Shown: positions 1-42,997 of the stretch, one piece after another
Position numbering within the stretch: the first letter of the stretch is position 1
Layout: each line of letters opens with the position of its first letter
Origin: a virus
DNA: 42,997 nt
Strand: one strand, 5' to 3'
IMG/VR virus record: IMGVR_UViG_3300042691_006710
Span: 1-42,997 of that record
Made by a program: the position numbers and the translations under genes
The notes under the pieces: generated by a model
Database searches by the model: none
Told to the model about the DNA's origin: nothing
What the model saw: only the letters and a program-made list of their open reading frames with translations

Positions 1-73
1 CGGAACGTTGATTGTCGGAACCACGTGATTCCTGTTCTTTGAGCTTTGCTCGGATTTCTGCTAAAGATGCCAT
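1..73 (-). CDS. Partial N-terminus, probable ssDNA-binding protein gp32
   Basis: Only the first 24 codons lie in the window; the gene runs off the left edge. Translation from the ATG at 73-71 begins MASLAEIRAKLKEQESR, a short charged helix followed by a polar linker. From memory this resembles the N-terminus of gp32 proteins in aquatic T4-like phages, where a basic N-terminal segment mediates cooperative binding to single-stranded DNA. A good Shine-Dalgarno (AGGAG, plus-strand 81-85 as the complement) precedes the ATG, and the upstream leader holds two hairpins. The core OB-fold and zinc site of gp32 are outside the window, so the call rests on a short stretch and is tentative. Confidence 0.45.
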   Translation of the reverse strand, partial: MASLAEIRAKLKEQESRGSDNQRS

Positions 74-120
74 AATAATCTCCTATTGTTAGCCTTTAAT
101 ATTTTATTTGCCTTTAATTT

Positions 121-140
121 GTTTTACACCCTTGTAAAAC
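121..140 (-). promoter_or_regulatory. 8-bp hairpin in leader of the leftmost gene
   Basis: The arms GTTTTACA (121-128) and TGTAAAAC (133-140) are perfect complements around a 4-base loop. On the minus strand there is no T-run after it, so it is unlikely to be an intrinsic terminator. It lies 48 bases upstream of the leftmost start codon, in the untranslated leader. T4 gp32 represses its own mRNA through a folded leader; an analogous role here is inference. Confidence 0.4.
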
Positions 141-172
141 AAAAAACGCATACATGTTATTGTATACGTTTT
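141..172 (-). terminator. Intrinsic terminator after the 653-aa gene
   Basis: On the minus strand an 11-bp stem (arms 162-172 and 143-153, one G-T pair) encloses an 8-base loop and runs into a six-T tract (146-141). It lies about 40 bases past the stop codon of the leftward gene ending at 212. This is the classic form of a rho-independent terminator. Confidence 0.75.
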
Positions 173-180
173 TATTTATC
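173..180 (-). promoter_or_regulatory. Late-promoter-like box GATAAATA
   Basis: Read leftward the sequence is GATAAATA, one base from the T4 late box TATAAATA. It lies immediately upstream of the terminator hairpin and would serve the leftmost gene. A transcript starting about six bases downstream would lack part of the terminator's 5' arm. Assigned by motif only. Confidence 0.4.
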
Positions 181-211
181 TTAGCAAGAGATTTCTTGCT
201 TAAAAATGGTT

Positions 212-2173
212 TTATCTTACCAATCCTGCCATTTTCTTCATTCTAGTCATTTCGCCGAGACTGCTCAATTTAGCAATTACTTTTTCAGCAATAGGCCCAG
301 CACTGTCTCCAAATTTCTTTTCGCAGGCAATCTTAACACCTTCTTCGCCTTTGGGAAAATTACCTTCATTGGCATTGTACATGCTCTTAACAAATTCAAT
401 TAATTCATCTGCTTTGTTGCCAAAAACATCTTCAACTTTCATACCTGCTTTAGTGATAGCTTCGCCTAAGGTCATTTCTTTACCAGCAATTCGAATAATT
501 GTTTCTGCTGTTGCGCCGGCTTTCTTAGCTTTTTTAATAGCATCAGCCATGCCTTTTTTAGCAAGATGTTTAGCCATATTTTTAGTCTTAACACTATTAC
601 CAAATTGATCTTTGTTGTCGCCTGACTTTTTATAAGGACCGTCAAACGGTGGATCTTCCTTTTCTTCAGCAACTGGTTGTGGTGCTGCTGGCGCTGGTTC
701 AGCTGGAGCAGCCGGAGCAGGTGCTGGTTCAGCTGCTGGAGGCATTTCGGCAGCTGCTGGTTCAGCTGCTGGAGCAGGGGCAGCATCCATGCCATCATCT
801 GCAGGAAATTGTATCTGAGTTAAAATATCTGTGCCGTTTTCCTCGTCTTTAATCTTAATATAATCTTTAAGGATATCACGTACATCATGTTCAGGATCGA
901 TGTCAGCAAGTTCTTTGAAAACATCTGTCAATTCATCATCGTCGATGATGTCGGATAAACTTTCAACAGCATTGCTGCCATCTGTACCAACAGGGATTGG
1001 TTGGGAAACAAGCTGATTTAATTTTTCTACAGCTTCTCTCTTGCTGTCTTCGTCATCGCTGAAAATGTCAACACGTTCGCCTATAATGTGATTGAGTTGT
1101 TTTTCATAGTCTGCAAATTCTTTAATTTCTTTGCCTGCGTCGGAGTCATTTTCATCTTCTGTTTCTTCATCAACTAAATCTTCAATAGTTAACTCTTTAA
1201 CAGGAATATCGCTTTCGTCTACTAGTTTAAAAATATAAGGAAATACATTTTTAAGTTCTTCGTTAAATGTACGGATAGTTAATCTATCTATCCAGTCGTT
1301 CATTACATCTTCCGGAATTTCTTTAGCATCGCTAGCATGAAAGTTTTCTACAAACTCGGTGTAACGAGTAGCATTTTGTAAGCTGTGGATTTCTTTTTTG
1401 ACAGCATCGATTCTTTCCATTACTTTAGAATGAATACTGCCCATTGCCTCGCTAACCATTGGGTTACGCGATACATACTGTTTGAACATTCTTAGGTTAC
1501 TTAATTCTTCACTAAGACCAATAACATGGCCTCCAATAGAATCGTAAGGTGTTCCACCATGTGCTACGTGGGTGGCTAATGCTCTGGCACCATTTAGATG
1601 TTTGTAAGGATACTTAAATCGTTCGCCCTGTGCGTTTTCAATATAGATGCTTTCGATTCGCTGAGCTCGTCCAGCTGGGTTCTCAAAATTTACTGGAGCA
1701 CTATGTTTAACAATTAACTTAGCATCGCCTAATTGCTGATAGCTAGTCTTGCTAGTGCCATATAATTTACTTTCAGACATAGTGTCTTCTCCGTTGTTCT
1801 TTTTTGCCATAAATTCGTAATCTCTTTTTTCTAAATTACTTTTGGAAATATCTCTAGTATCAAAATTCATTAGTCGTTGTTTCGCAAATTCTCGTAATTC
1901 TTGAAGGAAATTGTAAAATTTATTTTTTACGAATTCATCTTTTTCATCCACAATATCGTTAGAGTAAATTACTACAAGGCCGTCTTTTTCTGAAATACTC
2001 ACATTAATCGAACCTAGTGGAACTCGATTATGGTGATAGTCAAAATTAAAAAATCTTGCTAATTTAGGTTCGTCCGTTGATTTGCGATCTTCGTCTCGTA
2101 GTTTTACTTTTGGAAATTGTGTTCTAATTTTTCCAAATAATTCATCAGCAATGTTGCTTAGATTCTTGTTCAT
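212..2173 (-). CDS. Conserved 653-aa protein of T4-like phages, function unknown
   Basis: The protein has three visible parts. Residues 1-330 are mixed charged sequence with motifs such as KHLNGARALATHVAHGG and LTIRTFNEELKNVFPYIFKL. Residues 340-460 are strongly Asp/Glu-rich. A Pro/Ala low-complexity linker (about 464-503) leads to a basic C-terminal domain ending EMTRMKKMAGLVR. I recognise the N-terminal motifs as recurring in aquatic T4-like phages but know no function. It lies 8 bases after the gp17 gene and before a terminator, so it is probably the last gene of the packaging operon. No membrane segments are evident. A late-promoter-like box ends five bases before its ATG and there is no Shine-Dalgarno. 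Confidence 0.8.
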   Translation of the reverse strand: MNKNLSNIADELFGKIRTQFPKVKLRDEDRKSTDEPKLARFFNFDYHHNRVPLGSINVSISEKDGLVVIYSNDIVDEKDEFVKNKFYNFLQELREFAKQRLMNFDTRDISKSNLEKRDYEFMAKKNNGEDTMSESKLYGTSKTSYQQLGDAKLIVKHSAPVNFENPAGRAQRIESIYIENAQGERFKYPYKHLNGARALATHVAHGGTPYDSIGGHVIGLSEELSNLRMFKQYVSRNPMVSEAMGSIHSKVMERIDAVKKEIHSLQNATRYTEFVENFHASDAKEIPEDVMNDWIDRLTIRTFNEELKNVFPYIFKLVDESDIPVKELTIEDLVDEETEDENDSDAGKEIKEFADYEKQLNHIIGERVDIFSDDEDSKREAVEKLNQLVSQPIPVGTDGSNAVESLSDIIDDDELTDVFKELADIDPEHDVRDILKDYIKIKDEENGTDILTQIQFPADDGMDAAPAPAAEPAAAEMPPAAEPAPAPAAPAEPAPAAPQPVAEEKEDPPFDGPYKKSGDNKDQFGNSVKTKNMAKHLAKKGMADAIKKAKKAGATAETIIRIAGKEMTLGEAITKAGMKVEDVFGNKADELIEFVKSMYNANEGNFPKGEEGVKIACEKKFGDSAGPIAEKVIAKLSSLGEMTRMKKMAGLVR

Positions 2174-2178
2174 ACTGA

Positions 2179-2186
2179 TATTTATC
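2179..2186 (-). promoter_or_regulatory. Late-promoter-like box GATAAATA abutting a start codon
   Basis: GATAAATA on the minus strand ends five bases before the ATG of the 653-aa gene, overlapping the 3' end of the terminase gene. With T4 late-promoter geometry the transcript would start at or next to the start codon. No Shine-Dalgarno is visible. Confidence 0.4.
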
Positions 2187-3777
2187 CTAAATTAGACGAA
2201 ATAAAGATAGGCATCGGCATCTCCCAGTCATCGTCTACATGCCCTGAATGGCTGCTAATACTGTCAAACACACGTTCGTCCCAGTCTGCTAGCACTTGGC
2301 TCATACGTACCATTAGCAGGGTAGCACTAACTAAGTCGTCTTGTTCGCCAACTTTTGCTTTAAATGTTACACCGGCTGCTATGAATGCTTTTAGTTCAGA
2401 TATTAATGGCTTGCTGTTAATTTTCATTTTTCCGCTTTCAATCAAGAACTTTAAGCGGGCGCTAGCGGAAATCTTGCTGCCATGTGTGGTATTGAATCCT
2501 TTACGGAATTTGCGTACATGTCCTTTACGTACAGGTTCGCTAACAAATAATCCTGGAAAATTTTCTTCGCCTATGTCTTTAATACACACTAAACCTGCTT
2601 CTCCTACAGTATTATTTTCTATAGTCCAGTATAGATTATTGGCTGTTTCACCTGTTTCGTCTTGTATATATTTTAATATTTCCCTAAGAACTTTAATTTG
2701 CCCTTGAATAGGAGTTAAGTTATGTTGCCATTCGGCAACTTGTGTAAAACTAGGTAATTCAAATACTTCAATTGCAGCACTGTTACCGCCTGTACCTAGA
2801 CTAGGATCTAATGTAACTGCGTACATGCTGTCTCGGTTCAACTGTTTATACCAGCGAGTTTGTCCCATTCGCTGTACAGGTTCTTTGCCTTCTAGTCCTG
2901 CCAAACAAATGCTATTAATGAGTGTTTCGTCGTAGACTAAGAATTCGCAGTTATATTCTCGGCGGAATCGTTCTTCACCAATACGGCCACGTTCTGCTCT
3001 TTCCCATGCTTCATCTCTATCAGGATGCTCACTCCACTTACAGGTAAATGGAAAGAAACCGTTGATACCAGTTTCTTGTTCATTACCAAACTCGTCGAAC
3101 TTCTTGTTAGCTTCTTTCCAGATAGTGGCAAATGTATCTTCGTCGCTGTTAGGAGTGCTGGTCATAATACATTTACCACCTGTTGCCAGTGTAGGTGATA
3201 TAGAAGTCCAAAACTCATCAGCAATGTTAGGTGGAACAAATGCAAACTCGTCGCAGTATAGTAATGATATACTCATACCACGACCTGTATTGCCTGTAGT
3301 TGTTGTACTAACAATACGCGAGCCGTTATCAAACTCAATCGAACCTTTATTGTAGTTAGTTACACCACTACGAATATAATCAGGACATAACTCGTAAGCA
3401 TATCTTATACGTTGCATAATTTCCTGCGAACCGGTATACTTGTGAGCTGAAATTAGAATAGTCTGATCTGGATGAAACATGGCATACCATAACAAGTAAC
3501 CAGCAGCACAGGTAGTTTTACCCATCTGTCGAGGTAGCATGTTGATATTAAATCTATGCCCGTGATATGCATCTAATAATCTTGTTTGAAACTCGAACGG
3601 CTCAAACAACATTTTGCCTTTAACTGGATGTTGAATATAAAAATAATTGTTAGTAAAATAATGATAGCCTGTCTCAGGATCCGAGCAGGCGGCAAGATGC
3701 CGAATGTGTTCTTCGGTGAACGTTTCTCTTGCGTGTGCTTTTTTAGTTAGTACGCCATCTAGACTTTTATTTGCCAT
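2182..3777 (-). CDS. gp17: Terminase large subunit (gp17)
   Basis: This is the packaging motor ATPase and headful nuclease of T4-type phages, acting at the portal of the prohead. Motifs read directly: Walker A PRQMGKTT at 82-89, Walker B SLLYCDEF at 171-178 with the D-E pair, and coupling motif TSTPN at 207-211. In the C-terminal RNase H-like nuclease half, candidate acidic residues are D324 (TLDPSLGTGG), E387 (WTIENN) and D480/D481. At 531 residues it is somewhat shorter than T4 gp17 (610). The ATG at 3777 lacks a Shine-Dalgarno; a weak late box (AGTAAATA) ends five bases upstream, just after a terminator, so it probably has its own transcript. gp16 lies upstream on the same strand, separated by three small genes. 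Confidence 0.97.
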   Translation of the reverse strand: MANKSLDGVLTKKAHARETFTEEHIRHLAACSDPETGYHYFTNNYFYIQHPVKGKMLFEPFEFQTRLLDAYHGHRFNINMLPRQMGKTTCAAGYLLWYAMFHPDQTILISAHKYTGSQEIMQRIRYAYELCPDYIRSGVTNYNKGSIEFDNGSRIVSTTTTGNTGRGMSISLLYCDEFAFVPPNIADEFWTSISPTLATGGKCIMTSTPNSDEDTFATIWKEANKKFDEFGNEQETGINGFFPFTCKWSEHPDRDEAWERAERGRIGEERFRREYNCEFLVYDETLINSICLAGLEGKEPVQRMGQTRWYKQLNRDSMYAVTLDPSLGTGGNSAAIEVFELPSFTQVAEWQHNLTPIQGQIKVLREILKYIQDETGETANNLYWTIENNTVGEAGLVCIKDIGEENFPGLFVSEPVRKGHVRKFRKGFNTTHGSKISASARLKFLIESGKMKINSKPLISELKAFIAAGVTFKAKVGEQDDLVSATLLMVRMSQVLADWDERVFDSISSHSGHVDDDWEMPMPIFISSNLG

Positions 3778-3782
3778 ATTGT

Positions 3783-3790
3783 TATTTACT
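3783..3790 (-). promoter_or_regulatory. Late-promoter-like box AGTAAATA upstream of gp17
   Basis: AGTAAATA on the minus strand ends five bases before the gp17 ATG and starts directly after the T-tract of the preceding terminator. It differs from TATAAATA at two positions, so it is a weak match; the position between terminator and gene is what supports it. Confidence 0.35.
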
Positions 3791-3791
3791 G

Positions 3792-3819
3792 AAAAAAATA
3801 GCCTCCGAAGAGGCTATTT
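3792..3819 (-). terminator. UUCG-loop intrinsic terminator
   Basis: A perfect 10-bp stem (AAATAGCCTC with GAGGCTATTT) closes a C(UUCG)G tetraloop on the minus strand and is followed by a run of seven Ts. UUCG loops are common in T4 terminators. It lies about 30 bases after the stop codon of the leftward gene 3851-4483 and separates it from gp17. Confidence 0.9.
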
Positions 3820-3850
3820 GGCAGGGTCTCAATCACCCTAGCTGCACTGG

Positions 3851-4483
3851 TTATCTGTTTTTAATTTCTTCGTACAAACCTTTAAGCTGTTGGGCAATAC
3901 GTTCTGCCATTGGTTGCATTGGATTATCGCCGCCTGCTACTTTTGGAAATGTTTGCTTAGGTTTGTTTAGGTCTCCGCCGCCTTGTGTGACAGCATCGAT
4001 ACCTTGGTACATCTCGTCACCTAAAGGTTCTCTTTCTTGTTCGTCATCACCGCCTAGTGCTTTCATAACGATTGGCATGTCAGAATCCATTCCATCATGT
4101 CTTTGGTCCATGCCTGGCATTTCCATATCGCTGCCTTCGTCGCCGTCTAGGTTACGTAGGATATCCATAAGGTCGCGAATTCCGTTTGCGCCTGCGCCAT
4201 TCATACTAAGATTCATCGATACAGAATCTTGCTGTGGAGGAGTTCTCATACCCATCATGCCACCTGGCATGTCCATGCCGCATTCATCGATAAATGCTTC
4301 GTCGACTTCTTTTTCTTTTTCTTTGTCTTTAGGAAAAGCAGCTTTCATGCGACTGCCATAGTACTCGTCCTTGCCGCTTTCGATTTCTCCGTCACCGTCG
4401 TAATCTTTTTTAGCTTTGTCGCTTTCTTGTACGGCTTTTTGATCCAAGGTATCTAAGCGTGATAATAATTCTTGAAAATTCAT
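3851..4483 (-). CDS. Acidic Met/Gly-rich protein with EF-hand-like loop
   Basis: A 210-aa hypothetical protein. Near the N-terminus, D27-Y-D-G-D-G-E-I-E is a DxDGDGxI calcium-binding loop of the EF-hand/dockerin type, followed by a conserved-looking EYYGSRMKAA. The middle (about 65-160) is rich in Met, Gly and Asp and is probably disordered; the C-terminus (AERIAQQLKGLYEEI) is helical. Small proteins with this loop recur in aquatic T4-like phages (recollection), but I know no role; calcium binding is inferred only from the loop. Its ATG overlaps the stop of the upstream 46-aa ORF (ATGA), so translation is probably coupled. It ends at a strong terminator and is the last gene of the gp16 transcription unit. 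Confidence 0.75.
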   Translation of the reverse strand: MNFQELLSRLDTLDQKAVQESDKAKKDYDGDGEIESGKDEYYGSRMKAAFPKDKEKEKEVDEAFIDECGMDMPGGMMGMRTPPQQDSVSMNLSMNGAGANGIRDLMDILRNLDGDEGSDMEMPGMDQRHDGMDSDMPIVMKALGGDDEQEREPLGDEMYQGIDAVTQGGGDLNKPKQTFPKVAGGDNPMQPMAERIAQQLKGLYEEIKNR

Positions 4484-4620
4484 AATTGTTCTTCCTGTTG
4501 TTCTATGACAGTAGTCTCTACTTGTGTAACATTCAAGACTTCCGTTATGTTGATTGTAATTTGATTATTATCAGCTACAATTCCTTCTTGTTCTATAAGA
4601 TCGAGCTTGTCAGTACTCAT
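4480..4620 (-). CDS. Small 46-aa acidic ORF, translationally coupled
   Basis: Read on the minus strand from the ATG at 4620 this ORF starts MSTDKLDLIEQEGIVAD and ends in a Glu/Gln-rich tail. Its ATG overlaps the stop of the upstream 200-aa gene (ATGA at 4617-4620), and its own stop overlaps the ATG of the 210-aa gene (ATGA at 4480-4483). This double coupling exactly fills the gap between two real genes, which supports it as a true gene despite its size. There is no recognised domain and no Shine-Dalgarno is needed if it is coupled. Function unknown. Confidence 0.65.
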   Translation of the reverse strand: MSTDKLDLIEQEGIVADNNQITINITEVLNVTQVETTVIEQQEEQL

Positions 4621-5219
4621 TTCTTAGATCCAAACAAACTCTTAGCAGGACCTACTTTAGGCATTGGTTCTGCTTTTTCTTTGTGGGCACTCTTGGCCAA
4701 CAATTTTTCGTTAACACCTTTTATTTGTGTTAATTGTTTTTCTTTAGATGCTTTGGCAACGTCTTTTAAGAAACTACTAATCATTTTATCGCCGAACAAT
4801 CCTTGATTGTTTGACTTTTCATAACCCTGTGATAACAATGCTTCGCCTTTGTCATCTAATGTCATATTTTCTGCTTCGATGGCAGCATTTGCTTCTTCGA
4901 GCGGTGTGCGTACACGAATAGCTTCTCTGCTGATACCAGTACTATTTGCTAATAATTCAGATAGCACAGCACTTGTAGCTGGATAATCTAGTTCTACTTC
5001 AAACACTGTCATAGAACTGTTTTTAAGTGTAGGAAAGTCTAATAGATGAGATTGGATAGGAGTATTTTTACCTTTGGTAAATCTGCTTACTTTGTATTGT
5101 TGTAGTGCGGTTTCCATAACATCTTCGCAGTTATCCGGAAGATCACCCGCTACTTTAATTTTAAAAGCATATTTTTTCTCTTCTACACTTTCTTGTAGGT
5201 ATGCGCTGAATAGTTTCAT
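4617..5219 (-). CDS. Conserved 200-aa protein with possible capsid-targeting leader
   Basis: The N-terminus MKLFSAYLQES resembles T4 capsid-targeting leaders such as MKTYQEFIAEA, with an L-Q-E site that would suit the prohead protease gp21. After it comes a compact alpha/beta region (about 15-105) with TPIQSHLLDFPTLKNSSM and a Tyr-Pro-Ala-Thr helix start, then a Lys/Glu-rich helical tail ending PAKSLFGSKK. Proteins of this pattern occur beside head genes in aquatic T4-like phages (recollection). Function is unknown; an internal head protein is possible. It follows gp16 by 17 bases, with a late-type box AATAAATA overlapping the gp16 stop and a modest Shine-Dalgarno (CAGGA) upstream of the ATG. 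Confidence 0.75.
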   Translation of the reverse strand: MKLFSAYLQESVEEKKYAFKIKVAGDLPDNCEDVMETALQQYKVSRFTKGKNTPIQSHLLDFPTLKNSSMTVFEVELDYPATSAVLSELLANSTGISREAIRVRTPLEEANAAIEAENMTLDDKGEALLSQGYEKSNNQGLFGDKMISSFLKDVAKASKEKQLTQIKGVNEKLLAKSAHKEKAEPMPKVGPAKSLFGSKK

Positions 5220-5236
5220 ATTATAATCCTGATACC

Positions 5237-5713
5237 TTATTTATTCATATTTTTAAGTTTCTCAATCAAACTATTACGGTCTGAGATGATAACTCCACTG
5301 CCGGGAATGTCAATACCTTCTTCTGGGCCGGCTTTTTGATCAAGTTGTTGTTTTTTAAGCTGAAGTTCAATCATCTTAAGTTTTTTGTCAATTTTGGCAG
5401 ATTTAGCATCGATAGCATTTTTAAGCATACCACCTGCTACTTCAAAAATACGTCCACTATAACGTGCTTCAACGTTCATGCCTAGATCCATAAGATCATC
5501 ATAGGCATCAGTGGCTCGTTGTGCTAGAGCATCAAATTCAGCGTCAGCAACATCACCTAGTCCACTTACTTTTGGCAGGGCGGCTGAAATTTTATCAAAT
5601 TCTGATAAATCTCTAAGAAGCGGTGGCGGCATAACTTTATCCGCGGCTTTCTCTGATTCTTTAACCATTTTTTTATTTTCAGGTAAATTGAGCAGTTCTT
5701 CTAATTTTTTCAT
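5237..5713 (-). CDS. gp16: Terminase small subunit (gp16)
   Basis: Small terminase binds phage DNA as a ring and regulates gp17 ATPase and nuclease. The 158-aa length matches T4 gp16 (164 aa). The family arrangement is visible: an N-terminal helix LEELLNLPENKKM, a central helical oligomerisation region (about 60-130) with ATDAYDDLMDLGMNVEARYSGR followed by EVAGGMLKNAIDAKSAKIDKK, and a short C-terminal tail. It lies in the same operon as gp17, three small genes upstream, and directly after gp4. The start at 5713 has no Shine-Dalgarno; a late-like box GATAAGTA ends five bases before it. The sequence is divergent from T4, so the call leans on pattern and neighbours. Confidence 0.8.
   Translation of the reverse strand: MKKLEELLNLPENKKMVKESEKAADKVMPPPLLRDLSEFDKISAALPKVSGLGDVADAEFDALAQRATDAYDDLMDLGMNVEARYSGRIFEVAGGMLKNAIDAKSAKIDKKLKMIELQLKKQQLDQKAGPEEGIDIPGSGVIISDRNSLIEKLKNMNK
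5238..5245 (-). promoter_or_regulatory. Late-promoter-like box AATAAATA
   Basis: AATAAATA on the minus strand overlaps the gp16 stop codon and lies 18 bases before the ATG of the 200-aa gene, leaving room for a short leader with a CAGGA Shine-Dalgarno. One mismatch to TATAAATA. The overlap with Asn-Lys-stop codons means a chance match is possible. Confidence 0.35.
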
Positions 5714-5718
5714 AATAA

Positions 5719-5726
5719 TACTTATC
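5719..5726 (-). promoter_or_regulatory. Weak late-promoter-like box GATAAGTA upstream of gp16
   Basis: GATAAGTA on the minus strand ends five bases before the gp16 ATG, the same spacing as other boxes in this window. Two mismatches to TATAAATA make it weak on its own. Confidence 0.25.
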
Positions 5727-6159
5727 TATTTCTGCCATTAATGAATAAGTCTTGTTCGTTGATTACACGAAACTTAATACCTTGAGCTTTACACCATGCC
5801 ATGGCCGCTCGCCACTTAGCTACGTTTCTAACATATTGAATTTGATTATTTTTATTTTTGCCTACTTTTTCACGTAGGGTTTGATTTTGCGGTTTGACTT
5901 CGATAAGTTCCACAAACATTTTGCCAGTTTTATCAGCATACTGAATAAAAAAATCTGGAATATAAATGGTCTGCTTGCCTGTAATAGGACATCTGTAAGG
6001 TATACTAATGGCTTCACTGGCCCATTTTTGTATGCTAGGGTGTGTATCGCAAAATCTCATAAAGGCAAATTCCCAAGAACTGCGATATGTAGGGGTTTTC
6101 TTTCCTACATATTTCTCTGGATTTGTTATTGCGAATTTACCCTGAGCAAAGCGACTCAT
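5722..6159 (-). CDS. gp4: Head-completion nuclease (gp4)
   Basis: T4 gp4 joins the filled head late in assembly and has a TnsA/PD-(D/E)XK-type nuclease fold. Visible signatures: the N-terminal pattern QGKFAITNPEKYVGK, then YRSSWEFAFMRFCD with E30, SEAISIPY with E49, PDF with D69, and the core VELIEVKP with E87-V-K89. Together these make a PD-ExK active site. The following KWRAAMAWCKAQG helix is also typical of the family. At 145 residues it is close to T4 gp4 (150). Its ATG overlaps the stop of the upstream 122-aa gene (ATGA), indicating coupled translation, and gp16 follows directly. Confidence 0.9.
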   Translation of the reverse strand: MSRFAQGKFAITNPEKYVGKKTPTYRSSWEFAFMRFCDTHPSIQKWASEAISIPYRCPITGKQTIYIPDFFIQYADKTGKMFVELIEVKPQNQTLREKVGKNKNNQIQYVRNVAKWRAAMAWCKAQGIKFRVINEQDLFINGRNR

Positions 6160-6524
6160 ATTCTAATATTTCGGCTCTCTGTGGTTTCTTCAATTGTTAA
6201 TAATTTAAAACCAAGAGTGCTAGTTTTCTCTCTATAGGCATTTAGCACTTGTGTAACTACGTTACTAAGTTGCGCATCATTGAGAGTTTTAATAGTGTCG
6301 AGCAATTCCATGACTTCGACGTTGTCTATCTTAGACTGTGTTAGTAATACTATTGCGGTGCTACGTGCAGCTTCTACGTCCCAGCCTCTTTTTAAAAAGA
6401 ACCCTAGTACAATATCTATTTGATTAGACGGGAATGTTATTTGTTGTCTAAAATATTTGTCAAAAAAACTCTTAACTTCTTGACTGCTGTCAACATTAAT
6501 TTGCGATGGTAAATTATAAGCCAT
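6156..6524 (-). CDS. Conserved 122-aa protein beside gp4
   Basis: A small, mainly helical protein with the pattern INVDSSQEVKSFFDKYF, then FFLKRGWDVEAARSTAIVLL and QVLNAYREKTSTLGF. I recognise this pattern from other aquatic T4-like phages, where it also lies among head/tail completion genes, but no function is known to me. It overlaps by one base with the upstream tube-fold gene (TAATG) and by four bases with gp4 (ATGA), so the three genes are probably translated together. That coupling suggests a structural or assembly role. Confidence 0.75.
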   Translation of the reverse strand: MAYNLPSQINVDSSQEVKSFFDKYFRQQITFPSNQIDIVLGFFLKRGWDVEAARSTAIVLLTQSKIDNVEVMELLDTIKTLNDAQLSNVVTQVLNAYREKTSTLGFKLLTIEETTESRNIRI

Positions 6525-7591
6525 TATGGTCCGTTCCCGCCAAACTGTATAGGTTTAGCAGATGTTGTTGCCGACGGATTATTTACGGGAAAACTTATTG
6601 TGTTTTGTCCGCTTAATCCTATTACAGCGGCACTTTGAAGTCCGCGAATTGCGGCACCTGTTAGCTCGCTTCTTACACCTGCTGATGTCAGTGCTTTGGC
6701 ATTTTGATATGTATTTACCGCAGCTATAGCTGTAGTTATAAAGTTTGCAGGACTCTCAAATGCTTTACCAGAACCTAATGCTCCGAACACTGCCTCTGCT
6801 CCAGCAAGTACGCCGCCTTGACCAAATAAGGTTCGTGTTCCGCCGCCGTATATACTTAACGGACTTGGCATAGTATCATAATGTTCAACACCAAATCCCG
6901 GTGGATTTCCTTGACTTACATAACCTGTGTTATAAGTAACTGCCTCGTAATCTAGTTGCATAGATTGTTCAGCCGACTGTCCAGAACCCATGTCCATGGA
7001 GTCGTGATTCCAACTCTTAATAACAGGGTTTACTAACTTGTAACTATACCAAGCACGTTTAGCCATTTGATAAATTGTTATATCATTAAAAAACGGCATA
7101 CTGCTGTTATTATCTAGACCATACCTAGAATTCATAAAAGCAGGTGCTTTCATGGCACTTCTATTATAGGCAGTTAAATTTCTAGCTGCTTGACTATCGC
7201 CATAGTAATATCCGAAATAGTTTTGCCATAGCTGTCCAACTACTCCTAAATTGTCATCATGGAATGTAATGTTAATAGGTTGGTAATCTATTTTATTTTG
7301 TACAACTTTTTTTCTGTTATACTGATTTAGTGTTTCAGTCTGTATAGAGAACTTAGGAAGATCACATTTTTTTACCAGCATGTTAATTTCGTTTCTATGC
7401 TGATAGGTAAAGTTTAAACTTTTTAGTGCGTTAGTGTTGATATTAAAAACAACATGGAATAAGAATTTTTGCTTAGGTGCTAGTCTTAAATCACTATCAA
7501 CGTGAAGTCGTGAGGCATGTTGAAAGTCTCCAACATTTCCGCGAGGATTAGTTGCGCCTGCTACGAATTGGTTCCATGCTTTGCTTGTCAT
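6524..7591 (-). CDS. Tail-tube-fold virion protein (gp54/gp48-like)
   Basis: A 355-aa protein. Residues 35-130 hold a tube-like domain: KFLFHVVFNIN, a segment ending LVKKCDLPKFSIQTETLNQYNRKK, then ITFHDDNLGVVGQLWQNYFGYYYGD. Further segments (FFNDITIYQMAKRAWYSYKLVNPVI, AVTYNTGYV) continue the same fold. This matches a tube-related protein seen in aquatic T4-like phages; T4 has three proteins of this fold (gp19, gp48, gp54). The C-terminal 90 residues are low-complexity Ala/Gly. It is probably a baseplate-proximal tube initiator or cap, but which cannot be decided here. It lies downstream of gp19 behind a terminator, with a box GATAAATA ending five bases before its ATG and no Shine-Dalgarno. 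Confidence 0.75.
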   Translation of the reverse strand: MTSKAWNQFVAGATNPRGNVGDFQHASRLHVDSDLRLAPKQKFLFHVVFNINTNALKSLNFTYQHRNEINMLVKKCDLPKFSIQTETLNQYNRKKVVQNKIDYQPINITFHDDNLGVVGQLWQNYFGYYYGDSQAARNLTAYNRSAMKAPAFMNSRYGLDNNSSMPFFNDITIYQMAKRAWYSYKLVNPVIKSWNHDSMDMGSGQSAEQSMQLDYEAVTYNTGYVSQGNPPGFGVEHYDTMPSPLSIYGGGTRTLFGQGGVLAGAEAVFGALGSGKAFESPANFITTAIAAVNTYQNAKALTSAGVRSELTGAAIRGLQSAAVIGLSGQNTISFPVNNPSATTSAKPIQFGGNGP

Positions 7592-7596
7592 ATAAT

Positions 7597-7604
7597 TATT
7601 TATC
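7597..7604 (-). promoter_or_regulatory. Late-promoter-like box GATAAATA abutting a start codon
   Basis: GATAAATA on the minus strand ends five bases before the ATG of the tube-fold gene and lies after the gp19 terminator. This is a sensible place for a promoter restarting transcription. No Shine-Dalgarno lies between box and ATG. Confidence 0.45.
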
Positions 7605-7639
7605 GACTACAGAAAACTACGTAGTTAATGAAAAGTCGT

Positions 7640-7665
7640 AAAAAAAGGCTGCTGCCAGCCTTTTT
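7640..7665 (-). terminator. Intrinsic terminator after gp19
   Basis: A perfect 10-bp stem (AAAAAGGCTG with CAGCCTTTTT) with a 4-base loop, followed on the minus strand by a seven-T run. It starts eight bases after the gp19 stop codon and separates the sheath/tube unit from the downstream genes. Confidence 0.9.
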
Positions 7666-7672
7666 AGTTTGA

Positions 7673-8311
7673 TTAAGTACGACCTGGGCCGGTAATCATT
7701 GACGATGCTGCTACACTTCGTCCAAGGCCTGTAGTGATACCAACACCAGCGCCGCCGCCAACTTGACTTGCGTTATCATACTTGATAGTCATAGTGATAG
7801 TAACTGCTTCGTTAGCACTATACGCTAAGTTGTTATAGTTAACGTTTTCTAGATAGCAACCGTATAGTTCCCATGTTTCTAACACTGTTGGGGTATTGTT
7901 TCCATTACCGCCATCTAAGATTTCGTATTTGGTTGTAAACTTATAGTCGATACCAGCTGCCGCAGAACTCATTTCTAAGAAGTCAAATTGTTTCTGTAGT
8001 TGCTCGCCTACTAGTTTACTCACGCTACCATCAACGGAATCGCGAACGTTTAAAGCTACTGCTGTCCAGCTATGTCTACCTGCTAGGTAAACTCTGCTGT
8101 TGTAAGTAGGAACTTCAATTGCTTCAAATTGCACTGTTGGTCTTGCGATATCGATAACCTGTTTAGTTAGTTCAGTTGCTTGTCCTGATGTAACGCCAAA
8201 GCCAATTAAAGTAACTCTAAAGCGATACTTTAACTTTGGCATCAACAAGCCTTGTGAACCAGCTCCACTTTCTAGTGGAACTGTAAAGTTGTTTAATGAT
8301 GAAATTGCCAT
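7673..8311 (-). CDS. gp19: Tail tube protein (gp19)
   Basis: Hexameric rings of gp19 form the inner tube through which DNA passes. The 212-aa protein has the tube fold signature: an N-terminal strand KLKYRFRVTLIGFG, a middle AIEVPTYNSRVYLAGRHSWTAVALNVRDS, and C-terminal strands ETWELYGCYLENVNYNNLAYSANEAVTITMTIKYDNA. It is longer than T4 gp19 (163 aa), mostly from loops and a Gly-rich C-terminal tail. Position immediately after the sheath gene matches T4 order. The leader has a Shine-Dalgarno (AAGGAAA), and a strong terminator follows. Confidence 0.92.
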   Translation of the reverse strand: MAISSLNNFTVPLESGAGSQGLLMPKLKYRFRVTLIGFGVTSGQATELTKQVIDIARPTVQFEAIEVPTYNSRVYLAGRHSWTAVALNVRDSVDGSVSKLVGEQLQKQFDFLEMSSAAAGIDYKFTTKYEILDGGNGNNTPTVLETWELYGCYLENVNYNNLAYSANEAVTITMTIKYDNASQVGGGAGVGITTGLGRSVAASSMITGPGRT

Positions 8312-8339
8312 TTTGTATGTTTCCTTTTATAATTTAGGA

Positions 8340-11300
8340 TTAACCTAACGCAGCGATTTCACCAGTATTTTTCAAGCGTAGTGGAATGAAAATAAATTCC
8401 ACAGCCTTAACCGGTTCAATAGCAATGTCTAAGTATAATTCATTTCTATCAATTCTTGATGGTGTATTGTTAGATTCGTCGCACACTACAATGTAGTCGT
8501 ACAAGGCACGTTGTCCTACAAGTTCTAGCATTAAACTTTCTGCCGCAGATTTTACTTGATCTCTAGTGATTTTATCATTAGGTTCAAAGATATACGGTTT
8601 AGCAAGAGCGTTTAGTTGTCTACGTAAGTAAATTACCAATCGAGCTACGTTGATACGATCCAATGCACTTGCTGCCTTAGCGCGAGTCTTTTGTCCGTAG
8701 TTAACCAATCCAGTTCCTGTTAAGAATGTAATTGGGTTAATCTTAGCTTCATATAGTGTATCACGTTGTCCGTTGTTTAGAGCAACACTGGCAAACTCAC
8801 CTTCGCTGGTAACATAACCAACTGCAGTTGCGTTAGTAATACCACCACGGCGTACACCTGCTGGAGCAAACCAAGGATAAGCCACTTGGTCATTCAACGC
8901 AATAGTACGCAAAATCATGTGGCTTGGAGGAACAACAACATTGTTACCAAAGTTGTCGCTTGTGAAGCCCCATGGATAGAACATACCCATGTATTCGTCG
9001 TAGCTTACGCCACCTAAGTCGTTGTCTTCTAGTGCTAGACGTTGGTTCGTACCCCATGCTAGTAAACTAGTTGCGTCAGGTGTTAGACGTGCTGGTGTAT
9101 CACCCACTACAAATGCGGTCAAGCCTCTGTCGTAGTTCAATGTAATTAATTCACCAATTAGTTCTGGATAACCAGGGCAAGCTAACAAGTTAAACACGCG
9201 ACTTTCTTCGTCACGGATTTCTTGATTGCTATTAACTGTTGCTTGTAGAGCACGTACAACTACCTTACGCTGTGCCTTACGACCAAACGTACCAGATCCG
9301 TCATCTTGATTGCTGCTCACTGTTACCCAACGGTGTGGGTAATATAGAGCCATACTTTCGTCGTTGTTACGGATGTTATCGGCATCAACATCGATATAAT
9401 TTTGTCTAAATTCTTTTACGTTGAAACCACTTCGACGTGTGTTCCATAGCAACATACCTTTTGGATACAATGCTGGATCTGGAGCATCAAAATCTAAGTA
9501 ATCACTCGATAACAATTCTTCAATGGTTGCTGGTTCGTCACTAGTTGCGCCTGCTGTATTATAGCGAGCATCAGCGAATAACATACCATCTTCAGTACTT
9601 TGATCACTCTTATCTACTAGGAACCACTTTAATAAATCTTTATTAAATCGGTATACTGTACCCCAGTTCTCAGTATCGCTGCTATCAACCCATAAGTCGC
9701 CAGTTTCTAACGGCGAGCCATCGACTTGTGTTTCTGGCTTGGTAGCACTTACTAACGGACCTGTTGGATCCGTACTTGGGAATTCATTTAGATATCCAAC
9801 CCAATTGTTTCCATCGTGTACCATGATATCGATTTCGTCAACAACACTGCTGTACCATAATGTACCGTCTGCTGTTAAACTTGTTGGAGGATTACTCTTA
9901 GCAGAGTAAGTCAAAGGCTCCCATAAGCTAGCAACATAATCGTGGTCTGCGGCAGGATCTAAGTACAAGTTAAGAGTACCATTTCCTGTACTTGGCTCGT
10001 ATTCTGCGAATCCAAGAGCTGCCAACGGGCCGTTCGAGCCGTCTAGCAAGTGAATGTCACCGCCGTCTTCGTGAACAATTTGTAATCGATTTTGACTGTC
10101 GACACTAGCTTCAATAGGAGAACCTGTTGGTAATAGTGTGTTAATAGCTGTAGCTACAGTTGCAGCGTTGGCAACAGCTGGTGTTGTAATAGTGAAACTA
10201 ATAGTAGTATCATTAGTTAGTACAGCTGAACCTTTTTCTGTATAAGCAATGTCAAAAGTATAACTTGTACTTTCACCGCTTACAGTAAATGTTAAGTCAT
10301 TAGCTGGACTTGCGCCACCAAGGTCAGTACCTAAAATCTTTAAGGTATTTCCTGATTGATAGCCGGAGCCACCGCTTGTAATGGTAATTGTTGTGTTTGA
10401 AGATGTATAAGTTGTTCCTGTACCAGTCTTGTCAACAGTAGCTACTGCACCCAAGCCTGAACCAGACACTGTTACAATCCCAACAGTAGTATAAGTTGCT
10501 GCTGCTGCTACACTTGTACCTGTAACGGCAGTTACCGCAGTTAATACACCTGCGTCGCCTGCGAATGTACTTGCTGTCACTTTGCTTGACTTGATAGTTG
10601 TAGGAGCTGCGCTCTTTCTACGGTACATGACAAAATCAGCTTGTTGAGGATTAGATTCGGTAGCATTATATTTTACATATAATTGACCAGCTGCTAAGTT
10701 TGCGCCGCCGCCCGACTTATCCAACTTATATAAAGCTGTTGTAGGATCAGAATATAATGGAGCATCAATTTGTTCAAATAGTTGTGTTGTGCTATTGTAA
10801 CGTTTTGCTCTCCAACGTGCGCCTAAATTAGGCTCTGTTGTTTTAATCCATACACTGCCTGTAGGAGCATCTAAATCTCCAGTTTTCCATTGAGGAACAC
10901 TGGTGTGAGGAGACATTGACAATAATACGTTGCCAGCCCAGCTGTTATCCCAAGCTGTAGTACCGACTTGTACCCAAGTACCGCTGTCATTTCTATACCA
11001 TACAGTCATTGGATGAACCGTAGTTAAATCTGGTTCTGTAACATCGTCACCAACTGCTACAATAGCATAGCTGCCGTTCTTACCAACACTACTTACAGGG
11101 CCGCCTGTGCCAGCATTTACTTTAGTTGGGTCTGTAATTACTAAAGGTATTTTATTAGTAAATGTTTGGCCGCCTGTTACTGTAGCAGCTTCGCCGTTCC
11201 ATTCAAAAATACCCCAATTGGTATTATCAGTATCTAACCAATAGGTTCCATTGTTTGGTTCTGCTGTCGGAGCACTAGCACTAGCATCTAGCTGGTCTAG

Positions 11301-11645
11301 ATCTAAATCAGCACGTACTACATAAGCACGATTACTAACACCTAACAAACTGTAAGCAGCCTGTAGACCATATTCGTTCTGTTCACCAGCATGAATTGGA
11401 TTGTTGCTTGCATCTGTTTTGAAGACAGGATCGCCAAAAGTATCTCCAAGATCTTTTTGACTTGTTAGTAGGTATACGCGACCTGCGTTGGCCTTTAATG
11501 TACCTGGAGCAGTGCCGTCTCCTGCACTGTTACTTTTGTCTTGAGCAGAGGCAACCACAATCATTGGGACTGTGCCGGGCTCCGCTGGGGTATAAAACGA
11601 TTCGTCAATTACTTTGACTTCTACGCCTGGTGAACTTAATGCCAT
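8340..11645 (-). CDS. gp18: Tail sheath protein (gp18), enlarged
   Basis: The contractile sheath subunit. The sheath N-terminus (MALSSPGVEVKVIDES) and the C-terminal core (about 730-1101) are clear, with WNTRRSGFNVKEF, VPPSHMILRTIALND, WFAPAGVRRGG and KINPITFLTGTGLVNYGQKT. At 1101 residues it is far longer than T4 gp18 (659). The extra material (about 125-690) is insertions: repeated Trp-rich units near 133-150, 212-228, 263-292, 593-618 and 649-676; a Gly/Thr-rich Ig-like or GGSGY-type region (about 360-460); and a flagellin-like segment (about 460-550). These probably decorate the outside of the sheath. A Shine-Dalgarno (AGGAG) precedes the ATG, with a late-like box ACTAAATA about 34 bases upstream. 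Confidence 0.95.
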   Translation of the reverse strand: MALSSPGVEVKVIDESFYTPAEPGTVPMIVVASAQDKSNSAGDGTAPGTLKANAGRVYLLTSQKDLGDTFGDPVFKTDASNNPIHAGEQNEYGLQAAYSLLGVSNRAYVVRADLDLDQLDASASAPTAEPNNGTYWLDTDNTNWGIFEWNGEAATVTGGQTFTNKIPLVITDPTKVNAGTGGPVSSVGKNGSYAIVAVGDDVTEPDLTTVHPMTVWYRNDSGTWVQVGTTAWDNSWAGNVLLSMSPHTSVPQWKTGDLDAPTGSVWIKTTEPNLGARWRAKRYNSTTQLFEQIDAPLYSDPTTALYKLDKSGGGANLAAGQLYVKYNATESNPQQADFVMYRRKSAAPTTIKSSKVTASTFAGDAGVLTAVTAVTGTSVAAAATYTTVGIVTVSGSGLGAVATVDKTGTGTTYTSSNTTITITSGGSGYQSGNTLKILGTDLGGASPANDLTFTVSGESTSYTFDIAYTEKGSAVLTNDTTISFTITTPAVANAATVATAINTLLPTGSPIEASVDSQNRLQIVHEDGGDIHLLDGSNGPLAALGFAEYEPSTGNGTLNLYLDPAADHDYVASLWEPLTYSAKSNPPTSLTADGTLWYSSVVDEIDIMVHDGNNWVGYLNEFPSTDPTGPLVSATKPETQVDGSPLETGDLWVDSSDTENWGTVYRFNKDLLKWFLVDKSDQSTEDGMLFADARYNTAGATSDEPATIEELLSSDYLDFDAPDPALYPKGMLLWNTRRSGFNVKEFRQNYIDVDADNIRNNDESMALYYPHRWVTVSSNQDDGSGTFGRKAQRKVVVRALQATVNSNQEIRDEESRVFNLLACPGYPELIGELITLNYDRGLTAFVVGDTPARLTPDATSLLAWGTNQRLALEDNDLGGVSYDEYMGMFYPWGFTSDNFGNNVVVPPSHMILRTIALNDQVAYPWFAPAGVRRGGITNATAVGYVTSEGEFASVALNNGQRDTLYEAKINPITFLTGTGLVNYGQKTRAKAASALDRINVARLVIYLRRQLNALAKPYIFEPNDKITRDQVKSAAESLMLELVGQRALYDYIVVCDESNNTPSRIDRNELYLDIAIEPVKAVEFIFIPLRLKNTGEIAALG

Positions 11646-11678
11646 ATCAGCTTCTCCTAAGGGTTCTTGTTCTAATTG

Positions 11679-11686
11679 TATTTAGT
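11679..11686 (-). promoter_or_regulatory. Late-promoter-like box ACTAAATA upstream of gp18
   Basis: ACTAAATA on the minus strand lies 33 bases before the gp18 ATG and leaves a conventional leader with an AGGAG Shine-Dalgarno. Two mismatches to TATAAATA; supported by its place in the only gap in front of a gene expected to be very highly expressed. Confidence 0.4.
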
Positions 11687-11742
11687 GTATTTTGGCAAAA
11701 TCTCACGCTAATACACCACCGAAAAGGGGAAGAAAAGGTGCG

Positions 11743-11750
11743 TATAAATA
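11743..11750 (+). promoter_or_regulatory. Perfect T4 late-promoter box TATAAATA
   Basis: An exact TATAAATA on the plus strand ends four bases before the ATG at 11755. It is also the evidence for choosing that start over the longer frame beginning at 11692, since the transcript should begin at or beside this ATG. Confidence 0.6.
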
Positions 11751-11754
11751 CAGT

Positions 11755-12093
11755 ATGGCAAGACCGTTATGTATTTGTGGATTTAGACCAGCAGCCGTTA
11801 ACTATATTAAGAACGGTCGCACCTACTATAGGAAAAAATGCGAAAGCTGTCTAGCAGGTGGTGTAGGACATGGCATCCCAAAATGGTATTCCGACGGATA
11901 CCGTATGAAAAGTGTCTGCGATAAATGCGGCTTTAAAAGCAAACACAGTGAACATTTTAACGTCTTTCATGTAGACGGCAATCTCAATAACAGTAGGCCA
12001 CTAAATTTAAAAACTGTCTGTGCTAACTGTCAGCGTACTCTAGCTAAAGAAGGTGTTAAGTGGACTCAGGGTGGGCTTCAACCAGATTTTTAA
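11755..12093 (+). CDS. Zinc-binding HNH / endonuclease VII-like protein
   Basis: A 112-aa protein from the ATG at 11755 (MARPLCICG). It has an N-terminal knuckle (C6-x-C8, C29-x2-C32) and an HNH-type core: C55-x2-C58, then H72-V-D74-G-N-L-N-N with a later N-L, then C89-x2-C92. The arrangement matches small HNH or endonuclease VII-like proteins common in aquatic T4-like phages. A nuclease is likely but unproven; a zinc-binding regulator is the alternative. The frame is open back to 11692, but a perfect late box ends four bases before 11755, so the shorter start is preferred. It is isolated on the plus strand, divergent from gp18, and its 3' end overlaps the convergent dNMP kinase by 38 bases. 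Confidence 0.75.
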   Translation: MARPLCICGFRPAAVNYIKNGRTYYRKKCESCLAGGVGHGIPKWYSDGYRMKSVCDKCGFKSKHSEHFNVFHVDGNLNNSRPLNLKTVCANCQRTLAKEGVKWTQGGLQPDF

Positions 12094-12703
12094 TTTGCGC
12101 AAACAAGTCGTCTATAGAACCGTTGTTGTCAATTTCTGAGTCGATACCTCTGCCAATCCATGCTGTTTCGCTAGCATGAATTCCTAATCGTTCCATTCGC
12201 ACTTTACTAATGGACCAACTCATATTACTGTGCCCTTGATTAACATTCCAAGCATCTTGATACCACTCAGGATCGCTGCCGCGCACTACACGCACTACTT
12301 GTCCGCCTGCGTTTTTAATAGCTTTAATTTCATTAGGAAAACGTACATCACTAATCACAATGTTATCTTTAGTTTTACGCATCTTGTTTTCCAAGCTGGC
12401 AATCCAAATATCATCATGGAAACCGTTACGGCAAACTTCTGTGCCCCATTGTTGTAAAATCCATCTTGGAGTTAGATTAGGTTTGTTTAAACGTTCTGCC
12501 CACCAAGTATCGACTTGTTCTCGCCATTCACGAGCTTCTTTTGTACGGCCTTCTAGCAGTGTTCTGTCCCAGCCAAACACTGCCGACACTGCGTCTTTGA
12601 GAGTGTTGGCAAAACTGTCTCTTCTAAAGCCATGAAAATTAACCAAATAGTCTGCGGCAGTATCTTTGCCAGAACCGATAAAACCTACGAAGCCTATAAT
12701 CAT
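12056..12703 (-). CDS. gp1: Deoxynucleoside monophosphate kinase (T4 gp1 type)
   Basis: Phosphorylates dNMPs to dNDPs for phage DNA synthesis in the host cytoplasm. The P-loop is G7-F-I-G-S-G-K-D-T15; an Asp after the Lys is typical of the T4 gp1 family. Other signatures are QQWGTEVCRNGFHDDIW (84-100), ISDVRFPNE (117-125) and HASETAW (176-182). At 215 residues it is slightly shorter than T4 gp1 (241). It has its own sigma-70-like promoter and AGGAG Shine-Dalgarno, unlike the surrounding late genes, which fits expression earlier in infection. The 3' end overlaps the convergent HNH gene. Confidence 0.9.
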   Translation of the reverse strand: MIIGFVGFIGSGKDTAADYLVNFHGFRRDSFANTLKDAVSAVFGWDRTLLEGRTKEAREWREQVDTWWAERLNKPNLTPRWILQQWGTEVCRNGFHDDIWIASLENKMRKTKDNIVISDVRFPNEIKAIKNAGGQVVRVVRGSDPEWYQDAWNVNQGHSNMSWSISKVRMERLGIHASETAWIGRGIDSEIDNNGSIDDLFAQIKNLVEAHPEST

Positions 12704-12724
12704 ACTATCTCCTACTGATAGTAT

Positions 12725-12753
12725 ATATTACATTTTTTTTACTAAGAGGTCAA
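12725..12753 (-). promoter_or_regulatory. Sigma-70-like promoter for the dNMP kinase gene
   Basis: On the minus strand TTGACC (12753-12748) and TAATAT (12730-12725) are separated by exactly 17 bases, close to a bacterial housekeeping promoter. Transcription would start near 12718, giving a leader of about 15 bases that contains AGGAG before the ATG at 12703. AT-rich gaps can yield such matches by chance. Confidence 0.5.
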
Positions 12754-12778
12754 TAGTGATTGGTTAAACAACTTATGT

Positions 12779-13408
12779 TTAAGCTAAGTGTTTCAAAAGT
12801 TGATCAATTTGGTCAGTATTTGTACGGCTCAATTTAAATCCCAAACGACTGGCGTTGCTAGCTCTTGTACGGTTTAATGGGTGTGTGCTGTTAGGATCCT
12901 GTTGTAATGCGCCAGACATATCTAAGTTATACATTGCTGCATCCTTTTTTCCAGCCATAAACTTAAATACCGCAGTTTTTTTATATCCTAATTTCATTGC
13001 TAACTGTATACCATAATCGTCGGCATCTAATTCTTCTTGACGTGTTGCTGCTGGACTAGCTGATAATTCATCAGGATGTTTAAGTGCTATGTGTCCTAAT
13101 TCATGTCCTATTGCAAATGCTAGTACATCATCCGGTGCATCCCAAAATACTGTTAAATCTATGCTGATAGATCTATTTTGTGGAGTACTTTGTATGTAAC
13201 TTTGATTGCTTTCTACCTTAATTACTACATCTTTAAGATCGGCAGCTTGACTACTAGCTTGTATCAAACGTTGTAACATAGAATTACATCGTGCAGCTAA
13301 TGTACGGAATCTTGGTGCCCACACTTTTTCAAATTCTTGCCTATTACTTGTTATTTGATCGCCAGGCTGATATTCACCTTCGGTTACAATTATTTCTCTT
13401 ACTTTCAT
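12779..13408 (-). CDS. M48-type zinc metalloprotease with candidate capsid-targeting leader
   Basis: A 209-aa protein. The gluzincin core is GHELGHIALKHPDE with H102-E103-L-G-H106. A downstream QEELDADDYG (124-133) supplies the third ligand, probably E126, and STHPLNRTRA (174-183) matches the Ser-Thr-His-Pro motif of M48 peptidases. There is no membrane segment or secretion signal, unlike HtpX or BepA. The first residues MKVREIIVTEG match the leaders of the two upstream genes and resemble T4 capsid-targeting leaders, so the protease may be packaged and injected. It starts one base from the stop of the 125-aa gene, last in a gp13-led unit. The substrate is unknown; host defence or host proteins are possibilities. 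Confidence 0.88.
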   Translation of the reverse strand: MKVREIIVTEGEYQPGDQITSNRQEFEKVWAPRFRTLAARCNSMLQRLIQASSQAADLKDVVIKVESNQSYIQSTPQNRSISIDLTVFWDAPDDVLAFAIGHELGHIALKHPDELSASPAATRQEELDADDYGIQLAMKLGYKKTAVFKFMAGKKDAAMYNLDMSGALQQDPNSTHPLNRTRASNASRLGFKLSRTNTDQIDQLLKHLA

Positions 13409-13409
13409 G

Positions 13410-13787
13410 TTAGACGCCGTACTTATTTCGTTTAGGTTTCGCCACAGGACTAGTTTTTTGAACGCTATCTAATTCTAAGCTACGCATGTCGCCGTGGTTA
13501 AGATCGTCATATTCAGCTCCTACTGCCTTTGCTGCTTTCTTAAACATCTCGTTTTCAACTTCGGTGTATGGGTGAACTGTTTTCTTTTTACCGTGCCAAC
13601 TTTTAGCATCGATATCAGGTGCTGTTTTACCATCGGTGCCTGCCATGGCTTGCCCTAGTTTAAAAGCTACATAGTCACTGTTGGCTCGTTCAGCATCGCC
13701 GTAGATGCTTATACCGCGACTGGATTGATTTTGTCGTTTGGTAATTTTAGCACGTTTTGCTTCTGAGATAATTTCTTTAACTTTCAT
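13410..13787 (-). CDS. Basic 125-aa protein with candidate capsid-targeting leader
   Basis: The N-terminus MKVKEIISEAKRAKI is close to the T4 internal-protein leader MKTYQEFIAEA, with I-S-E/A a good prohead-protease site. The rest is Lys/Arg-rich with a central GKKKTVHPYTEVENEMFKKA segment and a C-terminal SPVAKPKRNKYGV that I believe recurs in phage proteins. No enzymatic motif is visible. The size, basic charge and leader fit an internal head protein carried with DNA; this is inference. It is packed between the DUF6321-like gene (adjacent stop and start) and the metalloprotease (one-base gap), so the three are probably co-expressed after gp13. Confidence 0.75.
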   Translation of the reverse strand: MKVKEIISEAKRAKITKRQNQSSRGISIYGDAERANSDYVAFKLGQAMAGTDGKTAPDIDAKSWHGKKKTVHPYTEVENEMFKKAAKAVGAEYDDLNHGDMRSLELDSVQKTSPVAKPKRNKYGV

Positions 13788-14318
13788 TTAACAATTCCAT
13801 TTGCGCAAAGCTAGGGCCTTACGAGTGGGTTTGCCGTTGGGCTTCTTCATAGGACCTTTAACTCCGCCCATTCTAGCACAGAATGATTTACGGCGTTTTG
13901 CGGCCTTGCTGCCTTTTTTAAGTTTACTAGGTTTAGTAGTCACTGCCATTTGTAGTTTGCTACCTGGATTTTCTCTACGATAACTGGCCACACCTTTGGC
14001 GTTGAGTCCACCTTTTTTACTTTTGCCAGCACTGCGGCGCCATGCGGCAGTTTCTAACAATTCGTTGTCATCCACGCTGTCAAAGTCTTCCCAGATAACA
14101 TCTGGATCAACTCCGTGTTCTTCGGCCAGTTGTTCAACTAGATCTTCAATAAGATCAAACTGTTCATCTAAGGTTAGTTCTTCTTTGATTTTTTCGCAGT
14201 CGTTTACACGCTTGCCTTTATTTTTACCAGTGCCAGGCTGAGTGCCGACTTTTCTGTGTCCTGGCCAGCACTTCTGTGGACCTGCAACATTTTCTGTTAG
14301 TATTTCATGTACTTTCAT
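13788..14318 (-). CDS. Basic DUF6321-like protein with candidate capsid-targeting leader
   Basis: A 176-aa protein in three parts. The leader MKVHEILTEN has an I-L-T-E site. A Cys-containing basic segment (KCWPGHRKVG to NDCEKI, 16-44) is followed by an acidic helix (46-90). The strongly basic C-terminal domain (93-176) contains WRRSAGKSKKGGLNAKG, SYRRENPGSKLQ and KRRKSFCARMGGVKGPM, the signature I associate with the DUF6321 phage family. L87-L-E/T is a second possible prohead-protease site that would release this basic domain. The charge suggests DNA association. The gene starts two bases after the gp13 stop. Function is not established. Confidence 0.78.
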   Translation of the reverse strand: MKVHEILTENVAGPQKCWPGHRKVGTQPGTGKNKGKRVNDCEKIKEELTLDEQFDLIEDLVEQLAEEHGVDPDVIWEDFDSVDDNELLETAAWRRSAGKSKKGGLNAKGVASYRRENPGSKLQMAVTTKPSKLKKGSKAAKRRKSFCARMGGVKGPMKKPNGKPTRKALALRKWNC

Positions 14319-14320
14319 AA

Positions 14321-15085
14321 TTATCCAATCACAAATGTCATAGGAGTGCCGCCCGACACTAGAGTTTCAAGTTCTTTATCTAATTTTTCTATTTCTTCTT
14401 TACTGGCTGCTTTTAGGTCACTACCGTTGAGTTGTGTACCACCGCTCGGACCAGCAATTTGAGCAAACTTGCTACGAGCTTCGCCTAGTATACCTTTACA
14501 AACTGCCAGACTATAATCTCTAATCCATTGCTTGGCGTATAGATCATTTATAAGGTTGTAATCAGGTCTATAGTTGTAGCAACGAAGCATGATTGTTTCG
14601 CCATCAACAAACGGTCTTTGTAATATTCTTAATATATGGCTTTGTTGAATCCACTGAAATTCAATATAGCTACCGAACATACGGCCAACCATTTCTTGAT
14701 ATTGAGCAAACATATCGTACGTAGCAATACCGCCTAACATGGTACTGTTTAACAAGTATGTGTTAGTATAGGCAAGATTAAATGGTTCAAAATTAGTGCC
14801 TGTTCCACCGCCCGATCTAGATCCTAGCGTTCGTCTAAACACACTTTGTACAGCGATAACTTCGTCGGGCAATCTGTAATCGTTTTTGTCTTTTTCTAGT
14901 TCCAAAAACATGTAGCTTTCTTCAACAGCATTAGGGCTACGTTGCCTGAAGCGGTTAATAGTTTTTTCCAGGGCTGTTTCAAAATGGATAGGATCTAGTT
15001 CAACATCGATCATACCATCTGCCAGCATAGTGCGGCAATAATCGTATACTTTTTGTCTTTCAGCTTGTGGATTTGTTTCTGACAT
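14321..15085 (-). CDS. gp13: Neck protein (gp13)
   Basis: In T4, gp13 and gp14 form the neck that closes the packaged head and receives the tail. The 254-aa protein follows the family pattern: VYDYCRTMLADGMIDVELDP and FETALEKTINRFRQRSPNAVEESY at 14-63, then DYRLPDEVIAVQSVFRR, a central segment ILRILQRPFVDGETIMLRCYNYRPD, and KQWIRDYSLAVCKGILGEARSKFAQIAGPSGG with a short C-terminal tail ending in FVIG. It is shorter than T4 gp13 (309 aa) but close in form to homologues in aquatic T4-like phages. A Shine-Dalgarno (GGGAGA) and a late box in the adjoining palindrome lie upstream. It is divergent from the gp14-like and gp15 genes, unlike T4, where 13-14-15 are co-directional. Confidence 0.82.
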   Translation of the reverse strand: MSETNPQAERQKVYDYCRTMLADGMIDVELDPIHFETALEKTINRFRQRSPNAVEESYMFLELEKDKNDYRLPDEVIAVQSVFRRTLGSRSGGGTGTNFEPFNLAYTNTYLLNSTMLGGIATYDMFAQYQEMVGRMFGSYIEFQWIQQSHILRILQRPFVDGETIMLRCYNYRPDYNLINDLYAKQWIRDYSLAVCKGILGEARSKFAQIAGPSGGTQLNGSDLKAASKEEIEKLDKELETLVSGGTPMTFVIG

Positions 15086-15098
15086 TTGGTTCTCCCAT

Positions 15099-15118
15099 TA
15101 TATTTATTAATAAATATA
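15099..15118. promoter_or_regulatory. 20-bp palindrome carrying back-to-back late-promoter boxes
   Basis: TATATTTATTAATAAATATA is a perfect 20-bp palindrome in the 38-base gap between divergent gp13 and gp14-like genes. AATAAATA is read rightward at 15109-15116 and leftward at 15108-15101, so one site can drive both directions. The leftward transcript keeps a leader with GGGAGA; the rightward one would have at most a one- or two-base leader. Confidence 0.6.
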
Positions 15119-15123
15119 CTACT

Positions 15124-16509
15124 ATGCCACGTTTATCACTATACCGTCCTGAAAAGGGCAACGATTATAAATTTATAGATCGCTCTGCCAGCGAGATGTT
15201 TCAAGTTGGCGGCACTGACGTATATTTACACAAGTACTTAGGACCTGCAAATCCTGACGAAGAAGATGCTACCGCTGACCAGCCTCGTTACGATGCTGTT
15301 AAAGAAACAAATATTCAAGATTTGCTATTTTTAGAAAATCGCGATAGAAAATATGATCCTAGCATATACAGACTTCGTGGCGTATACAATGTTCAAGATT
15401 TAGACTTTAATCTAAGCCAGTTTGGTTTATTCTTAGACAACGACACAATTTACATGACCATGCACATAAACGATTTTATTCGTTCAGTGGGCAGAAAGCC
15501 GTTGAGCGGCGACGTTGTAGAACTACCGCATATTAAAGATGAGTTTGCTCTTAACGATATTGATGTTAGCTTACCTAGATATTTTGTTATCAGCGATGTA
15601 GGTCGTGCTGCTGAAGGATTTAGTCCTACGTGGTATCCGCATTTATATAGATTAAAATTAACCAAAATAGTAGACAGTCAGCAATATAAAGAAATATTTG
15701 ATCAAAAGATTGTCGATCCTGTTACAGGAGAAGAAACAGATACCACGTTGCGTGATATTCTAAGTACCCATGCTAAAGAAATACAAATTAATGATGCGTT
15801 AATTGCTCAAGCAGAAGCAGATGCTCCTAAAAGCGGTTATGAAACACAGCAATTTTATACATTGGCAGTTGATGCTTCTGGAAAGGCAGCGTTACAAAGT
15901 GTAGACGATACGACATCTCCTCCAGATGCGTCTACCATGTCCATGGACGCAAGTCGTACAGCCAAACGTCCTCAGCGTAATGGTTATAGTGGTTACTTGA
16001 CAGGTGATGGCATCGCACCCAACGGAGTAGATTTTGGGCATGGTATACAGTTTCCAAACGGTGCCATGGACGGTGATTTCTTTTTGCGTACAGATTTCTT
16101 ACCTAACAGGTTATACAGATTTGACAGTACCCGCTGGGTTAAATTTGAAGACAACGTAAGAACTACACTAAGTAATACTGATACTAGAAATACGCTTAAA
16201 GGTACATTTATTAATAACAGCAACAAAACTGGTGTAGATCTCGTTGCCAATGATTTTACTACACCAGTGTCCGACACTACCACGTTATTGACTACAATAA
16301 CTTATACCGTAGGTATGTATGCTACTGCTAGTATAGGCGATGGCATATTCCCAACAGTTACTGTTACTGCTGGCGCAGGTGGTAAAGCATTGTTAACATT
16401 TAGTGAGACTGCTCCTGCTAATAAACAAGTTGCTTGGAAATTATACAGCAGCTCACAAGAACAACGAATAGCAGTATCTAAAGCGTTAAAGCCTAAGGCA
16501 GATTTATAA
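15124..16509 (+). CDS. gp14: Neck protein, gp14-like
   Basis: The start is taken at the ATG at 15124 (MPRLSLYRPEK), not the longer frame from 15067 that would run back through gp13. The 461-aa protein has a neck-type core: SASEMFQVGGTDVYLHKYLG, PSIYRLRGVYNVQDLDFNLSQ, FIRSVGRKPLSGDVVELPH, and a strand-rich part ending LYRLKLTKIVDSQQYKEIF. T4 gp14 is 256 aa; the extra C-terminal part contains a Trp/Arg unit GDFFLRTDFLPNRLYRF (about 317-333) and a Thr/Gly-rich beta tail. Its stop overlaps the gp15 ATG (TAATG). No Shine-Dalgarno is visible. The assignment rests on pattern plus adjacency to gp13 and gp15. Confidence 0.65.
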   Translation: MPRLSLYRPEKGNDYKFIDRSASEMFQVGGTDVYLHKYLGPANPDEEDATADQPRYDAVKETNIQDLLFLENRDRKYDPSIYRLRGVYNVQDLDFNLSQFGLFLDNDTIYMTMHINDFIRSVGRKPLSGDVVELPHIKDEFALNDIDVSLPRYFVISDVGRAAEGFSPTWYPHLYRLKLTKIVDSQQYKEIFDQKIVDPVTGEETDTTLRDILSTHAKEIQINDALIAQAEADAPKSGYETQQFYTLAVDASGKAALQSVDDTTSPPDASTMSMDASRTAKRPQRNGYSGYLTGDGIAPNGVDFGHGIQFPNGAMDGDFFLRTDFLPNRLYRFDSTRWVKFEDNVRTTLSNTDTRNTLKGTFINNSNKTGVDLVANDFTTPVSDTTTLLTTITYTVGMYATASIGDGIFPTVTVTAGAGGKALLTFSETAPANKQVAWKLYSSSQEQRIAVSKALKPKADL

Positions 16510-18110
16510 TGCAATATTTTTATGATGGTCAAGTACGTCGCTACCTATTACAAATTATTAGGTTACTAAGCAACTTTGTTGTCAAATACAGTGACGGCAG
16601 TCTAGTACGTGTGCCTGTCATGTACGGCGATGCGGATAGACAAGCCGCAAATATTATTAAACAGAACAGTGAAAATACAGTATTGGCTGCGCCGCGTATA
16701 GCTGTGTATATTACTGAATTAGAACTAGACATGAATAGAATTAGTGATTCTAGTTTTATTAGTAAAGTACATGTTCGTGAACGAGCAATAAATGAAAATA
16801 CTGGAGAATACTCGTCGGCTCAGGGTAATAATTATACTGTCGAACGACTAATGCCTACTCCGTTCAAATTAACTGTAAAAGTAGATATATGGAGTAGCAG
16901 TAACGATCAAAAATTACAAATACTTGAACAGATTTTAATGTTGTTCAATCCAAGTTTAGAAATACAGACCACTGACAATTATGTAGACTGGACCAGTCTA
17001 AGTGTTGTAGATTTAACACAAGTAGTTTACAGTAGTAGAAGTATACCTGTAGGCACAGCTACAGATATAGACATAGCTACGTTAACACTACAGACTCCTG
17101 TATGGATTAGTCCGCCTGCTAAAATTAAACGACTAGGTGTTACTACCAGCGTTGTTACCAATATTTTAAGCTCCTTGAATAACTCTAATGGAGATTATGT
17201 AGAAGGCTTAGGCACTGATAATAATATTTCAGGATTAACATCGCCGCCTACTGATCCGTTATTTGGTCAAACTACAACCATAGGTAACTTTGACATAGAA
17301 GTAGTAAACGGACAAATTAGACTTATTAGTAACGAAGGAACATACTTAGCATGGAGTATGCTAATACAGCAAAATCCTAATATCTATCATCCTAGTTTAA
17401 CAAAGATTTATCTTAGACAGCCTGATGGAAGTTATGTAGTAGGTTACATTGCTGTTAGTTCATTAGACGATACCATTATGGTAGTTGAGTGGGACTCAGA
17501 TACCTATCCAGGTAATACATTGATTCCGTCGAGTTATAGAGCCAGCGCTGGTACTTTCGATGCTATTATAGATCCGCATCAAACAGGACCTGTAAATTTG
17601 GTAGTAGGTACCCGCTACTTAATACTTGAAGATATCGGTGGAGGACTAAGAGATACTTTTGAAGCTGTTAACAGTGTCAAACGAATCAATACTAACACGC
17701 TACATAGAAAAGTCAATGATCATAGGGTATGGGTCAACGGTGTTGAAGTGGGGTCAGGTAGTGTTAGAATCCCCAACAACATCGATACTGGCAATTACTA
17801 TATTGTATTAGATAATATGGCGCCAAGTGGCAGTGAAATTGCCTACGAGTTAATTATGAATGAAGATGGCCCAGATGCTTGGAAAAATACAGATGGAAGC
17901 GACACTGTTGCAGGTGCCAATGATATCATTGAGTGGACTGGTGACACTTGGGTAGTTGTATTCAGTGCTAGAGAAAATGCTAACAATCTAGTTTACCTAA
18001 CAAACATTTATCCAGGCAAGCCTGATGTCCAATACAAGTGGAATGGCATCAATTGGAGTAAGAGTTTCGAAGGCGAGTATCGTAAAGAGGATTGGCGACT
18101 TGAGCTCTAA
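16509..18110 (+). CDS. gp15: Tail-completion / sheath-stabilising protein (gp15), extended
   Basis: gp15 caps the top of the sheath and tube and joins the tail to the neck. The N-terminal 215 residues match the T4 protein in order: YFYDGQVRRYLLQIIRLLSNF, VRVPVMYGDADRQA, VLAAPRIAVYITELELD, ERLMPTPFKLTVKVDIWSSS, KLQILEQILMLFNPSLEIQTTDN, and ATLTLQTPVWISPPAKIKR. T4 gp15 is 272 aa; this one has about 260 more residues, including two short Trp units near the end (IIEWTGDTWVVVF and YKWNGINWSKSF). It overlaps the gp14-like stop by one base and runs 11 bases into the Nudix gene, so the three genes form one rightward unit. Confidence 0.92.
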   Translation: MQYFYDGQVRRYLLQIIRLLSNFVVKYSDGSLVRVPVMYGDADRQAANIIKQNSENTVLAAPRIAVYITELELDMNRISDSSFISKVHVRERAINENTGEYSSAQGNNYTVERLMPTPFKLTVKVDIWSSSNDQKLQILEQILMLFNPSLEIQTTDNYVDWTSLSVVDLTQVVYSSRSIPVGTATDIDIATLTLQTPVWISPPAKIKRLGVTTSVVTNILSSLNNSNGDYVEGLGTDNNISGLTSPPTDPLFGQTTTIGNFDIEVVNGQIRLISNEGTYLAWSMLIQQNPNIYHPSLTKIYLRQPDGSYVVGYIAVSSLDDTIMVVEWDSDTYPGNTLIPSSYRASAGTFDAIIDPHQTGPVNLVVGTRYLILEDIGGGLRDTFEAVNSVKRINTNTLHRKVNDHRVWVNGVEVGSGSVRIPNNIDTGNYYIVLDNMAPSGSEIAYELIMNEDGPDAWKNTDGSDTVAGANDIIEWTGDTWVVVFSARENANNLVYLTNIYPGKPDVQYKWNGINWSKSFEGEYRKEDWRLEL

Positions 18111-18540
18111 AGAACGTATTGTATGTAGTGGTGCGTTATTTTACGCAAAATCCACTAAGAGGTTTCTTTTACTACAGAAAGCTACGGGCAAGCATCAAGG
18201 CACATGGAGTCTTGTTGGCGGCACTGCAGAAGATCAAGAAACACCTTGGCAGGGTTTACAGCGTGAAATACAAGAAGAAATTGGTATAATGCCTAAAATT
18301 ATAAAAACTGTGCCTATCGAAACTTTTGTGAGCAACGATACAGTTTTTAATTTTCACACATATCTTTGTGTGATAGACGACGAGTTTGTTCCTGTTCTAA
18401 GTGCTGAACATAGCGGATGGGCATGGACCACAATAGAATATGCGCCGCGACCTTTACACCAAGGCTTAAAAAATAGTTTTAGCAGTCGAATAGTCCGAAC
18501 TAAGTTACAGACTATATTTGACGTTATAGAACTAATTTAA
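18100..18540 (+). CDS. Nudix hydrolase
   Basis: The complete Nudix box is present: G-TAEDQ-E-TPWQGLQ-REIQEEIGI, matching GX5EX7REUXEEXGU, with the catalytic E-E pair. An N-terminal strand IVCSGALFYAK and WSLVGG precede it. Nudix enzymes cleave nucleoside diphosphate-linked compounds; the substrate here (damaged dNTP, Ap4A, NAD-type or capped RNA) cannot be read. The frame is open from an ATG at 18025, but that would place 25 odd residues over the gp15 C-terminus. I prefer the TTG at 18100, which follows AGAGG by about ten bases, overlaps the gp15 stop by 11 bases and gives 146 aa. Its stop abuts the stop of the convergent fibre gene with no gap. Confidence 0.88.
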   Translation: MSSKERIVCSGALFYAKSTKRFLLLQKATGKHQGTWSLVGGTAEDQETPWQGLQREIQEEIGIMPKIIKTVPIETFVSNDTVFNFHTYLCVIDDEFVPVLSAEHSGWAWTTIEYAPRPLHQGLKNSFSSRIVRTKLQTIFDVIELI

Positions 18541-21219
18541 TTAAGCATAAACGTTGTTCATCAAGTACCACTGAGTTGTGCTAACAGCTATATACTCCAG
18601 CATAGTTGATGCTACCAACACCATGGCAATATTAGCGCCTAATGTTTGGATTTGTGCTCCGGTGTTTGGATAAACGTTCAAGTTAGTGGCACTGCTATTT
18701 CTAACAATAATTCGCATGCCTGCAACTGCTACTGGTAATCGTACACCAGAGTTTGCTGCTACTACTGTTACATCATTAACCTGTCTAGCTAACTGGAGAG
18801 CAGTACCTTGAGTGGTTCCAGCAGCGGTTAATGCTGTTGAAATACTTTGAATCATGTAGCCCACATTAACAGTCAAGTTGTTTCTTGCTATTTGTACTGC
18901 GCCCACGTGATCAATACTGATAGCCGTTTGCGATCCAGTAGCATAACTGTCAGTTGTGGCAATGTACATCTTGGTACCGTAGGCGCCGCTACCTTGTACG
19001 TAAATACCTGCTTGTGCCTGAGTTGTACCAGTTCCACCGTTCCAAGTAATACCGTTAGCTTGATCTGCTGTTGTTTGACCCTGTAAATGTATACCGTATC
19101 GAACAAGACCGGGAGTTGTAGTGTTAAGTGCTGCTTGGTATGAAACAGAAAGTTGGCCAGCTGTTGCAGGTGCTGCTACACCCACGCCAACACTATTATG
19201 TTGTAAGTTTAGATCAGTTACACCAGTGTGACTAACTTCGCCCCAAGCGCCCCATGTAGTATCAATACCAGCACGGAATTTTAATCTAGGATTTGTTGTA
19301 GCGTTGGCTGCGTTTGGATGAAATGCTAGCTGATAACTTGGATCACCTGTACTGGCTGTTGTGCCGACCCAGTTAGCATAAGTGATTAATCCTGTATAGT
19401 TTCCAGTAAAACTGAATAAGCTAGAATTCTTAAATTCAGAAAATAAACCTTGAGAATACTGGTTAGCGTTTAAATTAGTGCCCCTAGCACCACTTGCAGC
19501 TCGAGGATCAACTGGAACAAGATAGGACGTTCCGTCTGTTTGTTGTAGCGTTCGAGTGTAGGTCGATGCTGTAGCACTACCAGCACTACCAGCACTACCG
19601 TCAATATTAACACCTGTCAAAGACAAACTAGCACTAGCTCTATTATGAGCAATACTAGTAGTTCCAATAAAGAATGTACCGGAAGGTGCTACATAATCAG
19701 TGCCTGCCGTTGCTGCTGTTACGTTACCACTTACACCACTTGATTTTAATATACCAGTAGCACTAACAGGTGCTTGATAATCAGTGCCGGCTACCGCTGC
19801 CGAACGAGTCGTGCCGGTTGACTTTACAATACCTGTAACACTTTGCGCTGTTTGATAATCAGTACCGGCAGTTGCCGCACTAATAGCAGTGCCGTTGCCT
19901 TTTAATAGACCAGTAATGCTAGTTGTTAAAGTCAAGGCAGGCGTGGTTCCACCACTGCTTGTTCCTGCGAAGCCGTTAGCACTAGCAACACTAACTGCTG
20001 TAACAGTACCAGTGCCAGCTGCCCAGCTAGATACGCCAGTGCCAGTGTTATAAGTTACTGTTGCGCCAGTTGTTGGCAAGTTGACTTGACCAGGTAACCA
20101 TTTTAAGTGGCCAACGTTGGTACCATCGCCATTGACAGCGGCGAGTAAGATCCAGCCTGTGCTTGGGCGCCATGTTGTATTTTGATAATTAACAACTCTA
20201 AATCTTGTTTGATCGAATGTACTGGCACCGCCAACGTTTACTTCATAATATAATGCTTCCCATGCGCCTAATGGAATACCTGCTGCGGTACAAGTTAATG
20301 TAGTAGTAACGTTAACGGAATTGTAATAAGTAACTGTGCCAGTAGTTGGGCAAGTGATGTCAAAATAGCCACCAGAACCCATGATTGTGTTAGCTACTGG
20401 TATAACGATAACTCTAGTTCCCCATAGTAAACTAGTGCCGTTCCATGTGACTAGGCCGCCGCCGTTTACTGTCCATTGCGCTTTTGAATTTTTATAGTCA
20501 ACTACTCTACTACCACTTAATTGTATATCTGCGTCACTGTATAGAGTGCCAGTAATACGTTGATTGCCAGCGACATATAATGCCCAGTTGTTAGTAATTG
20601 TAGTGTTTGTACTGGCTACGTTGGCATTAACATAAAGATTAACCGCATCAGTAATTGTAGTTGCTACACTTGACGCAAAGTTAGGGCTTAGAAAACTATG
20701 TCCTGCTTTAATAGCAATAGTTCCTGATCCAGTTGTATCTGTCAATACTGCTGCTGCACTATTAAATACAGGACTAGCTGTAGTCCAAGTGGCTGCGTTA
20801 ACGTTTCCACTGCGACTTAGCGCAAAAGTTGTTAAAAATCCAGTTAGGGCCAGCGTCTGCGAACTGTTGTTCCATGTTAAATTACCACTACCAGCAAATG
20901 CGCCGCTATTATTAAACTGTATGTTAGTATTTGCGCCACCGGGAATACCGCTACTTTGAATATCTAAAGCGCCGGTATTTGAATTAAACGTTAAAGTTGC
21001 GCCCGGAAAGTTAACAAATCTAGGAGCAGTAGCCACTGTGCTGCCGCTAGCTTGAAAGGCAATACTTTGTTGTTGTTCAACCCATTGTACACTAGTTCCA
21101 TTAACGGCTAATCGTTTAAACAGTCTGTTAGAAGATGGGTTAAAATACTCATCTCCTACAGTACTGTTGGTTGTCTCGCTTGTAGAAACTACATGCTTCA
21201 GGTAATCCCTTGAGGCCAT
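18541..21219 (-). CDS. Tail fibre protein (892 aa) with knob-like region
   Basis: A fibre-like, Thr/Ser/Ala/Gly-rich protein. Near the middle are at least three GTDYQ/GTDYV-type repeats of 26-28 residues with intervening TGI-[LV]-KS strands, a common fibre shaft motif. They are followed by a knob-like stretch (SQGLFSEFKNSSLFSF, then YTGLITYANWVGTTA, and FRAGIDTTWGAWGEVSHTG). The C-terminal 90 residues (about 800-892) form a separate beta domain typical of fibre tips. It is probably a distal fibre or adhesin at the virion surface; the receptor is unknown. A Shine-Dalgarno (AGGAG) precedes the ATG, and it is the last gene of the leftward fibre block. Confidence 0.8.
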   Translation of the reverse strand: MASRDYLKHVVSTSETTNSTVGDEYFNPSSNRLFKRLAVNGTSVQWVEQQQSIAFQASGSTVATAPRFVNFPGATLTFNSNTGALDIQSSGIPGGANTNIQFNNSGAFAGSGNLTWNNSSQTLALTGFLTTFALSRSGNVNAATWTTASPVFNSAAAVLTDTTGSGTIAIKAGHSFLSPNFASSVATTITDAVNLYVNANVASTNTTITNNWALYVAGNQRITGTLYSDADIQLSGSRVVDYKNSKAQWTVNGGGLVTWNGTSLLWGTRVIVIPVANTIMGSGGYFDITCPTTGTVTYYNSVNVTTTLTCTAAGIPLGAWEALYYEVNVGGASTFDQTRFRVVNYQNTTWRPSTGWILLAAVNGDGTNVGHLKWLPGQVNLPTTGATVTYNTGTGVSSWAAGTGTVTAVSVASANGFAGTSSGGTTPALTLTTSITGLLKGNGTAISAATAGTDYQTAQSVTGIVKSTGTTRSAAVAGTDYQAPVSATGILKSSGVSGNVTAATAGTDYVAPSGTFFIGTTSIAHNRASASLSLTGVNIDGSAGSAGSATASTYTRTLQQTDGTSYLVPVDPRAASGARGTNLNANQYSQGLFSEFKNSSLFSFTGNYTGLITYANWVGTTASTGDPSYQLAFHPNAANATTNPRLKFRAGIDTTWGAWGEVSHTGVTDLNLQHNSVGVGVAAPATAGQLSVSYQAALNTTTPGLVRYGIHLQGQTTADQANGITWNGGTGTTQAQAGIYVQGSGAYGTKMYIATTDSYATGSQTAISIDHVGAVQIARNNLTVNVGYMIQSISTALTAAGTTQGTALQLARQVNDVTVVAANSGVRLPVAVAGMRIIVRNSSATNLNVYPNTGAQIQTLGANIAMVLVASTMLEYIAVSTTQWYLMNNVYA
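19690..19935 (-). repeat. Degenerate GTDYQ-type fibre repeats
   Basis: Three copies of a unit containing ATAATCAGT-[AG]-CC start near 19693, 19777 and 19855, spaced 84 and 78 bases. They encode GTDYx-type fibre shaft repeats inside the 892-aa gene. All lengths are multiples of three. Confidence 0.6.
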
Positions 21220-21234
21220 CGATAATTCTCCTAA

Positions 21235-24200
21235 TTAAGCCTGAGCTTCTGTCCAGCCTAATCGTGTTGCAATATTTTTTGTACCAGATGCTTCAAGTAA
21301 TGTTGCCGTAATAACTAAAATATCAGGACCGTTTGGATAAGCAGGGTTTGCGGCACTTCCGTTTCCGCTTATGATACTAGTACCAAGATCTCGAATCTTT
21401 TCCAAGTTCTGAGCAGTTGCGGAGAAGTTTGATCCGCCTGAGTTTTCAGTGTAGAAACCAAAGATACGATCTCCACCTACAATAGCGCCACTTGCTGTAA
21501 CAGCTGATGTAGCATACACTCCAGTGCCGTCAAAGTAATATACCTGTGCTAGAGAACCAGATCCTACTGTTCCTGTTGCATTTTCCCAACTAGTAGGAAT
21601 ACTAACGCCGCCACCGCTGATCGTGCTAGGATTTAGCTTGCCTTGAATCAAGAACTGACCTTGACTATAAACACCCATTGTGGCCAATGTCAACTGCATA
21701 CGGTTAACAATTTCACGCACACCAAAGTTACGTCCGTTACCTGAATCTACACTAGGTGCGATGCGCAACATCAATAATGGTCTTTCAACACCAGCTTGGC
21801 ATGATAGATATCTCTGCATACCAGCTGTAAAGATAAAGCTCTTGTCTTCATCGTATCTACCGTCCATGATCACTGACACACCCCAATGACTACTGATTGG
21901 TGATGCGGTATTTTTAATTTCTTGAATACTCACTTGACTTGTGCCTGCGCCGCCTGATCCAGCGTCAGGAGTGAATGTTACCGAACTGCCAGTTCCACTT
22001 AGTGTGTAAGCACTAGTACTAAATGATCCTGCGATGTTGATACCAGCTTGGCTAATACTAGTTCTACGTACAACACCAGTTAGTGGATATCCACTAGCTG
22101 TGGCATTGTATGCTCCAATACCTGTATAAGTAATAACTTCACAGTTGGTACCGTCGCGGATAATTGCTGCTCCTACGTTGCTGGCACTAGGAATTGGCCA
22201 GTTCAGTGCATCTTCAACATAGATAGTTGTATCACCCGACCCAACTGCTGCGCCGCGAACTCCAGTTGCGCCAGCTACTACTTTGCTGTAGTATCCGTAA
22301 TTTTCAATTTCAAAGCGGGCAGGCAAGTTACCTGAACGCATATAAGCTGAATAATTTACGTTGTTATTAGGCATTCTGTGGCAATAGATAATTTCGCCGT
22401 TAACGCCTCTAAATCCAAAACGAACGTATCCAGCACCATACCATGTGTAGTCGATATAGGCCATCTGCATTTTACTAATGTCTAAATTATATCCGCTTGG
22501 TCCAGTTCCGTTGACTGGATCCATATTCCACTGGCTTTGTGGCACTCTAAATGTTTCCACTTTTAGATATCGAATATTTGATGCTGACGGTCCTCTATAA
22601 GCTGGACTAATTCTTAGCTGTGTATCGCTGTCAATTTGCTGTATTTCGTACGTTGAACCTTTAATAACAATTTTATCACCGACATAAAACTGTCTACGGA
22701 ATCGTGTACTTGAACCAGTTATAGTATTATTGTTAAGGGTAACTGCCAATCTTCCAAACATTTCTTTGATAGTTTGTCTACGGCAAGCAAACAATTGACG
22801 GCCGTCGTATTCAAAGAAGAATCCGTTTTGATCGTCATTTAATCCCACACGTATTGCTGCGCCTTTAAAACTAGTGGCTGTTGCAAATCCATTACCTACA
22901 GGAGCAGTATCGGTCGGAGTTCCTGCCATAACATATTGGAATGCTTTTGTACTAGTAACTGCTGTCACTGTGAAAGACCCATTATAAAAATTGGTGCCTG
23001 AAAGCACAGTCATGCCATCAATTAATACCACAGTACCTGCTTGAAAGTTATGATCTTGCTGGCAAGTCACTGTGGCAGTTGTGCCAGATGCTGTGATGCT
23101 GTCAATGTCATGTGTTGGTGTAAACTTAGCACCTGTACTAAACTGCATTGCTTTACCTGACTGGTAACGGAAATATCTACGAGTCTGGCGAATTGCCTGT
23201 ACACCAACAAAGTTGCCGCCTGAAGTAATACTAACACCACCGTCTGTTGAACGGTGCGTAACATACGCTTCAGGACTAGTTGTTAAACGTGCCGAACCTA
23301 ATGTCACTGTAGTTACTACTGAGACACATGAGAATTGAAACTGCGTCGGAGTACTTACGTTGGTGATAATCCATGTGCCATTTATACCAGTAGTAGTTGC
23401 GTTGATAATCTGAATAGGAGTGCCAGGTAACAATCCATGCGTGTTCGTGGTAGTAACTGTGATTAACGACTGTGCTGCACCGTTGCCACTAGCTGAACTC
23501 ATTGGAATAGCGGCTGCGTCATATAATCCGCCACCGTAGGCAATAGTTGCGCCAGTGTCTAAAATAGATCCGCTAACAACACCTTTAGCTACATATGTAA
23601 ATGTAGTTGCACCAGTATTGGTAATGGCATATGTTCCGTCTGCTAGTTGATTGAGAGTTTCTTGAACTGCAACAATGTCACCTGTTACTAAGCCGTGAGA
23701 AGCTCCTGTTGTTACTGATATAGTTGAACGAGGACTTTGTCCGCCGCCACTAATTGCGGTGATTTGAAAGCTGTTACCGCCAGTACCTTTACTAAAGAAG
23801 CTTGGATAGTTTTGAACTAAAGGCAAGAATTCCCACTTACTAGGTTGTACTGAATATTCAAAGTCAGTATCAATCATGGCCTGTGGAGTAGACACTCGGA
23901 ATTTTTGTACTGGATCTGTAAATACTTCTCCAGGAACCATGTGTTCAACTTGCTCATCTAGAATAAATTGTAACTTGTCCGTGGCGCTCATTGACGTAGT
24001 GTTATAATTTAACACAATAGTAGTTGTCTGATTTCCCTGTGTTGTACTTTGAGCACTGCCTGCTACTAGTCCATTAAACGTACCGTAGTTTGTAGCATTA
24101 CCTACGTAACTGGTTGCACCTAAATCAGGATCGCTAAAGTTAAAAATTACAGTACCTCTAGTGATATTTGTAATCAACATTAAATTTTCTTGTCTAATAA

Positions 24201-24273
24201 ACCTATTTGTAATGGTCACTGTTCGTGTACCTGGGGTGAATGTGTATAAACAATCAATTACTTTTTTTGCCAT
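21235..24273 (-). CDS. Large virion structural protein (1012 aa)
   Basis: A beta-rich protein with several conserved-looking blocks: STPQAMIDTDFEYSVQPSKW (129-148), RQTRRYFRYQSGKAMQFSTG (362-381), GFFFEYDGRQLFACRRQTIKEMFG (484-507), and ISKMQMAYIDYTWYGAGYVRFGFRG (599-623) with MRSGNLPARFEIENYG after it. I recognise this pattern from large structural proteins of aquatic T4-like phages, but their place in the virion is not known to me. Between the blocks are HGL-[VL]-x-G-type loops (about 193 and 279), also found in the 2453-aa fibre. It is spaced one base from the upstream 208-aa gene, so expression is probably linked. Confidence 0.8.
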   Translation of the reverse strand: MAKKVIDCLYTFTPGTRTVTITNRFIRQENLMLITNITRGTVIFNFSDPDLGATSYVGNATNYGTFNGLVAGSAQSTTQGNQTTTIVLNYNTTSMSATDKLQFILDEQVEHMVPGEVFTDPVQKFRVSTPQAMIDTDFEYSVQPSKWEFLPLVQNYPSFFSKGTGGNSFQITAISGGGQSPRSTISVTTGASHGLVTGDIVAVQETLNQLADGTYAITNTGATTFTYVAKGVVSGSILDTGATIAYGGGLYDAAAIPMSSASGNGAAQSLITVTTTNTHGLLPGTPIQIINATTTGINGTWIITNVSTPTQFQFSCVSVVTTVTLGSARLTTSPEAYVTHRSTDGGVSITSGGNFVGVQAIRQTRRYFRYQSGKAMQFSTGAKFTPTHDIDSITASGTTATVTCQQDHNFQAGTVVLIDGMTVLSGTNFYNGSFTVTAVTSTKAFQYVMAGTPTDTAPVGNGFATATSFKGAAIRVGLNDDQNGFFFEYDGRQLFACRRQTIKEMFGRLAVTLNNNTITGSSTRFRRQFYVGDKIVIKGSTYEIQQIDSDTQLRISPAYRGPSASNIRYLKVETFRVPQSQWNMDPVNGTGPSGYNLDISKMQMAYIDYTWYGAGYVRFGFRGVNGEIIYCHRMPNNNVNYSAYMRSGNLPARFEIENYGYYSKVVAGATGVRGAAVGSGDTTIYVEDALNWPIPSASNVGAAIIRDGTNCEVITYTGIGAYNATASGYPLTGVVRRTSISQAGINIAGSFSTSAYTLSGTGSSVTFTPDAGSGGAGTSQVSIQEIKNTASPISSHWGVSVIMDGRYDEDKSFIFTAGMQRYLSCQAGVERPLLMLRIAPSVDSGNGRNFGVREIVNRMQLTLATMGVYSQGQFLIQGKLNPSTISGGGVSIPTSWENATGTVGSGSLAQVYYFDGTGVYATSAVTASGAIVGGDRIFGFYTENSGGSNFSATAQNLEKIRDLGTSIISGNGSAANPAYPNGPDILVITATLLEASGTKNIATRLGWTEAQA

Positions 24274-24274
24274 T

Positions 24275-24901
24275 TTAGTCTCCGAGTCCTATTGTTACAG
24301 CAGAGAAAGGATATCTGCGTACTTGTGCTGTTGTGCTTGCTTTTCTGACAACAGCACTAATCTTTGCACCAACTTCTGGTGCGTTGTATATAATTAGTCG
24401 ATTTTGTCTAACTCTAAAAGTTCTACTATCTACTTCATAAATGGGCATAAAAGCAAATGCTTTTTGACTTGCGTATGCTGTGAGACGCTCACCATTTACT
24501 GTTACTTCTACATCTTTACTATCTATAATATAAGTAGTGCTTAATGTAGTTTGATTCTGTCTTAGTGTAAACACACAGTTAGTTGCGTCTGCTAATCCGT
24601 GAACATCTACCTGTAGTGGTGCTGAAACCCCAGTTATTGGTGCGTAAGTTACAATCGACGGAGCATCAGTTACTTCTAATACAGGTAATCCAGAAATATC
24701 GTTAATACTAAACAGCGTGCCTGTTAAGCTGTTACTAATACTGAATAGTTGCCCAGCACTACCTTCCCAACTTAATGATCCATCATCTGTTACACGTAAT
24801 GTAATAGGTACTGCGTTTTGACCCGTGAATACGATCTTGGGTTGATCCGTGGTACTACCTACATTAGGGGTTATAACAATATTTTTGTCTGCGTTTGCCA
24901 T
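24275..24901 (-). CDS. 208-aa fibre/virion accessory protein
   Basis: A beta-rich protein with the segment LSWEGSAGQLFSISNSLTGT, then LFSINDISGLPVLEV, which I recognise as a recurring strand pair in phage fibre proteins. A C-terminal domain (about 115-208) has RQNQTTLSTTYIIDSKDVEV and TFRVRQNRLIIYNAPEVGAK. It lies between LamG-like genes and the large structural protein, ending one base before the latter. It may be a fibre connector or small fibre; this is inference. No Shine-Dalgarno is seen, but an ACTAAATA box ends six bases before the ATG. Confidence 0.65.
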   Translation of the reverse strand: MANADKNIVITPNVGSTTDQPKIVFTGQNAVPITLRVTDDGSLSWEGSAGQLFSISNSLTGTLFSINDISGLPVLEVTDAPSIVTYAPITGVSAPLQVDVHGLADATNCVFTLRQNQTTLSTTYIIDSKDVEVTVNGERLTAYASQKAFAFMPIYEVDSRTFRVRQNRLIIYNAPEVGAKISAVVRKASTTAQVRRYPFSAVTIGLGD

Positions 24902-24907
24902 ATATTA

Positions 24908-24915
24908 TATTTAGT
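24908..24915 (-). promoter_or_regulatory. Late-promoter-like box ACTAAATA
   Basis: ACTAAATA on the minus strand, the same octamer as in front of the sheath gene, ends six bases before the ATG of the 208-aa gene. It overlaps the stop codon of the upstream LamG-like gene by one base. Confidence 0.35.
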
Positions 24916-26243
24916 TAAATCCCATATCTGCCGCGTAGGGCATTAAAATTTTGTCGCATTTCGCCCAAACTTAGAGCTCGTTTGTAGATCATAAAAAACC
25001 CTACTAATCCGTTCCAAGATCCTGCGCCAGCACCTGTAAAGGATATTTGAGGAGCACTTAGCCCTGACACATAGGTCAAAGGGTTTGATCGAGAAGCAGT
25101 ATTTCCATTACAGAATCCTAAAATTGTAGTGGGTGAAACGCTAAATCCTACAATACACATCCTATTTGCTGCTATATCGTTTACTGATAATGAAGTGTTT
25201 ATATCGTTGTAGCCTAAACTCCAAGAATGTGTTCCGCTAAAAACAGCACCCTGAGTTCCTTGATTATTTTCGCTGATGCGCCAGCCACTTGTATATCCGT
25301 TAGTAGCTCCTTGAAATATCTGACTATTTCCGTTAAGGCCGCCGCCAATTCCGTAGTAGTTCTTCTTAGCTGCAAACATTACAGAAAAATTCTGCGTCAA
25401 CGCTAGCTGATTTAAATTTTGTGTTGCTAGTGTCACTGCTCCTGTTGAAGTAATACTATTGTTATTAAGAGATAGAGTTGGAGCACTATATGTAAAATTA
25501 TTGTAGGCAAAATTATTAACCATTGTGCCAACTGCATTATTTCCGCTTAGGTCAACCCATGTAGTTGTAGGTTCTCCGCCCGCACTAACCGGATAATAAG
25601 TTGTAGGAGATCCTGATTGTTCTAATTTAGCTCCCCATATAAACACCGAACCGCGACCATTGCCTGTATAAAAAGAACTAGAACCGTTGTTAGTCCTAAT
25701 TTGTACACCATTTAAAGCTGCTAAAGTAGAAGTGTAAGTCATCGAACAGCGCCACCACCCATTACCGGCAGCGGTCATGGCAAATCCAGGAGTTGATGCA
25801 GATGTATAAGATGTTTGTCCAGTTAATAAATTAAAGTTAACTCCACGTTCTATACCGTCAGAAAAGTTAGGAGTAGACATAACTAATGAAATATTTGAAA
25901 AAGTATCAGCTTTAGCAAAAATAGATATTGTTACTGTTTCACCAACTGAATGATTATACTGTTGTCTTATGCTATGTGTACTACTCGATCCATCTACACT
26001 ATCTACTAGTAAAGATGCTGTAGTGGTACCGTTAGGCGCTATCCCTGCATTTGATCTCACAGATGCTTGAAAAGTATACCATAGGTTAGTAGTTCCGGGC
26101 CCTACAAATGATACTGCTCCAGAGTAATTCTCTGGAAGAGCGTAAAGATTAGGACTAAAACTAGTTAAGCCGGTAGTAACACCAGCATCTAAATGAGCTA
26201 TTAAATTATCCGAAACAAGATCTGGGCCTGCTGATACACTCAT
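24915..26243 (-). CDS. LamG-like adhesin, paralogue 3 (442 aa)
   Basis: The N-terminus SDNLIAHLDAG is typical of concanavalin A-like/LamG domains in phage adhesins. It is followed by a carbohydrate-binding-like beta domain (about 55-215, ending in GRGSVFIWGAKLEQSG) and a LamG domain (about 225-442). The C-terminus SLGEMRQNFNALRGRYGI is almost shared with the two upstream genes, showing a paralogous family. Likely a virion surface protein binding host glycans; the ligand is unknown. Its ATG overlaps the preceding paralogue's stop (ATGA), indicating coupled translation. Confidence 0.8.
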   Translation of the reverse strand: MSVSAGPDLVSDNLIAHLDAGVTTGLTSFSPNLYALPENYSGAVSFVGPGTTNLWYTFQASVRSNAGIAPNGTTTASLLVDSVDGSSSTHSIRQQYNHSVGETVTISIFAKADTFSNISLVMSTPNFSDGIERGVNFNLLTGQTSYTSASTPGFAMTAAGNGWWRCSMTYTSTLAALNGVQIRTNNGSSSFYTGNGRGSVFIWGAKLEQSGSPTTYYPVSAGGEPTTTWVDLSGNNAVGTMVNNFAYNNFTYSAPTLSLNNNSITSTGAVTLATQNLNQLALTQNFSVMFAAKKNYYGIGGGLNGNSQIFQGATNGYTSGWRISENNQGTQGAVFSGTHSWSLGYNDINTSLSVNDIAANRMCIVGFSVSPTTILGFCNGNTASRSNPLTYVSGLSAPQISFTGAGAGSWNGLVGFFMIYKRALSLGEMRQNFNALRGRYGI

Positions 26244-27412
26244 ATGCCGTATCTCCCTCTAAGGGCATTAAAATTTTGAAACACTTCTGCCGTAGTTAAT
26301 GCTTTATTGTAAATTACTAGTTGTCCTATTTTAGCACCGTAATATGTTGAGCCGCCTTGAAACAACCTATCTATAGTATATCTAGCTGAAACAAACTCAG
26401 CAGCAGTTGTATAGTTACTAGTCGTAGCATTATAATGATACATAAACGGAATACGAGATGAAGTTGTACCAAATGCGATATAATTCCATCCTGTCGAAAT
26501 ATTGCCTGAAACTACACTAGGACCTCCAGCAGCAGCGTTATCTTTTAATATAAAAGAGAGGCCGCCTGTGCCAAATGTTCCCATTTCAAGGGCACCATTG
26601 AGGTGAAAGTAATTCCACGCTGCACTAACTTGTGTTGATGTTTGATACACCCACATGCCTATAGTAAATCCCGTAGCAGTTGAAATAGTTGGTCGATTAC
26701 TAGCAGGAAAAGTAATATAGTCTTTGACACCGTCAAAACCTAAAATACCTGCGTTATCTGGAATGTAACTAGTGTTGTTAACGATAGTGCTATGATATGC
26801 GTTGGTGCTTAGGTCGTACAGTGACAAACTCTTTATACTTGTAAAGTTTGATATTGTGCTAGATTTTTCTACTTGTAATCCGTCCCACCAAATTGTTGCT
26901 CCATCGAATGTGTCAGCACCATCTAATCTAGTTTGCATGTATATAGAGCCAGGATTTACCATTGTATATGTATAGCTAAATCTTTGCCATTCTGTTGTGA
27001 TGCTAATAGTTGTGGCCGGTGCTTCGTAGTAACTAGATCCAAGGTTATAACAGCCAAATATAAAAATTTGGCCTGTTGTTGCTTTATTAGCTTTTGCCCA
27101 AACGCTAACAGTCCATGTTTCCCCTATTCGTGTAGGTGCTAAATTATATACAGGGTTAGCATAAGTACCTACGTGGCTGTCGTTGCCAGTAGTAACCATC
27201 TTCATAGGAATGCCGCCGACCGGACTACTAAAAGTAGTTTCTCTTGAAATATCGCAATTATTTCGACCTGAAGTTATAGCGTACCAAGCAAATATGTCTA
27301 ACGGATTAGGATGTATATTATATGTTCTATCTCTTGTAGACTTAGATATATGAGGATCTACATGATATTGTAATCCATCTGTTACTATCCTAGGACTGTG
27401 ACGCAGACTCAT
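26240..27412 (-). CDS. LamG-like adhesin, paralogue 2 (390 aa)
   Basis: Starts MSLRHSPRIVTDGLQYHVD, the same layout as its neighbours. A carbohydrate-binding-like beta domain (about 35-190, ending TIWWDGLQVEKSS) precedes a LamG domain (about 195-390) with ILGFDGVKDYITFPAS, FTIGMWVYQ and IGQLVIYNKALTTAEV. The last residues are QNFNALRGRYGI. ATGA overlaps link it to the paralogues on both sides. Role as a host-surface-binding virion protein is inferred from the domain type and the fibre-gene context. Confidence 0.8.
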   Translation of the reverse strand: MSLRHSPRIVTDGLQYHVDPHISKSTRDRTYNIHPNPLDIFAWYAITSGRNNCDISRETTFSSPVGGIPMKMVTTGNDSHVGTYANPVYNLAPTRIGETWTVSVWAKANKATTGQIFIFGCYNLGSSYYEAPATTISITTEWQRFSYTYTMVNPGSIYMQTRLDGADTFDGATIWWDGLQVEKSSTISNFTSIKSLSLYDLSTNAYHSTIVNNTSYIPDNAGILGFDGVKDYITFPASNRPTISTATGFTIGMWVYQTSTQVSAAWNYFHLNGALEMGTFGTGGLSFILKDNAAAGGPSVVSGNISTGWNYIAFGTTSSRIPFMYHYNATTSNYTTAAEFVSARYTIDRLFQGGSTYYGAKIGQLVIYNKALTTAEVFQNFNALRGRYGI

Positions 27413-28131
27413 ATACTAAATCTCCCTCTCAGCGCATTAAAATTCTGTGAAACTTCAGCTGCTGATAATTCTTTGTTCCACATCTGAACAATGTCCATAT
27501 TTCCGCGCCAGTTGCCGCCACGGCTATTTGTGCCGCCTATAATTAAGTCATTAGAATTGTATCCAATTATCGATGTAGGATTACTCGATGTAAAAAACAA
27601 ATTACCATTAAGATACACTTTTGCTGCTGAATTTTGTTTGTAGGTAACAGTATATTGTTCCCATGTATTAAGTTTATACGTTGTACCGCTACTGTAGACG
27701 TTATATACTGTGCCGCCGATTCCCATACGTAATCCATCTGTTCCCCATCCATTTCCAAACACAAACCCGTTTTGTCCGTCCCACGCACTTCCTGTTTCTT
27801 TACCAAAGTTAGGAGCGTCTATAGATTGTGAAGATGTATAATAGTACCACCAACTCCAACTGCCTGCTGACCCAGTTGGTACTGTAACATTAGCTGACGG
27901 AAAAGAAATGATTGCTGTGTTAGTTGATACGGCAGGACTAGGCGTGAATAAAGTATGATTCGACACTCGTGTAATCGTGCCTACACCTAATTTAGTGCCT
28001 ACTCCTCTAGTAACTAAATCGTAATGAGTCAACGACAAACCGTCCCAACACCTATTGTTAGTACCGTCCCAGGCAAATACTAGTCCATCGAATACTGATC
28101 GTGGATTGTAGTGTACACTCATATCACTCAT
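27409..28131 (-). CDS. LamG-like adhesin, paralogue 1 (about 240 aa)
   Basis: The smallest of three tandem LamG-like genes: it has the LamG domain but lacks the extra beta domain of the other two. Motifs are VFDGLVFAWDG, GSWSWWYYYTSS, WEQYTVTYKQNSAAKVYLNG and IVQMWNKELSAAEVSQNFNALRGRF. The ATG at 28131 overlaps the upstream fibre stop by eight bases. The in-frame ATG at 28122 gives MSVHYNPRSVFDGL, which lines up exactly with the start of paralogue 2, and may be the real start. It probably binds surface glycans. Next to the 1390-aa fibre, it could be a tip adhesin. Confidence 0.8.
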   Translation of the reverse strand: MSDMSVHYNPRSVFDGLVFAWDGTNNRCWDGLSLTHYDLVTRGVGTKLGVGTITRVSNHTLFTPSPAVSTNTAIISFPSANVTVPTGSAGSWSWWYYYTSSQSIDAPNFGKETGSAWDGQNGFVFGNGWGTDGLRMGIGGTVYNVYSSGTTYKLNTWEQYTVTYKQNSAAKVYLNGNLFFTSSNPTSIIGYNSNDLIIGGTNSRGGNWRGNMDIVQMWNKELSAAEVSQNFNALRGRFSI

Positions 28132-31100
28132 CCGCCTCGATGTCTAGTTTACCAACGTCTTTACGTTCGCCCCACACTGTGTAGAAGCAACTAATGCCGC
28201 CGCTAAACAAGCCTTCGTTATTAATGTAAACTCGATTACCTTCAATCTTTTCTATGTATAATTTTTGATGCTTGCCAATTGGTGTTAAGTCAACTGTGAT
28301 TGTATCTTCATCAACTAGGCCTGTCCAATAATCTGGAAGTTCAATAATTTTACCAGTTGCTTTGCCTCGGACATATACACCAAACTCAGGACCTTCCAAG
28401 CTACCATGTTTTAGTAACTTGCCTTTCTTAGTTGGATGAGGTATGATGAAGCTCTTAGTTAGTGCGTTAACAGCACCATTAACACCTAGTCCACCAGCGA
28501 TGGTTACAGCACCTGTTGTAGTACTTGTACTAGCCTGTGTAAATGCGATAGCCAATCTACCAGCTGCCGCGCTACCAATAGTCATTGTGGCTGTGGTTAA
28601 ACTTGGGAATACACTAACAGCGCCTGTGGTAACATCAGTAGTTAAGTTAATTGTGCCGCCTGTTGTGCTGGCAATTTTTAATGTGTTGCCACTAATTGCT
28701 CCGCCTACTTTAACTGTTGTTACAGCGCCAGTGCCGGTACCTAAATTGATAGCACCGCTAACACCAAAGTTAATAGTACCTGTTACACTTTGCCAGTTGT
28801 TAACTATGCCGCTAGTTACGTTTGTGCGTAATGTAGCAGTACCAGCAGTTCCGTTACCACGAATTTCAACTACAGCATCACCACCTGTACCGCCCACGTT
28901 TACTGTGGCAGCATTGCCGCCAATGTTGATAGCGGCTGCGCCTGCTGTGGCAAAGTTTACAGTGCCTGAGCTAGTTACACTGGTAAACAAGTTAACAATA
29001 CCTGTTGTTACATCAGTTGTTAAGTTAACTGTACCAGCAGCAGTACTTGCATATTTTACTGTATTACCAGTGATAGCTGGTCCAATGTTTACAGTTGTTG
29101 CGGCACTTTGTACAGTGCCCAAGTTAATTGTTCCGCTGTTAATGGCTGTTGTGCCAGTTGATCCGCTTACAGCACTACCAATGTTGATGTTAGTGGTGCT
29201 ACCACTAACACCCGCTGTACCTAAGTTAACAGTCTTAGTAGTTGCGTTAGCTGTGGCACCGTGAGCAATGCTGTAAGTACTGGCTGCTGTACTTGCTCCG
29301 CCTAATTGGAATGTCTGCGCTGTTGTGGCAGTATTGAACATTGTGATAGTTGTAGCCGCACTACCGTAGTTAATAGTTCCGGTTACTCCAACAAAGTTAT
29401 TAACAGTGCCACTTGTTACGTTAGTTGTTAAAGTAGCTGTGCCAGTTGTAGTGTTACCGTTGATGTTTAAAATATTATTTTGAGTAGCGGCACCCACGCT
29501 TACCGTTGCGGCAGCTACTAATGAACCAATGCTGGCTGTAGCGGCGTTTTGTAGTACGGCTGAACTGCTTAGAACATCGGTTGCGTTAATTTTATAAGTT
29601 TTTGTGTTGGCAATATCAACGTTTTGATTACTAGTCCATGATGTATTAGCGTGTACATAGTTCCAAGTTTTATTAGTAGTACCAAGTATTGTGAGGCCGC
29701 CACCATCTGCTGTATTATCAGTTGCGCCGCTTGAGCTAACAGTTGCGTTACCAGTAGTTCCAGTAGCAGCCACAGTCATAGTAACTTGTGTTAAACTGTC
29801 TACACTTTGAATTACAGCGCTGACGCCCATTACCGGAGCACCACTTTGCGTACTAGTAATAGTCAATGTTTGACCTACTAATAATCCTGTGCTTGTGCTA
29901 GAGCCGATGAATGTAATTACGCCACTGCCGCTGGTAATTGTTACAGTTAGTCCTGTGATTATTGCCACACTAGCAAGTTCAATATTCTTGTCGTCAACTG
30001 TGATTGTACTAGAGTTCAGTGTTGTCAGTGTGCCGTTAACTGTTAAATTTCCACCAACAGTAACATTACTACTAAATGTAGTTGATCCGTCACTTGCGAT
30101 AGTAAATCTATCAACCATAGTATTGGCTGCGGCTCCGCTTGAGCCAGCACTGGCAGTTCTAAACACGATTGATCCACTTCCGCCCGATCCAGTTCCGTTA
30201 CCTGCTAAAATTACAGTATTTGCGCCTGTGATGTTTGTTCCTGCAGCATCGCCACTTCTGAATGTTGCCACACCTCCAGCGCCGCTTGTTGTTGCTTCAC
30301 CGCCTCTAAATGTTGCTACGCCACCTGCGCCACTTGTAATACCACCTGCGCCACCTGCTACCAATAATGTATTACCAGTACTTGTAGCACCAGTGGCACC
30401 AGTTGTAACAGTTAAATTACTACTCACTTGTGTGTTAATTGTCTGTGCTGTACTGGCTACACCAACTGTGTGCGTGGTATTATTAATTAATAATGCCTGT
30501 ACTGGTGTTGCGCCAGCTGACATAGTTTTGAATACTAGATTAAACGCTTCACTTGCTGCAGTAACGTTAGTTGCCACTGATTCGATATAGGCGCCAGCAA
30601 TGGCAGTGCCAGCTGCGTTTTCTGTAATAAATTGAACGCCTGTACCAATTCCCACAGCAGCAGTGTTGCTTGTTGTGTGGCCAAATCTAATTGGATAACT
30701 GATACTAGCATTGGTAGTGTCATCTATTGTAAATGTATATGTGTTTGGCACACTTGCGGTGCTGGCATTGTAAGTAACTGTGTCGCCACTAGCGTCACCT
30801 ATTGTGGTATTACCGTTAACTAAGAAATTACCCCTTACAGTAGTATTCAAAGTAGTAGCACCCATGCTAATTGCCGCAGCTTGACCAAAGTTAATTGCGG
30901 TAATGTTGGCGTTGAACAGGCTTGCTGTACCAGTATTTGTACTAGCAATAGTTGGCGTTGGTCCGTTCATGTTAAATGCCACACTAGTAGCATTATTCAT
31001 GGTCACCGTAGGATTAGCAATAGTTACTGTGCCAGTCGTAGCTCCAATGCCAATTGCTGTGCCGGCACCCGCAATATTAACGTTTGTTGCGTTAGTGTTG

Positions 31101-32296
31101 AATAGGTTGGCAGTGGCAGCGTTTGTTGCCAAGGTAGCTGTACCGGTCGTAGCATTACCTCTAATAGTTAATGTACTATTACCGCTAGTCGTTCCGATGT
31201 TAACGGCTGCGGCAGCGCCGCCGATATTAGTTGTGCTTGCTCCGCCTGTTGCCAAGTTAACAGTACCGGTTGTTGTTCCAGTGTAAAGATTGACAATACC
31301 AGTAGTTACATCGCTAGTCAAATTAATTGTGCCTGCTGCTGTACTACCAATCTTAAATATGTTAGCAGTAATGGCAGGGCCAAATGTCAATGTGCTAGCT
31401 GAAGCAGCACTGGTAGCAATATTCACACCAGTAGCGACTCCTGCAAAGTTAACAGTTGTACTAGTAGTATTCCACAGATTTACTGTTGTTTGCGTTCCAA
31501 CTACTGTTGGGTTGTTGATAGTTATTGTTCCGCTATTGGCACCAATAGCAATAGTTGTGGCTGCGCCAAATAAATTTCCTGTTGTAGCAATAGTATTAAA
31601 AACATTGGTTGTTACTACGCCTGCTGTTGTAACAAGTGTTGCTGAACCACTTGCGGAATTTCCGCTAATGGTCAATGTGCTATTGCCGCCCCCTGTGCCA
31701 AGTGTAAGAGTAGCTGCTGCTCCACCAATGTTTGTAGCGCTTGCGCCACCAGTAGCAATGTTTAAAGTACCAGTTGTTATGCCTGTAAATAAATTAGCTG
31801 TTCCTGTTGTTACATCAGAACTGATATTTGCGATACCTGCAGTTGTGCCAACAATCTTTAACGTGTTACCAGTAATAGCGCCGCCAATTTGAGCTGTAGT
31901 GGAGGCACCGGTACTAGTACCTAAATTGATAGTTCCGCTTGAACCAAAATTAATAGTACCTGTTACACTCTGCCATTGATTAACAGTTCCTGATGTAACA
32001 TCAGTTGTTAAGTTAATTGTGCCTGCGGCAACACTAGACATTTTAAAAATGTTACCAGTAATTGCTCCGCCAAGTGTAGTTGTTGTCAACGTGGCTGCGC
32101 TGGTTCCTAAATTAATTGTAGTTCCAGCGGCCTGAAGGTCAGTTCCTACATATAGTTTTTTAGTAATGGCAACGCCACCAGCTGTATAAAGCGATGCGTT
32201 AGTGTCTGTTGCCGTAGACGCATCGGTCGCGCTTAAAATCGTAGTCTTTTCTGTGACTGTCAGGCCGTTCTTAACGACGAAGTCTATTGTTGCCAT
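28124..32296 (-). CDS. Repeat-rich tail fibre (1390 aa) with conserved C-terminal module
   Basis: A very long fibre built of degenerate Thr/Gly/Asn-rich repeats (GTINLTTDVT, GTINFG, ITGN-x2-KI, IGG), probably beta-helical. They cover most of residues 1-520 and about 960-1270. A non-repeat middle (about 560-930) contains a Gly-rich tandem GGVATFR pair. The last 110 residues are a distinct module: SFIIPHPTKKGKLLKHGSLE, EFGVYVRG, IIELPDYWTGLVDEDTITVDLTPIG and FYTVWGERKDVGKL. I recognise it as a recurring C-terminal domain of aquatic phage fibres; it may help folding or receptor binding. The leader has a late-type box AATAAATA and a GGTGGAGAG Shine-Dalgarno. Confidence 0.85.
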   Translation of the reverse strand: MATIDFVVKNGLTVTEKTTILSATDASTATDTNASLYTAGGVAITKKLYVGTDLQAAGTTINLGTSAATLTTTTLGGAITGNIFKMSSVAAGTINLTTDVTSGTVNQWQSVTGTINFGSSGTINLGTSTGASTTAQIGGAITGNTLKIVGTTAGIANISSDVTTGTANLFTGITTGTLNIATGGASATNIGGAAATLTLGTGGGNSTLTISGNSASGSATLVTTAGVVTTNVFNTIATTGNLFGAATTIAIGANSGTITINNPTVVGTQTTVNLWNTTSTTVNFAGVATGVNIATSAASASTLTFGPAITANIFKIGSTAAGTINLTSDVTTGIVNLYTGTTTGTVNLATGGASTTNIGGAAAAVNIGTTSGNSTLTIRGNATTGTATLATNAATANLFNTNATNVNIAGAGTAIGIGATTGTVTIANPTVTMNNATSVAFNMNGPTPTIASTNTGTASLFNANITAINFGQAAAISMGATTLNTTVRGNFLVNGNTTIGDASGDTVTYNASTASVPNTYTFTIDDTTNASISYPIRFGHTTSNTAAVGIGTGVQFITENAAGTAIAGAYIESVATNVTAASEAFNLVFKTMSAGATPVQALLINNTTHTVGVASTAQTINTQVSSNLTVTTGATGATSTGNTLLVAGGAGGITSGAGGVATFRGGEATTSGAGGVATFRSGDAAGTNITGANTVILAGNGTGSGGSGSIVFRTASAGSSGAAANTMVDRFTIASDGSTTFSSNVTVGGNLTVNGTLTTLNSSTITVDDKNIELASVAIITGLTVTITSGSGVITFIGSSTSTGLLVGQTLTITSTQSGAPVMGVSAVIQSVDSLTQVTMTVAATGTTGNATVSSSGATDNTADGGGLTILGTTNKTWNYVHANTSWTSNQNVDIANTKTYKINATDVLSSSAVLQNAATASIGSLVAAATVSVGAATQNNILNINGNTTTGTATLTTNVTSGTVNNFVGVTGTINYGSAATTITMFNTATTAQTFQLGGASTAASTYSIAHGATANATTKTVNLGTAGVSGSTTNINIGSAVSGSTGTTAINSGTINLGTVQSAATTVNIGPAITGNTVKYASTAAGTVNLTTDVTTGIVNLFTSVTSSGTVNFATAGAAAINIGGNAATVNVGGTGGDAVVEIRGNGTAGTATLRTNVTSGIVNNWQSVTGTINFGVSGAINLGTGTGAVTTVKVGGAISGNTLKIASTTGGTINLTTDVTTGAVSVFPSLTTATMTIGSAAAGRLAIAFTQASTSTTTGAVTIAGGLGVNGAVNALTKSFIIPHPTKKGKLLKHGSLEGPEFGVYVRGKATGKIIELPDYWTGLVDEDTITVDLTPIGKHQKLYIEKIEGNRVYINNEGLFSGGISCFYTVWGERKDVGKLDIEADE
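28600..32130 (-). repeat. Degenerate fibre-coding repeats
   Basis: Coding repeats with recurring DNA phrases, for example GTTACATCAGTTGTTAAGTT near 28985 and close variants near 28630, 31305 and 31995. They encode TDVTTGTVN-type strands. The same unit recurs in the genes at 32330-39691 (3' part) and 39765-42997. The non-repeat block about 29500-30750 interrupts them. Confidence 0.7.
30250..30345 (-). repeat. Two tandem 48-bp units encoding GGVATFR
   Basis: AATGTTGC recurs at 30261 and 30309, exactly 48 bases apart, within a tandem duplication encoding SGAGGVATFR-[GS]-G-[ED]-A twice (16 residues each) in the middle of the 1390-aa fibre. Confidence 0.6.
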
Positions 32297-32323
32297 TTGG
32301 TTTCACTCTCCACCAGTATGTTG

Positions 32324-32331
32324 TATTTATT
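32324..32331 (-). promoter_or_regulatory. Late-promoter-like box AATAAATA
   Basis: AATAAATA on the minus strand overlaps the stop codon of the 2453-aa fibre and lies 27 bases before the ATG of the 1390-aa fibre, leaving a leader with GGTGGAGAG. One mismatch to TATAAATA. Confidence 0.5.
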
Positions 32332-35300
32332 AGATAGTGTTTAACGTTCTCACTACTCTCACTTTAATTGTATTTCCTGTTGTTGCGGCTGCTGTTATTT
32401 CTAAGTTAGCACCGTTAATTGCGGCTGTAAATGTTACTAGATTGTTACCAGTCCTAATTACACCGTAGTCATTCATTGTTGCTGAAGTACCATTATGTAG
32501 TACTAACACTTCGCTTAACTGATAGTTGTTAACATCAGTACCTGCTGTACATGTTACTTGTAAAATGTATTTGGCACTACGGTATGTAGCAAAGGCAAAC
32601 GAGCTTACTACAGCAGGAGTGCCAGCCACAATGCCTGTAGTTTCACTAGAACTTTCGTATGATTGTCCGTTTAGAGACAATGTACCTACAGCAAGTGTAC
32701 TAGATGTACTACCAAGATTGATAGTTCCAGTTGTTACACCCGTTACAATATTAACCGTTCCAGTTGTCACATCACTTGTGATATTAGCAGTACCGGCAGC
32801 AGTGCCAGCAATCTTCAATATGTTACCAGTAATAGCGCCACCGACTTGGACGGTAGTTATAGCACCAGCACTTGTACCTAACTGGACAGTTCCGCTAGCG
32901 CCAATGTTGATTGTACCTGTTACACTTTGCCATTGGTTAACAATACCGCTAGTTACATCAGTTGTTAAGTTAATAGTACCAGTTGTTGTGCCTGCTAACT
33001 TAATTATGTTACCGGTTACGGCGCCTCCAAATGTCAATGTGCTTGCACCACCTGTAGCTGCTGTAGCAACGTTAATAATTCTAGCGCCAGTTCCAACGTG
33101 TGCCATTGCTAACGTAGTTGCTGCGCCCGCAAAGTTCACTGTGGTTGCTGTAGAATTAAACACGTTCGCGGTAGTCATTGCTGTAGTTAAATCTAGTGTA
33201 GTTGCCGCACTAGATTCTACCAACGCCATTCTTGTCACTGCTGTTTGTGTTGTATCGCCAGTTGTGCCGGTTGTACCAGTTTGGAAGTTAATTACACCGC
33301 CTGTAGCGTTACCTGTACTTAGACCTGGACGAACTGTAAATGACGCACCGGCTATGTTTGTACCAACACCATTTTCACCTTTCAATGTTGCTGCTACAGG
33401 ACTAGTACTAGCTTCACTCGATCCCAATGTTACGTTACGATTCTTAAGAACAATAGTACCCGCTTTAACAATAGTACCAGCACGAGCTAAGTTAGTTTGT
33501 GTAGTAGCAGTAGTAACTTTAAAATTAAATGTTGTACTAGTTGCACCTGCGGTAGTTACTGGCCAAGTGCCGTCTATGTTAGCAACTCCTGAGCTAGCAA
33601 TAGTAACTTGATCTCCAGTTCTAATACCCATACTTGTATTAGTATCTGTAAAGGCAATTGGTACACCTGATGAAATAATACCAGTAACAGCAGCACTTAG
33701 ATACACACGAGTGGCGTCAACGCCACTAACTGTTGTACCTGCTGGTATAAATGTGTTACCTTGTACCAACATACCTACTCGAACACCTGCAGTTATTGGA
33801 CTAGAACCAAATGCCAAATAAGTATCTGCGTTAACAGTAGTTGTACCCAATGTCATGCCTACCGCACCAATGAATACACTACCTGTGCCAGCTACTGTAG
33901 TAACTAGCGATCCTGTGTCAGCATAGGTAAAAGTAGTTAAACCAGTTACTGTGGCTGCTGTTTGTACCGCATTAAATCCTGCATCACTTGTACATACAAC
34001 AGTTATTATATCACCTGTGGTTAATCCGTGGTTGGCTGTAGTTGTAATTGTAGCAACGTTACTGCCATTTCTGGCTACAGTACTAATAACACCGGTTAAT
34101 CCAATGTTGGCTGTTACTGTTGTCGACGAACTGCCGCTAGTAGTATAACTCTTAACGTTACTAGTAAATGATTCACTTACTGTATTTGATCCAATAACTA
34201 CGCTAGTAGCAGCACTACCAATAGCCAATACTTTTGCGTTAGTATCAAATACAAACGCTTGAGCTGTGCTACTAGTTGTAATAGATGCTCCAGTTGCGTC
34301 GTATGATTTGGCAATTGTTAAACCTGGACTCCATTGAGGCGCAGTTCCGCTACTGGTCATTACTGTATTGGTAACGCCAATACCTAATTTGTTTAAGGTA
34401 GTAGTTGCGCTAGCATATAGCATATCGCCTTGCGTATAAGTTACTAGTCCTGTGCCTCCTACACTAACTGGTTGCGTTGTGTGGTTAGCTGAATCTAACA
34501 CATAGGCTAAATTTTTAGTCTGTAATGTTCCGGCATCGATAACGTTGTCTTTGATCAATACCTGGCCAGCTCCTAAGCTAGATCCTGTACCTACGCTGAA
34601 TTGTACAGTGTTAAAACTAGCTACACCTGGTGCGGTGTAATTGCCTACCGCGCCAGTACTGTTTACTTTAGTAACATCAAATGTTAATGAACCGTAAAAT
34701 GGACTTGAACCGCTACCAGTTAATGTTAGTGCGCTGCTGGCCGCAACTTGAGCGCTTGTAACTACAGTTTGCCAAGTTGAGTCGCCTCTCAAGAATGTTG
34801 TATTGTTAGCTGTTCCAGTAGCTAGTCTTGATGTGGCAATAATACCAGATACAATATTACTAGCATCAATAGTTGTAGCTACTAGACTATTCCAGTTGCC
34901 GCGTGTTTGACTACTAGTGTTTACTATACCAATAATTTTGACACTATTTTTAATAAATGTTATAGTTCCCGAACCTGTGGCAGTTAAATCAACAGCATTA
35001 ATAGTTACACCAGCAGTACTATCTAGTGCATCGCTACGTAATTCATGAAGACTAAAACTATTTGTAGTTATACTACCAACAAAGAAATGCCTACCAGAAG
35101 TAATTTGTACACTACTCTGATCTGGTAAACTTGCTCCTTTCATCTGAAAAGCGTCACCTGTGATAAATCCGTGAGCGGGCACTGTGACGGAATTGTTAAC
35201 TATATCTACGGTTTTACGTGTAAATGTATGTCCTGAACCGGTGCTAGTAGTCAGTACTTGGATTGTTCCTAATGAATAGTTATTGTACAATTCAATTGTA

Positions 35301-38300
35301 CTTGTGGTAATAACTTTTACATAATACACATTGCCTGAAGTCAAACCACCTACTGCTGGATCTGATCCAGGATCGTATAATACAGGATCGCCTGTAGTAA
35401 ATCCGTGTACTGCCAATGTAGTGATTCTGTTTAATACAGTATCAACACCACCACCGCTACCAGTTGAAGCAGCATTAAATGTTGCTACTACTGTCGCGGT
35501 AGCAGTTGCGGTTAATTGAGTAGCTGCATTATCTTCAACAAAGTCAGGAGCGCCTGAAGTGGCAACAAAAGTTTCGCCTCCGAAAATAGTTGTATAAATT
35601 CGTTTTTCGATGGCATTAACTAGTATTTGGAATCCAGATCCTGTGCCGTTGCCAAAACCGCCGGCTACTGAAGTGGCGGATAATGCGTTACCAACAGCAT
35701 AATTAGCACCACCAAATATGATGTCTACGCCAGTGACTGCTCCGCTAGCTACTGTAATATCTGCCAGCGCACCAACACCACTTCCGCTAACGTTAGTTAA
35801 AGGAACATTGTAGTAAACACCATTAGTGTATAAAGTGCCTCCTGTTAGGCCTGATAAATTGTTAACACTGGTAATTACACCTGCACGTAATTCTAAGAAT
35901 TCTGATTGTGCTCCGTTGTCAGCTGCTGTCAATACTGAACGAATTGTACCAGTTTCTGACGCAGGAGTAAAGAATTTTAATGTAGCTGTAGTTGTACTAG
36001 CCACTGTACTAGTTGCTGGAAAAGTAACTGTAAATGTTCGCGGATCAACTGCCATGTTGGCAGCAGTAATTTTTGAACCTTTTGGAATAGTGCCAGCCAC
36101 ATCAAATACAAAATCGCCTACTGTGATAGTTCCTGTCAAACTGGCTGCGGCTACACTTCCTGTCATTGTTAGTGCGCTGCTAGCGCCCGCTAGTGTAGCT
36201 GTTGCTGTAGTGCTAGCGCTGGTTGCGCTGTCGGCCGCTGTATTTGTATAATAAAATTCAGTAGAGCTTGTTACCGTAACTTCTGTAGTTAAGTCAAAAC
36301 TTGCGGTAGCTGCATCAATTTTTACTTCGTTGTTAGTTACAAAATTATGTGCTAGTGTGCTAGTAATATAAGCATTATTGTTATATCTAAATGCCTTGCT
36401 GATTGTACCGTTTGTAAAAACTGGGCTAGCAGTATTCTCAGTAATTAAATATTGGCCTGTTGTTGCAACTCTCAAGAAATAGTTATTAGTAGTTGAACTA
36501 GCTGAAGTCACAGCACTTGGATTTACTGAGGTGTTTGTATCGCTCGGTGTTCTATCAGTACCAATAATTAATGTGTTTGCGCTGGCGGTAAACGGTGTAT
36601 TAAAGTTTGCTCCAACACTACCTACAATAATTGAACTTGTTGATGTGTATTCTGCTTTAGTAATACCACTTGCGCCGCCATAATAAATTGTACCTTGTAC
36701 TGTAGCAGTGCCTGGATTAATGGTTGTAAATACTGTAAACGTTCCTGCGGCAGCACGATTAATTTTCCACACACCGTTATAAGCAGAAGGTGTAGCGCCT
36801 TCAATCAATACATAAGTGTTTGCTACTAGTGTAACAGCACCGCTATGCGTCACGGTAAAAGTATTTGAACCCGATGTAATAGCAGTAGTAGCAGTATTTC
36901 CAGTTGTTTGGATGACGATAGATCCAATTGGAGCTGTTACAGGACCTGATAATGTTAATTCTTGTTGATAGAAATTTTCAGTAGCGATATCGCCCGACAA
37001 AATATCACTAGCAGGAATATTATCTACTTGATATAAACGACTGTCGATTCCGTTAGAAGTCCAACTGGTAAAACTTCTGCTGGTAGGAATTAAGTCGCTG
37101 TTAATTTGACCATTTGAATTTAATTGTACCAACGATCCAGGAATCGCATTTGTACTTACACTCTTGTCTAACACGTTACCTAAATGTGTTTGGAAATAAG
37201 TATAGTTGGCTAACTGAGTACTGATGCGTGTATCTTTTGGTCCGCCTGGTTCATTATTTCCTAGTTCAGGATCAATACTGATACTTTCAACAGTCACGCC
37301 GCCAACACCTAGTCTTAGAACATCTAGTGTGTCAACTGTAATTTTGTTAGTGAAAGTAACGTTACCTGTTCTGTTGAACGCTGTAATAAAGTTACCTACT
37401 TTAAAGTCGCCAAGTTCGTTCGTACCTGAAGTGTAAACTCGACCTGCTTGTTCACTGACTTGTTCGTAAAACGGCACAGTTTTACCACCGTTCTGCGGCA
37501 AGGCATTATAGTCTGTACCTGAACCAGCATATTCCCAAGTGTGTCCAGAACTGTTTGTTACGCTTGGACGATGGAAGTAAATTTTCTTACCAGGTAATGT
37601 TGCTGTATTAGTGAATGTTCCACCTAGTATAGTAGGAGCAATTTCAAAATCTGCGCCGTATAAATCTGTTCTAGCTGTGGCTGTGCTTACAGTATAAGTA
37701 ACACCCACACCTGCTACCTGAGTAATGGTGCTAGCAGCAGCAAACACATTTCGAGTTTCTGTAATTCCAATAGTTACTTTGTTAATACATAGTGTTAGTG
37801 TGCGTGTGCCGCTGACATAATTGTATACATAACCTTTACTAGGGAATCCAGCTGTAGTTCCTTCGACTAAATCGCCAATAACAAAAGTATATCCGCTAGG
37901 ACTTCCTGCAGCCAACACAAGATCTTGGAATACATTATGTGTTTCAGTAACATTATCAACATATAGCTCGTAATCTTGTCGGATAAAATTCTGTGTGCCA
38001 ACACCAGCAAATGTAATGTCTACCAATTTGGTTAAACTATTGTCGTAGTATAGTTGAAAGGTATCGCTAGTTAATTTCTTAACGTAAAAGATATCACCGT
38101 CATATATATTGCCCAGTTGAGTTCCGCCATTAGACTCGTAAGATACTTGGTCTTGATTTAGTAAACCATGAGCTACTACAGTAAATGTATCAGTGCTTGT
38201 GTTAATAGCTGTGGCAGCGTTGAAACTTACACTTAAATAATTACCTAATGCTGTTTTATAACTATTTGTTAAATTAGCAGTAGTACTTGGATCGTAAATT

Positions 38301-39691
38301 TGAATAATAAATTCTTCAACGGGCCCGTCGACACGAGTCCAGCCGAAAGCTGTGATAGTTTGTATGCTACCAGTAGTTCCAGTTGTACCAATGTATCCTC
38401 TATCAAACACAAATGAGTTAGGACTGAAACCACTAGCACGTAAAGCATACAATCCAAAGTTAGTAGCAGAGTTAGTAATAGAACAATATCCGCCTGATTG
38501 TGTATATGTTCCATTCAACATGAAAATCTGGAAGCAAGATACTAGTTGTACATAAGCATCGTTAATAACACGCCAGCCAGTTCCGCCAAAGCTCAACATA
38601 GTGAAAGCGTTAGCAACCATACTTTTACCTTGTTCAGGTGCTAGACCACTTACTGGATTTTCTGATTCAATTTGATTTGTCGGAGTGTTAGGAGTAACAA
38701 CTAAACTACCATCAACGAGCACACCACTAGCTCCTAAGAATGATAGTAGTGTACAGTTTTGAATGTAAGGCGACTGATTGATTAATGGCTTTGATGTTGG
38801 TAGGTATGTGTATCCTACTCGACTAGTATTTGTATCTAACGGGTCGTCAAATGATACAGCGTAAGAAAACGTATAGCTTGGAATGCCTGAACTAAGGCCG
38901 TCTCTAAAAGTTACTTCACCAAAATAGCAACCGTTACGTACACGTAGTAAATCGCGGCCAGCATTTAATGGTCTAATATTAACTGAGCGAAGGCTGTCAC
39001 CTTTAACTGTTACGTTGTCAGGAACAATAACAGGATTATCAATGTAGTAATCACCTGCCGATACAATAACGTTAATCCTAACGCCGTTGACTGCTCCGCC
39101 TGATGTGTAAACTAGGCCTGAAGCAATTTGTAGCGCACGTTTAATAGTTAGTACCGGTGCTGTGATACCGTCGTTGGCATCGTTACCTTTAGTGGCACTA
39201 ACATAAACTCGATTACTACCAAATGTGTCCGAGTCAGTCCAACCCAATTGACCTGATCCGTCTGTTTTCAATAATTGATTTATTAATCCTGTTGCTGTCG
39301 GTAGTGTTAGATTGTAGGACGCTGCTAGACTATCGGCAGCTTTGATACCTGTAAAGTTTACACCATTAGCAGATAACTCTTTCAGTTGTAAGAGTTTAGC
39401 ATTCTCTATAGCAGTATTTTGCGTAAAACTAGTCTGTGTACTGGTCATTGTACCTACTGTGACACCGTCTGCCACTGTAGTTATTGTACCATTTGTACCA
39501 GTATCAGTTACTGTTACGTTTGTATCTTTTTTGTATATGCTTGCTGTAACGTCGACTATTGTGCCGGCGTCATTTTTCATATAAATTTTAGCGTCAGCTG
39601 TGTTTAATGCTAACTCGCCTGCTGATAAATCGCCTGCGACCGGTACTTTGTCTACCGTACTACTACGTTTGTGTATAATCTTTGTTGCCAT
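32330..39691 (-). CDS. Giant tail fibre protein (2453 aa) with beta-helix domain
   Basis: The N-terminus (HKRSSTVDKVPVAGDLSAGE, then LALNTADAKIYMKND) is a recurring attachment domain of phage fibres. Residues 160-500 begin with RVYVSATKGNDANDG and VLTIKRALQIASG, followed by stacked strands such as NPVIVPDNVTVKGD, typical of a pectate-lyase-like right-handed beta-helix. Several HG-[LF]-x-x-[GD]-D loops follow. Near the C-terminus, TDVTSG/TINIG repeats match those of the neighbouring fibres. The last 95 residues are a beta-sandwich tip with YRSAKYILQVTC and LSEVLVLHNGT. It is probably a main long fibre; any enzymatic depolymerase activity is unproven. The first 75 bases upstream are unusually GC-rich. 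Confidence 0.85.
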   Translation of the reverse strand: MATKIIHKRSSTVDKVPVAGDLSAGELALNTADAKIYMKNDAGTIVDVTASIYKKDTNVTVTDTGTNGTITTVADGVTVGTMTSTQTSFTQNTAIENAKLLQLKELSANGVNFTGIKAADSLAASYNLTLPTATGLINQLLKTDGSGQLGWTDSDTFGSNRVYVSATKGNDANDGITAPVLTIKRALQIASGLVYTSGGAVNGVRINVIVSAGDYYIDNPVIVPDNVTVKGDSLRSVNIRPLNAGRDLLRVRNGCYFGEVTFRDGLSSGIPSYTFSYAVSFDDPLDTNTSRVGYTYLPTSKPLINQSPYIQNCTLLSFLGASGVLVDGSLVVTPNTPTNQIESENPVSGLAPEQGKSMVANAFTMLSFGGTGWRVINDAYVQLVSCFQIFMLNGTYTQSGGYCSITNSATNFGLYALRASGFSPNSFVFDRGYIGTTGTTGSIQTITAFGWTRVDGPVEEFIIQIYDPSTTANLTNSYKTALGNYLSVSFNAATAINTSTDTFTVVAHGLLNQDQVSYESNGGTQLGNIYDGDIFYVKKLTSDTFQLYYDNSLTKLVDITFAGVGTQNFIRQDYELYVDNVTETHNVFQDLVLAAGSPSGYTFVIGDLVEGTTAGFPSKGYVYNYVSGTRTLTLCINKVTIGITETRNVFAAASTITQVAGVGVTYTVSTATARTDLYGADFEIAPTILGGTFTNTATLPGKKIYFHRPSVTNSSGHTWEYAGSGTDYNALPQNGGKTVPFYEQVSEQAGRVYTSGTNELGDFKVGNFITAFNRTGNVTFTNKITVDTLDVLRLGVGGVTVESISIDPELGNNEPGGPKDTRISTQLANYTYFQTHLGNVLDKSVSTNAIPGSLVQLNSNGQINSDLIPTSRSFTSWTSNGIDSRLYQVDNIPASDILSGDIATENFYQQELTLSGPVTAPIGSIVIQTTGNTATTAITSGSNTFTVTHSGAVTLVANTYVLIEGATPSAYNGVWKINRAAAGTFTVFTTINPGTATVQGTIYYGGASGITKAEYTSTSSIIVGSVGANFNTPFTASANTLIIGTDRTPSDTNTSVNPSAVTSASSTTNNYFLRVATTGQYLITENTASPVFTNGTISKAFRYNNNAYITSTLAHNFVTNNEVKIDAATASFDLTTEVTVTSSTEFYYTNTAADSATSASTTATATLAGASSALTMTGSVAAASLTGTITVGDFVFDVAGTIPKGSKITAANMAVDPRTFTVTFPATSTVASTTTATLKFFTPASETGTIRSVLTAADNGAQSEFLELRAGVITSVNNLSGLTGGTLYTNGVYYNVPLTNVSGSGVGALADITVASGAVTGVDIIFGGANYAVGNALSATSVAGGFGNGTGSGFQILVNAIEKRIYTTIFGGETFVATSGAPDFVEDNAATQLTATATATVVATFNAASTGSGGGVDTVLNRITTLAVHGFTTGDPVLYDPGSDPAVGGLTSGNVYYVKVITTSTIELYNNYSLGTIQVLTTSTGSGHTFTRKTVDIVNNSVTVPAHGFITGDAFQMKGASLPDQSSVQITSGRHFFVGSITTNSFSLHELRSDALDSTAGVTINAVDLTATGSGTITFIKNSVKIIGIVNTSSQTRGNWNSLVATTIDASNIVSGIIATSRLATGTANNTTFLRGDSTWQTVVTSAQVAASSALTLTGSGSSPFYGSLTFDVTKVNSTGAVGNYTAPGVASFNTVQFSVGTGSSLGAGQVLIKDNVIDAGTLQTKNLAYVLDSANHTTQPVSVGGTGLVTYTQGDMLYASATTTLNKLGIGVTNTVMTSSGTAPQWSPGLTIAKSYDATGASITTSSTAQAFVFDTNAKVLAIGSAATSVVIGSNTVSESFTSNVKSYTTSGSSSTTVTANIGLTGVISTVARNGSNVATITTTANHGLTTGDIITVVCTSDAGFNAVQTAATVTGLTTFTYADTGSLVTTVAGTGSVFIGAVGMTLGTTTVNADTYLAFGSSPITAGVRVGMLVQGNTFIPAGTTVSGVDATRVYLSAAVTGIISSGVPIAFTDTNTSMGIRTGDQVTIASSGVANIDGTWPVTTAGATSTTFNFKVTTATTQTNLARAGTIVKAGTIVLKNRNVTLGSSEASTSPVAATLKGENGVGTNIAGASFTVRPGLSTGNATGGVINFQTGTTGTTGDTTQTAVTRMALVESSAATTLDLTTAMTTANVFNSTATTVNFAGAATTLAMAHVGTGARIINVATAATGGASTLTFGGAVTGNIIKLAGTTTGTINLTTDVTSGIVNQWQSVTGTINIGASGTVQLGTSAGAITTVQVGGAITGNILKIAGTAAGTANITSDVTTGTVNIVTGVTTGTINLGSTSSTLAVGTLSLNGQSYESSSETTGIVAGTPAVVSSFAFATYRSAKYILQVTCTAGTDVNNYQLSEVLVLHNGTSATMNDYGVIRTGNNLVTFTAAINGANLEITAAATTGNTIKVRVVRTLNTI

Positions 39692-39764
39692 TCTGCTATT
39701 CCTAAAAAGGTTGGGTCAGGTCTTGCGACGCCCTGCGGGTCAGGCCAGATTTCCCTGGCGCCCT
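39692..39764. other. GC-rich intergenic spacer with repeated GGGTCAGG
   Basis: This 73-base gap between two fibre genes is visibly richer in G and C than its surroundings. It holds GGGTCAGG twice (39712-39719 and 39737-39744) and a 5-bp hairpin GCCAG/CTGGC at 39744-39759. No T-tract follows on the minus strand, so it is not a clear terminator. No late box is visible before the downstream ATG. Confidence 0.4.
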
Positions 39765-42700
39765 TTAATAACTTCCACCGTCTATTGTATCTGTCCAGAC
39801 CGGAACATTACTCACGTCCGTTGTCAAAATTCCATAACTTGTTGTTGCGTTTGAACCTGGAACACTTGCTGCTGTTACGCCTGCTGCACTTGTACCGTTA
39901 CCATAAACAACACCATTTGTTGTGATTGTATTTAATCCTGTACCACCATACTGTACTGCCAAATTAGTTGTCAGTGTTAGCTGTTTAATGTTAGTTGTAC
40001 TGCCAGTACCGCCAATATTGATTGTGCTTGCGCCTCCTGTGCCAATATTAATAGTACCTGTTGTTACTCCGGTAAACACATCAACTTGTCCGGTAGTTAC
40101 ATCGCTAGATACGGTTACTGTACCTGCTGCCGTTCCGTTAATTTTAATAATATTGCCTGTTACGGCGCCGCCTACTTGAACAGTTGTTGTAGCGCTGGCA
40201 CTTGTACCAAGATTAATAATTCCGCTTGAGCCAATTTTAACAGTGCCGGTTACACTTTGCCAAGCATTAACTGTTCCAGTTGTTACATCTGTTGTTAGGT
40301 TAATTGTGCCGCCAGTGGTGCTACCAATCTTAAAGATGTTACCAGTAATTGAAGGACCAAATGTCAGTGTGCTTAGTGCGGCAGCACTTATACCTAAGTT
40401 AATACCAGTTGCTACACCAAAAGCATTGCCAGTTGTAGCGACCGTATTGAAAACAGCGGCTGTAGTAACGCCTGCGTTAGTTCTAATAGTAGCAGTACCG
40501 GTAGTAGCATTACCTCTAACTTCAAGTATACTATCGCCAGTTGTTGCGCCAATATTAACTATGCCTCCAGCACCTTCAATGTTAGTTGTGCCGCCTGAAC
40601 CCGTGCCAATGTTTATAGTACCAGATGTTAAACTAGTATATAGATTAACAGTACCGGTAGTTACATCGCTGGTTAAATTAATTGTGCCGCCAGTAGTGCT
40701 ACCAATCTTAAATGTATTGGCAGAGATAGCGGGACCAAATGTCAGTGTGCTGGCTGAGGCTGCGTTTATACCAACGTTAATACTTGTACCTACACCAAAT
40801 AAGTTACCAGTAGTTGCCACGGTATTAAAGACAGCTGCAGTAGTAGCACCACTGTTAGTTCTAATAGTAGCAGTACCCGTTGTGGCATTTCCCCTAACTT
40901 CAAGTATACTATCGCCAGTTGTTGTGCCAATGTTAACAGTGGTAGTAGTTCCGCCAATGTTAACAGTACTTGCGCCACCAGTTGCCAAATTCATTGTGCC
41001 AGTTGTCAAACCGGTGAATATGTTTGCTGTACCAGTTGTAACATCGGTTGTAAGACTAACTGTGCCTGATGTTACAGAACCAATTTTAATAATGTTGCCT
41101 GATATTCCGGGCCCGAACGTTAGTGTACTTGCTGAAGCAGCACTTGTTCCAATATTAACTCCTGTAGCAACACCGCCAAAGTTAATTGTAGTTGCGTTAG
41201 TGTTAGCAAGATTAAATGTTGCTGTGCTAACTGTCAAGTCGCCGCCATCGATGTTTACATCACCGTCAACATCTAAATTATGCTTAATATTTGTTGTACC
41301 AGTAGCAGCACCGATTACGATAGATGTACCTGCACCGCCAAAGTTAATTGTAGCGGCGTTGTTGTTTAAAATATTAAATGTTGCGGCTGTAGTTGTAAAG
41401 TCGCCACCATTAACAGCTAAGTCACCTGTAGCAACAATATCTGTATTAACAGTTAAGTTAGTGCCAACTGTTAAATTTTTAGCAATGCCAACACCGCCAC
41501 TAAACTGTGCCGATCCACTTGCGGCTGTGCCTAATGTGTTATCAGTTGTATTAAGAACTAATAGTTTTGGTGTTGCTTCAATAGTAACACTTTCACTAGC
41601 GTTAGTTGTTACTGCAGTAATATAAGTCTGAGTATTCTCTTTAACTTGGAATGCTATAGCTGTATTGTCAGGTACATCAATAGTTGTAACACCACTGATA
41701 GAGTGAGTGTCCACAGCTCTAGCATCGCCTAATGTTGTGCTACCTGCTACATTTAAATCTGTGCCAACGTATAATTTCTTAGCAATTCCAACACCGCCTG
41801 CAAATATAGTAGAAGCTACTGTAGTACTCGAAGCATCGGTTGTATTCAATACACTTACTTTTGGCAATGCGCCAAGTGTAATTAATTCAACAGAGTTCGT
41901 TGTATTAAGTTTAATATAACTATTAGTAGATTCTAAAATTTCAAAACTACTTGTGATGTTATCACGGATGTTAAATGTAGCTGTACCGTTGAATATGTTA
42001 GCGGATGTGGTGTCAGTACCTAATGTAGAATCTAAGTTAACTTTTAAACTATTAGCAATAGTAGTCAGGCCGCTGCCTGCACCTAAATTAAGTGCTGTGG
42101 CTGCGCCGAATCCATTAACCGTTGCGGCAGTTGTGTTTAACAGATTAAACGTTGTTTGGTTAGTGGTGATGTCACCACCTTTAACTTGTAAATCTCCATT
42201 TAATACTGTGCTAGCACTTTGTATAGTTAAGGTGCCTGAACCTTCACCTAGTGTAACACTAGTCGCTGATCTAAAAGCGTTAACTGATGTAATTAGTGTG
42301 TCAAATAATGTTAATGTTCCAGTACTGGTACTTGCCAATGTTGGGTTAGCACCGTTAACATTTAGATTTGTAGCATTGGTAAATGTTATAGTTTGGTTGT
42401 CGACTATAAAAGAACCGGTTGCTGCACCAATATTAATCGCAGTGGCAGCACCAAATGCGTTTACAGTTGCAGTTGTTGTATCTAATAAATTAACACTAGC
42501 TTGTGTTGAACTAACAATACTACCTTTAACAACTAAATTTCCGTTGATATTAGTATTACTAGTGGTATGAGCAATGTTTATTGTGCCAGCATTTAAGAAA
42601 GCATTAACGGTAGCTGGTCCGTCATCAGTAATAGATGCTGAACTATCTCGGTTCAATAAATTAAATGTAGTAGCGGTTGAATAAATGTCGCCACCGTCTA

Positions 42701-42997
42701 TTCCAATATCAGCTGAGAATGTTGTTGGACCTACAATAGTTTGAGCAGCACTCTGTACTTTGTTTAGATAATTATTTTGAACATAGACTGCTACAGCACG
42801 TTGAGTCGGTGCTGTATTAACATCTTGTAGACCATTACTAGCCAAGAGACTCGTATTATCACTAACTTCTCTAAGTTGTACACCTACCGGAATACCGTTG
42901 CGTTTGAACGGACCAATTGCTGATAAACCTTGTAAATTGATGTTTTCGGCATCAATTGTAACCTCACCAGTAATAGCATTAACTGTAAAGAACTCAC
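39765..42997 (-). CDS. Repeat-rich tail fibre, 5' end beyond the window
   Basis: The frame is open to the right edge, so the gene is cut. A TTG at 42845 is only an internal Leu: upstream codons continue with fibre-like sequence including GPFKRNGIPVGVQLREV, a motif I know from N-terminal regions of phage fibres. The body consists of Thr/Gly/Asn-rich repeats (ITGN-[IT]-[IF]-KI, TSDVTTGTVN, GNATTGTATIRTN), including a near-identical tandem 126-residue unit. The C-terminus is a short non-repeat part with AVQYGGTGLNTITTNGVVYG. At least 1077 residues are present. Likely a fibre or fibre connector on the virion surface; specific role unknown. Confidence 0.85.
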   Translation of the reverse strand, partial: EFFTVNAITGEVTIDAENINLQGLSAIGPFKRNGIPVGVQLREVSDNTSLLASNGLQDVNTAPTQRAVAVYVQNNYLNKVQSAAQTIVGPTTFSADIGIDGGDIYSTATTFNLLNRDSSASITDDGPATVNAFLNAGTINIAHTTSNTNINGNLVVKGSIVSSTQASVNLLDTTTATVNAFGAATAINIGAATGSFIVDNQTITFTNATNLNVNGANPTLASTSTGTLTLFDTLITSVNAFRSATSVTLGEGSGTLTIQSASTVLNGDLQVKGGDITTNQTTFNLLNTTAATVNGFGAATALNLGAGSGLTTIANSLKVNLDSTLGTDTTSANIFNGTATFNIRDNITSSFEILESTNSYIKLNTTNSVELITLGALPKVSVLNTTDASSTTVASTIFAGGVGIAKKLYVGTDLNVAGSTTLGDARAVDTHSISGVTTIDVPDNTAIAFQVKENTQTYITAVTTNASESVTIEATPKLLVLNTTDNTLGTAASGSAQFSGGVGIAKNLTVGTNLTVNTDIVATGDLAVNGGDFTTTAATFNILNNNAATINFGGAGTSIVIGAATGTTNIKHNLDVDGDVNIDGGDLTVSTATFNLANTNATTINFGGVATGVNIGTSAASASTLTFGPGISGNIIKIGSVTSGTVSLTTDVTTGTANIFTGLTTGTMNLATGGASTVNIGGTTTTVNIGTTTGDSILEVRGNATTGTATIRTNSGATTAAVFNTVATTGNLFGVGTSINVGINAASASTLTFGPAISANTFKIGSTTGGTINLTSDVTTGTVNLYTSLTSGTINIGTGSGGTTNIEGAGGIVNIGATTGDSILEVRGNATTGTATIRTNAGVTTAAVFNTVATTGNAFGVATGINLGISAAALSTLTFGPSITGNIFKIGSTTGGTINLTTDVTTGTVNAWQSVTGTVKIGSSGIINLGTSASATTTVQVGGAVTGNIIKINGTAAGTVTVSSDVTTGQVDVFTGVTTGTINIGTGGASTINIGGTGSTTNIKQLTLTTNLAVQYGGTGLNTITTNGVVYGNGTSAAGVTAASVPGSNATTSYGILTTDVSNVPVWTDTIDGGSY
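40330..41240 (-). repeat. Tandem 378-bp (126-codon) repeat in fibre gene
   Basis: The phrase CTAATAGTAGCAGTACC occurs at 40483 and again at 40861, exactly 378 bases apart. Surrounding DNA is near-identical over long stretches, for example ACTTCAAGTATACTATCGCC in both. The unit encodes 126 residues from SILEVRGNATTGTATIRTN to the next copy. The high DNA identity suggests a recent duplication or ongoing recombination. Confidence 0.75.

Follow-up and report, generated by a model that had tools for sequence, protein, structure and literature searches.

The internal head proteins of phage T4 are among the closest described counterparts of the proteins discussed here. In the T4 record ipII and ipIII both start MKTYQEFIAE/A (a slash marks a cut site, known or predicted), and the same record gives MAKINELLRE/S for the shell protein gp24 and FLTE/A for gp23. 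The original prediction for our locus took MKTYQEFIAE followed by A to be the leader of the T4 internal proteins in general; this is exact for ipII and ipIII, but ipI has a longer leader, with ITE/A. T4 Alt is an ADP-ribosyltransferase that is packaged and injected. The polyvalent proteins of phages and conjugative elements are also predicted to be packaged and injected (PMC5512222, the text of which mentions neither M48 nor signal peptides).

The DNA analysed here (the window) is the whole of an IMG/VR record of 42,997 bases from a giant T4-like freshwater phage, and the record ends short of the capsid genes. At 12779-14318 the minus strand carries three ORFs in direct succession, and their proteins share a leader of the form MKVxEI[IL]xE; these are the same three adjacent genes, with N-termini MKVREIIVTE, MKVKEIISEA and MKVHEILTEN, that had been picked out in the original prediction. 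The setting is a T4-like neck and tail region. A homologue of the head-tail adaptor Ad2 (14321..15085, minus strand; PHROG 211, E 1.5e-32) forms the upstream border of the cassette, and a deoxynucleoside monophosphate kinase (12056..12703, minus strand; PHROG 139, E 3.7e-55) forms the downstream border, followed by tail sheath, tail tubes, head closure and terminase. We think it quite probable that the cassette encodes T4-type capsid-targeted internal proteins, with an M48 protease as an optional and probably injected cargo. Packaging of the three proteins is likely, and we infer their cleavage, injection and target.

Gene A (13788..14318) encodes a protein of 176 aa with an acidic middle and a basic C-terminal DUF6321 domain (78.8 bits against a Pfam cut-off of 28.5, with PHROG matches as well), and the leader is kept in its relatives. 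Gene B (13410..13787) encodes a basic protein of 125 aa that has no match in Pfam or PHROG and no relatives among cultured phages; it has 79 relatives, of which those aligned, from other uncultured phages, show 50-86% identity, and its structure model is unusable (pLDDT 47). Gene C (12779..13408) encodes the M48 zinc metalloprotease, of 209 aa. The products of genes A and B are very basic, as had been claimed, with pI 9.7 and 9.5 respectively, the charge of the former being divided between an acidic N-terminal half (about -10) and a basic C-terminal half (about +21); that of gene C is near neutral at 6.5. No cassette protein has more than one domain recognised by Pfam, and when the first 10 residues were removed BLASTP among the three gave self matches only, so the bodies are indeed unrelated to each other.

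The leaders are at 14292..14318 (gene A, MKVHEILTE/N), 13761..13787 (gene B, MKVKEIISE/A) and 13379..13408 (gene C, MKVREIIVTE/GEYQ), all on the minus strand. From the sequence and the leader profile the cut is predicted after residue 9 in genes A (L-T-E/N) and B (I-S-E/A), and after residue 10 in gene C, which has a leader one residue longer and a V-T-E/G site that is a conservative variant of the [LI]-x-E motif; this agrees with the site proposed earlier for residues 7-10. T4 gp21 is expected to cut V-T-E less well. The longer form is found on seven other leaders, for example MRLREFFIKE. The consensus of the 109 unique leaders that have E at residue 9 when aligned is M-[KR]-[AIVS]-x-[ED]-[FI]-[ILV]-x-E/[ASGE]. 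It had been suggested that homologous phages be searched for the same leader on non-homologous genes, and in the first 165 loci it is present on 192 ORFs of at least 22 body families, although these counts are not a random sample as the loci were gathered through the window's own genes. In one record (G012) nine consecutive genes have leaders. Among the leader proteins are two of the DUF6267 family (L007:4040-5188 and G001:33831-34982) in which KWDG resembles the KxDG of nucleotidyltransferases and ligases, making them possible packaged ligases, and one that starts MRANEFITEA (L004:5429-5914), has no Pfam match and includes YHAT...RIL...GL, a pattern that recalls ADP-ribosyltransferases, T4 Alt among them.

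The borders provided by Ad2 and the kinase are the same in relatives, and the slot between them is occupied by varying combinations of DUF6321 proteins, gene B, the M48 protease and a LysM-like protein (MRAREFLKEE, L157), the leader letters varying while the bodies stay. The M48 gene is present in the window and in L002 and absent from L009, L092/G001 and others. In the cultured relative PA5oct Ad2 adjoins the kinase with nothing between, and the cassette is thus a variable insert at that junction.

The protease expected to remove such leaders is of family S77 (PF03420). Of 27 related or contrast records 12 have a match to it above the curated cut-off, and of 14 control genomes none does; most of the longest related records have it, and those with no match are mostly fragments. 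The 43-kb window fragment itself ends before that gene. However it is present in the 383-kb syntenic relative G001, whose neck and tail region is collinear with that of the window (DNA about 82-90% identical) and has the gene order Ad2, DUF6321, gene B, kinase, sheath, as in the window but without M48. Capsid proteins of the clade have a similar site ahead of a conserved stretch (KYLAE/SASAGATSAGN in G001, FLVE/NASAGATQAGN in PA5oct).

Turning to gene C, the product passes the Pfam M48 model with 41.7 bits against a cut-off of 20.3, and the HELGH zinc-binding motif (13091..13105, minus strand; residues 102-106) is the invariant HExxH of a 17-member alignment of M48 relatives, in which H102, E103, H106, E126, D130, P177 and R182 are all invariant. 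The active-site residues are intact and the protein belongs to family M48, with proteolysis itself predicted, in keeping with the original description of an HELGH metalloprotease. The AlphaFold model (pLDDT 79, pTM 0.79) has a disordered leader, and its best solved match is BepA (Z 11.3, rmsd 3.9 over 145 residues, 16% identity), followed by a Geobacter M48 protein (Z 10.3) and other zincins (Z 9-10), with the best Foldseek E-values only about 0.004. The protein is nevertheless not a BepA, having no signal peptide and no Pfam TPR match at 209 aa. The description of the enzyme as cytosolic-type is also unsupported, because BepA and the Geobacter M48 protein are the closest solved folds, and many close relatives have a Tat signal behind the leader while the window protein has none. 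Among 50,697 records of cultured phages there is no relative of the window M48 protein, and for the relative in L004 there is one weak partial match. A bacterial source for the gene was set aside after one scan of genome_contigs, in which the sole match was a weak one to a Planctomycete (35% across 67 residues).

Nearly every N-terminus among the M48 relatives has a leader or near-leader, and in L003-L005, L211, L219-L221, L223, L228 and L231 it is followed immediately by a putative Tat signal. The tandem reads MRANEFINE/DINRRDLLKGVAGAALLGATGLAKA/GEYQ, where the window has MKVREIIVTE/GEYQ, and GEYQ thus follows the predicted cut in both forms, so that cutting by two different proteases would give one and the same mature start. 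A distant relative with 27% identity (L237) has MRANEFITE/ITRRDLLRG...AAQA/GEFQ. That M48 relatives carry the leader directly before an export signal suggests that the phage head delivers proteins and that in some relatives these are passed further, to the outer compartment of the host. In L218, L226 and L227 the M48 unit forms part of polyproteins about 1,500 aa long. It has LSE/VDRR, LNE/ADRR or LSE/IDRR beside the Tat signal and HLAE/ on its other side, which falls exactly where the stand-alone versions end, with HLA and a stop.

The Tat signals on leader proteins are assigned by motif; in L004 the GP88 protein passes Pfam TAT_signal (23.4 bits against a cut-off of 22.7) and the M48 protein is below it at 20.0. 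Scans of viral_contigs with the Tat core RRGFLKGA, which are blind to leaders, gave further leader and Tat proteins in L250, L251, L256, L259, L265 and probably L304, and a later scan of the collection gave L324 and L338 among the matches listed; these eight are mutually unrelated. The one in L265 has a lipobox-like LSGC. Tat signals internal to polyproteins are usually no more than 7 residues after an [LIV]xE site, for which the base rates are 6-9%: GVAE/DLSRRGFLKG (L286), GVAE/DISRRG (L287), VEE/ADLNRRG (L290), IAE/DMSRRG (L299), GVAE/ADLNRRG (L308) and LEE/DITRRG (L310), with TDE/ preceding that of L295. In a separate set all six internal Tat signals fit the site rule (base rates 7-13%; three are homologous). 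In contrast the internal Tat-like segments of L246, L261 and L267 have no site just upstream, and S77 was not found in these records, which at about 26, 50 and 26 kb may be fragments. The L287 polyprotein (2348-4087, minus strand) starts MRLRQLFEA and has a nucleotidyltransferase-like N-terminus and, besides the internal Tat signal that follows GVAE, a kinase domain resembling zeta toxin (Pfam E 1e-16).

The GVAE sites belong to a micro-repeat. QGVAE was observed 35 times in polyproteins against 0.43 expected, with related copies included, and its DNA is nearly invariant over 20 nt, AGCAAGGTGTGGCGGAAGGC, coding QGVAE/G. Approximate copies are in the QGVAE frame in 66 of 66 cases in the loci examined; the collection scan gave at least 100 unique exact 18-nt copies, 99 of 100 in that frame among the matches listed. 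A single polyprotein can have as many as six GVAE sites, and the repeat is often between unlike sequence stretches and once directly before a Tat signal (L286). It occurs in L010, L024, L032, L044, L072, L112, L286, L295, L299, L308 and L312-L391, again among the matches listed, and is absent from the window. By its motif QGVAE resembles a prohead-protease site, and the micro-repeat may be both protease site and recombination joint. We tentatively suggest, giving it somewhat less than even weight, a two-step delivery in which the prohead protease would cut tagged cargo and polyprotein sites within the capsid and so uncover Tat signals, folded enzymes including M48 would, once injected, be exported to the periplasm by the host Tat system, and the repeat would provide places to cut between effector domains that have been shuffled.

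The polyproteins also bear on another interpretation of the protease, that it is packaged with a substrate made by the phage and trims packaged or injected phage polyproteins, with no host target attacked. Such processing has been proposed for the zincin domains of polyvalent proteins (PMC5512222), and the ~1,500-aa polyproteins that include M48 relatives have putative cut sites. However these sites fit the S77 protease that is already present, and the Tat signal on many M48 relatives would remove the enzyme from cytoplasmic phage proteins, and we regard this interpretation as unlikely.

Somewhat less probable again is that the leader is an assembly tag for binding to scaffold or neck, with the proteins staying as parts of the virion and none injected as an effector. 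The position of the cassette among neck and tail genes fits this, as do the presence of the same kind of leader on the T4 gp24 shell protein and the structural annotation of cyanophage DUF6321 relatives. Against it, a protease is an improbable structural component, and not every slot contains this one, and leaders are found on enzymes too. The evidence for the latter is from the T4-like cyanophage S-CREM2 (genome OR473000), for which a virion proteome is published (PMC10665884). Over the genome up to its last 25 kb, the T4-type leader MKx[FL]xxFLxE is on 4 of 43 virion-detected proteins and 0 of 155 undetected ones, with a p-value (0.002) that is a guide only because the pattern was written after the N-termini were seen. 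The four are a SAM hydrolase (ORF6, MKDFDSFLEE), a small protein (ORF13, MKDLHSFLTE), a kinase (ORF14, MKRFDAFLTE) and a cytidylyltransferase (ORF154, MKNFSSFLTE); an automated count gave 3/42 against 0/156 (p=0.009), ORF14 not being listed, probably due to an upstream start chosen by the ORF caller. These leaders are closer to those of T4 than to those of the window. The virion-detected Cas9 (ORF12) has a longer leader-like start ending RFASFMAE/A. The passages of PMC10665884 on the proteome do not mention leaders, and its authors caution that such proteins could be lysate carry-over.

PA5oct, for which the record has ESI-MS/MS notes, has leaders on 4 of 93 virion proteins and 3 of 353 others (p=0.037), an enrichment that is weak because the pattern was fixed after looking. 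This and the leaderless genes that are also found in the slot at three loci (L122, L128, L142) are among the points against our preferred reading of the cassette as capsid-targeted cargo, as is the V-T-E site of gene C. The PA5oct record (NC_071039) has three adjacent leader-like starts at 260677-262300, MRLNEINLIE, MKILEFNLTE and MKLSEICILE, the first two annotated ESI-MS/MS. A check of DUF6321 against these virion data by its FCARM motif found none in PA5oct or in the stretch of S-CREM2 covered.

For the window and five related records the leader regex matches 23 of 646 ATG-ORF N-termini, and in the window alone it matches 3 of 28 ORFs, which are exactly the three adjacent cassette genes. 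A head protein of the window (4617-5219, minus strand; weak PHROG 14802 match) begins MKLFSAYLQES, which is leader-like and outside the regex. Short motifs do recur by chance and an MK start is common in phage genes, but we reject as very improbable a chance likeness or common translation-start sequence with no targeting role, since in those six records the regex matches 0 of 3,634 internal methionines and only 20 of 129,200 shuffled N-termini, leader proteins are commoner among the detected than the undetected S-CREM2 proteins, and the acidic residue 5 and the E at residue 9 are kept on unrelated bodies. The leader codons of the cassette genes have several synonymous differences, so the likeness is at the protein level. 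The non-homologous bodies, the conserved site motif, S77 in relatives (including the syntenic one) and the S-CREM2 virion link together support the leader being by its behaviour a modular T4-type capsid-targeting sequence, as was originally proposed.

On this basis we suggest that the cassette comprises head-cargo genes, probably expressed late. The leader of 9-10 residues, of the type of T4 internal proteins and gp24, would send each protein into the prohead, where, judging by motif and context, an S77 (gp21-type) protease would remove it after [LIV]-x-E. Genes A and B probably encode regular internal proteins that associate with the DNA. The M48 protease would be an optional passenger of the slot between Ad2 and the kinase, carried in the head and entering the host with the DNA, there to act early as a BepA-like envelope-type protease. 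In many close relatives the leader cut would uncover the Tat signal and the injected enzyme could be exported to the periplasm. The window enzyme, with the same GEYQ mature N-terminus, would have lost the Tat signal or never had it, and is thus more likely to work in the cytoplasm, or at whatever place the ejection stream carries it to. For the target, the Tat-bearing relatives and the fold point to the envelope, with the window protein having no export signal.

Should the leader prove dependable as a packaging tag beyond the T-even phages, sequence alone would be enough to list likely injected effectors in many uncultured giant phages with unknown early takeover tools. An M48 protease that is injected, and possibly exported by Tat, would if confirmed be a new kind of cargo, with phages acting on the host envelope from inside at entry. 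The leader and Tat tandem and the in-frame QGVAE micro-repeat both give predictions that can be tested with ordinary laboratory reporters. Our search of the literature, which covered mainly non-subscription journal articles, on DUF6321, on Tat in phage virions or jumbo phages and on M48 in phage virions or ejection, found no paper describing such systems.

With regard to the known systems, the cassette resembles T4 IPI, IPII and IPIII in having a short E[FI][IL]xE leader and cut site common to unrelated proteins, a variable gene set and an S77 protease in the genome, here that of the syntenic relative. It differs in that the bodies are an M48 protease, a DUF6321 protein and an orphan family, where those of T4 are GmrSD inhibitors, in the leader letters (MKVxEI or MRAxEF), and in that some relatives add a Tat signal or are in polyproteins. 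Like Alt, the M48 protein is an enzyme proposed to travel in the head and to act early as an effector, but it is a protease and not a transferase, and its injection is a prediction. Gene C shares with BepA/YfgC and other bacterial M48 proteins the M48 core, with HExxH and the Glu ligand, but at 209 aa has no room for a TPR domain, and has a capsid leader in place of a signal peptide. Finally, like the polyvalent proteins, relatives of gene C are found in multidomain proteins (L218, L226 and L227) beside a nucleotidyltransferase-like N-terminus and an amidoligase domain, but in the window the protease stands alone.
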